This document shows positions 1 to 64,000 of a stretch of DNA of 64,000 bases, piece by piece; the first letter of the stretch is position 1, and each line of letters opens with the position of its first letter. The translations under genes and the position numbers were made by a program. The stretch covers positions 1-64,000 of the forward strand of contig JACPUU010000012.1 in NCBI GenBank assembly GCA_016192075.1, in the 5' to 3' direction. The notes beneath the pieces were generated by a model that saw nothing but the letters and a program-made list of their open reading frames with translations, was not told the origin of the DNA and searched no databases. The DNA comes from Bacteroidota bacterium. Lineage in GTDB: Bacteria > Bacteroidota > Bacteroidia > Flavobacteriales_D > Crocinitomicaceae.

Positions 1-300
1 AAGCTTCGTTTGGCGAAACCTCAATGTAAATTTGTCCAATATTTCAAAAGCCCAACAGTGTTCACCAAAGCTTTAGCGTCGGTGAAGACGAACGGGCCAA
101 ACTACGCTAAAGCTTCGTTTGGCGAAACCTCAATGTAAATTTGTCCAATATTTCAAAAGCCCAACAGTGTTCACCAAAGCTTTAGCGTCGGTGAAGACGA
201 ACGGGCCAAACTACGCTAAAGCATTGTATGCTATAACCTTGATGCAAATGGTCTTCAATATTTCAAAACCTTTCTTAAAGCATTGTTTTGCGAAACTTTA
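1..300. repeat. Tandem repeat, 109-bp unit (2 identical copies plus a decayed third)
   Basis: Copy 1 is 1-109 and copy 2 is 110-218; by eye they are identical. From 219 to about 300 a third copy is strongly diverged (it keeps ATTTCAAAA and GCGAAAC-like blocks). Each unit holds an 11-bp inverted repeat, AAGCTTTAGCG at 68-78 and CGCTAAAGCTT at 105-115, plus TTCACC/GGTGAA arms, so it could form hairpins. The array may continue to the left of the window. It lies downstream of the leftward proS operon. The rest of the stretch up to 427 shows no gene that I can support. Confidence 0.85.
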
Positions 301-427
301 TCCATGCTCTTTATTCTGATTCCACTGATACTCATCAAAGACGACTATAAATGGCCAAAATCCGGCTCTTTTGCCAAAAAAGGAGTGCAAATATACTTGA
401 TTCTATTGGAATGACAATAGCAGAATC

Positions 428-1123
428 TTAAATTTTTTCTGCTTTAATCTCTCCGCTTGATTTGAACTTGAAACCGAGCGCTTTACCGGTTTTAAGCATA
501 GAGTGGCTGCTCAACGTCTGCAGTTCAGAAATGCTCACCTGGTTAATTGTATCATACGGAGGATTGAGCAAATCAAATTCCAGCGCATAAACTGCCGTAC
601 GGTAAATAATATCACGCACAATTTCACGGGTAAGCACCTGGTGCATAAAGTCCCGGTAGAGCATTGCAATGTCGCCTTTCCCTTCCAGCTGAAAATGACT
701 TTCATTGTTTATAAAAAGTCTTCCGATAAGAAAACCGGTGTCATTTAACCGGCTGTATTCATAAGAGTCTGCCAGAAAATCGTAGATATGGATTACACCG
801 CAGAAACCGTTTTCAGGCTTGTCTTTTACGTAAGAAGTCTTAGTAGCAAAATCAAATTCAGAAAATTTGAAAACATTGGTGTGCATGTGAAAAATCAGAA
901 TGTCACTTCCGATATACAAATGCGCCTCTGCCTCCCCGCGATCTACAAAACGCAAACGAACCCTGGGGTCGTCAATTTCTTTACTTAGTATGCCTATACA
1001 GTGCTGTAATTCTTCTTTAAAGACAGCAAACCACTCAATGGTTTTTTTGTAAATATCCTGTTTGAGAACTGATTTACTCCGGAGTAGTTTTACCAGGTAA
1101 TCTTTTTCAGAGTGGTTTTTCAT
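428..1123 (-). CDS. Conserved hypothetical protein, 231 aa
   Basis: This is a soluble, signal-less protein of 231 residues, moderately charged, with a Lys/Glu-rich N-terminus and a mixed alpha/beta pattern (for example VRLRFVDRGEAEAHLYIG near residues 55-72 and the FKFSEFDFATKT segment). I do not recognise a named domain. It starts 3 bases after the proS stop codon on the same strand, so it is almost certainly co-transcribed with proS. Its stop lies just before the tandem-repeat region, so it closes the operon. The function is unknown. That it is a real gene is supported by its length, tight spacing and normal composition. Confidence 0.8.
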   Translation of the reverse strand: MKNHSEKDYLVKLLRSKSVLKQDIYKKTIEWFAVFKEELQHCIGILSKEIDDPRVRLRFVDRGEAEAHLYIGSDILIFHMHTNVFKFSEFDFATKTSYVKDKPENGFCGVIHIYDFLADSYEYSRLNDTGFLIGRLFINNESHFQLEGKGDIAMLYRDFMHQVLTREIVRDIIYRTAVYALEFDLLNPPYDTINQVSISELQTLSSHSMLKTGKALGFKFKSSGEIKAEKI

Positions 1124-1126
1124 ACG

Positions 1127-2602
1127 TTAATATGCTTTAGCAATCAATACGCGTCTTTTGGAAGGTTTTCCGGTAACCATACAGGCGCCGTTTTCTTCCG
1201 GCGCATTCAAAGGAATACAACGAATAGTTGCCTTGGTATCTGTTTTTATTTTCTCTTCCGTTTCTTTTGTTCCGTCCCAGTGTACCAGGAAAAAACCGCC
1301 TTCCTGTTCCACACGTTTTTTAAACTCATCATACGAGTCTACTTTTTTAATAAAAGCATCACGCATTTGAATTGCTTTATCAAACAGGTTTTTTTGAATA
1401 TCATCCAGCAGCGCTGAAATGGTATCTGTGAGTCCGGCCAGTGCATAGGTTTTCTTTTCCTGCGTGTCACGGCGGGCTACTTCAACCTGGTTATTTTCCA
1501 GGTCACGCATACCAACCGCAATTCTTACCGGAACACCTTTTGCTTCATATTCGGCAAATTTCCAGCCCGGGCGTTTTTGATCATCATCATCAAATTTTAC
1601 ACTCAATCCTTTTGCACGCAATTCAGAAATGAGCGCTGCTGTTTTTTCCCTGATCTGATTCAACTGATCGTCATTGTTAAAAATAGGAACAACAGCCACA
1701 TGAATAGGGGCTAGTTTCGGAGGCAATACCAAGCCCAGGTCATCGGAATGGGTCATAATCAACGCACCCATTAACCGGGTAGATACTCCCCAGGAAGTAG
1801 CCCATACATAATCCTGTTTTCCTTCTTTATCTGCAAATTTTACCTCAAAGGCTTTGGCAAAATTCTGCCCCAAAAAATGCGATGTACCTGCCTGCAGTGC
1901 TTTTCCGTCCTGCATCATTGCTTCTATGCAATACGTTTCATCAGCCCCGGCAAACCGTTCGTTTTCTGATTTAATTCCTTTAACTACAGGCATAGCCATG
2001 TGCTTTTCTGCAAATTCAGCATAAACATCGAGCATACGCTCTGTTTCTTCAATGGCTTCTTTTTTAGTAGCATGTGCAGTATGCCCTTCCTGCCAGAGAA
2101 ATTCAGCGGTTCTTAAAAAAAGCCGGGTACGCATTTCCCACCGCACCACATTGGCCCACTGATTAATCAGAATAGGAAGATCGCGGTATGATTGAATCCA
2201 TTTTTTATAAGAACTCCATATAATGGTCTCAGAAGTTGGCCGAACAATTAATTCTTCAGCAAGTTTTGCGTCCGGATCCACCACAATACCGCCGCCATTC
2301 TCATCTACTTTCAGCCGGTAATGTGTAACTACGGCACATTCTTTTGCAAAACCTTCCACGTGGCTTGCCTCTTTGCTTAAATACGATTTTGGAATAAACA
2401 GCGGAAAATAAGCATTGGAATGCCCTGTTTCTTTAAACCGGCGATCTAATTCTTCTTTCATTTTTTCCCAGATAGCATAACCATAGGGTTTAATAATCAT
2501 GCATCCTTTTACGTCTGAATGCTCTGCTAAATCTGCGATTTTTACGATGTCAAGATACCATTGCGAATAATCTGTTGCGCGTTTGGTAATTTTCTCAGCC
2601 AT
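1127..2602 (-). CDS. proS: Prolyl-tRNA synthetase (short, type 3 form)
   Basis: Class II aminoacyl-tRNA synthetase that charges tRNA-Pro. At 491 residues it lacks the editing insertion of E. coli-type ProS and resembles the archaeal/eukaryotic-like form common in Bacteroidota. Visible marks are the N-terminal [11 protein letters not shown], motif 2 in the [20 protein letters not shown] region (about residues 145-165), the [14 protein letters not shown] segment, an anticodon-binding domain and a Cys-containing C-terminal domain ending in KAY. I chose the ATG at 2600-2602. The upstream in-frame start at 2662 would add 20 residues and lies upstream of a TACCTTTG box at 2643-2650, so it is probably outside the transcript. 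Confidence 0.95.
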
Positions 2603-2642
2603 TTTTGGTACGGTTTTTGTTAAATTTTTGTTAAGAGATAGA

Positions 2643-2650
2643 CAAAGGTA
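2643..2650 (-). promoter_or_regulatory. Bacteroidota -7 box (TACCTTTG) for proS
   Basis: TACCTTTG on the minus strand matches the phylum's TAnnTTTG -7 consensus. It lies about 40 bases before the chosen proS ATG. No good TTTG -33 box is seen 19 bases upstream, so support is partial. Confidence 0.5.
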
Positions 2651-2785
2651 TAAATTAATCATGCCGAGTCTGTTTTAGACGTAAAAGTTTTAACAGGCTG
2701 TTTATCCCGGTTGAATGTCAGATACCCTTGTTGAACATTCGGGCCAGACGAGCATCTTTCAGACCTGAGCTAAAAATTTAGTAGT

Positions 2786-4180
2786 ATGAAAAAATTCGTT
2801 TACTTATTTCTGTCCGCTGCTGTGGTATACTCGTGCCAGACAGCGAAAGTGGTCTATGATGATGCTTATGATGCAGCTACGGTTCCTCCGGTTGAAGATG
2901 AATCAGCCGGATACACTGACTATATCAAAGACAATGAGAATGACCATAAAGTAGTGGTAGAAGATAAAAAACAGGTTGTTTTGGGCGGATATTATCCCGA
3001 TAACCAGAATAGCAGCCTGAGTGGATCTACCGGCAATACCGATTGTAATTGCCGCTGCCATGATACCTGGTCCGGATTTGGAAATCACGCATGTGTGAAT
3101 AACACTTCATCGTACACTAATTTTCAGGGTTATTGTGGTTCTGGTTTTAACAGTGGTTTTATAAATGACCGCTGTAACTGCTGCTGCAATTGCTGCCGCG
3201 ACTGGCGAAATTTTGATCCGTATTTTAGTTTCAGGTATGGCAGCCCCGGAATTTTATACGGCTATTATGACTATTGGGGAACCTGGCACAGTTATTACCC
3301 ATGGGGGTACGACCCGTATGGATACTCTGCGTATTACGGTAATTATTATGGATGGTATAGTCCGGGCTATACCTATGGCTGGAACAATGGATACTGGTAC
3401 AACGGCGTTTGGTATAACAACGGTATCAATACCGGAAACGGAGGTTCAAATGTAAACGGAGGTTCAAATGCGGTCAGTTCAGGAAATCATTATTACGGAC
3501 ACCGCGGAGCTGTTTCAACCGAATCATCCAATACGACCAGCTATGCGCACACGGTAAAAGGTGCCGCAACGCACGATGCCGTTATTTCAGAAACTCCTGC
3601 CGGCGAAGGGATTGTGGTTACAGGTTCAGCATTTGAAACAGGGGGTGAAACTATTGCTGGTACTTCTTCTGATTTTACACCCGTAAATGGAAATACACGA
3701 CCTGTATCTTCTGTTAACGCTAACCTTTCAGGAGGTGGGGCAATTATCAGTACCGTAAGTTCAGACAACACCGTTTCTACAACAACAACGGGTTCAACTG
3801 TTTCAAAAGAAACTCACGTTGCTGCCGGAAATCAGTTTGCGAGTGAATACGTTCCGGTATCTCCGTCCAGAAACACTTCCGGTGGTCAGGGATCAGGTAC
3901 ATACCGGTATGAATCGCCTCAAACAACATACGATAATTCGCAGTACTCATCCGGAAAATATACGCATGTTGTAAATACATCAACCGACAATAACACCACC
4001 AATTCTACCAGCCGGTCGGGTTCAACCGAACGTAATTCAGGTTCAACCAACTGGAATTCGGGAAATGAATCGTCCGGTAATACAACAACAGGGCACCGCA
4101 CCACCACCACAACATCGTCCGGAAGCACAAATTCGGGCAGTTCAGGAGGATCACACACAACCAGTTCATCCCGGAGATAA
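2786..4180 (+). CDS. Cys/Tyr-rich lipoprotein with a long Ser/Thr/Gly tail
   Basis: 464 residues. A lipoprotein signal ends in VVYSC (lipid Cys17). An acidic stretch follows, then a cysteine-dense block with 11 Cys between residues 87 and 137 (CNCRCH at 87-92 and CNCCCNCC at 130-137). Next is an aromatic Tyr/Trp/Gly-rich block (about 145-212, dozens of Y and W), then about 250 residues of Ser/Thr/Asn/Gly low complexity. I know no family with this exact layout. The Cys block could bind metal or be cross-linked by disulphides, and the tail suggests a surface-exposed, adhesive or cell-wall-like spacer. It ends 1 base before the FadL-like gene, so the two are translated from one transcript. Function unknown. 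Confidence 0.8.
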   Translation: MKKFVYLFLSAAVVYSCQTAKVVYDDAYDAATVPPVEDESAGYTDYIKDNENDHKVVVEDKKQVVLGGYYPDNQNSSLSGSTGNTDCNCRCHDTWSGFGNHACVNNTSSYTNFQGYCGSGFNSGFINDRCNCCCNCCRDWRNFDPYFSFRYGSPGILYGYYDYWGTWHSYYPWGYDPYGYSAYYGNYYGWYSPGYTYGWNNGYWYNGVWYNNGINTGNGGSNVNGGSNAVSSGNHYYGHRGAVSTESSNTTSYAHTVKGAATHDAVISETPAGEGIVVTGSAFETGGETIAGTSSDFTPVNGNTRPVSSVNANLSGGGAIISTVSSDNTVSTTTTGSTVSKETHVAAGNQFASEYVPVSPSRNTSGGQGSGTYRYESPQTTYDNSQYSSGKYTHVVNTSTDNNTTNSTSRSGSTERNSGSTNWNSGNESSGNTTTGHRTTTTTSSGSTNSGSSGGSHTTSSSRR

Positions 4181-4181
4181 T

Positions 4182-5654
4182 ATGAAAGCGCTGCTGTTTC
4201 CAATACTTGTTTTGTTGGCAGGAATTTCTGTTCATGCCCAAAATGAAGAAGATGCACTGCGTTATTCCATGCTTTTTTTTGGAGGGTCAGCTAAAAATAT
4301 TGCTACTGCCGGTTCATTTGGCGCCGTTGGGGGCGATTATGCTACTGTTTCGTCAAACCCGGCAGGACTTGCACGGTTTAAAAAACACAATTTTTCGCTC
4401 TCTAACGTGGTTGAAGTTCCACAAACTGTAACAGACTTTTATGGAAACCAAACCCGCGAATCAGATGCCTCTTATAAAATAAGCAATGCCTCGTACCTGA
4501 AGGTTTATAACCTGGATCCCGGCAAATACAATAACTGGTATGGCGTTCAGCTGGGAATGGGATATAACCGCATTCGTTCATTTAATGAAGTGGTGCGGTA
4601 TACGGGTGAATCTGATTCATCTATTTTACATTCGTTTATCAATGAGGCTAACGGAACTTCAACAGCAGATATTTACGATGCCTTTCCATTTGATGCCGGA
4701 CTGGCGTATGATACTTATGCCCTGGATCCCGGACCCAATAATACCTATATAACAGATTTTACCTCGGGTATGGCTTTACATGACCGTACCATTCGCAGAA
4801 AGGGAGGAATGGGGGAATACAGTTTTACCATCAGCGGAAATTATGCCAATAAATTATTTGTTGGCGGGTCTCTCAATATAACACGGTTGAAATATTCAGA
4901 TCATTATGAACATAAAGAAACGTTTACAGATTCATCGTTGTGGCTTCAAAGTATCCGTTACCTGTATGATCTGGACATTAAAGGCTGGGGTATAGGGGCC
5001 CGTGTGGGCGCCATATTTCTGCCGGTTGACTGGTTCAGAATAGGGCTTTCTGTTCAAACGCCTACACGCTTTACCCTTTCAGATACCTGGAGTGCAAACA
5101 TGTATACCAATACCGATGATGGGTTGAAATATGTCAGCGAAGAAAACGTTCCCTACGGTTCATACAACTACCATGTGTTAACACCCATGCGTACCAACCT
5201 TTCACTGGGTATTATTTATAAAAAAACAGGTACGCTTGGGTTTGATATTGAGTATGTGGATTATTCGGGCGCGGTTTTATCTTCAAAAAAATATTCAGAC
5301 GCACCTTATCTTTTTACGGCTGAAAATGCCCAGGTGCAAAACATTTACCGGTCAGTATTTAATGTAAAAGCAGGGGCTGAGGTTCGTATAAATAGTCAGC
5401 TTTATGCACGGGCTGGTTATGCTACGTATGCTTCTCCCTACAAAGAAGGCAAGGGAAATAATTTATACCCGGTGCAATTTTTTACCGGCGGACTGGGGTA
5501 CAACTTTGGAACATTTTACCTGGATGGGGCCGTCTCACTCAGAAAAAATAAAGCCGATTATTACGCCTATGATCCAACACTTAATGGAAGCCACAGCACC
5601 ATTAATTATTCTAACCTTACCTTTAATCTTACCGCCGGATTTCGTTTTGAGTAG
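4182..5654 (+). CDS. OmpP1/FadL-like outer-membrane protein
   Basis: 490 residues with a cleavable signal peptide (MKALLFPILVLLAGISVHAQ). The mature start resembles the FadL/TodX/OmpP1 hatch region: a glycine-rich AGSFGAVGGDYATVSSNPAGLA segment where the NPA motif is typical. The rest alternates beta strands and ends in the aromatic FRFE expected of an outer-membrane barrel. Such proteins usually pass hydrophobic molecules; the substrate here is unknown. The start is the ATG at 4182, because the open frame reaching back to 4065 overlaps the lipoprotein gene and the signal peptide begins at 4182. It forms a two-gene unit with the upstream lipoprotein (1-base gap). Confidence 0.85.
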   Translation: MKALLFPILVLLAGISVHAQNEEDALRYSMLFFGGSAKNIATAGSFGAVGGDYATVSSNPAGLARFKKHNFSLSNVVEVPQTVTDFYGNQTRESDASYKISNASYLKVYNLDPGKYNNWYGVQLGMGYNRIRSFNEVVRYTGESDSSILHSFINEANGTSTADIYDAFPFDAGLAYDTYALDPGPNNTYITDFTSGMALHDRTIRRKGGMGEYSFTISGNYANKLFVGGSLNITRLKYSDHYEHKETFTDSSLWLQSIRYLYDLDIKGWGIGARVGAIFLPVDWFRIGLSVQTPTRFTLSDTWSANMYTNTDDGLKYVSEENVPYGSYNYHVLTPMRTNLSLGIIYKKTGTLGFDIEYVDYSGAVLSSKKYSDAPYLFTAENAQVQNIYRSVFNVKAGAEVRINSQLYARAGYATYASPYKEGKGNNLYPVQFFTGGLGYNFGTFYLDGAVSLRKNKADYYAYDPTLNGSHSTINYSNLTFNLTAGFRFE

Positions 5655-5698
5655 CCGCGTTTCTGATGAAAGTCAATGCCGGAATCAATTACTTTAAA

Positions 5699-5706
5699 TA
5701 CCTTTG
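5699..5706 (+). promoter_or_regulatory. -7 box (TACCTTTG) of the copper-type locus
   Basis: TACCTTTG fits the Bacteroidota TAnnTTTG box and ends 7 bases before the proposed TTG start at 5714. Transcription would begin at or just before the start codon, giving a leaderless or near-leaderless mRNA. No clear -33 box is visible. Confidence 0.45.
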
Positions 5707-5713
5707 ATACGGT

Positions 5714-6097
5714 TTGAAATCATTGCGATCCAATATGGCCCTGCTGCTTGTTTTGACATTTTCTGTCGGACTGGGGTATCAGACATTTACCGTTGCTTAC
5801 TTTTACTGGAACAGGGCTGAAATAGCCGAACAATACTGCGTCAATAAAGACAAACCGCGTTTGAATTGCCACGGAAAATGCCACTTGGAAAAACAATTGA
5901 CCGGTGAAAAAAATGCACCGGATAATCAAAAAACAGCTCCGCCTGCGGCATTGTCTTTCTGGCTTTTTGGTGTAGAGTTAATAGTTCCTTTTCAGTTTTC
6001 ATTTTTTGATGCAACAGAAAACAGGCATACCATTTATTTGACGAATGAACCTGGTTCTACGGCTTTGTCGCTGTTCGTTCCGCCTGATCTTAGCTGA
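5714..6097 (+). CDS. Small membrane-anchored Cys/His protein of a copper-type locus
   Basis: 127 residues with one N-terminal hydrophobic segment (about 8-31) and a second hydrophobic stretch near 80-98. Between them lies a conserved-looking CVNKDKPRLNCHGKCHLEK block with Cys42, Cys52, His53, Cys56 and His57, a plausible soft-metal site facing the periplasm. Similar small proteins with a C-N-GKCHLxKQL block occur beside copper/MbnP genes in Bacteroidota (from memory, not checked). The start is uncertain: TTG at 5714 gives a positively charged n-region (KSLR), whereas the ATG at 5735 would drop it. It is the first gene of the 5714-8382 cluster. Confidence 0.7.
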   Translation: MKSLRSNMALLLVLTFSVGLGYQTFTVAYFYWNRAEIAEQYCVNKDKPRLNCHGKCHLEKQLTGEKNAPDNQKTAPPAALSFWLFGVELIVPFQFSFFDATENRHTIYLTNEPGSTALSLFVPPDLS

Positions 6098-6193
6098 CCT
6101 GTTCAGGTTTGGTACCTGAATTTACAAGGAGCGTTTAGTTTTCGTTTATGCGTTTGTGCATGAACGTATTCATTTAGTTAATTCAGTCAGAAA

Positions 6194-6583
6194 ATGAAAT
6201 CTATTTTAAAAATAACACTGGCAGTTTTTGCCGTATTTATACTTGTATCCTGTAAAAAGGATAAAGAAAATCCAACCATTACTATTGTTGAACCCATGGA
6301 TCATGAAGAGTTTGCCTGGGGTGATGAATTGCATGTGGAAGCAGTTTTTGAAGATGACCAGGAGCTGATGTCATACCACATTCACCTGGGAAATGAAGCC
6401 GGAGACCCGGCCCCTGAATTTAATGTTGATTTTTCAGGAGCCCTGTCCGGCAAATCCTATAGTTTTCATGAGCACTCCATTGTTCCTGATTCGGTAGAAA
6501 CCATCTATTACCTGCATTTTGAGGTGACCGATGCTGAAGGAAAAATCACGACACAAAAGTTAATGCTTCATTTTATGCAATAA
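6194..6583 (+). CDS. DUF4625 lipoprotein
   Basis: 129 residues. The lipoprotein signal ends FILVSC (lipid Cys near residue 20), followed by KKDKENP. The remainder is one Ig-like beta domain of the DUF4625 type, with TIVEPMDHEEFAWGDELHVEA, then an acidic EDDQELMSYHIHLG and a final C-terminal VTDAEGKITTQKL strand. His and acidic residues are frequent (HIHLGNE, HEHS). These proteins sit on the periplasmic side of the membranes. The role is unknown, but the position between a CHGKCH protein and an MbnP-family lipoprotein points to metal binding or delivery. A strong terminator follows. Confidence 0.75.
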   Translation: MKSILKITLAVFAVFILVSCKKDKENPTITIVEPMDHEEFAWGDELHVEAVFEDDQELMSYHIHLGNEAGDPAPEFNVDFSGALSGKSYSFHEHSIVPDSVETIYYLHFEVTDAEGKITTQKLMLHFMQ

Positions 6584-6600
6584 ACTGAATTGAAAACAAC

Positions 6601-6631
6601 GCCGGGAGTGATTTTGGTCACTCCCGGTTTT
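6601..6631 (+). terminator. Rho-independent terminator (or processing hairpin) inside the copper-type locus
   Basis: The arms CCGGGAGTG and CACTCCCGG (9 bp, loop ATTTTGGT) are followed by TTTTA. It separates the first two genes from the MbnP and barrel genes, so expression downstream is either reduced or driven separately. Confidence 0.75.
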
Positions 6632-6667
6632 ACTGAAGAGTTGTAGGTTTGCTGAAAAAACCAACAG

Positions 6668-7426
6668 ATGGGTGCTTTATTTCGTCATAAGGGTATGAGA
6701 TTAGTTATTGCAGGTTGTATTGCCGTACTTTTGATTTCGTGTAAAAAAAGCGAAAATCAGAAGGCTACGGTTGACTTTGCCTTTCAGACACGTTCGGGTC
6801 AGACAGATTATTTGTTTTCAGAATATTTCACCAACGGTGACGGAAAAAAAATTCGCATTGAAGTACTCCAGTTTTATATTTCAGATATCCGTTTTGTTAC
6901 CAAAAAAGGAAAAGAAATGGAAGCAGGAGACATTGCCCTGGTTAAATGTGATTTTGGCGGTAAGGGTACCATGGCTGTGAAAGTTCCGGCAGGTGATTAT
7001 ACGGCAATCCGTTTTGGAATTGGCGTGCCGGAAGCTATGAATGCTGAAGGACCAGATGCCTATACCGATGCTGATCATCCGTTGAGTATCATGCAGAATA
7101 CGTATTGGGGTATGAACTCCATGTATCGTTTTGTGATGGTAGACGGTAAGTATGACTTGACCGGAGACGGAACCGATGACGGAGGATTTTCATACCACAC
7201 CGGGTTTAATGATTCATACCGTGAGGTTGAACTGGTGCATGATTTTTCATTTGACCGCAAGGGGACGTATGCCGCAACTATTGGAATTGATCTGGCAAAA
7301 CTATTTTACGTCAGCGGAAGTATGATTGATGTAGCCTCTGAATCTAATTTTCACGGCGACTATACAAACATTGGATTGTCTTTACGCGTGAGTGATAATT
7401 TTGCAGCAGCGCTCAGCATTCAGTAA
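6668..7426 (+). CDS. MbnP-family copper-site lipoprotein
   Basis: 252 residues with a lipoprotein signal ending LLISC and KK after it. An alternative ATG at 6695 gives the more usual signal MRLVIAGCIAVLLISC. The mature part matches the MbnP/CorA-like domain: VDFAFQTRSG near the start, LQFYISDIRFV, a VPAGDYTAIRFGIGVP core, the NTYWGMNSMYRFVMVDGKYD segment (about 140-160), and a late HGDYTNIG strand. In methanotrophs MbnP binds copper and is modified by the di-haem enzyme MbnH. No mbnH-like gene is seen beside it here. The locus context (CHGKCH protein, CDVCGC barrel) supports a copper role, which is an inference. Confidence 0.75.
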   Translation: MGALFRHKGMRLVIAGCIAVLLISCKKSENQKATVDFAFQTRSGQTDYLFSEYFTNGDGKKIRIEVLQFYISDIRFVTKKGKEMEAGDIALVKCDFGGKGTMAVKVPAGDYTAIRFGIGVPEAMNAEGPDAYTDADHPLSIMQNTYWGMNSMYRFVMVDGKYDLTGDGTDDGGFSYHTGFNDSYREVELVHDFSFDRKGTYAATIGIDLAKLFYVSGSMIDVASESNFHGDYTNIGLSLRVSDNFAAALSIQ

Positions 7427-7461
7427 TTGTTTTCAGTTCAGTACAAAAAAAGTATTGAACC

Positions 7462-8382
7462 ATGATAAAAAAAATTGGGTTGCTTGCAACATGCGTTGTT
7501 TCGTTCAGCGCTTTTGGTTGTGATGTATGCGGTTGTTCCCTGGGTGGGTTCAGCCAGGGTGTTATGCCTGATTACAGTTCACATTTTGCCGGAATACGAT
7601 ACCAGTATACCGGATTTTATTCACAGGTAGATCACAGTTCCCTCAACCAGGGAATTGAAAAATCAAACGACCTGTATCAGCGTATGGATTTTGTTTTTCG
7701 GTATAATCCCGGCCGTCGCTTTAAGTTGAACCTGACCATCCCTTATGTAGTCAATCGTATGACGGGTACTAACCAGGTTATCGCTGTCGCAGGTTTGGGT
7801 GATCCGGTTTTTATGGTGAATTATCAATTGCTGAAAGACGAATGGATTAAAAAAAATCATTTTCTGACCCTGGGCGGCGGATTTAAATTTCCGCTTGGGC
7901 GTTATTCTATTTCAGACAGCGGGCAGTTGGTTAACCGTAATTTTCAACCGGGCAGCGGCAGCTATGATTTTTTAGTTGGCAGCAATTATTTTTACCGGAA
8001 AAATAAAAACGGAATTATGGCTGAAACAGCTTACAAAATGAATACCGCCAACAAGGTTGATTACCGGTTTGGAAACCAGTTTAACGCTGCGGTGAATTAT
8101 GTACGGCTGGCAACCGGCAAAAAAAGATTCAGCCTGCTCACCTTTGCCGGTCTTTACGTTGAACAGGCCGCAAGGCATACGCAAAGTGAAATGCCGGTTT
8201 TTAATACCGGCGGAAAATCCCTTTTTGCCAACGCAGGTATTCAGCTATACGGCAAACAAATGCGCATTGGCACAACGTTTCAATACCCCGTTTATCAGCA
8301 TTACATCACCGATAATCTGACACAAATTACTGCTGGCAGCAGGTTTTCTGCTGACCTCGTTTTTTTCTTTGGAAAAAAATAA
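7462..8382 (+). CDS. Secreted barrel-like protein beginning CDVCGC (copper-type locus)
   Basis: 306 residues. A signal peptide (1-19) runs directly into Cys20-Asp-Val-Cys23-Gly-Cys25, a compact thiol site at the very start of the mature protein. The rest is a long run of alternating strands (GIRYQYTGFYSQ, LNLTIPYVVN, FLTLGGGFKFPLG, NYFYRKNKNG) ending in ADLVFFFG, as expected of an outer-membrane beta barrel. Proteins with this CDVCGC start are found in Bacteroidota metal loci. The gene lies 35 bases after the MbnP gene, so the two are probably one operon. Transport or sensing of copper is inferred from neighbours and cysteines. Confidence 0.7.
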   Translation: MIKKIGLLATCVVSFSAFGCDVCGCSLGGFSQGVMPDYSSHFAGIRYQYTGFYSQVDHSSLNQGIEKSNDLYQRMDFVFRYNPGRRFKLNLTIPYVVNRMTGTNQVIAVAGLGDPVFMVNYQLLKDEWIKKNHFLTLGGGFKFPLGRYSISDSGQLVNRNFQPGSGSYDFLVGSNYFYRKNKNGIMAETAYKMNTANKVDYRFGNQFNAAVNYVRLATGKKRFSLLTFAGLYVEQAARHTQSEMPVFNTGGKSLFANAGIQLYGKQMRIGTTFQYPVYQHYITDNLTQITAGSRFSADLVFFFGKK

Positions 8383-8400
8383 GACTTTAAAACAGAGCTT

Positions 8401-8408
8401 TAATTTTG
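8401..8408 (+). promoter_or_regulatory. -7 box (TAATTTTG) before the ABM gene
   Basis: TAATTTTG fits TAnnTTTG and ends 7 bases before the ATG at 8416, again implying a leaderless or nearly leaderless transcript. No -33 match is evident. Confidence 0.35.
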
Positions 8409-8415
8409 TGTTTAT

Positions 8416-8733
8416 ATGATTGCACAAACACCCAACCCGCCGTATTATGCGGTAATCTTTACCTCTGTGAGAACAGAGCCGGATCTGGCTTATACTGAAA
8501 TGGCAACAGTCATGCATGAACTTGCCAAAACGCAGGATGGTTTCCTGGGCATTGAGTCAGCCCGTGAAAACGTGGGCATAACGGTATCTTACTGGCGTGA
8601 CCTGGAATCCATCAAAAAATGGAAAGCACATTCAGAACACCTGCAGGCCCAGAAGTTGGGGCGTGAAAAATGGTACCAGACATACAAAACCAGAATCTGC
8701 CTGGTAGAGCGCGATTACGAATTTAGCCGTTGA
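8416..8733 (+). CDS. Antibiotic-biosynthesis-monooxygenase (ABM) fold protein
   Basis: 105 residues forming a single dimeric alpha/beta (ABM/YgiN-like) domain: YYAVIFTSVRTEP first strand, the helix EMATVMHELAKTQDGFLGIES, then GITVSYWRDLESIKKWKAHSEH, which is the characteristic SYW-(D/E)-SIxxWxxHxEH block of these proteins. Family members include haem-degrading and quinone monooxygenases and many proteins of unknown substrate; nothing here chooses between them. It is convergent with the SDR gene (1-base gap) and looks like a single-gene unit. Confidence 0.85.
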   Translation: MIAQTPNPPYYAVIFTSVRTEPDLAYTEMATVMHELAKTQDGFLGIESARENVGITVSYWRDLESIKKWKAHSEHLQAQKLGREKWYQTYKTRICLVERDYEFSR

Positions 8734-8734
8734 G

Positions 8735-9514
8735 TTATTTTTTCCGGTCCACCAGCTTACGTGCAATGGATGTTACCATTTTCCGCGGGGTAAAGCGAAC
8801 GATACCGGCTGTCAGTTTATTGATGAAACCCGGAATGGCCACACGTTTTCCACGCATCATGGATTTGTATGCATAAGCGGCAACACTTTGCGCGGTAGCA
8901 AATTTCTGGTTGGTCATAAATCCTGATTCACGCATTTCTGCAGCATCCTGAAAACCTGAGGTTGTTGCTCCCGGACACAGGGCTGTAACTGTAATTCCTT
9001 TATCAGCAACTTCATTGGCAACTGCTTCTGATAAAGCAAGTACATAGTGTTTGGTAGCTCCGTATACAGCCATCATGGGGCAGGGAAGAAATGCAGCCGT
9101 TGAAGCTACATTCAGAATTTTACCTGAACGGCGCTGAACCATTTCCGGCAAAAATAAATGCGTCAGGTGGGTGAGGCTCCGAATATTTAAATCTATCATC
9201 ATGGCCTGTTTTTCCCATTTGGTTTCATGCAGAAAATTGAAATCTCCAAAACCAGCATTGTTAACCAGGTAGTCAACCTGAATGTTTTTTTGTTTAACGG
9301 TGTTATAAACATCACGGGCCGCATTTTCAAGGGCCAGGTCTGCCGCAACGACATCTACGCGTATCTTGTGTTTTCCGCTGAGTTCGGTCGCCAGTTCATT
9401 TAATTTTTGCGCATTGCGCGCTACCAGAACCAGGCTATCTCCCTGGGCTGCGTGAATTTTGGCAAGTTCCATGCCGATGCCGCTTGAGGCACCAGTTATC
9501 AAAGCTGTTTTCAT
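8735..9514 (-). CDS. Short-chain dehydrogenase/reductase, TetR-linked
   Basis: 259 residues of the classical SDR fold. The NAD(P)-binding TGASSGIG is at residues 7-14, NNAGFG near 87-92, the catalytic Ser in NVASTAAF, and YGATK (Tyr/Lys of the active site) near 149-153. The C-terminal part is basic and hydrophobic, as in the DltE/YqjQ-like group that often acts on lipid or long-chain substrates. The gene starts 14 bases after the TetR regulator on the same strand, so the two form an operon and its expression probably answers to that regulator. The substrate is unknown. Confidence 0.88.
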   Translation of the reverse strand: MKTALITGASSGIGMELAKIHAAQGDSLVLVARNAQKLNELATELSGKHKIRVDVVAADLALENAARDVYNTVKQKNIQVDYLVNNAGFGDFNFLHETKWEKQAMMIDLNIRSLTHLTHLFLPEMVQRRSGKILNVASTAAFLPCPMMAVYGATKHYVLALSEAVANEVADKGITVTALCPGATTSGFQDAAEMRESGFMTNQKFATAQSVAAYAYKSMMRGKRVAIPGFINKLTAGIVRFTPRKMVTSIARKLVDRKK

Positions 9515-9528
9515 ACTGTAATTTAGTT

Positions 9529-10107
9529 TTAGTTATGTTTTGCAACGCTGTCCCAGGATGACTGGATCACCGTTTGAAGTCTGTCTTTGGTCATGATCAG
9601 CTCACCGGATAATGTAAGCTGTACTGCCGTAACCACATTGCCGTAGATGAGATTTGACATTAGTTTCAAATCCATTTCGCGCAACTGGTTTTGTGCAATC
9701 CCGTTCGCAAAAAATTCAATGACCGGCAAATAATAGAGTTCTCCTTTTTGTTTGGTTTCAGGTGTAATCATGGTGCAGTGTCCAATCTGTTCAGCAAAAT
9801 GAAAGGCTGTTTCGTTTTCACAGAAATAGTCGTAGAGATTGGTCCAGATCTGAAAAAATTGTGTTTTATAGGAAGTATTCAGATCAACCTGGTTTGAAAG
9901 TGTGCTGCCAAACTCTTTTTTAAGATTCAGGTAAAGCTCATTGATGATTTCTTCTTTGCTGGCAAAATGATGATAAATGGTCCCTGCGGCAACGCCGGAT
10001 TGTTTTACAACCTGCGACATGGGCGTGGCCTGAATGCCCTGCTTAACCACCAGATCAAGCATGGTATTCAGTATTTTAGTTCGTTTATTGAGTTCTTTTT
10101 TAGTCAC
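9529..10107 (-). CDS. TetR/AcrR-family transcriptional repressor
   Basis: 192 residues from a GTG at 10105-10107. The N-terminal helix-turn-helix is clear: TKILNTMLDLVVKQGIQATPMSQVVKQSGVAAGTIYHHFASKEEIINELY, with the GTIYHHF recognition helix typical of TetR proteins. The C-terminal ligand domain is helical. The open frame extends upstream to a TTG at 10167, but that part covers the promoter and a 22-bp palindromic operator, so it is not translated. The repressor probably controls itself and the downstream SDR gene. The ligand is unknown; the family member type and the SDR partner suggest a fatty-acyl or xenobiotic signal. Confidence 0.9.
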   Translation of the reverse strand: MTKKELNKRTKILNTMLDLVVKQGIQATPMSQVVKQSGVAAGTIYHHFASKEEIINELYLNLKKEFGSTLSNQVDLNTSYKTQFFQIWTNLYDYFCENETAFHFAEQIGHCTMITPETKQKGELYYLPVIEFFANGIAQNQLREMDLKLMSNLIYGNVVTAVQLTLSGELIMTKDRLQTVIQSSWDSVAKHN

Positions 10108-10127
10108 CGACCGAATGTTCGTTCGGT
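10106..10127. promoter_or_regulatory. Palindromic TetR operator
   Basis: A 22-bp near-perfect palindrome, ACCGA..CGAA at one end and TTCG..TCGGT at the other, with 18 of 22 positions symmetric. It lies between the -7 box (10129-10136) and the GTG start of the TetR gene, covering the expected transcription start. A bound dimer would block initiation, so autoregulation is likely. Confidence 0.8.
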
Positions 10128-10128
10128 A

Positions 10129-10159
10129 CAAATGTAAACCATTTTTTGAATCTGGCAAG
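10129..10159 (-). promoter_or_regulatory. Promoter of the TetR-SDR operon
   Basis: On the minus strand a -33 box CTTG (10156-10159, consensus TTTG) is followed by exactly 19 bases and TACATTTG (10129-10136, consensus TAnnTTTG). This is the standard Bacteroidota housekeeping promoter layout, placed directly before the operator. Confidence 0.75.
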
Positions 10160-10162
10160 CAG

Positions 10163-10191
10163 GACAAAAAAAAAGAGGCCGAAGCCTCTTT
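10163..10191 (-). terminator. Rho-independent terminator of the 10215-10715 gene
   Basis: AAAGAGGC - TTCG - GCCTCTTT (8 bp with the stable UUCG loop) followed by a run of T on the minus strand. It lies between the small barrel gene and the TetR promoter and insulates the two. Confidence 0.9.
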
Positions 10192-10214
10192 CTGAATGAT
10201 TAAAGGAGTTGTTT

Positions 10215-10715
10215 TTAGAATGTATAACGAACCGAAAGTGCAGCGCCGTAACCGAAGGCATTGTACTCATAGTAGTCCCACACTTCCCAAAGCGGGCGGG
10301 CATCAAGACTTAACAGAATAGGTGCTCCGGCTGAGTTAAAATCATATTCCAGGCCAATTTGTCCGCCAATAGCCAGTGTCATACCATCATCATCCCAACC
10401 GCTGTGATAGTATTTGGAGTCGTAAAAACCGAGTGCAGCACCTGGTCCAATGTACCAGTTCAGGCCATCAGTAAGGTTCCATACCCAATGATAACCGGCA
10501 AATACGCCAAAGTGGCGCCAGTCCTTGTGATTACGGCCACCAAAGTCAAGTTCCAGCCGGTTAGCGTCTCCCAATCCGTGTTGATAGGATATTTCGGCAC
10601 CATTTCCGCGGCCGTCACCATTGAGGCGTAATCCGATTGCGTGTGGGTTTACCTGTGAGTTTGATGTAAATCCGGCTGAAAACAGCAGGCCAAAAAGTAA
10701 TGCTTTTAGTTTCAT
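10215..10715 (-). CDS. Small outer-membrane beta-barrel protein
   Basis: 166 residues with a signal peptide (about 1-21, ending NSQ). The mature protein alternates polar and hydrophobic residues and is rich in Gly, Tyr and Trp (AIGLRLNGDGRGNGAEISYQHGL, HWVWNLTDGLNWYIGPGAALGF, GYGAALSVRYTF). It ends in Phe, the usual C-terminal barrel signal. It looks like an 8-stranded OmpA/OmpX-like barrel. Function unknown. It is a single-gene unit with its own terminator. Confidence 0.85.
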   Translation of the reverse strand: MKLKALLFGLLFSAGFTSNSQVNPHAIGLRLNGDGRGNGAEISYQHGLGDANRLELDFGGRNHKDWRHFGVFAGYHWVWNLTDGLNWYIGPGAALGFYDSKYYHSGWDDDGMTLAIGGQIGLEYDFNSAGAPILLSLDARPLWEVWDYYEYNAFGYGAALSVRYTF

Positions 10716-10806
10716 AGGGTAAAGGTTGTTTGGTTTCTAAAATAGGTGAAGTAAACTGTATGTGTAAATAAAAATCGACCAATTACTAAATCTTTTAGAC
10801 TAAAAA

Positions 10807-12363
10807 TCACCGTGCAATTTTGTCCGCAATTTTTTCAACGCAGTTCATGCCGTCAACGGCGGCTGACATAATACCGCCTGCATATCCGGCTCCTTCGCCA
10901 CAAGGGTATAATCCACCCGTCTCAACATGTTCCAGCGTTTCATCGTTTCGCGGAATTTTAACGGGTGAAGAGGTGCGCGATTCAGGTGCGTGAAGCACGG
11001 CATCATTGGTTAAAAAACCGGGCATTTTTTTCCCCCATTCGGTAAATGCTTTTTTCAGCCGGTTCGCAATCATTGGTGGAAGAACGGTATTGAGATCAAC
11101 GGATTTAAGTCCCGGTTGGTAAGATGTTTCCGGCAGGTCGTTGGATACTTTTCCCTGAATAAAATCAATCATTCGCTGTGCAGGCACAGCCTGTGTACGT
11201 CCGCCGGCAACCCAGCATGCATACTCTACCTCTTTCTGAAAATCCAGGCAAACAAACGGATTTTTTTGATAGTCTTTCATTAAGTGCTGCGGTTCTATCT
11301 GCACAACCATGCCTGAATTGGAGTAGGGGTTGTTTCGTTTAGAAGGTGACCAGCCGTTGGTTACTACTTCTTCTGCATCTGTTGCGCAGGGAGCTACAAT
11401 TCCACCCGGGCACATGCAAAATGAATAAACACCCATGCCATCAACCTGTGTTACCAGTGAATAGGAGGCAGGTGGCAGGTTTTCATCGTTGTGTAAACCG
11501 TGATATTGGATTTCGTCAATCAGGTTTTGTGCATGTTCAATTCTTACACCCAGTGCAAATGGTTTTGCTTCAATCCTGATTTTTCGTTCAAAAAGCAATT
11601 CAAAAATATCACGGGCTGAATGTCCTGTAGCTAAAATCAACTGGTCACACTCATACCATGTTTGGTTATTTAGCTCAATGGCTTTTAACCGGTTGTTTTC
11701 AATGCGCAGATCGGTTAGTTTTGATTCAAAATGTACTTCGCCTCCTGCTGCAATAATGGATTCACGCATTGCTTGTATAATACCCGGCAACCGGTTGGTG
11801 CCAATGTGCGGGTGCGCATTAACAAGGATATCTTTGTCTGCGCCAAAATGAACAAACCATTCCAGTGCTTTTTGGGTATTGCCTCTTTTTTTAGAACGGG
11901 TATAGAGTTTTCCGTCTGAGTATGTCCCGGCGCCGCCTTCACCAAAACAATAATTGGAGTCCGGGTTGACGATATGTTCCTTGTGAATTTTTGCAAGGTC
12001 GCGTCGTCGTGACCGCACATCTTTTCCCCGCTCAAAAATAACCGGTTTAATACCCAGTTCCAGGGCCCTTAACGCGGCAAACATACCTGCCGGTCCACAG
12101 CCAATGATGACAATTTTTTTTTCAGGGTCAACCGGTTTTGGGAAAAAAAAGTGTTTCTGCTCAACATACTTTTCATCTTTGTAAACCGCCAGCTTCAGGT
12201 TGTATTTAATGTCCCGTTTACGGGCATCAAGTGATCTTTTTTTTACCTCAATGTGGGTTATTTCAGATTCTTTGAGCTCCAGAAAATCGGCTACGGCAGT
12301 TTTGATGTAAGCACTGTCGTGAATAAACCGGTAAGGAATTCGTATGTCTGCTTCGAAGATCAC
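10807..12363 (-). CDS. FAD-dependent dehydrogenase (uncharacterised, COG2509 type)
   Basis: 518 residues. An N-terminal domain of about 85 residues (ITHIEVKKRSLDARKR, typical of this family) precedes a Rossmann FAD site, VIIGCGPAGMFAALRALELG, near residue 84. Further family marks are the YCFGEGGAGTYSDGKLYTR block, a GHSARD motif around 250, the Cys-containing MCPGGIVAPCA segment and a C-terminal GEGAGYAGGIMSAAVDGM FAD-contact region. These enzymes are conserved across bacteria, and their substrate is not established. It is a single gene reading away from the NlpC gene. Confidence 0.88.
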   Translation of the reverse strand: MIFEADIRIPYRFIHDSAYIKTAVADFLELKESEITHIEVKKRSLDARKRDIKYNLKLAVYKDEKYVEQKHFFFPKPVDPEKKIVIIGCGPAGMFAALRALELGIKPVIFERGKDVRSRRRDLAKIHKEHIVNPDSNYCFGEGGAGTYSDGKLYTRSKKRGNTQKALEWFVHFGADKDILVNAHPHIGTNRLPGIIQAMRESIIAAGGEVHFESKLTDLRIENNRLKAIELNNQTWYECDQLILATGHSARDIFELLFERKIRIEAKPFALGVRIEHAQNLIDEIQYHGLHNDENLPPASYSLVTQVDGMGVYSFCMCPGGIVAPCATDAEEVVTNGWSPSKRNNPYSNSGMVVQIEPQHLMKDYQKNPFVCLDFQKEVEYACWVAGGRTQAVPAQRMIDFIQGKVSNDLPETSYQPGLKSVDLNTVLPPMIANRLKKAFTEWGKKMPGFLTNDAVLHAPESRTSSPVKIPRNDETLEHVETGGLYPCGEGAGYAGGIMSAAVDGMNCVEKIADKIAR

Positions 12364-12561
12364 AGTTCAAAGTTAATAGAAAGAAGTGAACATGGCCGTC
12401 AAATTTATAAGGGGTCGGAAATGAAAAAGGAGTTATTGGCTGCTAAAAATTACAGGCCTTTCAGGCACAAAGGCAGGGTGTCTTCAGGTATGCTGAATGT
12501 CTTTGTTTTCAGTGGTTTTAAGTAAACCTGAAATGTATTAACATTTATTCACACGGTTTTT

Positions 12562-12592
12562 TTTGGGGGCCGTTGGTTGTCCGCTACTTTTG
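12562..12592 (+). promoter_or_regulatory. Consensus promoter of the NlpC/P60 gene
   Basis: TTTG (12562-12565), exactly 19 bases, then TACTTTTG (12585-12592): a full match to the Bacteroidota -33/-7 consensus. Only 4 bases separate it from the ATG at 12597, so the mRNA should be leaderless. Confidence 0.85.
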
Positions 12593-12596
12593 TGCC

Positions 12597-13073
12597 ATGA
12601 AAAGTTTGACCCTTACCTTATTACTTGCACTTTTTTCAGTTGCCGGATTTTCAAATGAAAACGATTCGTTGTGCGTTAGCTATAACCTGCGTGACAGTAT
12701 TGTAACCTACGCTCAGAATTTTATTGGAACACCGTATAAATGGGGAGGCGAATCAAAAGACGGTTTTGACTGCTCAGGATTTGTGCTGTATGTATTCAAA
12801 AAATTCGGGGTTAAACTTCCACACTCCAGTTTAGCGATGGGCGGCCTTGGAAAAACCAAAGAACGGGAATGTGCTGAAACCGGTGATATTATTTTATTCA
12901 AAGGCACACAAAGTTCAACAATCGGGCACGTGGGCATTGTCTTTGAAAATGAAAACGGAGAACTTATTTTTATTCATTCATCTTCTTCCAAAGGCGGGGG
13001 AGTTAAGATTTCCAAATTATCAGACGGCTATTATACCCAGCGTTTTGTAAAGGTTGTAGACGTACTTTCCTGA
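12597..13073 (+). CDS. NlpC/P60-family peptidoglycan hydrolase
   Basis: 158 residues with a signal peptide (MKSLTLTLLLALFSVAGFS). It is a single NlpC/P60 domain that cleaves peptide bonds in peptidoglycan stems. AQNFIGTPYKWGGESKDGFDCSGFV holds the catalytic Cys in DCSGF; GHVGIVF gives the His and IHSSS the third site. It has no SH3 or LysM domain, so it is a minimal enzyme. I chose the ATG at 12597 because the open frame upstream to 12573 overlaps the -7 box. The protein is probably exported to the periplasm or anchored to the cell wall. Confidence 0.92.
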   Translation: MKSLTLTLLLALFSVAGFSNENDSLCVSYNLRDSIVTYAQNFIGTPYKWGGESKDGFDCSGFVLYVFKKFGVKLPHSSLAMGGLGKTKERECAETGDIILFKGTQSSTIGHVGIVFENENGELIFIHSSSSKGGGVKISKLSDGYYTQRFVKVVDVLS

Positions 13074-13164
13074 CCAGATGTAACCTTTTTTACCGGAATG
13101 GAGTTATAGAACAAGCATCAGCAATACAATAAATGGTGCTATTTTTCGTAGTTTTGTAACGGTT

Positions 13165-13869
13165 GTGAAAAAAGCAGGACTCATATTTTTGATACTATTA
13201 ACTGGTGTAGGAACTCATTTGTTTTCGCAACAGGGAAAAAACTATCCGGCATTTGATCATAAAAAAGTGCATTTTGGATTTGCATTGGGGGTTAACACCT
13301 CTGATTTCAGGTATACCTTCAACAATGATTCAACCAGCCTTGATTCCATTACCGGCATAACCATCAGAAAACGACCTGGCTTTAACCTTGGAATTATTTC
13401 ATCACTGAATATTCATGAAACTCTTTCACTGAGATTTGTTCCGTCTTTGTGTTTCCAGGAGCGGTTGTTTCAATATACGTACATCAAAAAAGGACAGCAG
13501 AAAATGCGTGAGACCAGGCTTGAGTCAACAACGCTTGATTTTCCGCTGATGCTGAAACTGCGTACCAAGCGGTTGGGAAATTTCGCAGCCTATGCTATCA
13601 CTGGTTTTCAGTATAGCCTGGATCTTGCTTCCCAGGCAGATGTTGATCAGTCATTGGGAGACCCGATTGTAAAAATTCAGCAGCATGATTTTGCTTACCA
13701 GGTTGGCGGAGGGTTCGATTTCTGGATGCCTTATTTCAAATTTGCGGTTGAGTTGAAATTGTCAAACGGAATCAAGAATGTCATTATCCAGGATAATACG
13801 TTTTTTATGGATCCGCTTTCATCACTGAAAACAAAAGTGTGGTGGTTCTCTATTACCTTTGAAGGGTAG
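13165..13869 (+). CDS. porT: PorT-like protein of the type IX secretion system
   Basis: 234 residues from a GTG, with a signal peptide (about 1-22). The mature protein has the PorT/SprT layout: KKVHFGFALGVNTSDFRYTF at the start, a GFNLGIISSLNIHETLSLRF core, TTLDFPLMLKLRTKRLGNF, AYQVGGGFDF, and a C-terminal aromatic strand WWFSITFEG. PorT is an outer-membrane barrel needed for assembly of the T9SS. Its neighbour ubiE is often adjacent to porT in this phylum. A -7-like TAGTTTTG at 13149-13156 precedes the start by 8 bases. The main alternative is an unrelated outer-membrane barrel protein. Confidence 0.75.
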   Translation: MKKAGLIFLILLTGVGTHLFSQQGKNYPAFDHKKVHFGFALGVNTSDFRYTFNNDSTSLDSITGITIRKRPGFNLGIISSLNIHETLSLRFVPSLCFQERLFQYTYIKKGQQKMRETRLESTTLDFPLMLKLRTKRLGNFAAYAITGFQYSLDLASQADVDQSLGDPIVKIQQHDFAYQVGGGFDFWMPYFKFAVELKLSNGIKNVIIQDNTFFMDPLSSLKTKVWWFSITFEG

Positions 13870-14004
13870 ATTAACTGACGGGGTTCAAATTTTCCAATGC
13901 GTAATTAACAATAACGATAGGCCAAAAGGTCCGGTTTCGATTTTAGGTACGCCAATAAAATGCCTTTGATGGTCAATCGTAAATCAAAGAATCAAAAAAG
14001 CGAA

Positions 14005-14733
14005 TTATTTTTTTCCCACATAAATGGTTGCAATGCCACCGCTTACCAGTTTTGAGGTGATATCGCGGTAACCCACTTTCTCCATAATAGCAGTAAAATC
14101 CTGCCCTTCAGGAAAAGCAGCAACCGATTCAGGCAAATAAGCATAGGCTGATTTGTCTTTTGAAATAGCTGATCCCACTTTGGGTATGATGTATTTGGAA
14201 TAAAACCTGAAATACTGTTTCACCGGGAATTTTTTTGGTTTTGAAAATTCCAGAATAACACCAGTTCCGCCTGGTTTTAATACACGAAGCATTTCGCCAA
14301 GGCCTTTTTCCAGGTTTTCAAAATTGCGTACGCCAAAACCAACCGTGAAGGCGTCAAAATGATTTGTTTCAAAGGGCAGGTTTTCAGAATCGCCCTGAAC
14401 CATTTCAATAATGTGGTCTACCTTTTTCTTCTTCATTTTCTGGCGGCCAACCTCAAGCATGCCGGCTGAAAGATCAAGGCCTACTATTTTTGAAGGGTTG
14501 AGTCTGAGCGCTGCCAATGCAAAATCACCGGTTCCGGTAGCAATGTCAAGAATGGTTTTTGGATTGGATTTTGACAGAATGCGAATGGCTTTTTTGCGCC
14601 ATATTTTGTCAATACCCAATGATAAAAAGTGGTTCAGAAAATCATACCGTTTTGAAATGTTATCAAACATTTCAGCAACCTCTTCTTTTTTTGTTGAGTC
14701 GGCTTTGCCGTAAGGTTTTACATTGGTTCCCAT
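14005..14733 (-). CDS. ubiE: Demethylmenaquinone methyltransferase
   Basis: 242 residues. UbiE/MenG makes menaquinone by C-methylation of demethylmenaquinone with S-adenosylmethionine. Marks: [27 protein letters not shown] (family N-terminal signature), [15 protein letters not shown] (SAM motif I), [25 protein letters not shown], the [27 protein letters not shown] block and the final GGIATIYVG. Length and motifs are complete. It is followed downstream by convergent porT. Upstream at 12 bases lies the heptose-kinase gene, so the two are likely co-transcribed. Confidence 0.95.
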
Positions 14734-14745
14734 TAATTTTTGGGG

Positions 14746-15732
14746 TTAAAGAAGGGTTATTGCTTCATTCATGAGCTGTTCTTTATCAACAGATACAACA
14801 CCCACTTTTTCACACACAAGTCCACCGGCCAGGTTGGCAATTTCAGCCACCAGTTTTGGTGTCAAACCGCTTGCCAGGCAAAGGGTAGCCACACCAATTA
14901 CCGTGTCACCTGCGCCTGAAACATCAGCAATAATGCGGTAATGAGCAGGAATAAAAATGTTTTCTTTTGCGTCGTTGATATAAACACCTTGCTCAGACAA
15001 GGTAACGAAGGTGTGTTTTGGATTGATTTTTTTGTTCAGATCTTCCACCGCGCGCAAAAAAGCATCGCGGTCACGTGATGAAAAATCCATGTTGGTTCCT
15101 TCTCTCAGTTCTTTCAGGTTGGGTTTAAAAAGGGTCACGTTTTTGTATTCAAAAAAGTTCTCCTTTTTAGGATCAACGGTTGTAATAATGCCTTTGTCAT
15201 TAGCAAAACGAATCACCTCGTGAATAAGTTCAGGCACCAGCACCCCTTTGTTGTAATCTTCAAAAATAATTGCATCAACTTTGTGTGTGACGGCAAGTTC
15301 TTTAATCAGGGTAATGAGGTATTTGGCAAGATCGGTATGAATGGGTTTAATTTCTTCCTGATCAATGCGCAGCAATTGCTGATTGTTTCCAATAACGCGC
15401 GTTTTAACCGTTGTCAAATGATTTTTAGAACGAAAAATTCCTTTGTCAGAAAGGTTGTTTTCTTTAAGCAATTTCAGAAAATGGTCTCCTTCTTCGTCGT
15501 TTCCGATAACTGAAACAACCAGTGGTTCTGCCCCAAGGGCCTTAATATTCAGTGCCACGTTTGCTGCCCCGCCAAGTCTGCTTTCTTTCGATGAAAAACG
15601 AACTACCGGAACAGGAGCTTCAGGTGAAATGCGGGTAACCGTTCCGTTGAGGTACGTGTCAACCATAACATCACCTACCACAATGATTTTTTTACTTGAA
15701 AAGTCTGCAAAGATATTTTGAAGATCAATCAT
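14746..15732 (-). CDS. PfkB-family sugar kinase, heptose-7-phosphate kinase type (HldE domain I)
   Basis: 328 residues of ribokinase fold. The RfaE1 signature DVMVDTYLNGTVTRISPEAPVPVV is at about 20-45; GGAANVALNIKALG follows; DYNKGVLVP and the catalytic DVSGAGDTVIGVATLCLASG lie near the C-terminus. It would phosphorylate D-glycero-beta-D-manno-heptose-7-phosphate at C1 for ADP-heptose and LPS core assembly. The adenylyltransferase domain of bifunctional HldE is absent, so that step is elsewhere. It overlaps the aminotransferase stop by 1 base, so translational coupling is likely. A glycosyltransferase-9 gene lies at 31186 in the same window. Confidence 0.88.
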   Translation of the reverse strand: MIDLQNIFADFSSKKIIVVGDVMVDTYLNGTVTRISPEAPVPVVRFSSKESRLGGAANVALNIKALGAEPLVVSVIGNDEEGDHFLKLLKENNLSDKGIFRSKNHLTTVKTRVIGNNQQLLRIDQEEIKPIHTDLAKYLITLIKELAVTHKVDAIIFEDYNKGVLVPELIHEVIRFANDKGIITTVDPKKENFFEYKNVTLFKPNLKELREGTNMDFSSRDRDAFLRAVEDLNKKINPKHTFVTLSEQGVYINDAKENIFIPAHYRIIADVSGAGDTVIGVATLCLASGLTPKLVAEIANLAGGLVCEKVGVVSVDKEQLMNEAITLL

Positions 15733-16925
15733 TAACTCAGTTTATCAAGTGCAATTTTTATTCGGGAAATGGCATTTTTTAAAACTTCTTCAGATGCTGC
15801 ATACGAAATTCTGACACAATTTCCGTCACCAAAGGCCTCGCCGGTAACCAATGCTACCAGCGCTTCATCTAGCAGGTACATGGTAAGATCTTCGGCTGTT
15901 TTTATAGTGTGTTTACCAAATGATTTTCCAAAGAAATAGGAAACATCAGGGAAAACATAAAAAGCGCCCTGCGGCACATTTATTTTTAGTCCGTTAATTT
16001 CACGTAGCATTGAAACAACCAGGTCACGTCGTTTGTGAAAGGCGTCTACCATGAATTTTATTTTGGAAGGATCAGCCTCCATAGCGGCCTTTGTGGCCCG
16101 TTGTGAAATAGATCCGGTTCCTGAGGTATATTGTCCCTGAAGTTTGGTGCAGGCAGCTGCAATCTCTTTGGGTGCGCCAATGTAGCCCACGCGCCAGCCG
16201 GTCATTGCAAATGCCTTGGCTACGCCGTTTACAGTAATTGTACGGTCATACACTTCGGGAAACTGGGCGAAACTTTCATTTTTACCTACAAAATTAATGT
16301 GCTCGTAAATTTCGTCTGAAATAACATAAAAGTTGGGTGTAGCTGCAACAACTGCTGCCAGTGCCTGCAATTCTGTTTTGGTATAAGCTGTTCCCGTAGG
16401 GTTGCACGGATTGCTGAATACCATCATTTTTGATTTGGGGGTAATGGCTTTTTTTAGCTGATCGGGCGTGATTTTGAAATCGCTGTCAATGGTGGTATGA
16501 ATCACTACCGGAATTCCGCCTGCCATTTTAACCTGCTCATAATACGTCACCCAATACGGAGCAGGAACAATTACTTCATCTCCGGGATTGATCATGCACA
16601 AAATCACATTGATCAGGCTCTGCTTGGCACCGGTTGAAACCACAATCTGGTCAGGGGTATAAGTTAATCCATTGTCCCGTTTGAATTTCAGGCAAATAGA
16701 TTCTCTCAGATCCAGGTAACCCTGAACGGGCATATAGGTGGAGTAATTGTCGTCAATGGCTTTTTTGGCAGCTTCTTTAATGAAATCGGGCGTAAAGAAA
16801 TCCGGTTCGCCCAAACTCAATGAAATGATATCTTTTCCCTGCGCTTTTAACTCACGGCTTCTTGCAGCCATTGCCAGCGTGGCAGATTCTTCGAGTTCAT
16901 TCACCCGGTCAGAAAGCTGAATCAT
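15732..16925 (-). CDS. Pyridoxal-phosphate aminotransferase, aspartate type
   Basis: 397 residues of the class I aminotransferase fold (type I-gamma AspAT group). LSLGEPDFFTPDFIKEAA at the N-terminus, STGAKQSL and the Asn of SNPCNPTGTAYT are substrate and cofactor contacts; DEIYEHINF carries the Asp/Tyr; VNGVAKAFAMTGWRVGYIG contains the Schiff-base Lys in the AKAFAMTGWR motif; and RISYA near the C-terminus gives the carboxylate Arg. It most likely transfers amino groups between aspartate and oxaloacetate, although aromatic or prephenate activity is possible. A TAGATTTG -7 box sits at 16942-16949. Confidence 0.9.
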   Translation of the reverse strand: MIQLSDRVNELEESATLAMAARSRELKAQGKDIISLSLGEPDFFTPDFIKEAAKKAIDDNYSTYMPVQGYLDLRESICLKFKRDNGLTYTPDQIVVSTGAKQSLINVILCMINPGDEVIVPAPYWVTYYEQVKMAGGIPVVIHTTIDSDFKITPDQLKKAITPKSKMMVFSNPCNPTGTAYTKTELQALAAVVAATPNFYVISDEIYEHINFVGKNESFAQFPEVYDRTITVNGVAKAFAMTGWRVGYIGAPKEIAAACTKLQGQYTSGTGSISQRATKAAMEADPSKIKFMVDAFHKRRDLVVSMLREINGLKINVPQGAFYVFPDVSYFFGKSFGKHTIKTAEDLTMYLLDEALVALVTGEAFGDGNCVRISYAASEEVLKNAISRIKIALDKLS

Positions 16926-16941
16926 GATCTAAATTTTTTTA

Positions 16942-16949
16942 CAAATCTA
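16942..16949 (-). promoter_or_regulatory. -7 box (TAGATTTG) of the aminotransferase-kinase-ubiE unit
   Basis: TAGATTTG on the minus strand matches TAnnTTTG and lies 16 bases before the ATG at 16925. No -33 box is recognised. Confidence 0.45.
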
Positions 16950-16976
16950 AGTAAATATTGCAATTTGCCCGTGTTT

Positions 16977-17432
16977 TCATATACCGAAGTAATCACGGGT
17001 CATCCCGCTTTTCTCATACGGATAGGCATTAAAAGTACCAGTGCCAACGGCTGTTTTTTCACCCGTTTTTTCGTTTGAAATTTCGCCTTGTGTGATGATG
17101 ATGCGCTTGCCGTTTGAAATAACGGTCCCCCGGCCAATCAAAACATCTCCCAGGCGAACCGGTTTCAGATAGTTGATTTTAAATTCCACCGTTGAAACAA
17201 GGTTGGCATTTTCAGATGAGGCATAAAGGGCCGCAAGCCCCAGTACACCATCCATATACGCAGCTAATAATCCACCATGGGCAGTGGTAGGGGTAGCAAG
17301 GTGTTCTTTTTTTACTTCAAGCCGGTACAGAATTTCATCTGCTTCAAACTTGATGAGCTCCATGCCGTGCATTTTACCAAACTCATTGGTTTGCTGATAG
17401 ATTTTGATCAGTATTTCTCTGAAATTGCTCAT
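16977..17432 (-). CDS. PaaI-family acyl-CoA thioesterase
   Basis: 151 residues of hot-dog fold. The HGGLLAAYMDGVLGLAALYA stretch has the HGG(hydrophobic)xxxxD active-site signature, followed by STVEFKINYLKPVRLGDVLIGRG, the usual central helix and strands. It hydrolyses acyl- or aryl-CoA thioesters; the substrate is not predictable. paaG-, paaH- and paaE-like genes at 50592-58015 suggest, but do not show, a link to phenylacetate catabolism. A TACATTTG -7 box lies 18 bases upstream. Confidence 0.88.
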   Translation of the reverse strand: MSNFREILIKIYQQTNEFGKMHGMELIKFEADEILYRLEVKKEHLATPTTAHGGLLAAYMDGVLGLAALYASSENANLVSTVEFKINYLKPVRLGDVLIGRGTVISNGKRIIITQGEISNEKTGEKTAVGTGTFNAYPYEKSGMTRDYFGI

Positions 17433-17449
17433 GCTGTTTTATTGAATAA

Positions 17450-17457
17450 CAAATGTA
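17450..17457 (-). promoter_or_regulatory. -7 box (TACATTTG) of the thioesterase gene
   Basis: TACATTTG on the minus strand, a full TAnnTTTG match, 17 bases before the ATG. It is divergent from the tRNA-Gly promoter. Confidence 0.5.
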
Positions 17458-17513
17458 CAAGGATAAATGCAAAGAAATGATACGGATAAGTGACTTGCGG
17501 TTTGAAATCTTAT

Positions 17514-17521
17514 TATATTTG
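17514..17521 (+). promoter_or_regulatory. -7 box (TATATTTG) of tRNA-Gly
   Basis: TATATTTG matches TAnnTTTG and lies 43 bases upstream of the mature tRNA. A TTG at 17495-17497 (16-base spacing) is a poor -33 candidate. Confidence 0.45.
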
Positions 17522-17564
17522 CGCCGGAAAGTTGTAGTCTTTCGCCAAGGCTTCAGAATACAAT

Positions 17565-17640
<76 letters not shown>

Positions 17641-17672
17641 AAGGTCATCCGGTTTCGGATGGCCTTTTTTAT
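17641..17672 (+). terminator. Rho-independent terminator of tRNA-Gly
   Basis: AAGGTCATCCG - GTTT - CGGATGGCCTT (11 bp with one G-T pair), then a run of T. It directly follows the encoded CCA. Confidence 0.92.
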
Positions 17673-18085
17673 TCTCTAAAGGGTTACAATACCCCGAGGC
17701 TCGCCTCGTGAGTGAAAATCCGAGTTTGAAAACGAAAAATTATTTGCAATTGAATGCCGCGCAGGCTTGCCTCGCGGATTTTTACTTTGTAAGATTTTTG
17801 GTTCGGGGGGCTGACGTCTTGTTTCTTGACCTTTCCGGGTTTTTGCAGGCACGGATTTACGCGGATGAAAATTAAATCCTTAAAACATCAGCGATAATCT
17901 GTCAAATCAGTGTCATCTGCGTTCAATTCCAGCTCAATTTCCATCCAACAATTCCTGCTGCCGGAGTAACTAAAATCTGTCTGCGTGCACACAGGGAAAA
18001 ACAAAGAAGAAAAACAGTGTTGATGTCAAACGGATCTGTTTTCTTTTACCCGATTGAAAAATTCAGCTACGCTGCGCGGCGATTT
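17673..18085. repeat. Intergenic region holding degenerate copies of a Bacteroidota interspersed repeat
   Basis: 413 bases without a supported gene. It contains small hairpins (CGAGGCTCGCCTCG near 17694-17708; GCGCAGGCTTGCCTCGC near 17759-17775), then CACGGATTTACGCGGATG (about 17851-17868) and CATCTGCGTTC (about 17917-17927). These words resemble the GATTTTCGCGGATTTAAAT and AATCTGCGTGCATC blocks of the 146-bp array at 36811-37740, so this is probably a decayed member of the same family. Confidence 0.6.
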
Positions 18086-20353
18086 CTATTCTGATTTAAT
18101 CAGTTTTTGCTGGAGCACAACCCCGCCTGAAACATCGAGAATTTCCATAAAATAGATTCCATCCGGTAAATTGACCAGGGCAGATGAAACGTAAGTTGTA
18201 TTTCCAAGTGTGGTTTTGATGGTTTCAACTACAACCCGGCCCAGTGCATCGGTATACCGTATGGTATAATCAGATGCCGGTTCCTGGTAAAAGTTTATGC
18301 TTATTACGCCGCTGGTTGGATTTGGATAAACCGATACTTCGACATCTGTCCTCATCAGCATAATGGATTCTGTATATTGAACTGTGCCGTCGTAGTCAAT
18401 TTCTTTCAACCGGTAATACAGTTTTGGATGTCTGAAATCATAATCTTTATAGAAATAGGGCACATCCTGTGATGAGTTTCCGGCAGCATCCAGTTTACCT
18501 ATTTCAACATAGTTTTCTCCGTCTGACGAACGTTCGATCACAAACCATTTACTGTTAAGTTCAGATTTTGTAAGCCACATCAGGTGATTGAAAGCATTGT
18601 TGGGCTTAACCTGGAAGTCAACAATTTCGACCGGTAAAATATTGGTAGCACTCCATCCAGTAATGGTAAAGTCGCAGTTGGCACCGGCATAACCGTCAAT
18701 CATTAAAATGTAGGTGTTGCCGACTGTCAGTCCGGTAGCTGTAACGGTACCAAGGCTTGTATTACCCGGGTTATAGCAATTAGACATGGATGTAAAGCTA
18801 TGGCAGCAGCTTCCTGACCCGCCTGTAAATTCATAAACTTCAGCCTGAATACCATTTGTACAGCCAACAACCGTACTTATTGGAAACGTATGTGTGGTGC
18901 TGGTTGCAACAAACTGATACCATGAGTTATTTTGAATGGTTCCACAAAACTCGGCCTCCACGTTATCGGGAGAATCATTCGTATAGATTGATGCGGTAGA
19001 ACTTGAAAACGTAGCGCTTGGATTCAGGGTCAGTGAACCGGCATCTTCACAGAAATCGTTTGTTGTATTGGCGCTGCAGTCGGGTTCGTAAACGCAGATG
19101 TCATAGGTTCCTTCAAAATTGCCGCCGAATTCCCAGTGTCTTATGTAAATAGTACTTCCGGGCGTGAGCGTGGAGTTTTGGATCAGTGACATATTTCCGG
19201 TACCACTGTCGTCATCGCAGTCAATAAGCGTCAGGGCGGCACAGGTTCCTGAATAAATGGCAAGTCCTCCGTCGGTGATGGTTCCTGCAGTGGTTTCAAA
19301 ATACAGCCAGCCACCTGCCGGTACTACAGCTGTATACCAGAGATCGGCCCCGTTATAACTGGCACAGCCAGGGTTAGCAACAGCACTTGCGGTAGCATTT
19401 GTATTGTCATCGGTAACTGAAATGCATGATGTATTAACGGTCAGTGCTGTGGCCGTGCAAGGCTCATCATTTGGTGGCGGGGTAGGGCAACCGCAATTGT
19501 TCAGAATGATGTCCATCGTATAAGCACCTTCAGCAGTTCCTGAACCTTCAATAACAATAACATACGTACCTACAGGCAGACAGCTTACATAAAGGCTTGA
19601 TTGTACACCGCATCCATCATCATTGGTATAAAGCGCAGGTACATTGCAGTTGCCATCTCCAAGGCTGAACAAATGCACTTCGGTGTCATAGATAGAACCG
19701 CAGAGGTCAATGGTTAAGTCAGATAGTTGGCTGGTTGTAAACTGATAAATATGGTCACCCGCACTTGAAACACTGCAATCAACAGTCTCTGTTCCGGTGT
19801 TGCCGCTAAGGGTTGTTGTACTGGTGCAGGCGAGTGTCCCTAAATTTGCTCCGGGCCATGGCTGATCGGGATTGGGTGTCTGGTAAACACAAATGGTACC
19901 GTTCATGTTATTACCGTTTGTACCTGAACGTCTTTGCAACTGAATATAGTAGGTTGTACCAACCGTTAAGCCGGTCAGGTTTACCGTGTTTGTAACACCG
20001 GGGTTTGCAACGGCACAGCCACCGGCAACGGCAGTTCCGCCACCGCAGGCAGTTCTTACCTGAATCAGGTGTGTTCTGTCTGACGATACTTCTTCAATGG
20101 TAATAGAACTGGCGGTTGCAACAAATGAGTACCACCCGTCGTCACGATCTGAACCGGAAGTACAGGTGGGTGCAATAAGCGCGCCGTTTGTAAATGTTCC
20201 GCTCATGAAATACGTATTTGCCACGCAGGATGTATTGACCGGCAATACAGCCGTGGTAGGGCATCCGTCTGACGGATTGATTTGAGCAACCAGTTGTGTG
20301 CCGGCAAAAAGGGAGAGCGTGAAAACTACTTTTCCTAATCGAATTGGTTTCAT
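18086..20353 (-). CDS. Secreted T9SS cargo protein with repeated Cys-rich beta domains
   Basis: 755 residues. A signal peptide (1-24) is followed by four or five related beta-sandwich modules of about 110-130 residues, each with paired Cys and the phrases DGWYSFVA, HIYQFTTS, DLWYTAVVPAGG or NSWYQFVAT and TYYIQL/TYVIVIEG, which resemble pre-peptidase C-terminal or CUB-like carbohydrate or cell-surface domains. A final domain (about residue 672 to the end) starts SVYPNPTSG and ends in KLIKSE. This is the type A sorting signal that directs export by the T9SS and anchoring to the surface. No catalytic domain is evident, so it is probably adhesive or structural. It is followed by convergent tRNA-Gly and preceded at 5 bases by a small gene in the same direction. 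Confidence 0.85.
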   Translation of the reverse strand: MKPIRLGKVVFTLSLFAGTQLVAQINPSDGCPTTAVLPVNTSCVANTYFMSGTFTNGALIAPTCTSGSDRDDGWYSFVATASSITIEEVSSDRTHLIQVRTACGGGTAVAGGCAVANPGVTNTVNLTGLTVGTTYYIQLQRRSGTNGNNMNGTICVYQTPNPDQPWPGANLGTLACTSTTTLSGNTGTETVDCSVSSAGDHIYQFTTSQLSDLTIDLCGSIYDTEVHLFSLGDGNCNVPALYTNDDGCGVQSSLYVSCLPVGTYVIVIEGSGTAEGAYTMDIILNNCGCPTPPPNDEPCTATALTVNTSCISVTDDNTNATASAVANPGCASYNGADLWYTAVVPAGGWLYFETTAGTITDGGLAIYSGTCAALTLIDCDDDSGTGNMSLIQNSTLTPGSTIYIRHWEFGGNFEGTYDICVYEPDCSANTTNDFCEDAGSLTLNPSATFSSSTASIYTNDSPDNVEAEFCGTIQNNSWYQFVATSTTHTFPISTVVGCTNGIQAEVYEFTGGSGSCCHSFTSMSNCYNPGNTSLGTVTATGLTVGNTYILMIDGYAGANCDFTITGWSATNILPVEIVDFQVKPNNAFNHLMWLTKSELNSKWFVIERSSDGENYVEIGKLDAAGNSSQDVPYFYKDYDFRHPKLYYRLKEIDYDGTVQYTESIMLMRTDVEVSVYPNPTSGVISINFYQEPASDYTIRYTDALGRVVVETIKTTLGNTTYVSSALVNLPDGIYFMEILDVSGGVVLQQKLIKSE

Positions 20354-20358
20354 ACTAT

Positions 20359-20697
20359 TTATTTGTGATTAGGGTAATAGCCATCCACCTCTTCGAACTC
20401 CTGAAAATATCTTAGCAGAATCTGATAAATGGTATCATTTCTCAGATGATCTGTGAACACGATTGTAAACTCATGCGTGTTGTAATTGTAGTTGGCATCA
20501 ATAACTTTATTGGTATATGATTCCATCTCGGTGATGAACGCACTGACCAGGTCTGTGTCAGCAGTTTCTACGTACAGTACCATGTAATTTTGGTCAGGAA
20601 TCTGGAGGGTTAGCTGTTTTCCGTTTTCACCGGCAGAAACAGTTGATGCAAACCCTACCAATAAACTCAGAAAGAGAGCAAAGTAGTTTTTTTTCAT
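20359..20697 (-). CDS. Small secreted protein of unknown function
   Basis: 112 residues with a signal peptide (about 1-22). The mature 90 residues have a beta-alpha-beta-beta-alpha-like pattern (NYMVLYVETADTDLVSAFITEMESY, then YNYNTHEFTIVFTDHLRNDTIYQILLRYFQ), which recalls a ferredoxin-like or HMA-type fold but has no Cys metal site. It sits 5 bases before the T9SS cargo gene on the same strand, so it is co-transcribed. It may be a partner or chaperone of that protein, which is an inference from position only. Confidence 0.7.
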   Translation of the reverse strand: MKKNYFALFLSLLVGFASTVSAGENGKQLTLQIPDQNYMVLYVETADTDLVSAFITEMESYTNKVIDANYNYNTHEFTIVFTDHLRNDTIYQILLRYFQEFEEVDGYYPNHK

Positions 20698-20852
20698 AGT
20701 GCACGGGCGCTATAGTGTAGAACAATCGATTTAAACTGTTTACGTAAAGATAGAATAAAAGGTTGTTTTTGAACAAGATCAGGATTGATTTTAACGTAAA
20801 GGCAACATACACCGGTAGTAAATTGCTTTTTTTCAACAGATTGAGGTATGTT

Positions 20853-20887
20853 TCAAAAAAAAAAGACTGCCATTCCTGACAGTCTTT
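20853..20887 (-). terminator. Rho-independent terminator of tRNA-His
   Basis: On the minus strand the arms AAAGACTGTCA and TGGCAGTCTTT (11 bp including one G-T pair, loop GGAA) are followed by a run of T. It lies 10 bases after the tRNA end. Confidence 0.92.
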
Positions 20888-20897
20888 CAATTTTTCG

Positions 20898-20972
20898 GGT
20901 GGATGATCGGGTTCGAACCGACGACCCCCAGAACCACAATCTGGTGCTCTAACCAGCTGAGCTACAACCACC
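20898..20972 (-). tRNA. tRNA-His (anticodon GTG)
   Basis: Includes the extra 5' G (-1) at 20972, paired with C73. The D-arm GCTCAGCTGGTTAGAGC, anticodon loop TTGTGGT (anticodon GTG) and T-arm GTCGG-TTCGAAC-CCGAT are all normal. The acceptor stem GTGGTTG/CATCCAC has one mismatch, U5 opposite U68. CCA is not encoded. A TATATTTG -7 box lies 41 bases upstream at 21014-21021. Confidence 0.95.
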
Positions 20973-21013
20973 ATTTAACCAAGTCAGCGAACTGGTTTTT
21001 CGCTTTGGAGGTG

Positions 21014-21021
21014 CAAATATA
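21014..21021 (-). promoter_or_regulatory. -7 box (TATATTTG) of tRNA-His
   Basis: TATATTTG on the minus strand. The four bases 19 positions upstream are TTTT, close to the TTTG -33 box. The layout resembles the tRNA-Gly promoter at 17514. Confidence 0.5.
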
Positions 21022-21058
21022 CGGAGTTTTTCAGAAACTGAAAATTCCCGGGATTATT

Positions 21059-24000
21059 TTACGAACTCTTTTTTCGGAATTTAATACGCCCAAATGCCTT
21101 TTCCATTCCGTCCAGCATCTTTTTAAGGGCATCAAAATAAAGTGTAACAATCAATAGGAGTGACATAAACCAGATTACCAGAACGTTTGCGGTGAAGGTA
21201 TCAATGTACATACCAAAGAACCGTTTTCTGGGCGCATAGAAGTGTGCACTAAAGAATGATTTATCATAAGGGTCAAGATAGATAGGATCTGATTTCTGAA
21301 TCAGGTAACCTTCTGCCTCTACCAGTTTGGTAAGGTCTGTTTTGTTGGTGGCAAACTGCGTCAGGGCCTCATTGGTATTCTGATCCAGCAACTCATGGTA
21401 TTTATCTTTGCCATATTTGGTAATGATCTCCTGTGTTTTTTCATCAATCTTAACACGGTTACTGTCTACAATTGATTTGTAGTGATTTTTGAGAATGGTC
21501 AGATACGCTTTGGTGTCATCAAAAAGTGAATCGGAATATACTTTCTTTTCAAACGCTTCAACACAACCTTCACAACTCACATTTTTAATGAATTTTCCTT
21601 CGCGCTCAATTTCATTGCGCAGAATCAGGTATGCTTTTTCGCATTCAGCAATGGATGTGGAATCAGTATTGGCATGATTGGTTTTCAGGTAATCAAGGCG
21701 TGTACTCAAATCCTGCAGCCAATAATCTTTTTTCCAGGTACCAAAACTTTTCTTCTTTTCATAATCATAGAAGATTTTGTTATACGCATTGTCTTTGAAC
21801 TGCACAACCGCCATTGCTTCATACGCCCAGCGTGATGCCATTACGTTACCAATAAGCGGCACACTGCTTTCGTCGCCAAACAGCGGATTCAATTTGTCAA
21901 ACTTTACAATAACCCCGCTGAAAAGCAGCTGTGGAATAATCAAAATAGGAATGAGGATGTAGATTACCTTGACTGAGTTGAAGCTTGCTGAAATGTTAAG
22001 TCCAAGCAGGTTTGCAAAGCAAGACAGGGTAAACAGAATCAACCAGTATTCAAACCACATTCCCCTGATTTCGAGAATCCAGTTTCCGATCAGTACAAAG
22101 AACAGCATCTGAATGGCTGAGATCAGGAACATGATCGATATTTTGGACATCAGGTATGATCCTTTGCTCAGATTCAGGAAAGACTCACGTTTGAGAATTT
22201 TCTGATCTTTAATAATTTCTTCTGCGGCAACTGTCAATCCTATAAACAACGCTACAATAACCGAAATGAATAAGAACTGTGGAATATTCTGGTTTGAGCT
22301 GAATACATAATCAGTACCGTTTTCAAGGTTGTAAAATTTGACAAAAAAGGCAAGAATGAATGCCAGTGCCGGGGCTTCAAGCAGGTTGATAATCATGTAC
22401 TGACGGTTGGTCAGCTTGGAAAGCACGTCCCGCACAAAGTAAATGCCCAGTTGCTTAAAAATACCGGGTTTTTTAAAGGTACTTTCCGGAATTTCATGAA
22501 CATCTTCAACTGTGCTGATTGGTTTTTCAAGAAGTTCAAGGTAATGAGTGTTCCATTCTTTGGGTGACACTTTCCGGTGCTGCGTCTGATTTCCATACTC
22601 ATCCACAACCTTTGATTCAATGATGTTAAAAATCTGCTCAGGGTTTACATTACCGCAGGTATGACATTCACTTTCATCACTTTTTACATGGTTGATGCGT
22701 TTTTTGAAATACATGATGGCATCAACCGGGTTTCCGTTGTAAATCGGAAATCCGCCCTGATCCAGAATCAGCAGTTTATCAAACATTTTGAAGATGTCTG
22801 AAGAAGGCTGGTGAATAACCACAAAAATGAGTTTACCCTTTAAGGCCAGCTCTTTCAGCAAGTCCATGATGTTTTCAGAATCTCTGGAAGACAAACCGGA
22901 TGTAGGCTCATCCACAAACATAACAGACGGTTCACGTATCAGCTCCAAACCAATATTCAAACGCTTGCGCTGCCCTCCGGAAATGGTTTTTTCAAGCGGG
23001 CTGCCGACCTTGAGATCTTTGGTTTCATAAAGTCCCAGGGCAGAAAGCGTACGCAGCACTTTTTTGGCAATTTGTTTATCACTCAATCCTCCAAAACAAA
23101 GTTTGGCATTGTAAAAGAGGTTCTGGAAAACAGTCAGTTCTTCAATCAGCAGGTCATCTTGTGAAACGTAACCAATTACACCCTCAATCTGTGATTTGTC
23201 TTTGTGAATGTCAACTCCGTTGATTGTTACTTTACCGCTTGTTGGCGGATAGTTTCCGTTCAGAATGTTCAGCAAGGTTGATTTACCGGCTCCTGATCCA
23301 CCCATGATTCCAAGGAGTGAACCCGATTCTTCAGCAAAATTGAATTTATGTAAACCAATTTTTCCGCCTTTGAACATGTATTCAATATTGTCTGTTTTAA
23401 AGACAATTTTTGCCTGTGCCTGATCAGAAAGGAACTTGGCAATGATATCACTGTAATAGATGGGTTGAACGCGTGATGACCGGATAGAACTTCCCTGGTT
23501 CAGAATAATGTGCCGGCCCGGCATCAGTGGCTGGCCGTTTAAACTCAGGTCTGAATTACCCAGGTATTTAAAGAAGTAAAAGTTAACGCTTGCAATTTTA
23601 AGCACGCGTATTTCACCTTCAATACCTTCAGAATAAATGTGTTTGGATTGCTGAAAATTTTCGTTTTTGGTGCTGGTGACATAAAGCCAGTTTGAATCAT
23701 CAACCCGTTTGGTCAAAGGCAATTCAACAAAGCTGCGGATGCGGGAATACTCATCCATTTCAATGTTAAAGGTATCTGCCACGGTTTGAGCAAATTCAAG
23801 TTCCTGCTCGGCAACAACTTCATTGGCATTGATAAATTCAAGAATTCGTACCAGCACAATGATTTTTTGGCGCTGGGCCAGCTCTTCATTGATTTGTGTA
23901 CAGATACGAAGGACTTTAACAGAATGAACCGATGTTTTTTTGCGCTGTCCGTCTTTTTTTCCGGAGGCGCCCTGGTGTGAGATCAGGAATTCATCAAAAA

Positions 24001-24169
24001 GGTTGAGGTATTCTTCAACTGCAGCAGATCCGAGTTCCTGTCTTAAAAATGCCTCTACAATTGTTCTGCCGGCACCGGTTGTTACCGGTTTGGTGCTGTC
24101 AATCTCTTCGTCAACCCTTGCAATAATAGCAAAGAGTTGCATTAAGGCTTTTAATATTCTTTCACTCAT
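21059..24169 (-). CDS. ABCG-type transporter with N-terminal TerB-like and FHA-like domains
   Basis: 1036 residues in one chain. Residues 1-150 are helical and TerB-like (MSERILKALMQLFAIIARVDEE...). Residues 185-250 form a short beta domain with the layout of an FHA domain. The ATPase follows: Walker A GGSGAGKS at 290-297, SGGQ at 397-400 and Walker B VMFVDEP at 416-422. An ABC2-type permease with several helices occupies about 580-830, then a 150-residue extracytoplasmic, charged segment and a final helix. It is an ATPase-permease half-transporter of the ABCG/White class, so it probably dimerises. The substrate is unknown. The two following secreted proteins may be exported or regulated with it. 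Confidence 0.88.
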   Translation of the reverse strand: MSERILKALMQLFAIIARVDEEIDSTKPVTTGAGRTIVEAFLRQELGSAAVEEYLNLFDEFLISHQGASGKKDGQRKKTSVHSVKVLRICTQINEELAQRQKIIVLVRILEFINANEVVAEQELEFAQTVADTFNIEMDEYSRIRSFVELPLTKRVDDSNWLYVTSTKNENFQQSKHIYSEGIEGEIRVLKIASVNFYFFKYLGNSDLSLNGQPLMPGRHIILNQGSSIRSSRVQPIYYSDIIAKFLSDQAQAKIVFKTDNIEYMFKGGKIGLHKFNFAEESGSLLGIMGGSGAGKSTLLNILNGNYPPTSGKVTINGVDIHKDKSQIEGVIGYVSQDDLLIEELTVFQNLFYNAKLCFGGLSDKQIAKKVLRTLSALGLYETKDLKVGSPLEKTISGGQRKRLNIGLELIREPSVMFVDEPTSGLSSRDSENIMDLLKELALKGKLIFVVIHQPSSDIFKMFDKLLILDQGGFPIYNGNPVDAIMYFKKRINHVKSDESECHTCGNVNPEQIFNIIESKVVDEYGNQTQHRKVSPKEWNTHYLELLEKPISTVEDVHEIPESTFKKPGIFKQLGIYFVRDVLSKLTNRQYMIINLLEAPALAFILAFFVKFYNLENGTDYVFSSNQNIPQFLFISVIVALFIGLTVAAEEIIKDQKILKRESFLNLSKGSYLMSKISIMFLISAIQMLFFVLIGNWILEIRGMWFEYWLILFTLSCFANLLGLNISASFNSVKVIYILIPILIIPQLLFSGVIVKFDKLNPLFGDESSVPLIGNVMASRWAYEAMAVVQFKDNAYNKIFYDYEKKKSFGTWKKDYWLQDLSTRLDYLKTNHANTDSTSIAECEKAYLILRNEIEREGKFIKNVSCEGCVEAFEKKVYSDSLFDDTKAYLTILKNHYKSIVDSNRVKIDEKTQEIITKYGKDKYHELLDQNTNEALTQFATNKTDLTKLVEAEGYLIQKSDPIYLDPYDKSFFSAHFYAPRKRFFGMYIDTFTANVLVIWFMSLLLIVTLYFDALKKMLDGMEKAFGRIKFRKKSS

Positions 24170-24195
24170 TTAGGCAGGAAAATAGAATTAGTCAA

Positions 24196-24633
24196 TTATT
24201 TCTGGAATCCGATCAGCAGTACCAGACAGCCGGAAACTTTTTTGTCAATGTCCAGATACGCTTCAATATAGCAGTCTAACGTGTTGTCAATTTTGAAATC
24301 CCAGTAGGGGTGATTGTTATTGTCTCCGCTGTTTGTAAAAAGCAGGTTCCGGTCCTGGTCGTAAACATTAAAAATAACGTAGTTGTCATCTGAACCGGCA
24401 GTGGTGGCAATGCGGTATAAAGATCCGCCGTAAAGCGTTACTTTGAATTCAGCCGATTGCTCTGCATCAACAAATGCCTGGTATACCTGGCCGTCAGAGA
24501 TAAACGCTTTTCCTGATCTGGAATCTGCCGAAAGGTGTTTATAGCAAACGTTTACAAGCGAGTCACACTCCTGCCCCAGGGACAGGTTAGAAAATGTAAA
24601 AAGTATGGCACCGAGTGATAATATTTTTCTCAT
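24196..24633 (-). CDS. Secreted beta-sandwich protein
   Basis: 145 residues with a signal peptide (about 1-20). The remainder is rich in beta-strand residues, with CDSLVNVCYKHL near the start and LYRIATTAGSDDNYVIFNVYDQDRNLLFTNSGDNNNHPYWDFKIDN in the middle. This resembles a single pre-peptidase C-terminal-like (PPC) sandwich. Cys residues at about 22, 28, 122 and 137 could form disulphides. It has no catalytic signature. It lies 4 bases after the 24638-25552 gene and 26 bases before the ABC transporter, all in the same direction, which suggests a three-gene operon. Confidence 0.75.
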   Translation of the reverse strand: MRKILSLGAILFTFSNLSLGQECDSLVNVCYKHLSADSRSGKAFISDGQVYQAFVDAEQSAEFKVTLYGGSLYRIATTAGSDDNYVIFNVYDQDRNLLFTNSGDNNNHPYWDFKIDNTLDCYIEAYLDIDKKVSGCLVLLIGFQK

Positions 24634-24637
24634 AATT

Positions 24638-25552
24638 CTAACTGATTAACCCGTTTCTAATGTTTTTTACTTTCGTAATAATGCTTCCAAGCACAGCCTC
24701 TTCGATGTTGACAGAAGATTTACTCTTGATATTGGTCTGATGATTTTTAGTATCGTGAATAGGTTCAATAAACGTATAATTGAATTTAATTTTGTTGAAG
24801 TCCGTTTCCAGATCTTTCAGGTCTGCAATCAGGCTGGTGTAATGCTCATCCGTATTAAAGTCCGTAAGCAGGTCAATAATTGTTTTAAGACCGGTTTTTT
24901 GTTCGCCAATACGGTCAGCAATTGCCTGATCTTTTGATGTCTCATAACTTATTGCCGCAAAGTATAATCCTTCAATCCAGCCGCCTGTCAGAATCAGTGT
25001 GGCAACATCATGCTGCTCGTTGTCTTTGAGAAATTTATCACCCTCACGGTAACCTTCTGACATAATGGTCAGCATGGAATCAGGGTTGTTACCGTTTTCA
25101 ATAAACCGCTCCAGCAATGACTGGTTAAAGGCTCCGGCAATTCCAAGCTCATCAGACAGCTTTTCAATGGATGAAAGGTATGAAACTGCTTTGGTGTTGT
25201 TTTCATAAATGGTAGCGTATCCAAGGTCAGCACCGTAAACACCCATGTTGATAGCGCGTTTAAAATTGGTGGTAAACGATGATACCTTTTCAGGATCTGT
25301 CAGCAGCTTTTCATTGTAAACACCAACCTTTGATTTGATGAGTGTTGCCATTTGAATTGGAGAAGGAACGCTGAACATTCTTCCGTTGATCATATTCACC
25401 AAGCCCGATGTTGAATCCAGAACGTGGTCAGAGATGACATCAATTTCTGTTCCGTCTCCGTTCTCAGTGTCAACGATAATTTCATCTCCGCCGCAGGAAA
25501 CCATAAATCCGGCAAGAAAAATAGGCAGTAGCGACCTGATTAAAAAATTCAT
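24638..25552 (-). CDS. Lipoprotein of unknown function
   Basis: 304 residues from the ATG at 25552. An upstream TTG at 25561 adds only MKT. The lipoprotein signal ends FMVSC with GGDE after it. The mature part is mostly helical (LVNMINGRMFSVPSPIQMATLIKSKVGVYNE; TNFKRAINMGVYGADLGYATIYENNTKAVSYLSSIEKLSDELG), without a domain I can name. It is probably anchored on the periplasmic face of a membrane and leads the operon with the PPC-like protein and the ABC transporter. Confidence 0.75.
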   Translation of the reverse strand: MNFLIRSLLPIFLAGFMVSCGGDEIIVDTENGDGTEIDVISDHVLDSTSGLVNMINGRMFSVPSPIQMATLIKSKVGVYNEKLLTDPEKVSSFTTNFKRAINMGVYGADLGYATIYENNTKAVSYLSSIEKLSDELGIAGAFNQSLLERFIENGNNPDSMLTIMSEGYREGDKFLKDNEQHDVATLILTGGWIEGLYFAAISYETSKDQAIADRIGEQKTGLKTIIDLLTDFNTDEHYTSLIADLKDLETDFNKIKFNYTFIEPIHDTKNHQTNIKSKSSVNIEEAVLGSIITKVKNIRNGLIS

Positions 25553-25813
25553 AGTTTTCAATTTGCTTCAAAACTAAAAAAATAATTCAATTAAACATGC
25601 TAAAAAGTCAGATGAAGGTTAATTTTTTTCGAACCAAAACTGCAATATTACCCACGAACACTTTTCAGTATCAACCGGGTACGCGGGGTATACCGTGGTT
25701 ATTCGGCCTATAAGGCCCTGCCTGCCCGATATTTCAGGTGTTTGTGAGAAATGCCGCCGCCTTTGATTTTTGGTCAAAAAACAGGCGCGGTGAAATAGAT
25801 GATTATTTAACTG

Positions 25814-25821
25814 TAAATTTG
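25814..25821 (+). promoter_or_regulatory. -7 box (TAAATTTG) of hemB
   Basis: TAAATTTG matches TAnnTTTG and ends 15 bases before the hemB ATG at 25837. It also shows that the open frame upstream to 25738 is not translated. No -33 match is seen. Confidence 0.5.
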
Positions 25822-25836
25822 CTCAAATTAAATATC

Positions 25837-26817
25837 ATGCTGCAACGTCCGAGGAGAAACCGAAAAAGCCCTGCTATCCGTAAGATGGTGGAGGAAACGA
25901 TTGTGTTACCAAGTCACCTGATTTACCCGCTTTTTTTGGTTGACGGCAAGTCAAAACCCGAAGCCATCAAATCACTTCCGGGAATTTTCAGGTTTTCGAT
26001 TGAAGATCTTTCACGCGAGGTTGAACAATGCCTGAAACTGGGTGTAGCAGCATTTGTACTGTTTCCGGCAGTTTCAGACAAACTAAAAGACCGCCGGGCT
26101 ACCTACAGCTATTCTGCCCGCAATTTTTACCTCAAAGCCATAGCGACATTGAAAAAACGCTTTCCACAGGCTGTATTTATGAGTGATGTTGCCATGGACC
26201 CATACAGTTCAGACGGGCATGACGGCCTGGTGGCAAATGGTGAAATTGTCAACGATGAAACGCTGCCGATACTGGCCAAAATGGCGGTTGCCCAGGCTGA
26301 GGCAGGAATTGATATTATTGGCCCTTCAGATATGATGGACGGAAGAGTGGGATACATACGTGAAGCCCTTGATAAAAGTGGGTTTACAGATGTTTCGATT
26401 ATGTCATACACCGCCAAATATGCCAGTGCCTATTACGGACCATTCAGAGATGCGCTTGATTCTGCACCAAAATCAGGCGACAAAAAAACATACCAGATGA
26501 ACCCGGCAAACAAGTACGAAGCGCTGCGTGAATCCATGCTGGATGAGCAGGAAGGAGCAGATATGCTGATGGTAAAACCGGCACTTTGTTACCTGGATGT
26601 AATTCATTTATTGAAAGAAAATTCAGTGCTGCCAATTGCTGCGTATAATGTGAGCGGTGAATATGCCATGCTGAAAGCAGCAGCGGCCAATGGCTGGTTG
26701 AATTATGAGCAGGCAATGAATGAACAACTGCTGAGCATTAAAAGGGCAGGGGCCGATATCATTCTGACCTATTTTGCCAAAGATTTTGCGCAGTTATACA
26801 AAAAACAGCGGTCCTGA
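25837..26817 (+). CDS. hemB: Delta-aminolevulinic acid dehydratase (porphobilinogen synthase)
   Basis: 326 residues. HemB condenses two 5-aminolevulinate molecules to porphobilinogen in haem synthesis. Seen: RRNRKSPAIRKMVEET and PLFLVDGKS at the start, the metal-loop segment FMSDVAMDPYSSDGHDG, the substrate lysine area SDMMDGRVGYIREALD, and the Schiff-base Lys in MLMVKPALCYLDVI. The Cys residues that bind catalytic zinc in zinc-type enzymes are replaced (DVAMDPYSS), so it is the Mg/K-type enzyme. I set the start at 25837 because the family begins MLQRPRRNR and a promoter box lies upstream. It is convergent (0-base gap) with the 26818 gene. Confidence 0.95.
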   Translation: MLQRPRRNRKSPAIRKMVEETIVLPSHLIYPLFLVDGKSKPEAIKSLPGIFRFSIEDLSREVEQCLKLGVAAFVLFPAVSDKLKDRRATYSYSARNFYLKAIATLKKRFPQAVFMSDVAMDPYSSDGHDGLVANGEIVNDETLPILAKMAVAQAEAGIDIIGPSDMMDGRVGYIREALDKSGFTDVSIMSYTAKYASAYYGPFRDALDSAPKSGDKKTYQMNPANKYEALRESMLDEQEGADMLMVKPALCYLDVIHLLKENSVLPIAAYNVSGEYAMLKAAAANGWLNYEQAMNEQLLSIKRAGADIILTYFAKDFAQLYKKQRS

Positions 26818-27264
26818 TTACGGTATTTTGGTATAGGATACGGGTGTTTTCCATCCTTCCAGGTTGAGAATAATTTCACCGCCTTCGTAGGCCAGCACTG
26901 AGATGTCAAAACGCAAGGTTTGTGACTCAATGCTCCGGCAGCTATCCCCTTTGTTATCGTGAAAAAGTAAAACGCCCCGTTTGGGTGGCAGTGATTTCTG
27001 AATCATGGTTGAACCCAGCAGTCTGAATTCATGGGTTTCACAACCACCGCTGTATTCTACATCCAGTTCAAGCGAATTCTGAACAACCCTGACATCTAAA
27101 ATGGTGACATCAGCACTGTTTCTGAAAGCATCCAGGTTGTCTACCAGTTCAGCTTTTTGCAGGTCTGAGGTCTCTTCTTTTTTTTGATTTTTCTCCCGCA
27201 CTGTCCCGCACGAAAAAACGGCGGGTAGTAACAGGGTGCAGGTTAGTATGGCAAGTGATTTCAT
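26818..27264 (-). CDS. Small lipoprotein of unknown function
   Basis: 148 residues. The lipoprotein signal ends AVFSC, followed by a Lys/Glu-rich linker and a compact beta domain with three further Cys (ELDVEYSGGCETHEFRLLG, DNKGDSCRSIES). The domain shows no catalytic motif. It is read in the same direction as the three genes upstream (27310-29700), 45 bases after the last, so it may be the end of that operon. Function unknown. Confidence 0.7.
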   Translation of the reverse strand: MKSLAILTCTLLLPAVFSCGTVREKNQKKEETSDLQKAELVDNLDAFRNSADVTILDVRVVQNSLELDVEYSGGCETHEFRLLGSTMIQKSLPPKRGVLLFHDNKGDSCRSIESQTLRFDISVLAYEGGEIILNLEGWKTPVSYTKIP

Positions 27265-27309
27265 ACGGGTAGTTATTTGGTTTAATGCTATACAAATGTT
27301 ATTCCATAT

Positions 27310-28359
27310 TTATTTTTTGCGGATCCGTAAAAATAAAAGCAGGCACAAAAACATAATGGTAAGCCCGATCAGAATAACAAGCTGGCCATTAAATTCAGGG
27401 TATTTTTTTTCAGGTTCTTTGTATAGTTTGGGCGCGGTTCTTACTGCCGTATCTTCACGTTCGTAAATTATTTTTTCTTTAAGCAGTTCATAGTCAAAAC
27501 GCCAGGGTTCAATGCGCGGAAAATTTTTCCTGAAAACCGGTATGCGGTAATGTTTTTCAATTAGTTCGGCTTTTACCTGCCTGATATTTTCCAGTATTTC
27601 TTTGTCCCACTGATCGTAGTTGCGTCCAAGGCTCATAGCCAGGAATGCCTGGGTGGGAGATATGTAGGCTCTTAAAATCCAGCCCATTTCAAGGCAGGTA
27701 CGTGCAATTACTTCGTCATCTTCGTAGATATGCCGTATCAGCAGTTCCAGCACAAAATTCAGGTTTTCAAGCGGCGTGATTACCTTTTCACGAAACAGGT
27801 CACTTTCTTTATCAACGGTCAGTAATGTGGAATCTATTTCCCAGGACAAAACAGATTCTTTTTTAGCCCATTTTTCATCTTTGAGTGAGCGGAGTTTGGC
27901 GTCGCAGATTTTTTTGAAGAACCACAATTTTGAATACTCCACCAGGCCCGGTTCGGCGTCGCGTATTACACGCAAACAAGCGTTGTATTCATGTTGTAAA
28001 AAATGAACCACCAGCCGTTCCCACCAAAACCGTTCTTCACGTTTATAATCTACGTTCAGGTGATCAAAATAATAGGCTGACAGGTCCAGGTTGCCGGTTT
28101 TTTTTGATACTTCGGCAAAGTTGAGACTGTCCTGGCGGCTCCAGTATTTGCGGGGTTTTGATTCAAGTGAGTCTAATCTTGCGGCCAGGTGTTCATTTTT
28201 ATAACCGCGTTGAAAAACACCCAGTTTAAACCAGGGATTGTATTCACTCCGGTAGGGTGAATCAACTGAAACATCCGATTCCTGTGAAAACGAAATTACC
28301 GGGCATAGAGCCAGAATCAGCAGGCAGAGCCAGGTATTAATGATAGGCCGTAAATACAT
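27310..28359 (-). CDS. Periplasmic protein with a C-terminal membrane anchor
   Basis: 349 residues. There is a signal peptide at 1-25, a mostly helical, aromatic-rich central part of about 280 residues that suggests a TPR-like repeat fold (LDLSAYYFDHLNVDYKREERFWWERLVVHFLQHEYNAC), and a C-terminal helix LVILIGLTIMFLCLLLFLRIRKK that leaves a short basic cytoplasmic tail. I know no family name. It overlaps the DUF4159 gene by 23 bases, so the two are translationally coupled and probably act together. Confidence 0.78.
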   Translation of the reverse strand: MYLRPIINTWLCLLILALCPVISFSQESDVSVDSPYRSEYNPWFKLGVFQRGYKNEHLAARLDSLESKPRKYWSRQDSLNFAEVSKKTGNLDLSAYYFDHLNVDYKREERFWWERLVVHFLQHEYNACLRVIRDAEPGLVEYSKLWFFKKICDAKLRSLKDEKWAKKESVLSWEIDSTLLTVDKESDLFREKVITPLENLNFVLELLIRHIYEDDEVIARTCLEMGWILRAYISPTQAFLAMSLGRNYDQWDKEILENIRQVKAELIEKHYRIPVFRKNFPRIEPWRFDYELLKEKIIYEREDTAVRTAPKLYKEPEKKYPEFNGQLVILIGLTIMFLCLLLFLRIRKK

Positions 28360-29017
28360 ACTGAATCAGGTTTGCGCCCATTTTGAGAGCTTCCAGTCTT
28401 TTTTCCTCACTATCACCGTGGACTTCTGCATTCTCCCAGCCGTCACCCAGGTCACACTCGTAAGTATAGAGGCATACAAGCCTCCCTTCGTGCAGAATTC
28501 CAAAAGCCTGGCTGCGTTTGTTATCATGTTCATGAATTTTGGGCAGCCCGTCCGGAAAATCATATTTCTGGTGGAAAATGGGGTGTGAAAACGGTAATTC
28601 AACCATTTCCGTTTCGGGAAAGAGTTTTTTGAGTTCAGGCCTGATAAACTGATCCATTCCGTAATTGTCATCAATGTGCAGAAAACCTCCGCCTAAAACA
28701 TAGTTTCGCAAATTTTGTACTTCATCGGCCGAAAAAACCACGTTTCCATGGCCGGTCATGTGTACAAACGGGTAATTGAAAATAGCTAAATCACCGGCTT
28801 CTACGGTTTCAATTTTTTCTGAAATACGTGTTCCCAGGTTTTTATTGCAGAAACTAACCAGGTTTGGGAGTGAGGTTGGGTTGGCATACCAGTCTCCGCC
28901 GCCGTTGTATTTCAGCAAGGCAATCTGAAGAGATGCATCACCGCTTTGCCCGAAAGTGCCTTTCGCAAATGAAAGTATTCCTGTTAAAAGAATTGTTTTA
29001 AGTGTACTGTTAAGCAT
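28337..29017 (-). CDS. DUF4159 protein
   Basis: 226 residues with a signal peptide (about 1-24). The DUF4159 domain is recognisable from ALLKYNGGGDWYANPTSLPNLV, FVHMTGHGNVVFSADEVQNLRNYVLGGGFLHIDDNYG and FSHPIFHQKYDFPDGLPKIH. It is a glutamine-amidotransferase-like fold, usually found with Bacteroidota aerotolerance or MoxR/VWA gene groups. No active Cys of a true amidotransferase is seen. It overlaps both the rsmE gene (34 bases upstream) and the 27310 gene (23 bases). Confidence 0.85.
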   Translation of the reverse strand: MLNSTLKTILLTGILSFAKGTFGQSGDASLQIALLKYNGGGDWYANPTSLPNLVSFCNKNLGTRISEKIETVEAGDLAIFNYPFVHMTGHGNVVFSADEVQNLRNYVLGGGFLHIDDNYGMDQFIRPELKKLFPETEMVELPFSHPIFHQKYDFPDGLPKIHEHDNKRSQAFGILHEGRLVCLYTYECDLGDGWENAEVHGDSEEKRLEALKMGANLIQYVFTAYH

Positions 29018-29700
29018 GCAACTATACCCGCTGTTTCTGTTCTTAGCCTTGATTCTCCCAAACTTACCGGTTTAAAGCCGGCCTTTTTGGCCAGGACAAT
29101 TTCGTCATGGCTAAAATCACCTTCGGGTCCAATCAAAATTACGATATTTTTTGGTGGCGTGACCTGATTAAAGAGTTGAATTTTATCCTGGTCATCTTCA
29201 CAGTGCGCAATAAATTTTTGGACAGAGGTGTCAGCATGACCCTGTATAAAATCTTTAAAACTTACTAAAGGCTTAAGTTCCGGCAGAAAAAGAGTGCCTG
29301 ATTGTTTAAGCGCTGAAACCAGTGTTTTTTGAAGTTTCGGTGCTTTAATTTCTTTGCGTTCAGAGTTTTTTGTAATCACCGGTGTAACGCAGGATAGACC
29401 TATCTCAGTACATTTTTCCAGAAAAAATTCCAGCCGGTCAATATTTTTGGTAGGCGCAATTGCAATGTGAATAAACCAATCCGGCTTTGCCTGTTTTTCA
29501 GATGCCAGCAGCTGAAAAAACACCTGCTTTTTGCCGGGTTCAGTAAGCAATGCCAGGTATTTGCCTCCTTTGCCGTCAACCAGTTCTACCTGGTCACCTT
29601 TACCAAGCCTGAGTACACGCAGGGCATGGCCTGATTCTTCCTCATCCAGGAACCCTGTAGTTGGATCGGTGCAAAAAAATCGGTGCTTGGCTGAACTCAT
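28984..29700 (-). CDS. rsmE: 16S rRNA (uracil-1498-N3)-methyltransferase
   Basis: 238 residues of the SPOUT class with a trefoil knot. RsmE methylates U1498 of 16S rRNA in the 30S subunit. Seen: an N-terminal PUA-like part (HALRVLRLGKGDQVELVDGKGGKYLA), IAIAPTKNIDRLEFFLEKCTEIG, VLIGPEGDFSHDEI and the SLGESRLRTETAGIVACL C-terminus, which are the family's SAM-binding knot motifs. It leads the operon with the DUF4159 protein. Confidence 0.93.
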   Translation of the reverse strand: MSSAKHRFFCTDPTTGFLDEEESGHALRVLRLGKGDQVELVDGKGGKYLALLTEPGKKQVFFQLLASEKQAKPDWFIHIAIAPTKNIDRLEFFLEKCTEIGLSCVTPVITKNSERKEIKAPKLQKTLVSALKQSGTLFLPELKPLVSFKDFIQGHADTSVQKFIAHCEDDQDKIQLFNQVTPPKNIVILIGPEGDFSHDEIVLAKKAGFKPVSLGESRLRTETAGIVACLTVHLKQFF

Positions 29701-29712
29701 AAATCAAAAACG

Positions 29713-29720
29713 TACTTTTG
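29713..29720 (+). promoter_or_regulatory. -7 box (TACTTTTG) of the glycosyltransferase-4 operon
   Basis: TACTTTTG matches TAnnTTTG and ends 20 bases before the ATG at 29741. A TTGG at 29687-29690 is too far for a standard -33 box. It is divergent from rsmE. Confidence 0.45.
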
Positions 29721-29740
29721 CCTGACCTGAAAAAAATCAA

Positions 29741-30787
29741 ATGGCTCCTGCAAAAATAGTTTTTTTATACACCGAACTTGCGGGATATTTTTTAGCCTGT
29801 GTGGAAGAGCTTTCAAAAAGTGCACAGGTACTGATTGTGCGCTGGCCTGTGAATAAAGAGGCACCGTTTGATTTTTCTGCCGGCAATGCAGTGACTATTC
29901 ATGACCGCAATCAGCTCAGCGATGAAGAACTGCTGAAGCTGGTGCATGGGTTTAAGCCTGATATAGTGGTGTGCAGCGGATGGATCGATAAAGGATATCT
30001 GAAAGTAGCCCGGTCATTCAAACGCAACATTCCGGTTATTGTTTCGTTGGATAATCATTGGACCGGATCCTGGAAACAGCAACTGGCAGCGCTGAGTGCT
30101 CCGTATTACCTCCGGCGGATTTTTACACATGCCTGGGTACCCGGAAAACCCCAGCAGTTGTTTGCACAAAAACTTGGGTTTGGTGAAAATATTCTGCTGA
30201 ATTTTTATTGTGCAGATGTACCCTTATTTGACGGGGTTTATGAGCGTACCATGCCTGCAAAAAAAGCAACGTTTCCGCACCGGTTTTTGTATGTGGCCCG
30301 GTATGTTGAACACAAGGGTATTTTTGAACTCTGGAATGCTTTTGTACAGTTGCAGAAAGAAACAGCCAGCGACTGGGAACTGTGGTGTATTGGTACCGGT
30401 GATCAATGGAACAACCGGTTGGAGCATGAAAAAATCAGGCACATTGGTTTTGTTCAGCCGAGGGACCTTGAAAACTATATTGCAGAAACAGGCGTTTATA
30501 TTTTACCCAGTAAATTTGAACCCTGGGGAGTAACCGTGCAGGAATTTGCAGTTTGTGGATTCCCTTTATTGGTAAGTGATTGTGTTGGATCAGGTACCCG
30601 TTTTCTGGCAGATAATGGCATGCAGTTTAAAGCCGGCAGCGTTGAAGAACTAAAAATAGCGATGAAAAAAGTGATGGATCTGCCCGATACAGAATTGATA
30701 AGAATGGCGGAGAAAAGCCATCAGCTGGGTGTTTCACTGACTCCGGCCAAATGGGCAGAAAATCTGCTAAGCGTGTTAAAGAACTGA
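29741..30787 (+). CDS. Family 4-type glycosyltransferase
   Basis: 348 residues, GT-B fold. The donor-site motif EPWGVTVQEFAVCGFPLLVSDCVGSGTRFL near residues 265-295 holds the E-x7-E pattern of retaining GT4 enzymes, and FLYVARYVEHKGIFELWNAF and ELWCIGTGDQWNN fit the C-terminal nucleotide-binding half. No membrane helices, so it is cytoplasmic. The substrate is unknown; lipopolysaccharide or a surface polysaccharide is likely, since a GT9 gene follows in the operon and the exopolysaccharide-type locus lies downstream. Confidence 0.88.
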   Translation: MAPAKIVFLYTELAGYFLACVEELSKSAQVLIVRWPVNKEAPFDFSAGNAVTIHDRNQLSDEELLKLVHGFKPDIVVCSGWIDKGYLKVARSFKRNIPVIVSLDNHWTGSWKQQLAALSAPYYLRRIFTHAWVPGKPQQLFAQKLGFGENILLNFYCADVPLFDGVYERTMPAKKATFPHRFLYVARYVEHKGIFELWNAFVQLQKETASDWELWCIGTGDQWNNRLEHEKIRHIGFVQPRDLENYIAETGVYILPSKFEPWGVTVQEFAVCGFPLLVSDCVGSGTRFLADNGMQFKAGSVEELKIAMKKVMDLPDTELIRMAEKSHQLGVSLTPAKWAENLLSVLKN

Positions 30788-30790
30788 ATT

Positions 30791-31183
30791 ATGGAAAAAC
30801 TGGCAATAAAATTGTGCATGACCAAAGATATTGGTGTACACGGTAATTTATTTGGGGGTAATATGCTCGCCTGGTTGGATGAAGCTGCTGCAACCTGGGC
30901 CTGCAGTGTTTGCAAAAACCCGAACATGGTAACCGTAAAAATTGACGAAATGGTTTTTCAACGCCCAGTAAAAAATGGTCACCAGGTTAATATTTACGGC
31001 GAAGTGAAAGGAATTGGAACATCCTCCATAACCATGTATATTGAGGCACGCAATGTGAATTTTTACACCGGGGAAGAGAAAACAGTCTGCTCTACCTTTT
31101 TCACGTTTGTAAGAATAGATGATAGCGGAAGCGCCATTCCAATTGATGAAACCATTCGTAAGCAATACAAACACCTGGTATAA
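30791..31183 (+). CDS. Acyl-CoA thioesterase (YciA-like)
   Basis: 130 residues of hot-dog fold. HGNLFGGNMLAWLDEAAATWACSV carries the N-x-F/G-G-x-x-x-x-x-x-D active-site block of the YciA/acyl-CoA thioesterase group, and KIDEMVFQRPVKNGHQVNIYGEV the second half. It cleaves acyl-CoA. It starts 3 bases after the GT4 gene and ends 2 bases before the GT9 gene, so the three are one operon. Confidence 0.9.
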   Translation: MEKLAIKLCMTKDIGVHGNLFGGNMLAWLDEAAATWACSVCKNPNMVTVKIDEMVFQRPVKNGHQVNIYGEVKGIGTSSITMYIEARNVNFYTGEEKTVCSTFFTFVRIDDSGSAIPIDETIRKQYKHLV

Positions 31184-31185
31184 GG

Positions 31186-32160
31186 TTGAAAAAAATTCTG
31201 ATCATACAAACGGCTTTTATTGGTGATGTTATTCTGGCAACATCGCTTATAGAATCTATTAAACAGGCATTGCCGGATGTTGTGATAGACTTTGTATTGC
31301 GAAAAGGAAATGAATCACTGCTGGAGGGTAACCCGCACGTGCGCAGATGCATTGTCTGGAATAAAAAAGAGGGTAAATACAAAAGTCTTTTCAGCGTATC
31401 GGCTGAAATACGAAAAGAAACCTATGACTGGGTCATTAACCTGCAGCGTTTTGCCTCCTCCGGTTTTTTGACCTGGCGTTCGCGGGCAGCCATTAAATCA
31501 GGGTTTAAAAACAATCCGCTTTCTCTTTTTTATACTGAAAAGACGGCGCATGTTATTGGAAACGGAAAACATGAAACCGAACGGAACTTTGAACTGATCC
31601 ATAAGCGGCTTCCTTCTGCAATACTTCAAAAACCAAAGCTTTACCCAACTGCTAAAGACTACGATGCTGTTGCTGCACTTGCCCCGCACAGCCCCTATGT
31701 TGTTATGGCGCCATCGTCGGTCTGGTTTACCAAACAATTACCCGAGGACAAATGGGTTGAACTCATTCAAAAAACAGGTGCTGATAAGCACATTTACCTG
31801 GTTGGTGCCCCGGCTGATGATGAGCTGCTGAACCGGATACAGGAGAAAGCACAGGTTGCGGCTGTAACAAACCTGGCAGGCAAATTGTCTTTAACGGCCA
31901 GCGCTGTTTTGATGAAAGCTGCGCAAATGAATTATGTCAATGATTCGGCACCGCTGCACCTGGCAAGTGCTGTCAATGCGCCGGTAACCGCTTTTTTCTG
32001 TTCCACTGTTCCTGCCTTCGGATTTGGTCCATTATCAGAACAGTCGAGGGTTGTAGAGATTACTGAAAAGCTGGACTGCAGGCCCTGTGGATTGCACGGT
32101 TACAAGGCTTGCCCCCGGGGACATTTTAAATGTGGTAACTTAATTGCTATTACGCCGTAG
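31186..32160 (+). CDS. Family 9-type glycosyltransferase (heptosyltransferase)
   Basis: 324 residues from a TTG start directly after the thioesterase stop. ILIIQTAFIGDVILATSLIESIKQALPDV is the GT9 N-terminus; MAPSSVWFTKQLPEDKWVELIQKTG and YVNDSAPLHLASAVNAPVTAFFCSTVPAFGFGPLSEQ are the C-terminal donor-site motifs of LPS heptosyltransferases. It would transfer heptose from ADP-heptose to lipid-linked core. The PfkB heptose kinase at 14746-15732 could feed the same pathway. Confidence 0.9.
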   Translation: MKKILIIQTAFIGDVILATSLIESIKQALPDVVIDFVLRKGNESLLEGNPHVRRCIVWNKKEGKYKSLFSVSAEIRKETYDWVINLQRFASSGFLTWRSRAAIKSGFKNNPLSLFYTEKTAHVIGNGKHETERNFELIHKRLPSAILQKPKLYPTAKDYDAVAALAPHSPYVVMAPSSVWFTKQLPEDKWVELIQKTGADKHIYLVGAPADDELLNRIQEKAQVAAVTNLAGKLSLTASAVLMKAAQMNYVNDSAPLHLASAVNAPVTAFFCSTVPAFGFGPLSEQSRVVEITEKLDCRPCGLHGYKACPRGHFKCGNLIAITP

Positions 32161-32206
32161 AATCAGGGTTAGACAGGCTGAAAGGATTAAGATCCGATAA
32201 AATGCC

Positions 32207-32214
32207 TAAATTTG
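32207..32214 (+). promoter_or_regulatory. -7 box (TAAATTTG) of the exopolysaccharide-type operon
   Basis: TAAATTTG matches TAnnTTTG and ends 18 bases before the ATG at 32233. No -33 box is found 19 bases upstream. The open frame beginning at 32212 overlaps this box and is not used. Confidence 0.45.
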
Positions 32215-32232
32215 TCGACCGATTATCAAAAA

Positions 32233-34269
32233 ATGAAGATTAAAAAACTACTCCTCGTATTGTCGCTGGCAATGGGCATTTCTTACGCCCAGTCAGATAC
32301 AACCTTTTTTGCCGGAGTAAAAGAGTTGCAGGAGGTTTTTGATAAGGCCAATTATGCTCCCGTTGGTTTTACCGATACCTCACTCCGGGTTATTGATCAG
32401 ATTTCAAAACGCCGGAATTCTGATAAACAAATGGATCGGTCAGTTTACCTTGAAAAACAAAAAGAACTGATTGAACGCGATTACGGCCTGGCAATAACAG
32501 GCAGTTACCTGGAGAATATCAACCCAACCATCGGAGACCTGGAAGATAATTTGTTCTACAGCCGCAAATTCAGTGCCGGCGTTGAATGGAACCTGTTAAA
32601 TGACGGTTATTTTGAAAACCAGGTTCAGTCACGCATTCTGGAAGATAAAATTCAGCGTTCACGAATGATGAATGACGCAACCGACGAAAGCTTTCATTAC
32701 CTGGAAAGGTTTGATTACACCATTTACATTTTCAACAAAGTAAAAATAGAATTGCTGAATGAGCGTAAACAGCAGCTGGAGAAACAATACGACATTGTTT
32801 CAGAACTGGTTTATCTGAAAAAACTGACAAAAGAAGAAATCATCAACCTGCAGACACGCCTGGCTGAGGTTGAAAGCCTGATCAACGTTTACAAAAGCTA
32901 CAATGATTATTTGGGTGTGCAGGATGACAGCGCAACCTTTGATATTGAAAACCTGCCGTTGATTGATTTGAACTACGAACACATTTTTTCACTGCTTGAA
33001 ATGCAAACAGACAGCCTGCTTTCGACCAGTGTTTATGAGGATTATTACAGCTGGTACCACCAGGTAAACTTAAGTCCGTACCTGCGTTACAATTATTATG
33101 ATCTGATTGGCGACAGTTACCGGAATTATTTTACGGCCGGGCTTACCTTTTCAATGCCAATTCCGTTTAATCATAAGTTGCAGAATGAAATTGAGTCAGA
33201 AAAATGGAAGTATGACAATGAAAAACTGGTGCAGAACCGCATTAACCTGCAGGAAGATATTTTGAATACAGGTTATGAATTCCGGTACAAACTCAAACAG
33301 TTTATCAGTTTTTACCAGAAACGTGTTTTGTTTATGGAGCGCCTGCGCATTGAAAAGGTAAAAGTGCGGCTGGGTGATGTAAATGTTGACCCGCTTGGCG
33401 GACTTGATTTGTATGATGACCTGGTGCAAATTGATATTGAACTGGTTGATTTACTTCAGAATTTATACCTGAAAGCACTCAAAATTCATTCGCGCATACC
33501 GCATGCTGACATTCGTGATATTGTGATTAACCAAACTACCGAACAAATGAGTGAGTACCTGGACAAAAAAAACAGGGCTGTTTATGTGTGGAGCAAAACA
33601 TTCGAATCAGGTTCGGCTGTTTTTCTGGCAGAGTATGCCGTCTATAATGCGTTTAGCGACGTACTTATTTCGGTTGAAGAAAATGATACGCTGCGCAAAG
33701 AGAAAAGTCTGTTCATGAATTATGCCGCTGAAAATGGTAACGTTTATTTTATGCTGGGCAACAACAACCTGATGTTTGAAGAAGATCCGCTGGCGTCTAT
33801 TTCCCGCATTCTGAAAGCTTACGACGGATTTGTACCGGAAGGAATTCACCTGGACATTGAACCGCATACCTTTGAGGAGTGGGGCAGTGACAAGCAGCGT
33901 CTCATAAACCAATACCTTGAATTTGTTGGTAAGGTAAGTACCTATTGCAAAGAAAATGAGCTGGAGCTTGCGGTTTCAATACCGCTGCATTATGGTCCTG
34001 AAGTTGTTGATCAGCTCTTGGGCATGACTGACCAGGTTTATTTTATGTGCTATGAAAATGTGAAGATCGATTACCTGGTTAATAAACTGACAACCTATAC
34101 GGACAATGCGCTCGAAAAACTGTTTGTAGCTTTGCGTACAGAAGATTTTACCAGCCGGATGGAAATGGAAGAAAAGGTAAATGAAATTGAAAAGCGAACC
34201 GGAATTACGAATTTTGCGTATCATGATCTGAGGCGGATGATTGCGTTTGACCGGAAAAGTATTGAGTAA
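32233..34269 (+). CDS. TolC-like outer-membrane protein fused to a glycosidase-like TIM barrel
   Basis: 678 residues with a signal peptide (1-20). Residues about 30-435 look like an outer-membrane efflux (TolC) protein: two repeats, each with strands (AITGSYLENINPTIGDLEDN, SPYLRYNYYDLIGDSYRNYF) flanked by long charged helices. Residues about 445-678 are a separate domain of alternating strands and helices, with IHLDIEPH (Asp541, Glu543), LAVSIPLHYG, QVYFMCYEN and FVALRTEDF, a pattern of TIM-barrel glycoside hydrolases. An export channel carrying a sugar-cleaving or sugar-binding domain is unusual. Its stop overlaps the next ATG by 1 base. I am confident in the outer-membrane half and less so in the hydrolase half. 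Confidence 0.8.
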   Translation: MKIKKLLLVLSLAMGISYAQSDTTFFAGVKELQEVFDKANYAPVGFTDTSLRVIDQISKRRNSDKQMDRSVYLEKQKELIERDYGLAITGSYLENINPTIGDLEDNLFYSRKFSAGVEWNLLNDGYFENQVQSRILEDKIQRSRMMNDATDESFHYLERFDYTIYIFNKVKIELLNERKQQLEKQYDIVSELVYLKKLTKEEIINLQTRLAEVESLINVYKSYNDYLGVQDDSATFDIENLPLIDLNYEHIFSLLEMQTDSLLSTSVYEDYYSWYHQVNLSPYLRYNYYDLIGDSYRNYFTAGLTFSMPIPFNHKLQNEIESEKWKYDNEKLVQNRINLQEDILNTGYEFRYKLKQFISFYQKRVLFMERLRIEKVKVRLGDVNVDPLGGLDLYDDLVQIDIELVDLLQNLYLKALKIHSRIPHADIRDIVINQTTEQMSEYLDKKNRAVYVWSKTFESGSAVFLAEYAVYNAFSDVLISVEENDTLRKEKSLFMNYAAENGNVYFMLGNNNLMFEEDPLASISRILKAYDGFVPEGIHLDIEPHTFEEWGSDKQRLINQYLEFVGKVSTYCKENELELAVSIPLHYGPEVVDQLLGMTDQVYFMCYENVKIDYLVNKLTTYTDNALEKLFVALRTEDFTSRMEMEEKVNEIEKRTGITNFAYHDLRRMIAFDRKSIE

Positions 34270-35375
34270 TGAAGAGTCTGAATTTCAAACGGAAAGAGGA
34301 TAGCTACCTGCGCTATTTTGATGAAACCCAGAAACGGTCAGTGAAAAAACCGTTTAACTGGGACAGGCTGATCTATATTGTATTGCTATTAATCACCCTC
34401 TTTTTTGTTGGAAAATTTATTGTTAAACGGTACTTCTACATTGAAGGAAACGGACAGGTTTTGTTTGAAAGTGTGGATATCCGGCATACCGATGACATAC
34501 GCATTTACAAATTCTTTAAAAAAGAAGGGGACGATGTGAAAATAGGCGATACCCTCTTTACCTATTTTCTGGATGAAGATGTTTATGGAAACGGTGGGGG
34601 CGGTGGTGGAAATTCAGTCAGTATTTCAGATGCCAGCGGCGATGATTATTCCTGGATTGAGCGCGAAATTTATTCACTGCGCAAAAGTATTGACCTTAAT
34701 ACCGTTAAAGTAGGAGATAACAATAAACTGCTGGCAATTTACCGCAAAGACCTGGAGCGCGTGCGCAATGAGGTTATCCTGGATGCCGTTTCTCATACCA
34801 ACCTTGAAAATCTCGAATATCAGATAACACGGCTTGAAGCAGACAATAACCTGCTGAATGAACAAAACCGTATTTTCCGCAGGCAGATTGGTTACCTGAT
34901 GGATCTGATGAAGAAGGAAGATGACCAGGAGCGTATCAAAATTAACCAGACAGGTCACGTCATGCTCACCGGTGCTGAAAATGATTCAACCTTTAAAATA
35001 TTTACCTCACCCATTGAAGGCAGCATTACCCATATTGAAAAACAACCGTTTGAAGTGGCCCTTAAAACAGAAGTAATTCTGTCTATCCACCAGCCAAATT
35101 ATGTACACATCAAAGGATTCTTTAACCAGGAAGATTTGCGTTACCTGCGTGAGGGAGATGTTGTGGATGTTGAGTTTGCTGACGGAACAACAAGCATTGG
35201 GTACGTTGACAGATTCTATTCAGCCACCTACATTCTGCCTGAAGAGTTTCAGAAAAAGTTTGAGCCTACAACCCGCACACTGGCCGCCGATATTTTACCG
35301 CTTACGGTAGATGATCTCGAGCGCTGGAAAAAGTATTACAAGCTCAGTGTAACAATTACTAAACGTACATTCTAG
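34269..35375 (+). CDS. HlyD-like periplasmic adaptor protein
   Basis: 368 residues. One membrane helix (about 34-52) follows a basic cytoplasmic N-terminus. Then a lipoyl-like half (GQVLFESVDIRHTDDIRIY, about 62-104), a glycine-rich linker (GNGGGGGGN at 107-115), a coiled coil (about 128-225, RKSIDLNTVK to RQIGYLMDLMKKEDD) and the second lipoyl half with a beta barrel (FTSPIEGSITHIEKQPF onward). This is the plan of HlyD/MFP adaptors that join an inner-membrane machine to a TolC channel, here the upstream gene. It overlaps that gene by 1 base and abuts the following gene exactly. No ABC or RND pump is encoded nearby. Confidence 0.88.
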   Translation: MKSLNFKRKEDSYLRYFDETQKRSVKKPFNWDRLIYIVLLLITLFFVGKFIVKRYFYIEGNGQVLFESVDIRHTDDIRIYKFFKKEGDDVKIGDTLFTYFLDEDVYGNGGGGGGNSVSISDASGDDYSWIEREIYSLRKSIDLNTVKVGDNNKLLAIYRKDLERVRNEVILDAVSHTNLENLEYQITRLEADNNLLNEQNRIFRRQIGYLMDLMKKEDDQERIKINQTGHVMLTGAENDSTFKIFTSPIEGSITHIEKQPFEVALKTEVILSIHQPNYVHIKGFFNQEDLRYLREGDVVDVEFADGTTSIGYVDRFYSATYILPEEFQKKFEPTTRTLAADILPLTVDDLERWKKYYKLSVTITKRTF

Positions 35376-36800
35376 ATGGAAGCAGCGGGAGCATCAAATA
35401 TTAAAGTTACCGATTCAGTTATTGAATATTCTGGTTTTACCTTTTTGCTGCTGGATGCGCTCGACAGCCTGAGTGTAGAAAAAGTACAATTCAACAATGC
35501 GGTAATAATTGATGGTAAGGACCCTGATTTTATCCGCCATATTGTTCGCCGCATCCGTTCTAACAACAGCCCTGATATTTACCTGAAGCCTATTTTTATT
35601 CTGAAGGGAATCAATATCAATGACCCGTTTGTAAACAGGCTGTGTGACGGAACTATTTTTTCACTCGAACAAATTGAATTCATCATACCTACTGTTGAAA
35701 AAATTCTGACCAAGGTGAATGATCTGAAGTTTACAAACTCAATTTCGTTTGAGGCGCAGATGATTGAAAAAACCATCAACTTCATGTATACCTGTGATGT
35801 GTTTGACCTTGACCCGGTGCCGTATGTCTATTCCGGCATAAACTATTCATACCCCATTTTATCGGTAAATTTCAGACAGACCGAGGAGTATTCAGTATTG
35901 GATATTCTGGATATTGCTGAGCGCGAAGGTATTTTTGAATCAGAATATTATGACCGTGTGTACCTCTGTTCAAACTGCTCAAACGGCCATTTAACCTATC
36001 GTGAAGTTTGCCCCAAATGTGGAAGTTCTCACTCAAGTACAGAAGATATTGTACACCATTTTCCATGCGGTTATGTGGGCCCTATCACTGATTTTAAAAA
36101 TGAGATTGATGACCAGTTGGATTGCCCTAAGTGTGATAAACGGTTACGGCATATTGGTGTTGATTACGATAAACCGTCTATTCTGCATGAGTGTAAAAAC
36201 TGTTCGCATAAATTTCAGGATTACAACGTAAAAGCCAAATGCCTGAATTGTCTTACAGATAATGGTGTTGAGGTACTAAAGGGGCGTGAGATCCGCCGTT
36301 ACCGGCTGACAAAAAAAGGAGAGTTGGCAGCTATTAATGGTTTTGTTTCAACCTCTAAAGACATTGATGAAATTATTGGAACTGTAAAATTTGACACGTT
36401 CAAAACCATGCTCAAATATGAGATTGAGCGTTTGCGTCAGACAGAAGGATCAAGTAATATCTGTGCCATTCACATTACCAACCCGTCACAGGTTTATTCC
36501 AAAATAGGCAGTGAAGTTCAAAAGGGCCTGTTAAAAGATTTGGTCCGCGTTATCCGAAGCAACATTCGTTCATCAGACGTTATTACGTTTCAGAGTTCAT
36601 CAACCATTGTGTTGTCTATGAACGAAATTCCTATGCGTATTGCCAAGCGTATTCTGGAAGAGATTATCGTGATGCTGAAGCGGCTTATGAATACGGCGTT
36701 CAAAAACATGGAGGTTAATTTTGAAACCAATGTAATGTCGCTGGATTATAAGTTGTCGCCGGAATTGCACATTCAGCAGCTGACCAAAGAATTTAAATAG
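35376..36800 (+). CDS. TackOD1/zinc-ribbon protein with a degenerate GGDEF domain keeping an RxxD I-site
   Basis: 474 residues, no signal or membrane helix. Residues 1-190 fit the TackOD1 output-domain type. Residues 198-292 hold zinc-ribbon pairs C198-C201, C212-C215, C250-C253, C273-C276 and C289-C292, plus C231 near His227-228. Residues about 335-470 have the helix-strand pattern of a GGDEF domain (TFKTMLKYEIERLRQTEG, then VQKGLLKDLVRVIRSNIRSSD). In the active-site turn the GGDEF signature is replaced by SSSTI (407-411), but RSSD (398-401), exactly five residues before it, matches the cyclic-di-GMP inhibitory-site motif RxxD. It therefore probably binds rather than makes cyclic-di-GMP. Start is the ATG abutting the adaptor stop. 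Confidence 0.8.
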   Translation: MEAAGASNIKVTDSVIEYSGFTFLLLDALDSLSVEKVQFNNAVIIDGKDPDFIRHIVRRIRSNNSPDIYLKPIFILKGININDPFVNRLCDGTIFSLEQIEFIIPTVEKILTKVNDLKFTNSISFEAQMIEKTINFMYTCDVFDLDPVPYVYSGINYSYPILSVNFRQTEEYSVLDILDIAEREGIFESEYYDRVYLCSNCSNGHLTYREVCPKCGSSHSSTEDIVHHFPCGYVGPITDFKNEIDDQLDCPKCDKRLRHIGVDYDKPSILHECKNCSHKFQDYNVKAKCLNCLTDNGVEVLKGREIRRYRLTKKGELAAINGFVSTSKDIDEIIGTVKFDTFKTMLKYEIERLRQTEGSSNICAIHITNPSQVYSKIGSEVQKGLLKDLVRVIRSNIRSSDVITFQSSSTIVLSMNEIPMRIAKRILEEIIVMLKRLMNTAFKNMEVNFETNVMSLDYKLSPELHIQQLTKEFK

Positions 36801-36810
36801 GGTGTTATGA

Positions 36811-37740
36811 ATTGCAGCTCCGAATCTGCGTGCATCAGCGGAAAATACGTTTGAGAAATGAAAGAAGGCACATCATATCTCCCGCAGATTTTCGCGGATT
36901 TAAATTCGCAGATCGGCGCTGATCTGACAACGAATCGCAACTTAAAATCTGCGTGCATCAGCGTAACTTATCTGCGTGGATCAGGGGGAAATACGTTTGG
37001 GAAATGAAAGAAGGCATATCATATCTCCGACAGATTTTCGCGGATTTAAATTCGCAGATCGGCGCTGATCTGATAACGAATTGCAGCATAAAATCAGCCT
37101 GCATCAGCGTAACTTATCTGCGTGCATCAGCGGGAAATACGTTTGAGAAATGAAAGAAGGCATATCATATCTCCCGCAGATTTTCGCGGATTTAAATTCG
37201 CAGATCGGCGCTGATCTGATAACAAATTGCAGCTTAAAATCTGCGTGCATCAGCGTAACTTTTCTGCGTGTATCAGCGGGAAATACGTTTGGGAAATGAA
37301 AGAAGGCACATCATATCTCCCGCAGATTTTCGCGGATTTAAATTCGCAGGTCGGCGCTGATCTGATAACAAATTGCAGCTTAAAATCTGCGTTCATCAGC
37401 ATAATTTTTCTGCGTGCATCAGCGGAAAATACGTTTTAGAAATGAAAGAAGGCATATCATATCTCCCGCAGATTTTCGCGGATTTAAATTCGCAGATCGG
37501 CGCTGATCTGATAACGAATTGCAGCATAAAATCAGCGTGCATCAGCGTAACTTATCTGCGTGCATCAGTGGGAAAATACGTTTGAGAAATGAAAGAAGGC
37601 ATATCATATCTCCCGCAGATTTTCGCGGATTTAAATTCGCAGATCGGCACTGATCTGACAACGAATTGCAGCATAAAATCAGCGTGCATCAGCGTAACTT
37701 ATCTGCGTACATCAGCGGGAAATACGTTTGAGAAATGAAC
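36811..37740. repeat. Tandem array of 146-bp repeats (about 6.3 copies)
   Basis: The GAAATGAA landmark (G of its ATG) recurs at 36860, 37006, 37152, 37298, 37444, 37591 and 37737, so unit lengths are 146, 146, 146, 146, 147 and 146. Each unit holds GATTTTCGCGGATTTAAAT, the dyad CAGATC-GGCGCT-GATCTG, and two copies of ATCTGCGTGCATCAGCG; GCGGGA and TCCCGC flank the stretch between units. The copies are 90% or more alike by eye. It is not a gene: 146 is not a multiple of 3. It lies between the TackOD1 and GT2 genes; 37741-37825 is unique sequence with no recognised element. Confidence 0.95.
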
Positions 37741-37825
37741 TCAGATTTAAACAGTGCAATAAAGGTAAAAAAGAATAGTCCCAAAGAAATCACCGGGAAA
37801 AACACATCAAACTTAGGCAGAATTC

Positions 37826-39139
37826 ATGTTTGAAGAAATCATAGATAACTATGTGCGGTTTTTGGCGAGTCTCACCGTCGATCACTTCATCCGTTTATTC
37901 TGGTTCTTCATTTTTTTTGAGTTTATCCGTTATTTTCTGGTTGAGTTTGTTGTACTTAATTTATGGCGGCTGAGCAAGTGGCTGAACAGGGATGTCTATG
38001 CAAGGGCGCGTGAAGAATTTCTTTTCGAAAATCCGCTTATTTCCATTATCATTCCTGGCAAAAATGAGGGAAAACACATTTACAAACTCATCAATTCACT
38101 CAAAGAACAAACGTATCATAACATCCAGATCATTGTCATTGATGATGGCTCAGACGATGATACACCAACCATTGGCCGTGATCTTCAGAAAGCAGGTTTA
38201 ATAGATTTGTTTATCCGTAACGAAATTCGCGGGGGTAAAGCATCAGCAGCCAATTTTGGATTGCGTTTTACCAAGGGTAAATTTATCATTCACATGGATG
38301 CCGATTGTTCGTATGACAATGACGCCATCGAAAAAATTATTATTCCGTTTTATATTGATAAAGAAGTAGGCGGGGTTGGTGGAAATGTTCAGGTGCGTAA
38401 CTACAAAGAAAGCCTGGTAACATCGTTGCAGGCGATTGAATATTATGATACCATCAGCATTGGCCGGGCAGTTACATCATACCTGGGAATTTACCGCATT
38501 ATTTCAGGTGCTTTCGGTGCTTTCAGGGCTGATGTGCTTGACCAGGTAAAAGGCTGGGACATTGGCCCCGGACTTGATGGAGACATTACAGTAAAAATCC
38601 GTAAACTGGGATATAAAATCAGGTTTGAGCAAGACGCTGTTTGCCTCACGTCTGTTCCAAACACATTCAAAAAACTAACCAAACAACGCTTGCGCTGGGA
38701 CAAATCACTGATCCGTTTCAGGGTCAGAAAACACAAAGACGTTTTATTTCCAAACCAGGCGTTTAAGTTTGCTAATTTTATTGCGTTTGTAGAAAACATT
38801 ACCTACAACCTCATTCTGAATTTTAAATGGTATTTCTACCTGGTTGACATGGTGGTTAATTATCCGTCTATGATTCTGAATATTCTGATCACCAACATTC
38901 TGCTTTACACCATTACCAATTTCACCAAGTTTGTGATCTATTCACTTTACCGGCCAAGAAGCAATGCGCCGTATTCGTATTTCCTGGTTTATATTCCGGC
39001 GATGGTATTTTATTTCGGGTATTACCTGCGCATTGTGCGCACAATTGCGTACCTGCAGGAATTTTTCTTTAAGCTGTCCTACAAAGATCCGTGGAACCCT
39101 GAAAAAACATCGGTGCACGCACGACGGTTGAAATTATAG
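37826..39139 (+). CDS. Membrane GT2 polysaccharide synthase
   Basis: 437 residues, GT2 family of the BcsA/PgaC/hyaluronan-synthase class. An N-terminal membrane helix (about 20-45) leads into the catalytic domain: DDGS with Asp106/107, DAD at 158-160, DGD at 251-253 in the acceptor (TED-like) position, and Q287-R-L-R-W291, the QxxRW motif of processive synthases. Four or so C-terminal helices follow (from about 310 onward). No PilZ domain is present, so cyclic-di-GMP control would need another protein, which the upstream TackOD1 gene could provide. The gene follows the repeat array in the same direction and overlaps the kinase gene tail by 6 bases. The sugar is unknown. Confidence 0.9.
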   Translation: MFEEIIDNYVRFLASLTVDHFIRLFWFFIFFEFIRYFLVEFVVLNLWRLSKWLNRDVYARAREEFLFENPLISIIIPGKNEGKHIYKLINSLKEQTYHNIQIIVIDDGSDDDTPTIGRDLQKAGLIDLFIRNEIRGGKASAANFGLRFTKGKFIIHMDADCSYDNDAIEKIIIPFYIDKEVGGVGGNVQVRNYKESLVTSLQAIEYYDTISIGRAVTSYLGIYRIISGAFGAFRADVLDQVKGWDIGPGLDGDITVKIRKLGYKIRFEQDAVCLTSVPNTFKKLTKQRLRWDKSLIRFRVRKHKDVLFPNQAFKFANFIAFVENITYNLILNFKWYFYLVDMVVNYPSMILNILITNILLYTITNFTKFVIYSLYRPRSNAPYSYFLVYIPAMVFYFGYYLRIVRTIAYLQEFFFKLSYKDPWNPEKTSVHARRLKL

Positions 39140-40393
39140 CATGGCCGGAAAGGTGAAGCAGTAATTTGTTCCGTTGGAAATAGTCCGTTCCAGCTGACCG
39201 TCCAGCTGATCGGTAAAAATTTCAATCATCTCCAGTCCGAATCCTGTTTTGTCCGGATTTTCCCATGTGCCGTTGTCTTTATAGTCTAGCTGAATGGTGG
39301 CGTTTGGTTTTTTGGTTACGTTAATGGTAATTTTTCCAGTTTCCTTTCCCTTAAAGGCATGCTTGATTGAATTTGATACCAGCTCATTAAAAATAAGTGC
39401 AACCGGGACAATGGATTTGGGTTCTATGCGGTCCAGTTCTGATTTAATTTCCACTTCAATTTCGGTTTTATCAGCATACGATCGTACAAGATCATCAACC
39501 AGTGAACGCAGGTACGCTTTCAAATCAATTTTGGTGAGACTTTCACTCTGGTACATCTTTTCATGAATCATGGCCATGGCTGAAATCCGGTTGACTGAAT
39601 CTGCCAGGTGATACCGCGTTTTTTCATCCTTTACTTCATTTGACTGCAGCCGCAGAATACTCATAATAACCTGCAGATTGTTTTTGACACGGTGATGAAT
39701 TTCTTTCATCATAACAGTCTTTTCTTCATTGATAAGTGAAAGTTCAGAGTTGGTGCGAATGTATTGTTCTTCAGCCCGCTTCAGTTCTCTCAGCATCAGC
39801 AGAAAAAAATAGCTGAATGCGGCAGCGGCAACCGTTACGTTAATCACAAAATTAACCTGTGCGTATTCCGTCATTTCTTTCACAATACGTTCAATGGCAC
39901 CAACCCGGTCAAGGTAAAGAATCAAAACAACGGTATAGATATTTACAAACAGGTTAATCAGTCCCCAGATTCGTCCAAGCGTGAAAAAAACAAACACGGC
40001 CATTATGGCTATCCAGAAAAAATCGACAAAGTGCCCAAAGGGAGAGGTAATCATAAAATTATAGGCATTCAGCACCGCTGCAAGCACCATGGCAATAGAT
40101 GCCGCAGGTTTATATTTTCCGGTAGTAAAAAGTACCCACAGCACGGTCCCTGAAAGCAATGTTCCGGCAAACATGGCATACATGTTTGTATCACCCTGCA
40201 CCAGGTTGGCAACAGAGAGAATGGCGAGCAGAATGCCAAGCATCATGGCCACGTTTCGGGTTACAATGTATTTGGCCCGCTCAAAATGGTTGTGCTCCTG
40301 GTCAATTATTTCACTCAGGTTAGCCATCAACGCAAATTTGTCCTGATTTTTAGGAATGTCTTTGCCTTCAATTATGTCATTCAGGTTTGCCAT
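39134..40393 (-). CDS. HisKA_2-type membrane sensor histidine kinase
   Basis: 419 residues. The N-terminal half has about six membrane helices (residues 45-200) and no extracellular sensor domain. A coiled linker leads to MKEIHHRVKNNLQVIMSIL, the HisKA_2 phospho-acceptor box (HHRVKNN), and an HATPase with NELVSNSIKHAFKG (N box) and GFGLEMIEIF (G box). No response regulator is encoded beside it, so its partner is elsewhere. The N-terminus contains a short internal duplication, MANLNDIIEG and MANLSEIIDQ; start at residue 1 or 23. It is convergent with the GT2 synthase and may control it, but this is an inference from position. Confidence 0.9.
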   Translation of the reverse strand: MANLNDIIEGKDIPKNQDKFALMANLSEIIDQEHNHFERAKYIVTRNVAMMLGILLAILSVANLVQGDTNMYAMFAGTLLSGTVLWVLFTTGKYKPAASIAMVLAAVLNAYNFMITSPFGHFVDFFWIAIMAVFVFFTLGRIWGLINLFVNIYTVVLILYLDRVGAIERIVKEMTEYAQVNFVINVTVAAAAFSYFFLLMLRELKRAEEQYIRTNSELSLINEEKTVMMKEIHHRVKNNLQVIMSILRLQSNEVKDEKTRYHLADSVNRISAMAMIHEKMYQSESLTKIDLKAYLRSLVDDLVRSYADKTEIEVEIKSELDRIEPKSIVPVALIFNELVSNSIKHAFKGKETGKITINVTKKPNATIQLDYKDNGTWENPDKTGFGLEMIEIFTDQLDGQLERTISNGTNYCFTFPAML

Positions 40394-40446
40394 TAAAGCA
40401 CCATTGAAGCCGTTATTGGGTTGATTTATAACGGTCTATAATCAGC

Positions 40447-40454
40447 CAAAGATA
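40447..40454 (-). promoter_or_regulatory. -7 box (TATCTTTG) of the sensor kinase gene
   Basis: TATCTTTG on the minus strand lies 53 bases upstream of the first ATG of the kinase and just beyond the aroA stop. A matching -33 box is not seen. Confidence 0.4.
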
Positions 40455-40461
40455 CAATTTA

Positions 40462-41706
40462 TCAGCTTATTGCGCAGTCTGCCCAAAATTCAGGGTAACT
40501 TTTTGCTACTGATTCAGCTCCCTGCACGGTAATTGAGCCCTTAGTCAACGTTGCAGCAATTGCCCCGGCCATGGCAATCCGGTGGTCACCGTGTGAATGA
40601 ATGGTACCATTTTCCAGGAATCCCTTTCCGTGAATTTTCATCTGATCGCCCTCCAGGTTTAGGATTAATCCCAACCTGGCAAATTCAGTCTGAAGAGTCA
40701 GAGCGCGGTTACTTTCTTTATGAATTAGCCGGCTGACACCGGAAATTGTTGATACACCTTTTGCTGATGCTGCCAGAACAACCAATGCCGGAAACAGGTC
40801 CGGACAATGGGTGGCATCAAATGTAAAGGGGCTGTTTTTTCCTTTTTTTACAATCAGTTCTTCCTCATTCCAGGTAACAACTGCACCTGCTTTTTCGGCT
40901 ATCTCTAAAATCCGTCGATCACCCTGCAGGGAGTCTTTTTTTAATCCTGAAAGTATCACCGGATTCGGTGAAACAGCACCAGCCACAACCCAGTTAGCTA
41001 CACCGCTGTAATCACCTTCAATTTTAAAAATACCGGAAACGGGTTCGTATTTTTGATTGCCTGGAATTTTGAACCTGGTGTAACCGATGTTTTCAATGTG
41101 TATTCCAGTTTGCTTCAAAACATCGAGTGTGAGATCCACATACGGTTTGCTGGATAATTGAAATACCTCCAGTTCAGAATCGTGCTCGCAAAGCGGCAAT
41201 GCCATCAGTAAGCCTGAAATGTGTTGTGAACTTGCCTGACCATCTATCCGGTAATTTCCGCCGGTTAATTTTCCGGACAGTGACACCGGCAGAAAGTCAT
41301 TGTTAGCTGTAACTGCTACACCGCATGCATTCAAAAAGTGGATTATTTCGGTCAACGGTCTCCCGGTCAGGCTTCCGGTTCCTTCTACATAAAAATCGCC
41401 GCCCAACGCTGCCAGAACGGGAATCAGCAACCGGACACCAAGGCCTGATTCTCCCACATTAAAATGAGATTGCCGTATTGACTGCCCCGGTATAATTTCA
41501 ACTCCACCGGCTACCGGATTCACTGTGCAGCCAAGCTTTTTTGCAGTTTCCAGCATTTGCAGCACATCATCCGAATGGCCGGTATTAAGCAGGGTTGTTT
41601 TTTTTGAAGAGAGGGCTGAGGCCAGTATAAAGCGCTGCGCCATGCTTTTGGACGCGGGTACCCGAATTTTACCGGGATGAAGGGTATGTGGTACCTGCAC
41701 GTCCAT
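40462..41706 (-). CDS. aroA: 3-phosphoshikimate 1-carboxyvinyltransferase (EPSP synthase)
   Basis: 414 residues. AroA joins phosphoenolpyruvate to shikimate-3-phosphate, the sixth step of the shikimate pathway. Seen: PASKSMAQRFILASALS (residues 17-33), GESGLGVRLLIPVLAALGG, the GTGSLTGRPLTEII repeat, CPDLFPALVVLAA and HGDHRIAMAGAIAATL at the C-terminus. The EPSP-synthase LPGSKS motif is read here as VPASKS. It is one base overlapped with the DAHP synthase gene upstream, a coupled aromatic-amino-acid operon. Confidence 0.93.
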   Translation of the reverse strand: MDVQVPHTLHPGKIRVPASKSMAQRFILASALSSKKTTLLNTGHSDDVLQMLETAKKLGCTVNPVAGGVEIIPGQSIRQSHFNVGESGLGVRLLIPVLAALGGDFYVEGTGSLTGRPLTEIIHFLNACGVAVTANNDFLPVSLSGKLTGGNYRIDGQASSQHISGLLMALPLCEHDSELEVFQLSSKPYVDLTLDVLKQTGIHIENIGYTRFKIPGNQKYEPVSGIFKIEGDYSGVANWVVAGAVSPNPVILSGLKKDSLQGDRRILEIAEKAGAVVTWNEEELIVKKGKNSPFTFDATHCPDLFPALVVLAASAKGVSTISGVSRLIHKESNRALTLQTEFARLGLILNLEGDQMKIHGKGFLENGTIHSHGDHRIAMAGAIAATLTKGSITVQGAESVAKSYPEFWADCAIS

Positions 41707-42767
41707 TACTCATTCATCACTTTGGTTTGAAGCCGGATCGATTCCAGGTGAATGGCCTCCAGGTATTTTTCGATAAAGGCGTCAGACAGGCCATATTCCC
41801 GCGCCAGTGCCAGGTGCGTTGCTTTAATATCTTCCCAGCGGTTGGGCTGCAGAATGGTAATTTGATTTTTGCCTTTATACTGACCAATTTGCTGAACCAC
41901 CTGCATACGTTTTATCAGCAGATTTAAAAGTTCCTGGTCAATGGCATTGATTTCACAGCGCAGTGCTTCCAGGTTTTTTTTGAACGTATCGTCGGCTGAA
42001 TATTCGGTGCGGATAACAAGATTTTCAAGCAATGTATTCAGCTGATCAGGGGTAATTTGCTGCTGTGCGTCACTCCATGCTTCATCAGGTGTAATGTGTG
42101 ATTCAATCATCAACCCGTCATAAATAAGGTCAATGGCTTTTTGCGAAACTTCAGCCAACAGATCGCGGCGTCCGCAAATATGGCTTGGATCACAGAGCAA
42201 TTTGATTTTTGGAAATTCACCTTTTAAAGCAATCGGAATTTCCCACATGGGTTCATTGCGGTAACGTTTGCTTTTGAATGAAGAAAATCCGCGGTGTATG
42301 GCATGCACTTCCGCAATACCAGCCTGCATAAACCGCTCAATAGCACCAATCCACAGGTTTACATCGGGGTTAACCGGATTTTTGACCAGTATTTCCAGGT
42401 CTTTTACACCGTGTAAACTTTCTGCAATTTCCTGAACGGTGAAAGGATTGACCGTTGTGCGCGCACCAATCCATAATTTTTTGAAACCGGCTTTAAGGGC
42501 CAGTTGCACGTGATGAGCGTTGGCAACTTCGGTAATAACAGGTAAACCGGTTTCTTTTCCGGCTTCAATAAGCCAGGCAAGACCTGGTTCACCAATGCCT
42601 TCAAATGAATTGGGCCGTGTACGCGGTTTCCATATTCCGGCCCGCAGCATGTGTACTTTGCCGGTTTCTTTCAGCAAACGCGCCGTTTTGAAAACCTGTT
42701 CTTCAGTTTCAGCGCTGCAGGGGCCGGCAATAATAAACGGCCGCTCTATTTCACGGATAAGTGTCAT
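41706..42767 (-). CDS. Bifunctional DAHP synthase-chorismate mutase (type II)
   Basis: 353 residues. The N-terminal part (1-250) is a KDPS-like class I DAHP synthase: GPCSAETEEQ, RAGIWKPRTRPNSFEGIG, and the active-site LLCDPSHICGRRD. The C-terminal 85 residues are a type II chorismate mutase helix bundle, LRCEINAIDQELLNLLIKRMQVVQQIGQYKGKN. This fused architecture is typical of Bacteroidota and couples the first step of the shikimate pathway to prephenate formation. It overlaps aroA by one base. Confidence 0.93.
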   Translation of the reverse strand: MTLIREIERPFIIAGPCSAETEEQVFKTARLLKETGKVHMLRAGIWKPRTRPNSFEGIGEPGLAWLIEAGKETGLPVITEVANAHHVQLALKAGFKKLWIGARTTVNPFTVQEIAESLHGVKDLEILVKNPVNPDVNLWIGAIERFMQAGIAEVHAIHRGFSSFKSKRYRNEPMWEIPIALKGEFPKIKLLCDPSHICGRRDLLAEVSQKAIDLIYDGLMIESHITPDEAWSDAQQQITPDQLNTLLENLVIRTEYSADDTFKKNLEALRCEINAIDQELLNLLIKRMQVVQQIGQYKGKNQITILQPNRWEDIKATHLALAREYGLSDAFIEKYLEAIHLESIRLQTKVMNE

Positions 42768-42890
42768 TGGTGTACAAATTTAAGTGATTCGTTCTGATCA
42801 GCATTGAACCTTTACCGGAAACTTGTTGTGCTGATTTTTTTTGGAATGAACTTTTTAAATGGTTGTTTGTACCAGATAAAAATAAATGGT

Positions 42891-44783
42891 ATGAAACAGT
42901 TGTCTCAATCTGTCTTAAAATGTGGTCTGCTGCTTGCAGGTTTTCTGACCTTCGGAACCGTGTTGAACGCACAGGACAAACCCGGACAAATAGAAGGATA
43001 CACACTGAATAAACAATCTGCGGATACGCTGATGTATGTGAACCTGGTACTCAGTGATGCAGCTGGTAAATCAATCACCGGCCTGTCAAATGATCGCGGT
43101 TATTTTCAGTTTACGAACCTGATCCCGGGAACATATTCACTGGAAGCACGAATTTCAGGATACCAGTTGTCAAGAACAGAAAACATTCGTGTGTTACCGG
43201 GAATGAGTGAAATTATAGTGATAAAGGCCGATCCACAGGTTGTGAAAATAGCGGAGGTGGATGAATTGTATGATTCCAAAGACAATGTCAGTGGCACAGT
43301 CAGCCAGAAAAACCAGTCGTATGGAGGCGTTGTAGGGAATCCCGGTTACTATACAAATGGTGACGTGGAACACAATACTGAGGCATACAGTGCCATTCAG
43401 GAAAACGGCTATAAAAATGCAAAAGTGAATCCGCTTTCTACCTTTTCAGTTGATGTGGATGCCGCATCCTATTCCAACGCCCGGCGTTACCTGGTGAATG
43501 GTCAAAAACCACCGGTTGATGCTGTTCGGGTGGAAGAATTTATCAATTATTTTGATTACGATTATGCTGATCCGGAAGATGAACATCCGTTCTCCATAAC
43601 AACAGAAATTGGTGATTGTCCCTGGAATGCCAACAGCAAACTGGTACACATTGGCCTGCAGGCTGAGCGTATAAAAACAAAAAATCTGCCTGCTAACAAC
43701 CTTGTTTTTTTGCTTGATGTTTCGGGGTCCATGGCTTCTGAAAATAAATTACCGCTGCTTAAAAAATCGTTCCGGCTTTTGGTTGATGAACTGCGCAACC
43801 AGGATCGTGTAGCAATTGTTGTTTATGCCGGTGCAGCAGGTGTGGTGCTCGAATCTACATCCGCAAACAATGAAAATAAAATCAAAATTCTGGAGGCGCT
43901 GGATGCATTGGAATCTGGCGGATCAACAGCCGGCGGGCAAGGAATTCAGCTGGCCTACAAGGTGGCTGAACAAAATTTTATAGATGGCGGAAACAACCGC
44001 GTGATTCTGGCCACCGATGGTGATTTTAATGTTGGCGTGAGCAGTGACGGAGAAATGCAGCGCCTGATAGAAGAAAAAAGAAACACCGGTATTTTTCTCA
44101 CCTGCCTGGGCTTTGGAATGGGCAATTACAAAGATTCCAAACTTGAAGTTTTGGCAGACAAAGGCAATGGCAACTATGCCTATATTGACAATTTACTGGA
44201 GGCTAAAAAAGTGCTGGTGACTGAAATGGGAGGTACGTTACTTACCCTTGCAAAAGATGTCAAAATACAAGTTGAGTTTAACCCGGGTGTGGTTGAATCA
44301 TACCGCCTGGTGGGATATGAAAACCGGCTGCTGAATGAAGAAGATTTTAACAATGACAAAGTTGATGCAGGTGAAGTAGGGGCCGGTCATTCAGTGACGG
44401 CGTTGTATGAAATTGTATTGAAAGGAGAGGGAGCTATCCCTTCGGTCGATCCGCTGCGGTACCAGCAAAATGATCCGGCTGAATCAGCGCTGAACAATGA
44501 AATGCTGACGGTAAAATTCCGCTATAAAAAGCCAGAAGGTGATACCAGTATTCTGATTGAGAAAAACCTGGCCAATCAAATTTCAGCCTGGGAAAATCTG
44601 TCAGATGATTATAAATTTTCTGCAGCCGTTGCTGCTTTTGCCATGCTGCTTCGAAATTCAGAATACCGCGGAACAGCAGACTACGACCAGGTTGTCAAAT
44701 GGGCTACTGATGGCAAGGGATCTGATAAAAACGGTTATCGGGCTGAATTTATCCGCCTCGCCGAACTAACTAAATCCATGTAG
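42891..44783 (+). CDS. VWA-domain protein (YfbK-like) with a carboxypeptidase-regulatory-like domain
   Basis: 630 residues from the ATG at 42891, preceding a signal peptide (about 1-27, ending LNAQ). Residues about 32-105 form a CarboxypepD_reg-like beta domain (IEGYTLNKQSADTLMYVNLVLSDAAGKSITGLSN). Next is the VWA N-terminal domain (NPLSTFSVDVDAASYSNARRYL) and a VWA domain with the MIDAS motif DVSGSMAS. The C-terminal part is the DUF3520-like tail that accompanies YfbK proteins (SAVVAAFAMLLR in consensus, here FSAAVAAFAMLLRNS). It is secreted, perhaps surface-linked; the partner is unknown. Its last 18 bases overlap the convergent 44766 gene. Confidence 0.85.
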   Translation: MKQLSQSVLKCGLLLAGFLTFGTVLNAQDKPGQIEGYTLNKQSADTLMYVNLVLSDAAGKSITGLSNDRGYFQFTNLIPGTYSLEARISGYQLSRTENIRVLPGMSEIIVIKADPQVVKIAEVDELYDSKDNVSGTVSQKNQSYGGVVGNPGYYTNGDVEHNTEAYSAIQENGYKNAKVNPLSTFSVDVDAASYSNARRYLVNGQKPPVDAVRVEEFINYFDYDYADPEDEHPFSITTEIGDCPWNANSKLVHIGLQAERIKTKNLPANNLVFLLDVSGSMASENKLPLLKKSFRLLVDELRNQDRVAIVVYAGAAGVVLESTSANNENKIKILEALDALESGGSTAGGQGIQLAYKVAEQNFIDGGNNRVILATDGDFNVGVSSDGEMQRLIEEKRNTGIFLTCLGFGMGNYKDSKLEVLADKGNGNYAYIDNLLEAKKVLVTEMGGTLLTLAKDVKIQVEFNPGVVESYRLVGYENRLLNEEDFNNDKVDAGEVGAGHSVTALYEIVLKGEGAIPSVDPLRYQQNDPAESALNNEMLTVKFRYKKPEGDTSILIEKNLANQISAWENLSDDYKFSAAVAAFAMLLRNSEYRGTADYDQVVKWATDGKGSDKNGYRAEFIRLAELTKSM

Positions 44784-45209
44784 TTTTTCAGGGTAGTATT
44801 TTTGCAGAAATTCGAGCAACTGTTTAAAATCAGCGTGGCTGATGTTGGAGGTGGAAATGTTGATGTTTTGTTTTGACACCAGCCGTATGGTTAGTACGCG
44901 TCCCTTTTTGACGACACCTGTATTGGATGCTGCAGTGCTGATGTCTGCGGTCAGAATGGCATTGATATCCTGTTTTAAAATCCGCCTGACTTTGCCAGTG
45001 AGCAGTGACCGGATACTGATTTCATGCGCACTGATCACCATGCGTTTCAGTTGAAAAACCAGCAGTACGCCCAAAAGAATTAAAAACAAAGAAGCCGGCC
45101 AGGGAATTTTTTCAGGGTGTGTAAATCCCCACACGGCAAGCGCCATTAACAAGGCACCAACAACTGCAGGTGCCGGATTGGGAGGAAGTTTTAGTTCATG
45201 CGCTGACAT
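44766..45209 (-). CDS. Small membrane protein of unknown function
   Basis: 147 residues. Two membrane helices near residues 13-45 (APAVVGALLMALAVWGF; WPASLFLILLGVLLVF) precede a cytoplasmic PH-like or beta-sandwich region (ISIRSLLTGKVRRILKQDINAILTADISTAAS...RVLTIRLVSKQNINIS). This plan resembles the bacterial PH-domain (DUF304-like) small membrane proteins. It overlaps the VWA gene by 18 bases tail to tail. Function unknown. Confidence 0.7.
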   Translation of the reverse strand: MSAHELKLPPNPAPAVVGALLMALAVWGFTHPEKIPWPASLFLILLGVLLVFQLKRMVISAHEISIRSLLTGKVRRILKQDINAILTADISTAASNTGVVKKGRVLTIRLVSKQNINISTSNISHADFKQLLEFLQKYYPEKLHGFS

Positions 45210-45229
45210 TTTTTTGCTTTCAGGTAAAA

Positions 45230-45259
45230 ATAAAAAAAACGGCCCTGAAAAGAGCCGTT
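45230..45259 (-). terminator. Rho-independent terminator of the H1-like gene
   Basis: On the minus strand AACGGCTC - loop TTTTCA - GGGCCGTT (8 bp with one G-T pair), then a T run. It lies 4 bases after the stop codon of the 45264-45692 gene. Confidence 0.88.
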
Positions 45260-45263
45260 TGCG

Positions 45264-45692
45264 TTATTTCGTTTTTTTAGTCTTCGGTTTTTTATCAGAC
45301 TTTTTTACTTTTTTTGTCGCTTTCTTCTTTGCTTTTTCAGCTTTCTTCAATTTTTTCTTCGCTTCCTTCTTTGCTTTTTTCTCCTTTTTCTTCTCTTCTT
45401 TCTTCAGCTTTTTCAGGTCTTTCTTGCTGGTTTTTTTCAGTTCAAGCACTTTAGGCGAATCTTTTTTAGCCACCGCGGTTTTTTTAGCGTCCTTGGTTTT
45501 GGCAGTTTTGCTTCCCTTTTTCGAAGCTGTTTTTGGTTTGTCGGCTTTAGCCGGAACGGATTTTTTGACATCAGCCGCTGATGCTTTCTTTTTAGGTGCG
45601 GCTTTCTTTTTTGCTACCGCTTTCTTTTTTGGTGCAGCGGTCTTTTTTTTCTCAGTTTCTGTGCTTTCTGGTTTGGTTTCTTGCAAATTCAT
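45264..45692 (-). CDS. Histone H1-like Lys/Ala-rich protein
   Basis: 142 residues, nearly half lysine, with alanine, threonine and proline: repeated KKKAAPKKKA, AKKEAKKKLKKAEKAKKKATKK and a basic tail. It resembles the C-terminal tail of histone H1 and bacterial H1-like or AlgP proteins. It likely binds DNA by charge alone and could compact the nucleoid or affect transcription. No globular domain is present. Composition differs from all its neighbours. The antisense frame at 45178-45702 is a Phe-rich shadow. Confidence 0.8.
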   Translation of the reverse strand: MNLQETKPESTETEKKKTAAPKKKAVAKKKAAPKKKASAADVKKSVPAKADKPKTASKKGSKTAKTKDAKKTAVAKKDSPKVLELKKTSKKDLKKLKKEEKKKEKKAKKEAKKKLKKAEKAKKKATKKVKKSDKKPKTKKTK

Positions 45693-45817
45693 AGCATCTT
45701 AATTTGGAGTAAACGTATAAAAAAAAGCGCGCTTTTACATTAAGTGAATGTTAATTTAAAAAAGAAGCTGCCTGTGATGAGTGCAAAACCGGGGCTTTCG
45801 GGGGCTGACGAATCTGG

Positions 45818-46351
45818 TTAACTGAAAAGATCAGCCGGCCTGGTGTCTTCTCCTTCCAGGTTCAGTAAAAAGCGCTTGCGGTCAATACCACCGGCATATC
45901 CGGTCAGTTTACCATCTGAACCCAAAACCCGGTGACACGGAATCAGAATGGCAATTTTATTACTTCCATTGGCTTTGGCAACTGCCCGTATGGCTTTCAC
46001 ATCGCCCAGTTTTTCTGCCTGCTCTTTATATGACCGGGTGGTACCGTAGGGTATCTTTTTTAAGTCAATCCATACTTTCTTTTGAAAGTCAGTTCCGGTT
46101 AAGATGGTCGGAACTGAAAACAACTGCCGCCTGCGTGCAAAATATTCTTTCAGCTGGCGTTTCAGTTCCGGGGTATGTTGGTTTTCTCCAATCTGAAGCA
46201 CAGCATCAAATTGTTTTTTCAGACTTTCAATTTCTTCTTCAAGGTCAGTGCGCACGTCAAATTCAAGCAAACAAATTCCGCGGTCGGTGGCCAGAATGTC
46301 CATTTCCCCGATCGGTGTCTCTGTTTTAGTATGAACCAGTATTTTACTCAT
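45818..46351 (-). CDS. ogt: Methylated-DNA-protein-cysteine methyltransferase
   Basis: 177 residues, direct reversal of O6-methylguanine. The C-terminal domain has the active site IPCHRV (catalytic Cys near residue 139), followed by GSDGKLTGYAGGIDRKRFLLNLE, and an N-terminal ribonuclease-H-like domain (VHTKTETPIGEMDILATDRGICLLEFD). It is the short Ogt form, lacking an AraC/Ada domain. It overlaps the HutD-like gene by 4 bases, so the two are coupled. Confidence 0.93.
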   Translation of the reverse strand: MSKILVHTKTETPIGEMDILATDRGICLLEFDVRTDLEEEIESLKKQFDAVLQIGENQHTPELKRQLKEYFARRRQLFSVPTILTGTDFQKKVWIDLKKIPYGTTRSYKEQAEKLGDVKAIRAVAKANGSNKIAILIPCHRVLGSDGKLTGYAGGIDRKRFLLNLEGEDTRPADLFS

Positions 46352-46899
46352 TCAATCAACACATAAATCAAAAGTGCATTCGAAATTCCCTGTAAAGTTA
46401 CTTCTTCTTTGTCATTAAAATAAATGGAATCACCGGAAGTTAACTGGTACGAATCATTCAACGCCAGTGTGCCTTTGTAAATATAAATAAAGCCATGCTT
46501 TTCAGTTTGCAGGGTCAGTGATTTTTTCTTGCTCAGCTGAATGTGTCGCACAAATCCGTTGAGATCAGGGTTACGAATCATCAGGTTAAAATCTTCAGCC
46601 ATACCGCCGCTGGTGGTTTCCCAGTCACCTAAAAAAGAATCTTTTTCAAACGCCTCCAGAATGGTGGAATATTGGCCCTTGTGTTCCAGCTCCAACGTTC
46701 CATTTAATACCATCAGTGTGCGCTTTACCCCGGGCAAAGCAGTAAACCTGGATGTTTGAATCTCAATGGTAGCGGTTGAAATCCGGAAATCAAAATCCAT
46801 CTTTTTGTAGTTCGCAGATTTGGGAAAAATAAAAAGTTCGGTGGTGGTTCCGCCAGACCATTCAGCGGTTTTTAATTCTTCAAAAGGAATTAGTTCCAT
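46348..46899 (-). CDS. HutD/Ves-family cupin protein
   Basis: 183 residues of the HutD fold, a double-stranded beta helix. The N-terminus has the motif WSGGTTTELFIFP, followed by DFRISTATIEIQTSRFTALPGVKRTLMVLNGTLELEHKG, then GDSIYFND near the end. In Pseudomonas HutD is tied to histidine use; in Escherichia Ves is cold-induced. Function is not settled. It is 2 bases from the SDR gene and overlaps ogt by 4 bases, making a three-gene unit with them. Confidence 0.88.
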   Translation of the reverse strand: MELIPFEELKTAEWSGGTTTELFIFPKSANYKKMDFDFRISTATIEIQTSRFTALPGVKRTLMVLNGTLELEHKGQYSTILEAFEKDSFLGDWETTSGGMAEDFNLMIRNPDLNGFVRHIQLSKKKSLTLQTEKHGFIYIYKGTLALNDSYQLTSGDSIYFNDKEEVTLQGISNALLIYVLIE

Positions 46900-46901
46900 G
46901 A

Positions 46902-47666
46902 TTAATTCTCCGTTTTATGAAAGTAAATGCTGTTGGCCTGGGCCAGGGAAGTTACCACCAGGTCGTTGATGCAAAGGTGCGGCGGCAAGGTGGTTGAATA
47001 GTAAATGAGTCCGGCAATATCATCTGCCGTCATAGGTTGGTAGCCTTTGTAAACAGCATTTGCTTTTTCTTTATCACCATGAAAACGAACGGTGGCAAAT
47101 TCAGTATTGGCAGCACCTGGTGCAATCTGCGTAACTTTAATACCGTGTTTCAGCAAATCAATGCGCATGCCTTTGGTTAAAGCATCCACGGCATATTTGG
47201 ATGCACAATACACATTGCCATTGGCATACACTTCTTTACCAGCGGTTGAGCCCAGGTTGATAATGTGACCCTGGTTGCGTTTAATCATTAACGGAATAAT
47301 TTCCTTGGAAACATAGAGCAGGCCTTTTACGTTGGTGTCAATCATTTTTTCCCAGTCTTCAAGGCTGCCTGATTGAATGGGATCCAGTCCGCTTGCCAGG
47401 CCTGCATTGTTTACCAGAACATCAATTTGCTGCCAAGCTGCCGGCAGGGAGGCAACGGCTTTTTGCACATCCGCCTGTTTGCGTACATCAAAATTCAGTG
47501 CAAGTATGTTGACCTTGTAGGTTGATTCCAGTTCTGCTTTCAGTTTTTCAAGCCGGTCGGCCCGTCTTCCGGTAATAATAACGCTGTGCCCGTTTTTAGC
47601 AAAGAGTCTGGCTGTGGCCTCACCAAAGCCTGAGGTAGCGCCGGTAATGAGAATGATTTTGGACAT
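46902..47666 (-). CDS. SDR-family oxidoreductase (YdfG-like)
   Basis: 254 residues, classical SDR. NAD(P) site TGATSGFG at residues 7-14; NNAGLASG near 86-93; Ser and Tyr-Lys in LGSTAGKEVYANGNVYCASKYA, near 135-155. The sequence resembles YdfG-type 3-hydroxy-acid dehydrogenases, including the HINDLVV/INDLV-type tail. Substrates of this group are L-allo-threonine and similar 3-hydroxy acids; I infer it only from family likeness. It leads the ogt-hutD unit. Confidence 0.88.
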   Translation of the reverse strand: MSKIILITGATSGFGEATARLFAKNGHSVIITGRRADRLEKLKAELESTYKVNILALNFDVRKQADVQKAVASLPAAWQQIDVLVNNAGLASGLDPIQSGSLEDWEKMIDTNVKGLLYVSKEIIPLMIKRNQGHIINLGSTAGKEVYANGNVYCASKYAVDALTKGMRIDLLKHGIKVTQIAPGAANTEFATVRFHGDKEKANAVYKGYQPMTADDIAGLIYYSTTLPPHLCINDLVVTSLAQANSIYFHKTEN

Positions 47667-47742
47667 GAAATGAAAATTTAACCGCTAAATTTAAGTAGAA
47701 AATTCGGGTTGTTTGTAACGGAGCCTGAGCCGGGTTGATCTA

Positions 47743-48300
47743 TCATGCATCAGTACCGGCAGTTGATGTTTTCACCAGCTTGTGGAAGGCATTTGCAAAG
47801 CGGGTCAGTTCTTTTTGCGTTTGCGTGTTGGTTATCTCGCCTTGTGTATTTATTTTTCCTTTGATGCCTTGAATCAGCAACGTCGTTTCAGGTGTGAACC
47901 GCGCCATCAGGGTATTCATGATTAATTGCAATTCGTCATGTCCTTTTTGTCCATGAGCTGAAGCGGTAATAAGTCCAGCCGGTTTATCTGAAAAAACAGT
48001 GGTGGATACACACCACTCCAGCGCATTTTTAAGTCCGCTTGGAATGCTGAAAATATATTCCGGGGTGCAAACGAGTATGCCGTCTGCATTTTGGACAGAT
48101 TTCCTGAAATCGAGGATAATTTCAGGCGCCTGATCAAGTGATAATTCGGGGTCAAAAGGAGGCAGTTTTTTCAGTTCATTGAAGATGGTATAGTCAAGAT
48201 CATTTTGGGTAATCGCCGCGAGGTTTTCAACCAGTTTCAGGTTGGAGGAGTTTTCACTGGCGCTGCCAATGATGGCGAATATTTTTTTCTTTGGGGACAT
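47743..48300 (-). CDS. NADPH-dependent FMN reductase family protein
   Basis: 185 residues, flavodoxin-like. IIGSASENSSNLKLVENLAAI holds the phosphate-binding loop; the CTPEYIFSIPSGLKNALEWCVS block (about 85-108) is the family's flavin-binding PEY-x-x-SIP-x-x-LKN-A-x-x-W motif. It would reduce FMN or quinones with NADPH. It is read in the same direction as the SDR gene but is separated by 76 bases. Confidence 0.88.
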   Translation of the reverse strand: MSPKKKIFAIIGSASENSSNLKLVENLAAITQNDLDYTIFNELKKLPPFDPELSLDQAPEIILDFRKSVQNADGILVCTPEYIFSIPSGLKNALEWCVSTTVFSDKPAGLITASAHGQKGHDELQLIMNTLMARFTPETTLLIQGIKGKINTQGEITNTQTQKELTRFANAFHKLVKTSTAGTDA

Positions 48301-48344
48301 GGAGATTGAAGTAGTAATTGGCTTTGTCTTCTTCCTGGTAATGA

Positions 48345-48869
48345 TTAAAAAATGAATTTATCGGCAACTAAAAGGACTGCAATTCCGGCAGCATTCCGGT
48401 ATTGTACGTTAGTCGTGTTGAATTGGATTCTGGTTTTTGGAAACAGCAAAAAGAGTAATGTTAGCAGAAACAGCAGTATAATTAGTGCATAGATGGTAAA
48501 AAAGAACGGGCTTATGGAATCTGTATGATTTACGGAATCATGTGGTGATTTCATGAGAAGAATGAACGTAATTGGCATAAAAATGCAATGATATGTACAC
48601 AGTGCTGTTCCAAGAGTCCAGCCAATTTTTCGTTTTGAGAGTATGAGAAAACCGCTTGTGATCAGCAGTGTTGAATTTATTGCCATAGGATGAAATTCTT
48701 TCAGAAGAAAGAAATAGTTAATAGAACCACCTTTGGCAAGTACCTGGTCATTCATGATTTCACCCCAGATAATAATTGACCAGATCACAGCTGTCATTAA
48801 AAATATTCCGGCAATAACCAGGAATATGCTGAATGAAATTCGTTCGATGGTTAGGGTTTGGCTGAACAT
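48345..48869 (-). CDS. Four-helix membrane protein of unknown function
   Basis: 174 residues with four predicted helices (about 11-35, 55-75, 83-103, 122-147) and few charged residues. I recognise no domain. The segment around it (48345-50403) appears more AT-rich and less conserved-looking than the flanking genes. It lies 44 bases before the FMN-reductase gene in the same direction. Confidence 0.6.
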   Translation of the reverse strand: MFSQTLTIERISFSIFLVIAGIFLMTAVIWSIIIWGEIMNDQVLAKGGSINYFFLLKEFHPMAINSTLLITSGFLILSKRKIGWTLGTALCTYHCIFMPITFILLMKSPHDSVNHTDSISPFFFTIYALIILLFLLTLLFLLFPKTRIQFNTTNVQYRNAAGIAVLLVADKFIF

Positions 48870-48969
48870 ATAACTTGTTTGACCCGGTTAAATTTTCCGG
48901 GGCTATAATTGGATATATTAAATATAATTGTTTGTTTGGAAATCAAGTCAGTTTATTAATTGAAAGGTT

Positions 48970-49545
48970 TTATTTCCCTGACAAATATGCATTTACTTTT
49001 GCCTGCACCATTTCACGCTCTTTAAGTAGATATTCAATTAAATCAAAAGGGTACTCGCATCCTTCAATAAAGACATCAAACTGTACCCCAAAAACTTCAA
49101 AATACGGTATTGAATTTAGTTCATCCAAAATAAGGAATGCCAATTGTCCTTTACGCAGAAAGCGTATAGTTGGGCACCCGTAGGCTAATGTTTGTGTAGT
49201 GTCAGTTATCAGGGCAATTAGCGTTTGCTTGTATTTGGCAGGGTTGTTTTCGATCTTAAACCATTTGGCATCATGCGCGATTTTGTGTGTATTGTTATCC
49301 CAGGATATTTTTAGATCTTTCGATAATTCAATTTCCCGTATGAGCGTGTCTGGTGAATGTGGCAGTGTCAGCGGTTCAATATGACTCCAGTTAAGGTTGG
49401 ATGTGTCTGTCTGAAATCCGTCGTTTTCGTCTCGTATTGCCTCGGCTCTTTTCAAGGCTTCATTCAACTTGTCATACGCTTGTTCCATGTCCGATTTGCA
49501 GCTTAATAGAACCTGTGAGATTATAAATAATAGGATTGGTTTCAT
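48970..49545 (-). CDS. Lipoprotein of unknown function
   Basis: 191 residues from the ATG at 49545. The open frame reaches back to 49653, but only this start gives the lipoprotein signal MKPILLFIISQVLLSCKSD. The mature part has a helix (MEQAYDKLNEALKRAEAIRDE) and a mixed domain with DVFIEGCEYPFDLIEYLLKE near the end. There is no named motif. It is a single-gene unit in an AT-rich stretch and may be strain-specific. Confidence 0.65.
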   Translation of the reverse strand: MKPILLFIISQVLLSCKSDMEQAYDKLNEALKRAEAIRDENDGFQTDTSNLNWSHIEPLTLPHSPDTLIREIELSKDLKISWDNNTHKIAHDAKWFKIENNPAKYKQTLIALITDTTQTLAYGCPTIRFLRKGQLAFLILDELNSIPYFEVFGVQFDVFIEGCEYPFDLIEYLLKEREMVQAKVNAYLSGK

Positions 49546-49773
49546 GAGCGATGTTGTTATATTATAGTTGAACACTTTGACGAGAAATAGCGGATGGAGA
49601 TTCGCTTTTTTGTTCGCAAATAACTTCACCTGATTGTTGTCTGTAGCTAACATGTTTTTTCAGGATTGTTGCGTTTTTATTCATCGGAAATCAGAACGTG
49701 AAACTACCGGAATAGATGTCATAGGGTAGGAACCAAATCAAATTTTATGAAATGAAGCTGGTAGTATTCCTTC

Positions 49774-50403
49774 TTATGAATTTATAAATGCCGTTTTGTT
49801 TTTTCGGACAAATTCTGCGAGCAGCTTGTCCAAGTTTATTGACTCTGCCAGCGAGTAGTATTCTTCATCGAATTCGTCCAGAGGGTTATTCTCGTAAGAG
49901 TCCATAAATCCTTTCATTGTTCCATCTTGTTTATCTGTTATGTTTTGATTTTCCCTTTCGTAAATGGTATTGGCCCGACGCATTAATTCAGCATGTTTAG
50001 GTGCTCCTATCAACTCAAAAGCATCTGGAGTAATGGATGCAAACTGACCGCTGGAATTATAATAGTACTGATTAAATCCCCCATTGTTAACCTCACCATC
50101 AAGAATAAATATAACGTAAAAAGCTTGCTGTTCTTTTGAGAAAGAAAGAACAGTTTCGTACTCTTTTTCGTAATCTTCCGGCATTTTTTCAAGCAAATAA
50201 TCGAAAACGAGGAAAATAAGATCGAGGTCATTTGTTGTATCAATGATTTCAGAAGTAAGTAATATGGGTTCTTCCTCTGGAATGTCTTCTGTTATACTTG
50301 GGGGTATTTCCTTTGAGTTTTCGGGTTCTTTCCCTCTGTCACACGAATGCAACAAAACCAATACACATGACACAAGAAGGCAAATGGAGATAGGTCTAAT
50401 CAT
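49774..50403 (-). CDS. DMP19-like (DUF4375) lipoprotein
   Basis: 209 residues. The lipoprotein signal ends LLHSC. An acidic linker (EDIPEEEPI) leads into the DMP19/DUF4375 domain, seen in GEVNNGGFNQYYYNSSGQFASITPDAFELIGAPKHAELMRRA, and then an acidic C-terminal part (PLDEFDEEYYSLAESI). DMP19 in Neisseria is a DNA-mimic that binds a transcription factor in the cytoplasm, but a lipoprotein signal puts this one outside. The acidic face could instead bind another basic partner. Function unknown. Confidence 0.8.
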   Translation of the reverse strand: MIRPISICLLVSCVLVLLHSCDRGKEPENSKEIPPSITEDIPEEEPILLTSEIIDTTNDLDLIFLVFDYLLEKMPEDYEKEYETVLSFSKEQQAFYVIFILDGEVNNGGFNQYYYNSSGQFASITPDAFELIGAPKHAELMRRANTIYERENQNITDKQDGTMKGFMDSYENNPLDEFDEEYYSLAESINLDKLLAEFVRKNKTAFINS

Positions 50404-50591
50404 TTTTTATGGCTAAATAAATTAATAGTTTAATTACACGGATTCCGCATCCCCAAATATACCACATCAAAACCACTTTTTCCGGCGCTAAAAAATCTGC
50501 GGCTATGCGCTGGCTCATAACCTGTCAATAAAATTTTGAATCAATAAGCACCACAGCCCGCAGAATCGCTATTTTTACCCAAAAATTTGCT

Positions 50592-51368
50592 ATGAGTTCT
50601 ATTCTGCATGAAATCCAGTCCGGTGTTGGTATAATTCGCCTCAATCGTCCGGAGGTATTTAACAGTTTTAACCGTGAAATGGCTGTTGCTTTCCAGGATA
50701 TTCTTGACATTTATGAAGAAACTCAAGCTGTCCGCTGCATCTACATTACAGGCATGGGCAAGGCATTTTGTGCCGGGCAGGATCTGGTAGAAGCGACTGA
50801 CCCAAAAGGTCCTAAACTGCAAACCATCGTACGTCAGCATTACAACCCCATTATTGAACGCCTGCGCCACATTGAAAAACCCATTGTATCAGCTGTAAAC
50901 GGTGTTGCTGCCGGAGCCGGAGCAAACATAGCACTGGCCTGTGATATTTGTGTGGCAACTGAATCAGCCGCTTTTATTCAGGCATTCAGTAAAATTGGTC
51001 TGATTCCTGATTCGGGCGGAACGTTTATTTTGCCGCGTTTGATTGGTATGCAAAAAGCTGCAGCACTGATGATGCTGGGTGATAAAGTGCCTGCCAAAGA
51101 AGCTGAGGCTATGGGAATGATTTACAAATGGTATGCAGATGCCACCTTTGCCGAAGACTCTATGAATCTGGCTAAAACGCTGGCTTCTTTGCCAACCCGC
51201 GGACTTGGTTTAACCAAAAAGGCATTGAACCTGTCAACCATCAGTGATCTTTCAGCACAACTTGAAACGGAAGAAGAACTGCAAACCATTGCAGGTTCAA
51301 CCTACGATTACAAAGAAGGTGTTGCCGCCTTTCTGGAAAAAAGAAAACCGGTTTTCAAAGGCGAATAA
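50592..51368 (+). CDS. Enoyl-CoA hydratase/isomerase, PaaG-like
   Basis: 258 residues of the crotonase fold. The oxyanion-hole motifs AFCAGQDL (about 57-64) and GVAAGAGANIALACD (about 104-118) and the FIQAFSKIGLIPDSGGTF active loop are present. The sequence resembles PaaG (isomerase of ring-epoxide-CoA) more than general enoyl-CoA hydratases, because PDSGGT is the PaaG-type loop. It lies upstream of a PaaH-like dehydrogenase; together they fit phenylacetate catabolism, but the PaaABCD ring-epoxidase genes are not in the window. Confidence 0.85.
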   Translation: MSSILHEIQSGVGIIRLNRPEVFNSFNREMAVAFQDILDIYEETQAVRCIYITGMGKAFCAGQDLVEATDPKGPKLQTIVRQHYNPIIERLRHIEKPIVSAVNGVAAGAGANIALACDICVATESAAFIQAFSKIGLIPDSGGTFILPRLIGMQKAAALMMLGDKVPAKEAEAMGMIYKWYADATFAEDSMNLAKTLASLPTRGLGLTKKALNLSTISDLSAQLETEEELQTIAGSTYDYKEGVAAFLEKRKPVFKGE

Positions 51369-51406
51369 TGTTTTGAGTCAGAAGTTTTTCAAGGCATCAA
51401 AACAAA

Positions 51407-51438
51407 ACCTGACCTTTTTTGTGTCAGGTCAAAAAAGG
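51407..51438. other. Hairpin between paaG-like and paaH-like genes
   Basis: ACCTGAC at 51407-51413 pairs with GTCAGGT at 51423-51429, and a competing stem, CCTTTTTT (51413-51420) with AAAAAAGG (51431-51438), overlaps it. The first reads as a terminator only on the minus strand (T-rich after the stem). On the plus strand it may affect RNA stability. Confidence 0.4.
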
Positions 51439-51464
51439 AAAAGCACCAAACGAAGACAGAAGGT

Positions 51465-52619
51465 ATGTTCAAAATCGGAGTATTAGGCGCCGGATCTATG
51501 GGATCAGGCATTGCACAGGTTGCCGCACAATGCGGTCACCCGGTCATTTTATGTGACACCAACGCCGCACAGCTCGACAATGCAAAAATCAGCCTGGCTA
51601 AAACGCTCGAAAAACTGGTTGAAAAAGCAAAAATTACGGCCGCTGAATCACAAGCTATGCAGCAGCGTATTTCCTACGCAAATAGCATCCAGGATTTTTC
51701 GGCCTGTGATCTGATCATAGAAGCCATTATTGAAAACCTGGAAATTAAAAAGACGGTTTTTTCACAACTGGAATCGATTGTTTCTGAAACCTGTATTCTG
51801 GCTTCCAACACATCATCACTTTCCATCGCATCCATTGCATCTGCTTGTAAAAATCCGCAGCGCGTAATCGGGATTCACTTTTTTAACCCGGCGCCGCTGA
51901 TGCCGCTGGTTGAAATTATTCCGGCGGTGCAAACCAGTGACGCCTCCACTAAAACATCGCGTGACCTGGTTGATTCCTGGAAAAAGGTAACGGTTTTGGC
52001 GAAAGATACACCAGGCTTTATTGTCAACCGGGTGGCACGTCCGTTCTACGGTGAGGCACTGCGCATTTACGAGGAAGGGATTGCTGATTTTGCAACCATT
52101 GACTGGGCCATGACAGAACTGGGCGGCTTTAAAATGGGCCCCTTTACCCTGATGGATTATATTGGCAATGATGTAAACTATGCTGTCACCGAATCTGTCT
52201 TTACATCTTTTTATTATGACCCGCGTTATAAACCATCCCTGACTCAGAAAAGGCATGCTGAAGCCGGCTGGTTTGGCCGAAAATCAGGCCGGGGTTATTA
52301 CAGTTATGCCAAAGATGCCCTATCACCTGAACCTAAAAAAGACCTGAAACTGGCTGAGCAGATTTTTAACCGGGTTTTGGTTATGCTGATCAATGAAGCT
52401 GCAGATGCGGTTTTTCTGAATATTGCCTCGGTAAAAGATGTGGACCTGGCTATGACCAAAGGTGTAAATTACCCCAAAGGACTCCTGCAATGGGCCAATG
52501 AGCTTGGCATTGACAAGGTTTTGGAACAGCTGGATGCGCTTTACAATGAGTACCGTGAAGATCGCTACCGGGCAAGTGTCCTTTTGCGCCGAAAAGTCCA
52601 GTCAGGACAAGGGTTTTGA
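51465..52619 (+). CDS. 3-hydroxyacyl-CoA dehydrogenase, PaaH-like
   Basis: 384 residues. The N-terminal Rossmann domain starts IGVLGAGSMGSGIAQVAAQCG (NAD site GxGxxG); the active His is in GIHFFNPAPLMPLVEI, and FIVNRVARPFYGEALRIYEEG is the 3HCDH signature. The C-terminal half has a second, degenerate 3HCDH domain (LINEAADAVFLNIASVKDVDLAMTKGVNYPKG), as in PaaH. It oxidises 3-hydroxyacyl-CoA with NAD+. It follows the PaaG-like gene in the same direction at 96 bases. Confidence 0.9.
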   Translation: MFKIGVLGAGSMGSGIAQVAAQCGHPVILCDTNAAQLDNAKISLAKTLEKLVEKAKITAAESQAMQQRISYANSIQDFSACDLIIEAIIENLEIKKTVFSQLESIVSETCILASNTSSLSIASIASACKNPQRVIGIHFFNPAPLMPLVEIIPAVQTSDASTKTSRDLVDSWKKVTVLAKDTPGFIVNRVARPFYGEALRIYEEGIADFATIDWAMTELGGFKMGPFTLMDYIGNDVNYAVTESVFTSFYYDPRYKPSLTQKRHAEAGWFGRKSGRGYYSYAKDALSPEPKKDLKLAEQIFNRVLVMLINEAADAVFLNIASVKDVDLAMTKGVNYPKGLLQWANELGIDKVLEQLDALYNEYREDRYRASVLLRRKVQSGQGF

Positions 52620-52672
52620 TTAAATGATCAGGTCTTTTTATTATTTGAGGTAACAGAATGGATCCTTTGGGT

Positions 52673-52680
52673 TATTTTTG
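52673..52680 (+). promoter_or_regulatory. -7 box (TATTTTTG) of the WG-repeat gene
   Basis: TATTTTTG matches TAnnTTTG and ends 15 bases before the ATG at 52696. No -33 match. Confidence 0.35.
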
Positions 52681-52695
52681 TTTAAAAATAATCCT

Positions 52696-55569
52696 ATGAA
52701 ATTCCGCTTTTACGCATCACTTTCATTGCTGCTTTCACTGAGCTCCGTTTCAGTTTTTTCGCAACAGGAAATTATTGACCGGGTATTCAGTAATAAACCG
52801 GTTGATTACAGAAGCCAACTTGTTATCGAAGACACCCTGGCGGCCGGGTACTTTTACAACTCATCACAAGACGGGTATTCGTATTCCTCCACGTTTGGGC
52901 TGCCTGATTTTCAGAATTTCCTGAGCTACCGCAACAAACTTACCGGTAAAGTAGGTTTTATTGTTCTCGGTACTTCTGTTTCCGGCTACAGTGATGCAAT
53001 AGCTGACAGTATTTACTTTCTGCAGACTAAAGATGTGGAATCTTCAGAAGGGTATGATGATATGGGGAATTATGTGATGAGTTCTCATGCCAAAGTAGTG
53101 CAGTTTTATTTTGAAATGGCCCAGGGGGCAGATGAATACTGGACCGTAACTGAAGGCAGTGCCAACTATTCAGTTCAAAAATCAGGTACTATTGAGAAAG
53201 ACTTTTTTAAAGCGGTTGCTTTTACAGAGGTGATTACGCCGGAAGGGTATTCAACGGTAAAAGCTGTTTATGCCAATATCGGTACAAACCGTGTTTACAA
53301 ATCAGCCGTGCTGGATGAACGGGTAACCATCAATGAGGTGTATGCCTATCATTATGATTATTACGGAGAATATGATTATTACTACAGCTATGAAATGCCT
53401 GAGACAGACTATTCCGTACCGTATTTTGAAACGCAGATGAATTATGCTCCAATTGAAATTAGTTATACCCTGTCGGGTGATACCATTGGAGATGTACTTT
53501 CCTATTCATACCCTGAGGCAGATCCAAATGCATATTACCACAAAGCCATACCGGATGAATTCAGCGGTGTGTGGAAAGCAGAGAATGACACCATGATTAT
53601 TGTTGACGGAGATGACATGTGGTCCGCTTATGGCGTTTTTCTGGCAACCATTGATTCGTATAAAGGGTTGTATGAGGCATCTAAAGTATCGTTAAGTGAA
53701 GCATTGAGTAAAATGAATCTTTCAGCAGATGATCAGAAAAAAGTAGAAGCCGGGTGGAAGGGATCCAAAACTGATATCCGCCTTCTTTCACTAAGTTCAT
53801 GGGCTGTGGTGGCACGCTACAAAGACATTTACCTGGCCAATGACCAGGTTATGGCACACATCTATTTTGAAGGAGACATGGACGGCAACCGCATCACCGG
53901 CGTAGAATTTCTGACCCCTGAAAAAGTGTATGAGAATTTTGGTTTTGCCTATTATGACAGCTATAATTATACCACCAATGTAAAAGATCTGAACGGCGAC
54001 CCGGTAGATTTGTATAACGCAGGCGTTGCTTATTATTACAATTACAACCTGAGTGTGGCTGATCGCAATATTGACAAAGAAGGGAACCTTGTACTCACCA
54101 CTGAGTCACTTGGAAGTCTGACTTTCAAAGCCTATTCAGGCGGAAGCAATTATGTTGGAAAAGTACGCTATCAGTGGATTGGAAGCAGCGATTTTGATGA
54201 AAATGCAATCATTGTTGGTGTTAAATCAATGCCCTACAAAATAGTAGATGAGTCAGGCAAAGTGATGGCAGATGATATTTTCTCGATGTATGTGACCAAT
54301 GTACAGGGGTTTAATCTCTACCAGATTTATAACAGCCAGAACAAAGTGGGAGTGATGGGACCTGACGGAAACTGGATGGTAAAACAGGAGTGGGATGCTG
54401 TTTCCGTTCTCGGACCTTCATCATCGTATGGGTATGACGGATACGGAACCATAGGCCTGCCGGTTTTTTTCAGTGTTATGAACGGCGATAAATATGGTGC
54501 GCTGGATTCTAAAGGAAACTGGATTGTTCCAATGGGGTATGATTACATTGAAGTTTGTTCAGGACAAATTCTGGCATCCCGTTCCGGAAAAATTTCTGTT
54601 TTTTCATTTGACGGCAAAATGCTGATTGACCAGCTTGATGGTTTTGGCGGTGGATATTATTACGGATATGCTACCGATTGTTATTCGTTTGACTATACGG
54701 CTACCGGGTCACGCATTCTGATCAAAGATTCCAAATACGGTATTGTGGACAAAAACTTTACGATAACTGTACCTTTTAAATACAGCAATATTACCCCCGT
54801 TACCGGAAGCAATAAATACATTGTGGCTGATGAAAATGGGAAATATGGAATGATTAATGACAAAAATGAAGAGGTTCTGGCATTTGAATACGATCTGATG
54901 ATTCCGTTTGATTATTACCCGAACAGACTTGTTGCAAGTAAAGATGGTAAACAAGGTGTAATCAATGAAAATGGTGAAGTACTCATTCCGTTTGAATACT
55001 ATTCTATTTCAACCGGTTCAGACTGGATGAGCAACATGATTTATATTTCAGACCCTGATTACCGTACCAACATTATTGATACAACCGGAAAATCAATCAT
55101 TGATGCAGGTTGCAGCTATGTGTATTATTACCCGACACAAGAAATTTTTTACTGCAGCGGTTATGACGGACAATTTACATTTTATGATAAAAACGGAACA
55201 CAGCTTTATTCCAAAATAGCTACATACATTGATCCGTATTCAGCGTATGATTATGTTCAGATTTCACAGGTAGGTGATTATGAACAACCGCTTTTTGGTG
55301 CATTTGATCTAACATCCGGTGCTGATTTAATGCCGTATGAATTTGAATCACTTTATCCGTTCTGGATTAATGACCAGGTTTTCTTTGCAGGAACTAAAAA
55401 GGGAAAACTCGGCATTTATTCCATTGACGGCACAACGCTAGTGAAACCAAAAGGCTTGTACCTCGATAACTATTACTATGAAACCGGCGAGTATGGTCCT
55501 GAAGAAGGATACTATGTTGAAATTTCAAACAAAAAAGGAAAATCAAAACTGATTCGCCTTAACTGGTAA
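52696..55569 (+). CDS. Large secreted protein with C-terminal WG repeats
   Basis: 957 residues from the ATG at 52696, with a signal peptide (about 1-23). The N-terminal half (to about 540) is a beta-rich, very Tyr/Asp-rich region (HYDYYGEYDYYYSYEMPETDY, for example) without a named domain. The C-terminal half carries WG-type beta repeats: GKYGMINDKNEEVLAFEYDLMIP, GKQGVINENGEVLIPFEYYS, DKYGALDSKGNWIVPMGYDYIE, KYGIVDKNFTITVPFKY and KGKLGIYSIDGTTLV. These repeats often form surface or toxin-like folds. No T9SS sorting tail is evident. A strong terminator follows. Function unknown. Confidence 0.85.
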   Translation: MKFRFYASLSLLLSLSSVSVFSQQEIIDRVFSNKPVDYRSQLVIEDTLAAGYFYNSSQDGYSYSSTFGLPDFQNFLSYRNKLTGKVGFIVLGTSVSGYSDAIADSIYFLQTKDVESSEGYDDMGNYVMSSHAKVVQFYFEMAQGADEYWTVTEGSANYSVQKSGTIEKDFFKAVAFTEVITPEGYSTVKAVYANIGTNRVYKSAVLDERVTINEVYAYHYDYYGEYDYYYSYEMPETDYSVPYFETQMNYAPIEISYTLSGDTIGDVLSYSYPEADPNAYYHKAIPDEFSGVWKAENDTMIIVDGDDMWSAYGVFLATIDSYKGLYEASKVSLSEALSKMNLSADDQKKVEAGWKGSKTDIRLLSLSSWAVVARYKDIYLANDQVMAHIYFEGDMDGNRITGVEFLTPEKVYENFGFAYYDSYNYTTNVKDLNGDPVDLYNAGVAYYYNYNLSVADRNIDKEGNLVLTTESLGSLTFKAYSGGSNYVGKVRYQWIGSSDFDENAIIVGVKSMPYKIVDESGKVMADDIFSMYVTNVQGFNLYQIYNSQNKVGVMGPDGNWMVKQEWDAVSVLGPSSSYGYDGYGTIGLPVFFSVMNGDKYGALDSKGNWIVPMGYDYIEVCSGQILASRSGKISVFSFDGKMLIDQLDGFGGGYYYGYATDCYSFDYTATGSRILIKDSKYGIVDKNFTITVPFKYSNITPVTGSNKYIVADENGKYGMINDKNEEVLAFEYDLMIPFDYYPNRLVASKDGKQGVINENGEVLIPFEYYSISTGSDWMSNMIYISDPDYRTNIIDTTGKSIIDAGCSYVYYYPTQEIFYCSGYDGQFTFYDKNGTQLYSKIATYIDPYSAYDYVQISQVGDYEQPLFGAFDLTSGADLMPYEFESLYPFWINDQVFFAGTKKGKLGIYSIDGTTLVKPKGLYLDNYYYETGEYGPEEGYYVEISNKKGKSKLIRLNW

Positions 55570-55584
55570 AAAAAAAAGTAATTG

Positions 55585-55622
55585 AAAAGACCGCCTGCTG
55601 AAAAGGGGCGGTCTTTTTTTTT
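55585..55622 (+). terminator. Rho-independent terminator of the WG-repeat gene
   Basis: AAAAGACCGCC and GGCGGTCTTTT (11-bp stem, 11-base loop) with a long T run after it. It starts 16 bases after the stop codon. Confidence 0.92.
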
Positions 55623-55654
55623 GTAACAAAGCTGTTCATTTGCATTATTAGGGC

Positions 55655-56218
55655 ATGAACCGTATTTTGTTCATCTTCCTTTTGCTGACAACACGCACGG
55701 CGGTGGCTATGGATACGCTGTTTACCCATCCGTTGTATCCGCCTCTTGTTTATGAAGGAGATGAATATAATTTCTACAAATACACCCCAAAATATGTACC
55801 TGAGGATATGCTGCATTGTTTCAAAATTCTGGGAACAAGTGGCGCCGGTAACCTGGAGCGGTTTTCAGCGCGTTCGCGCGATGAAGTCATGGAGCGCGGT
55901 ATTTTTGATCGCGGGTACCGCCTGCGAAAAGAATTTTGCCTGGAGGGCTTTTCCACTTTCACGCACTATTTTCACAGGCATGGTATTTATTATCCCTATG
56001 CCATGCAAACATTTATACTGCTTTCGTTTCATCAGTATCTGAACGGAGACCGCATTACCTGGCACCAGAATAAATCCGCCGCATTAAAAAACCGTCATGG
56101 TGAAAATGATGCGTGGAAAAAACGCACCCGGCAACTTTTTAAACCGGTCAAAGAAGATCCGGTCATCCTGGAAAGCGAGCCGGTAATTACACCCGAAGAT
56201 GCCTTTTTTCAGTGGTGA
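55655..56218 (+). CDS. Secreted protein, possibly DUF6794-like
   Basis: 187 residues with a signal peptide (about 1-18). The mature region is helical: PEDMLHCFKILGTSGAGNLERFSARSRDEVMERGIFDRGYRLRKEFCLEGFSTFTHYFHRHGIYYPYAMQTFILLSFHQYLNG. The pattern of a short Leu/Phe-rich helix, a charged RKxFCL block and HxxGIYYPYxMQ resembles the DUF6794 proteins that occur in Bacteroidota, but I cannot confirm this. It is a single gene after a terminator, convergent with the SDR gene. Function unknown. Confidence 0.65.
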   Translation: MNRILFIFLLLTTRTAVAMDTLFTHPLYPPLVYEGDEYNFYKYTPKYVPEDMLHCFKILGTSGAGNLERFSARSRDEVMERGIFDRGYRLRKEFCLEGFSTFTHYFHRHGIYYPYAMQTFILLSFHQYLNGDRITWHQNKSAALKNRHGENDAWKKRTRQLFKPVKEDPVILESEPVITPEDAFFQW

Positions 56219-56229
56219 TAGCATTGTAC

Positions 56230-56913
56230 TTAAGGCGTAGACAATGAAACCGGAATTGTTTTTCCGTTAATCCACCGGTTTGCGTTGAGTGAAAAATCAG
56301 TAATAAATTCAGCCATTTCAGCGGCGCTGACAGGTGCCTTGTAACCGGGAAAAGCTTCTCCCAGCATTTCAGTTTGGGCCGAACCCAGCGCCAGGCAATT
56401 CACTGCAATTTTCTGCTCTTTTAATTCCTCAGCAAGGCATTCTGAAAAACCGGCAACGGCTGATTTGCTTGAGCTATAAACGCTAAGTCCGGGAAATTTG
56501 ACACTTCCCTGGAAGCCCCCCATGGAACCAATGTTGACAATGTGGGCACCGGCTTTCATGAGTGGAATGGTAACCTGGCAGGTTTCGATCAATCCAAAAA
56601 CATTGGTTGCAAAAACCTGTTCCATGTCCTGGCGGGTGATTTCTAAAACAGGTTTATTTACAAGCTTGCCGGCGTTGTTGATGAGAATGTCTACCTGGCT
56701 GAAGTGTGCCGTAATAATTGAATGCAAATGGGGTCCCAGATTTTCCCGGGTAAGGTCGAGTGCTTCAACCCGCAGCCGTGGATTTTGGGCCTGTAATTTT
56801 TTCAGTTCAGCCAGGTTGCGTGCCAGCAGCAGCACGTTATGGTTTTCAGCAAGTATAAGGGCTAATGCCGCTCCAATGCCACTGCTTGCTCCGGTAATAA
56901 TAATGTTTTTCAT
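56230..56913 (-). CDS. SDR-family oxidoreductase
   Basis: 227 residues, short classical SDR. TGASSGIG at 6-13; NNAGKLVN near 79-86; active Ser in NIGSMGGFQGS, and YSSSKSAVAG for Tyr and Lys. The C-terminus lacks the longer extension of other members. It lies 34 bases downstream of the paaE-like gene on the same strand and may be part of the same operon. Substrate unknown. Confidence 0.87.
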   Translation of the reverse strand: MKNIIITGASSGIGAALALILAENHNVLLLARNLAELKKLQAQNPRLRVEALDLTRENLGPHLHSIITAHFSQVDILINNAGKLVNKPVLEITRQDMEQVFATNVFGLIETCQVTIPLMKAGAHIVNIGSMGGFQGSVKFPGLSVYSSSKSAVAGFSECLAEELKEQKIAVNCLALGSAQTEMLGEAFPGYKAPVSAAEMAEFITDFSLNANRWINGKTIPVSLSTP

Positions 56914-56947
56914 ATAAACGTCAGATTATTTCCGGAACGCGCAGGTA

Positions 56948-58015
56948 TTAATATTCGTCAAATGATACAACCACCTTTTCAGAAGTGGGATGTGACTGGC
57001 AGGTTAAGATAAAACCGGCTGCTACTTCATCGGCATCCAGCGCATAGTTCAAATCCATCTTTACAGTACCTTCCAGTACTTTTGCCTTACAGGTACAGCA
57101 AACACCACCTTTGCATGAAAAGGGTACATCTGCCCCGGCATCCTGTGCGGCTTGTAAAATAGATTTACCGGCAGTATTCAGTTTGAAAGAATACGGTTCG
57201 TCATCCATAATTACGGTCATTGCTGCTTCAACTGCTACACCGGCCGGTTCTCCCTTTTTGTCACTTTCAGTTGGGGTGGCGGTAAAAAGTTCAAAATGTA
57301 TTTTGGATGAAGGAATGCCTTTGCTGATAAACAAGTCTTTTCCGGTCAAAATCATTTCCTGAGGCCCGCAAGCGTAAATGCCATCAATAGAAAGTGCAGC
57401 CAGGTGTGCATTAAAAAGCGCCTCGAATTTGGCTCTGTCAAGCCGGCCGTTGGTAAGTGCATTTCCGCTGTCTTCACGGGTGAGAATATAATTCAGTTTA
57501 AAATTAGGGTTTGACGCCGCAAGCTGATCGAGTTCTTTTTTGAATATGGTATCTGCTTTGGTTTTGTTCGAATAATAAAGATAAACGGTGCTGTTTTTCT
57601 CTGTTTCAAGAATCGATTTGATCATAGAAATAACCGGCGTGATACCTGATCCGGCAGCAATAAAAACGTGATTCTTTGTTGAGTCAGCGCTGGCCTGAAC
57701 GGAGAAGTTACCCATAGGTGGCATTACCTCAATGGTATCACCTATTTTCAGCGCCTGCGTGGCAAATGAAGAAAAAGTGCCCTTGTTAATGCGTTTTACA
57801 GCAACACGAAGTTCATTTTCTGACGGTGCTGAGCAGATTGAATAAGACCGGCGGACTTCAGATCCGTCAACCAGGGTTTTCAGGGTCAGGTATTGACCGG
57901 GTTTGAATTTAAAGTCCTGTGAAAGGTTCACCGGTACGCTGAATGCAATGGAAACCGTATCATCGGTTTCTGGTTTGATATCCTGAATGGTCAGTGAATA
58001 AAATTTTGTGCTCAT
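56948..58015 (-). CDS. paaE: Phenylacetyl-CoA epoxidase reductase subunit, PaaE-like
   Basis: 355 residues from the ATG at 58015. The N-terminal ferredoxin-NADP reductase part has RRSYSICSAPSENELRVAVKRI (FAD site) and FIAAGSGITPVISMI with YLYYSNKTKADTIFKKELDQLA (NADPH). The C-terminal plant-type 2Fe-2S domain has C-x4-C-x2-C in FSCKGGVCCTCKAKV and a further Cys in FILTCQSHP. PaaE passes electrons to the PaaABCD ring-epoxidase. A TACTTTTG -7 box at 58043-58050 supports the 58015 start rather than 58045. The epoxidase subunits are not in the window. Confidence 0.88.
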   Translation of the reverse strand: MSTKFYSLTIQDIKPETDDTVSIAFSVPVNLSQDFKFKPGQYLTLKTLVDGSEVRRSYSICSAPSENELRVAVKRINKGTFSSFATQALKIGDTIEVMPPMGNFSVQASADSTKNHVFIAAGSGITPVISMIKSILETEKNSTVYLYYSNKTKADTIFKKELDQLAASNPNFKLNYILTREDSGNALTNGRLDRAKFEALFNAHLAALSIDGIYACGPQEMILTGKDLFISKGIPSSKIHFELFTATPTESDKKGEPAGVAVEAAMTVIMDDEPYSFKLNTAGKSILQAAQDAGADVPFSCKGGVCCTCKAKVLEGTVKMDLNYALDADEVAAGFILTCQSHPTSEKVVVSFDEY

Positions 58016-58042
58016 GCCTTGGTTTTCTGTAAATTTTGGATG

Positions 58043-58050
58043 CAAAAGTA
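58043..58050 (-). promoter_or_regulatory. -7 box (TACTTTTG) of paaE
   Basis: TACTTTTG on the minus strand matches TAnnTTTG and lies 27 bases before the chosen start. No TTTG lies 19 bases upstream. Confidence 0.45.
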
Positions 58051-58216
58051 GTAATTTAACCCAATTCAGCAGCTATTCACCCGGCCCGGCCCGTTTTACC
58101 CGGCTGCCGGTCAGCCTTATATCATTGAATCAACGGGCTTTTCAATGCTTAAAAATCTTGTTGACAATGAACCCGGGTTGTGAATAAAGTAAGCACCATA
58201 GTTCGGTTGAAATTCG

Positions 58217-58224
58217 TAAATTTG
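58217..58224 (+). promoter_or_regulatory. -7 box (TAAATTTG) of the DUF3857 gene pair
   Basis: TAAATTTG matches TAnnTTTG, 64 bases before the ATG at 58289 and 16 before the alternative ATG at 58241. The upstream -33 position does not match. Confidence 0.4.
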
Positions 58225-58288
58225 AATCGTTTAATTTTTAATGTACCCAAAACCCGGAAAAGGTAGTCCGGAAACAAAAAAAATCACC

Positions 58289-60232
58289 ATGATCAGAACT
58301 GGTTTAGTCCTGCTTTTTTTGACCAATTGTTTGGCTCTTTTTGCACAAAAAGAAATAGACCTGGCGGCTTTCCAGGCAAAATATAAAAATGACCTGGGTG
58401 TGGTGCTGAATCATACCCAAACTGTAACAATCGCTGTAAATTCAAAAACCGGTGAACTGGATATTTTTGAAACCGACCACGAAGAAATTCTTTACCTAAA
58501 AAACAGCGCCCGGTTTTATACCGAAGAAAGTATTTCTCTTTCTGACTTTTTTGAGTCTGTTGTTTCTATCAATGCCATGGTTATTAAGGCAGACGGAAAA
58601 AAAGTAAAGCTGAAAGAAGACGATTTCAAAACGGTAGACTCGCCGCCAAGTTCGTGGGTTTTTCACGACGATGACAAAGAAATAATTTTTGATTTTCATG
58701 AATTGCGTGAAGGGTATCGCACGGTTATTGAATATACCAAAAAGGTTAAAAAACCGGAATTTTTTGATATTTTCCATTTTATATCCGGTTTTCCGGTAGA
58801 ATATGCCGCCTTGAAAATTTCTTTTCCGCAAGCTGTTGAACTTAATTTTTATGAGCGTGCATTTACAAACAGCCCCATTGTGAAAAACGAGGTAACAGAT
58901 AAAAAGGGAATCCGCACCGTTTCATGGGAATATAAAAACATACCGGCCTTTAAATCAGAAGAGGGCAGTACCAATATCAACAACCACATTCCCCACATTG
59001 TAGCGCAGATTAAGGGATATACCGTAAACGGTGAACGAAAAGCGGTAATTGGTTCGGTAGATGAATTGCATGCATTCTACGTCGAGTTTCTGTCTCAAAA
59101 AGAAGATGAGTCTAACCGCAAAGAAATTAATGATGTTACCCGCAGCCTGATCGAAGGAAAAGAAACGGAATATGAAAAAATGGATACCATTTACAAATGG
59201 GTTCAAACCAATATCAAATACATTGCTTTTGAAGATGGCATCAACGGGTATGTTCCGCGGTCGTGCAGTGAAGTCATGAAAAACCGTTACGGAGATTGCA
59301 AAGACATGAGTAATCTGCTGATCGAAATGCTGGCCTTTGCCGGTGTAAAGAACGCTTACGTAGCCTGGGTTGGCACCAATGACATTCCTTACCAGATGAG
59401 TGAAATTCCGTCACCGCTTACCTGCAATCACGTTATTTGCGTGGTAGAAAAACCAGAGGGCGGATATTATTACCTCGATGCCACCGGCTCTGAAATGGGG
59501 TTCCTGGCGCCGCCTTCATCCATTCAGGAAAAAGAAATTCTGGTACACAAAGGGCCGGAGAGCTATGAACTTTACAAAGTACCGGCTGTAGATGCATCCA
59601 AAAATTATTTTCGCACACGCATTGAATACACGTGTACAGAAACTGATTCTATCCGCGGAACCGGAACCGATTACCTGGGCGGTTATGAACGTGAATCGCG
59701 CAGCTATGACCTGAAAAACCTTGACGACGAAGACCTGTATGATTATGTAAAAGACATTTGCCTGGGCGGGCGAAACAGGTTTACGCTCAGTAACTACGAA
59801 CTTAAAAACCTGGATGACAACAACGCTGAATTGCAGATAGATTATACGTTTTCAGTAGATAACCTGTTTATCCGGTACGGATCTGATTATATTCTGAACC
59901 CGGTATTATTCAAACCGCGGATTACTCAATTTAACCACGAAGATTATAAGTATGACCGCAGTAAAGAACATCACCGTACAGTAGATTATGAATTCCGTTT
60001 CACCATTCCTGAAGGGTTTCAACTCAAACACCTGCCGGAAAATGTAACCTATAATCACAACAACATGTCTTTTAATGCTGATTACCGTGTTGAAGGCAAT
60101 GTTATTGTTGTAACAATGGTTTACCAATACCACATGCTGGTGATAACACCTGAAATGTTTGATGATTGGAATACATTTTCTGACCAGATAAATGCAGCAA
60201 CATCTCAAACCATTATTTTGCAAAAGATCTAA
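58289..60232 (+). CDS. DUF3857 transglutaminase-like protein
   Basis: 647 residues from the ATG at 58289, which starts a signal peptide MIRTGLVLLFLTNCLALFAQ; the upstream ATG at 58241 would add a polar extension. The N-terminal DUF3857 domain (about 30-270) is followed by a transglutaminase-like domain with an intact triad: Cys337 in RYGDCKDM, His381 in CNHVICVV and Asp397 in YYLDATGS. A C-terminal DUF2569/beta region follows. It is secreted and may cleave or cross-link peptides in the periplasm or on the surface. The second gene starts 3 bases after it. Confidence 0.88.
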   Translation: MIRTGLVLLFLTNCLALFAQKEIDLAAFQAKYKNDLGVVLNHTQTVTIAVNSKTGELDIFETDHEEILYLKNSARFYTEESISLSDFFESVVSINAMVIKADGKKVKLKEDDFKTVDSPPSSWVFHDDDKEIIFDFHELREGYRTVIEYTKKVKKPEFFDIFHFISGFPVEYAALKISFPQAVELNFYERAFTNSPIVKNEVTDKKGIRTVSWEYKNIPAFKSEEGSTNINNHIPHIVAQIKGYTVNGERKAVIGSVDELHAFYVEFLSQKEDESNRKEINDVTRSLIEGKETEYEKMDTIYKWVQTNIKYIAFEDGINGYVPRSCSEVMKNRYGDCKDMSNLLIEMLAFAGVKNAYVAWVGTNDIPYQMSEIPSPLTCNHVICVVEKPEGGYYYLDATGSEMGFLAPPSSIQEKEILVHKGPESYELYKVPAVDASKNYFRTRIEYTCTETDSIRGTGTDYLGGYERESRSYDLKNLDDEDLYDYVKDICLGGRNRFTLSNYELKNLDDNNAELQIDYTFSVDNLFIRYGSDYILNPVLFKPRITQFNHEDYKYDRSKEHHRTVDYEFRFTIPEGFQLKHLPENVTYNHNNMSFNADYRVEGNVIVVTMVYQYHMLVITPEMFDDWNTFSDQINAATSQTIILQKI

Positions 60233-60235
60233 CCC

Positions 60236-62191
60236 ATGCGTTTTACATTCATTCTTCTTTTTTCGTTTTTCACGCTGAACCTGTCTGCTCAGAAATTTCC
60301 GTTTTTTGACAATTATAAATGGGAGAAAAATCCGGTTCAGGATACCGATCGGGAATCGGGTTCATTGTATTACTATACCAAATATACCCTGGCAATTGAG
60401 TATGAATACGATGATTATTACGGCCGATATTATAAATACAAAACTGAAAATTACCGGGTTAAGCTGAATTCACACGTGTCCATTGAAGAGTTTAATAAAA
60501 TTTACATTCCCATGGAAGATGTGGTGAGCCTGAAAACGCTGAAGGTTCGTGTAATCAAGCCAGATGAAGTAGTAGAGCTAAAACCGGAGGTAGAAGAGTT
60601 TTACAGTGATGAAGAATCAGAACAGTATTACTATTTTCCGGTTTCAGGTATTGAACTGGGTGATGAGATTGAGATTTTATACACGCTTAAAATGGAGTCT
60701 GCCGTTGACGGAGACCAGTTTTATTTTCAGGGAGAAATGCCAATCTATAATTTTGACTTTTATTTCATCGGTCCCAACGATTCGTATTTCAGTTTTCTGT
60801 CACACAATGGTTTTCCTGAGCCTGAGCTGGTAGATACCATTCTGCACCGCCATCAGTGGGTTTCACACCTGGACAGCATCCCCGGGTTTAAAGCAGAATA
60901 TTTTTCAGAGTACAACAACGTTACCATGAAACTTGATGCCACGTTGCGCGGTTTTGACAATGCGGCAGACAAAAGCTATTCGCCGTATGAAAATTTTGAG
61001 ACAGATCTGAATGCCGTTTACAATGTCATGTATAAGGGAAAAGACCTTAAAAGCATTAAGGCTCTCAGTGCTGAATTAGGTCTCAATCCACGCAAAAAAA
61101 CGGAAGAAAATGTGCGGATCATTGAGAACTACATTAAAATGAACATTGCCATTAATCCGGACATTCCCATGTCTACACCAATATCAACGGTAATTGAAAC
61201 AGAACGGGCCAGTTCAGTGGGCACCATTTTACTTTTTATGGCCCTGTTGACTGAAAATGATATTCGTTTTGAATACGGCTTTACATCAGACAGGTATGAT
61301 ACCCATTTCAGTGATGAAATAGAATCCATGCATTTTTTGCAGAATTACATCCTGTATTTTCCGGATATTGATAAATACCTGGCGCCGCTTGATTTCAGCA
61401 CTCGCTTGGGTTTTCTGGACAGTGACTGGATCCCCAACAACGCACTTTTGTTCAGTATGAAACAATACCCGTTTCCTGAGACCAAAGGAGCGGTTAAAGC
61501 CATTCCGGCGGTGAGCGCCCGGCACAATTCAGACAGCACCATTATTACCATTCAGGTAGGCCCTACCTTTACAACCTTTGAAATAGAAGTTGAAAGACAC
61601 CTGACCGGTTATGAGGCCGGTGATTTTCAAACCTATTATTACCTCTACAATGATGCTAAACGTGAGTCGAAGGAAGAAGAACTGCTGGATGTGCTCAACG
61701 ACAACTCAATGTTCAAAACCCTTTCTATACTGAACACAAACCCCGAGGATGCCTTTATAAAACCCCTTATTATCAAAGGGCGGGTAACTGAGCTGCATAT
61801 ACCGCTGATTGAATTTGCCGGTCAGCTTATGATTTTTAAACTGGGTTATTTGTTTGGTGAATACACTTCACTGAAAGAAATTGAAAAGAAAAAAACAGAT
61901 TTTGTTTTTGGAAATCCGTTTTCCTCATCTACAACCGTGCGTGTTGTCTTTTCTGAAGATGTGAAAATTACCAGTGCGCAGGAAATTCCGCAGTCTGATG
62001 ATCTCTGCCCGAAAGAAGATATCCGTATCAGCTCACAGCTGCAGATTCTTAAAAATGAATTTACCTACACACATTCCTCGCAGTTTGAAAAGAACCGTTA
62101 CAGCATTGAAACCAAAGATGTGATGACCGATATTTTTGAGTTTTGGAATTCATTGCACAAAATGAACGTGGTGATTGAAAAAACAGAGTAA
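60236..62191 (+). CDS. DUF3857 protein with a degenerate transglutaminase domain
   Basis: 651 residues with a signal peptide (about 1-19). It is a paralogue of the upstream protein, with the same DUF3857 N-terminal domain (YRVKLNSHVSIEEFNKIYIPMEDVVSLKTLKVRVIKPD). In the transglutaminase region, ERASSVGTILLFMALL stands where the partner has RYGDCKDM, so the catalytic Cys is replaced, and the His position reads QNYILYF. It is thus likely non-catalytic and may pair with or regulate the active copy. The 3-base gap gives a two-gene operon, followed by about 270 bases before gyrB. Confidence 0.85.
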   Translation: MRFTFILLFSFFTLNLSAQKFPFFDNYKWEKNPVQDTDRESGSLYYYTKYTLAIEYEYDDYYGRYYKYKTENYRVKLNSHVSIEEFNKIYIPMEDVVSLKTLKVRVIKPDEVVELKPEVEEFYSDEESEQYYYFPVSGIELGDEIEILYTLKMESAVDGDQFYFQGEMPIYNFDFYFIGPNDSYFSFLSHNGFPEPELVDTILHRHQWVSHLDSIPGFKAEYFSEYNNVTMKLDATLRGFDNAADKSYSPYENFETDLNAVYNVMYKGKDLKSIKALSAELGLNPRKKTEENVRIIENYIKMNIAINPDIPMSTPISTVIETERASSVGTILLFMALLTENDIRFEYGFTSDRYDTHFSDEIESMHFLQNYILYFPDIDKYLAPLDFSTRLGFLDSDWIPNNALLFSMKQYPFPETKGAVKAIPAVSARHNSDSTIITIQVGPTFTTFEIEVERHLTGYEAGDFQTYYYLYNDAKRESKEEELLDVLNDNSMFKTLSILNTNPEDAFIKPLIIKGRVTELHIPLIEFAGQLMIFKLGYLFGEYTSLKEIEKKKTDFVFGNPFSSSTTVRVVFSEDVKITSAQEIPQSDDLCPKEDIRISSQLQILKNEFTYTHSSQFEKNRYSIETKDVMTDIFEFWNSLHKMNVVIEKTE

Positions 62192-62408
62192 AAAAAACAG
62201 GTTCTTCAGCATCATTTTAAGCCATGGTTCAGCGATGCTTTTTCTGAGGCTTTTTGCGGGGTAAATTCAGTCTTTCCAGGGCTTGATTTCAGGGCGTAGC
62301 CAATATCCGGCTCATTTTTACCTTTTTAGGCTGATTTTCATGTTAATTATATGTTGAAAACTACCTCGTTTTTTGCTTTTGGAATCCCGTATTTCAGGGC
62401 TTAATTTG

Positions 62409-62416
62409 TATCTTTG
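62409..62416 (+). promoter_or_regulatory. -7 box (TATCTTTG) of gyrB
   Basis: TATCTTTG matches TAnnTTTG, 48 bases before the gyrB ATG. A TTTTG run at 62378 is too far for a -33 box. An AGGAGG at 62431-62436 lies in the leader but is 28 bases from the start, too far for a ribosome-binding site. Confidence 0.45.
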
Positions 62417-62458
62417 TCAGCCTTCGCTAAAGGAGGCGTTTTCAAGCTAAATTTTTAA

Positions 62459-64000
<1,542 letters not shown>

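Follow-up and report, generated by a model that had tools for sequence, protein, structure and literature searches.

A possible fossil of c-di-GMP signalling: a TackOD1 protein with a degenerate GGDEF domain in a polysaccharide-type operon of Bacteroidota

Degenerate GGDEF domains in polysaccharide operons have been described for PelD and BcsE. Replacement of any one of R363, D366 and R395 by alanine in the PelD protein of B. cereus resulted in no detectable binding of c-di-GMP and no adherence, and the PelD proteins of streptococci, which are not known to use c-di-GMP, do not contain the GGDEF domain (both PMC7112168). BcsE of the cellulose system carries a degenerate receiver-GGDEF tandem, the dead GGDEF domain of which binds BcsQ independently of c-di-GMP, and the GGDEF domains of BcsE and PelD are both described to be without alpha-1 and to have kept the I-site (PMC7439463). 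The TackOD1 domain is defined by five CxxC motifs and one HxxC motif, and its function is termed obscure in the single paper on it which a literature search retrieved (PMC5847659).

The window analysed here, i.e. the whole stretch of 64,000 nucleotides, contains a gene for a protein composed of an N-terminal module (N-module), a TackOD1 domain and a degenerate GGDEF domain (Table 1). The protein resembles the TackOD1 response regulators of Thaumarchaeota in its five CxxC motifs and its HxxC motif and, in five distant loci, also in the REC-TackOD1 arrangement (PMC5847659). In contrast to them, its TackOD1 domain is fused to a degenerate GGDEF domain, and its gene belongs to an operon of the polysaccharide type in Bacteroidota. 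Similar to BcsE it represents a presumably cytoplasmic, catalytically dead GGDEF protein of a synthase-type polysaccharide system, and similar to PelD its degenerate GGDEF domain is encoded in a putative exopolysaccharide operon and has an RxxD motif in register; unlike in streptococcal PelD the GGDEF domain is retained in the family. A PgaC-like glycosyltransferase is shared with the Pga (poly-GlcNAc) operons, whereas the export of the TolC/HlyD type and the TackOD1-GGDEF protein distinguish the present operon from Pga, in which the partner is PgaD. Compared with the known occurrence of dead GGDEF domains in polysaccharide operons, the new features are the fusion to TackOD1, the hosts without any other GGDEF domain and the exchange of the N-terminal module. 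Among the titles listed by a literature search, none describes this Bacteroidota operon.

Table 1. Features of the operon and of the TackOD1 protein in the window (positions refer to the window, residues to the protein)
Feature	Position	Strand	Basis or remark
TolC/OEP-like outer-membrane channel, C-terminal domain with invariant D-x-E-P-H-like set	32233..34269	+	OEP Pfam match in 15/21 orthologues; window under cut-off
HlyD-like periplasmic adaptor	34269..35375	+	HlyD_3 20.3 bits, cut-off 22.2
N-module - TackOD1 - degenerate GGDEF protein, 474 aa	35376..36800	+	ORF, Pfam, homologues
N-module, residues about 10-122	35403..35741	+	no Pfam match; encoded on its own (109-119 aa) in operons of the receiver type
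TackOD1 zinc-ribbon domain, residues 127-311	35754..36308	+	Pfam E 1.4e-49
Degenerate GGDEF domain, residues 330-474	36363..36797	+	Pfam sub-threshold, profile vs PDB, model, fold comparison
RSSD, residues 398-401, I-site register	36567..36578	+	profile alignment to PDB 3ign
SSSTI, residues 407-411, GGDEF-signature register	36594..36608	+	profile alignment to PDB 3ign
R425, by-eye counterpart of the third c-di-GMP-binding Arg (PleD/PelD-type I-sites)	36648..36650	+	R in 17/81
146-bp tandem repeat, 6.3 copies	36824..37739	+	between TackOD1 and GT2 genes
Family-2 glycosyltransferase (GT2), PgaC/hyaluronan-synthase-like	37826..39139	+	Pfam, TIGR03937, profile matches

A homologue of the protein was detected in 11 of the 59 genomes of the window's relatives, the window's own genome counted, and a match to the TackOD1 profile (PF18551) in 13 of 296 genomes of the phylum, ten of them over the cut-off. 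The conservation counts given below are based on 83 operon-type rows and ten distant rows which remained after removing the copies of the window (L006, L015) and eight duplicates; L011-L013 gave no match. One row (L103) has no letters at positions 398 and 401, and this row and a second one (L037) have none at position 425; both were omitted from the 91-row alignment and from the tree.

The four genes for the OEP-like channel, the HlyD-like adaptor, the TackOD1 protein and the GT2 follow each other in this order on one strand in the 80 loci of the named collection, which are the best 80 of 309 relatives and are biased towards close relatives. The GT2 was found in 77, the HlyD-like adaptor in 76 and the OEP-like channel in 73 of these 80 loci, each miss being located at a contig end. 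In a few loci a match is split over two open reading frames (HlyD in L026, OEP in L043 and L059). In the ten distant loci (26-32% identity) the four genes were detected within 20 kb without exception, with extra genes interspersed in some of them. An additional open reading frame between the HlyD and TackOD1 genes of L065, which had been suspected by eye to encode a deacetylase, was not confirmed as such, as the Pfam matches at E 0.01 were to PKD, sorting and Ig-like domains.

Among other matches, the profile searches related the GT2 to chondroitin, hyaluronan and chitin synthases, and its score against the PgaC model TIGR03937 (158.4 bits) remained under the cut-off of 422.3. The open reading frames in the interval between the HlyD and TackOD1 genes were read in four of the ten distant loci, two of which have a UDP-sugar dehydrogenase (L136, L139) and two an N-module gene (L142, L143). 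The GT2 matches and the dehydrogenase genes support the assumption that the product of the machinery would be a polysaccharide.

The dehydrogenases inside the operons of L136 (7756-9123) and L139 (10716-12083) belong to the UDP-glucose/GDP-mannose dehydrogenase family, which may point to uronic acid as a component of the polymer. The C-terminal part of the channel protein (residues 541-665, 33853-34227) shows an invariant set of residues over 21 rows (D541, E543, H545, Y607, E608, R635, D638, H664, D665), which suggests a putative hydrolase-like active site. The comparison of this domain with PDB sequences gave one weak match to a glycoside hydrolase (E 0.0011, 63 columns), and a sub-threshold Pfam match to GH30 in one channel orthologue concerns a different part of the protein. 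Judged by their length, the shorter channel genes of L136 and L138-L141 may be without the C-terminal domain.

In the window, 1025 bp separate the TackOD1 gene from the GT2 gene, and this interval holds the 146-bp repeat (93% matches). The corresponding interval ranges from -20 to 239 bp (median -1) in the 77 related loci with a GT2 gene. According to a search of the genome with a 31-base part of the repeat unit, this part occurs nowhere else with up to two mismatches.

The TackOD1 domain of the window's protein shows the complete set of defining motifs, with CxxC at 198/201, 212/215, 250/253, 273/276 and 289/292 as well as H228xxC231. In the alignment of the operon rows the ligand positions are invariant in 83/83 rows, C289 and C292 in 82/82.

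The N-module has been exchanged in some of the distant loci. A profile of residues 10-122 was run against 476 open reading frames of the ten distant loci and detected the N-module as a separate gene of 109-119 aa in 5/5 receiver-type loci, and fused to the protein in 5/5 others. In L137, L142, L143, L144 and L145 the separate gene is located just 5' of the gene for the receiver-TackOD1-GGDEF protein. The two receivers that were scanned scored 88.7 and 77.9 bits against Response_reg, while the other three were assigned from the alignment. On the tree the receiver type appears as one change. As the five receiver rows are paired with the N-module in the alignment, the N-terminal region had also been considered to be a degenerate receiver; this was rejected in that form, since each of these loci also has the N-module in a gene of its own. 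The full-length model (pLDDT 81.9, pTM 0.59) has to be read with the reservation that its input alignment is non-homologous over residues 1-120 for the five receiver-type rows, a region on which the GGDEF and TackOD1 counts do not depend.

The sequence-only reading of this gene had proposed a degenerate GGDEF domain, based on the pattern of residues, with the loss of the active-site signature (SSSTI at 407-411) and an RxxD site (RSSD at 398-401) at the spacing of the inhibitory site, and had interpreted the latter as a live I-site in the manner of PelD. Both motifs are present at these residues. The Pfam GGDEF profile covers residues 342-446 with 20.5 bits, under the cut-off of 23.8, and among 50 further carriers only one orthologue (G316) passes this cut-off with 31.9 bits; the assignment to the GGDEF family thus rests on the fold and on the profile comparison with PDB sequences and not on the gathering score. 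In the latter comparison a profile of 91 C-terminal domains matched diguanylate cyclases best (3ign, E 4.5e-7; DgcR, 1.5e-6), and the HMMER alignment to PDB 3ign places R398 and D401 on the RxxD of the I-site and residues 407-411 on GGEEF, so that the register holds beyond the mere spacing.

The model of the C-terminal domain, which was built from the 91-row alignment, reached a pLDDT of 87.5 and a pTM of 0.83. Among the 50 entries listed by VIA-align its best match was DosC (4zve; Z 18.5, rmsd 2.2, 142 aligned), and the comparison with PleD (2wb4) gave Z 17.4 and rmsd 2.3 over 145 aligned residues. Foldseek assigned the full-length model to the same family. According to these models the C-terminal domain is a true GGDEF fold, and the earlier call thus stands, structure prediction having returned this fold rather than a different one. 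PelD was not found among the Foldseek rows or the 50 VIA-align entries listed, a selection too short for this to carry weight. Unlike BcsE and PelD, the modelled domain has helices at residues 53-58 and 62-77 (domain numbering) after the first strand.

The loss of the catalytic signature proposed earlier was likewise borne out, since none of the 92 rows with letters at position 407 has a glycine there. Among 82 rows the position of the first aspartate of the DxD motif (366) is occupied by H in 34, N in 20 and Y in 20, that of the aligned asparagine (374) by Y in 63, and that of the aspartate of GxxxGD (383) by K in 45 and R in 30. In PleD the corresponding residues bind the metal and the guanine. 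Lacking GG[DE]EF and the metal and substrate residues of an active diguanylate cyclase, the GGDEF domain is, as far as can be judged from its residues, enzymatically dead.

A dead GGDEF domain with a remodelled pocket could still bind a different small ligand, such as (p)ppGpp, GTP or a cyclic dinucleotide other than c-di-GMP. This would agree with the persistence of conserved positions near the old sites (N369 in 79/82, G378 in 77/82, D401 in 80/82 and S409 in 69/82 rows) and with the presence of PleD entries with c-di-GMP and (p)ppGpp, judged by title, in the PDB. However, the aligned metal- and guanine-binding positions have been replaced as listed above (H/N/Y, Tyr and K/R, respectively), and we regard such a ligand as rather unlikely.

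The presence of an RxxD motif in register, the GGDEF fold and the location of the gene in a synthase operon, as reported for PelD and BcsE in the sources cited above, could also indicate that the protein is a c-di-GMP receptor of the PelD or BcsE kind which switches on the synthase, at least in the clade of the window. The conservation of the residues concerned is very uneven. R398 is an arginine in 36 of 82 operon orthologues, the remaining ones having T (19), K (16), N (3), S (3), P (2), H (2) or G (1), while D401 is retained in 80 of 82 and replaced by S in two, both from Brumimicrobium. Position 425 is an arginine in 17 of 81 rows, and 15 of these 81 rows, the window being one, combine R398, D401 and R425. 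The distant rows repeat this pattern with D401 in 10/10 and R398 in 2/10. Ranked among the 140 columns of residues 335-474, D401 shares the first place with E349 (80/82 each), and R394 takes the 7th, R398 the 77th and R425 the 136th place. On a tree from which these columns had been excluded, and which was calculated by a quick method and has several long branches, the state at 398 switches between R and non-R at least ten times and that at 401 at least once. The conservation of D401 exceeds chance, while that of R398 over the whole family does not. Strong conservation is also seen at E349, N369, R352, G335, R394 and G378, all of which lie outside the I-site. Non-conservation of the two residues in homologues had been named beforehand as evidence against the I-site; over the family, this holds for the arginine and not for the aspartate.

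The picture is different in the near clade, comprising the rows with at least 46% identity to the window, to which the window itself belongs. Here R398 and D401 are each retained in 28/30 rows, and 24/29 rows carry R or K at position 425 (R 16, K 8, N 5). Crocinitomix catalasitica, a member of this clade, reads RSSD like the window. In the 52 rows beyond this clade R398 is an arginine in 8, D401 an aspartate in all 52 and position 425 an arginine in one. The I-site may therefore have a clade-specific role in the near clade, and these counts slightly raised our rating of a live site, which is still very improbable. As the branches are short in this clade, the retention is weak evidence of function.

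The distinct GG[DE]EF contexts read from the phylum's 30 GGDEF loci with the highest scores, a sample biased to the best-scoring cyclases, further contain an RxxD motif in 25/25 cases. Being usual in the GGDEF fold, its survival in a derived domain requires no special cause. In the two Brumimicrobium loci (L050, L051) the motif reads PTSS, both R and D being gone, and the operon is intact, which also speaks against a live site. The R, D and third R required in B. cereus PelD are not jointly conserved in the family of the window, and TackOD1, rather than GAF, precedes the GGDEF domain (Pfam, E up to 1). The proposed design of PelD, a protein with GAF-GGDEF architecture and conserved binding residues, is thus not supported. 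The protein differs from BcsE, too, in that the arginine of the I-site is not conserved over its family and in that TackOD1 precedes the GGDEF domain.

The gene content of the carriers likewise speaks against a live I-site. In the window's genome (99.94% complete) the GGDEF profile PF00990 matched only the gene described here, and the Pfam search detected neither PilZ nor EAL domains. The search was extended to 60 carriers, namely the window's genome, 50 further ones (ten with G-handle orthologues and 40 from the set of 80 named loci) and the nine genomes of the ten distant loci; completeness, as given for the 20 G-handle genomes, is at least 93%. A GGDEF domain outside the TackOD1 gene was found in one of the 60 carriers (G379, the genome of L067), at two places (E 1.3e-44 and 5.0e-6), whereas all other GGDEF matches map by coordinates to the TackOD1 gene. 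This only carrier with other GGDEF domains reads KSSD at the site. No second GGDEF was detected in the 30 near-clade genomes searched, representing all near-clade rows except the genome of L103, and PilZ was detected neither in the 59 other carriers nor in the window's genome. A GGDEF enzyme as a cellular source of c-di-GMP, as would be expected for a PelD-type receptor, is therefore present in 1/60 carriers.

That the search was capable of finding such domains is shown by the phylum, in which 133 of 247 genomes have a GGDEF match over the cut-off. Of the 135 genomes with any match, those of the window's class are the window's own, G037 and G166; with so few matches in the same class the missing GGDEF domains are a background trait of the class and not specific to the operon. 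Taking into account that the arginine varies in the wider family and that hardly any of the carriers searched has the usual c-di-GMP-making enzyme, the RSSD motif was most likely inherited.

The GGDEF domain might finally be a drifting relic without function. The single copy over the Pfam cut-off among the 50 carriers mentioned above (G316) and the shorter C-terminal end in five distant rows would fit this assumption, but 11 of the 140 columns are at least 90% conserved over about 82 rows. We consider such a relic highly improbable.

The explanation which we favour, and which we regard as probable on balance, is that the protein is a regulator or scaffold of an exopolysaccharide synthase in which the dead GGDEF domain has been kept for its fold and c-di-GMP is not the ligand. 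The gene product would act in the cytoplasm, as regulator or scaffold of an exopolysaccharide machine of the synthase type, in which the GT2 would polymerize the product and the HlyD-like adaptor and TolC-like channel would export it. The retained GGDEF fold would probably serve self-association or the contact with the synthase or the adaptor. The nearest precedent for a dead GGDEF domain as interaction part is BcsE. The RSSD motif would be an ancestral remnant with an aspartate which is held, most likely for structural reasons, and an arginine which is free to vary; since the latter varies across the family, c-di-GMP is presumably not bound. The input would arrive via the N-module or, in one clade, via a fused receiver replacing it, and the signal would then pass through the zinc-ribbon TackOD1 domain as the coupling part.

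Considered as a whole, we see an even chance that these loci represent a widespread exopolysaccharide machine of the Bacteroidota which is run by a fossil of c-di-GMP signalling, i.e. a dead GGDEF domain employed as interaction part in c-di-GMP-free bacteria, with an exchangeable input (N-module or phosphorylatable receiver) and TackOD1 for the coupling. The observations on the family caution against inferring a c-di-GMP site from an RxxD motif when the GGDEF domain is dead, as the aspartate is constrained, the arginine is free and the enzyme making the ligand is nearly always missing in the carriers searched. They further describe a strongly conserved four-gene system of the polysaccharide type in Bacteroidota, by which the orphan TackOD1 domain gains concrete partners, and the swap of N-module and receiver provides a natural experiment on the switching of such synthases without c-di-GMP. 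If the interpretation as a fossil of c-di-GMP signalling is true, the operon would be the first physiological context for TackOD1 in bacteria.
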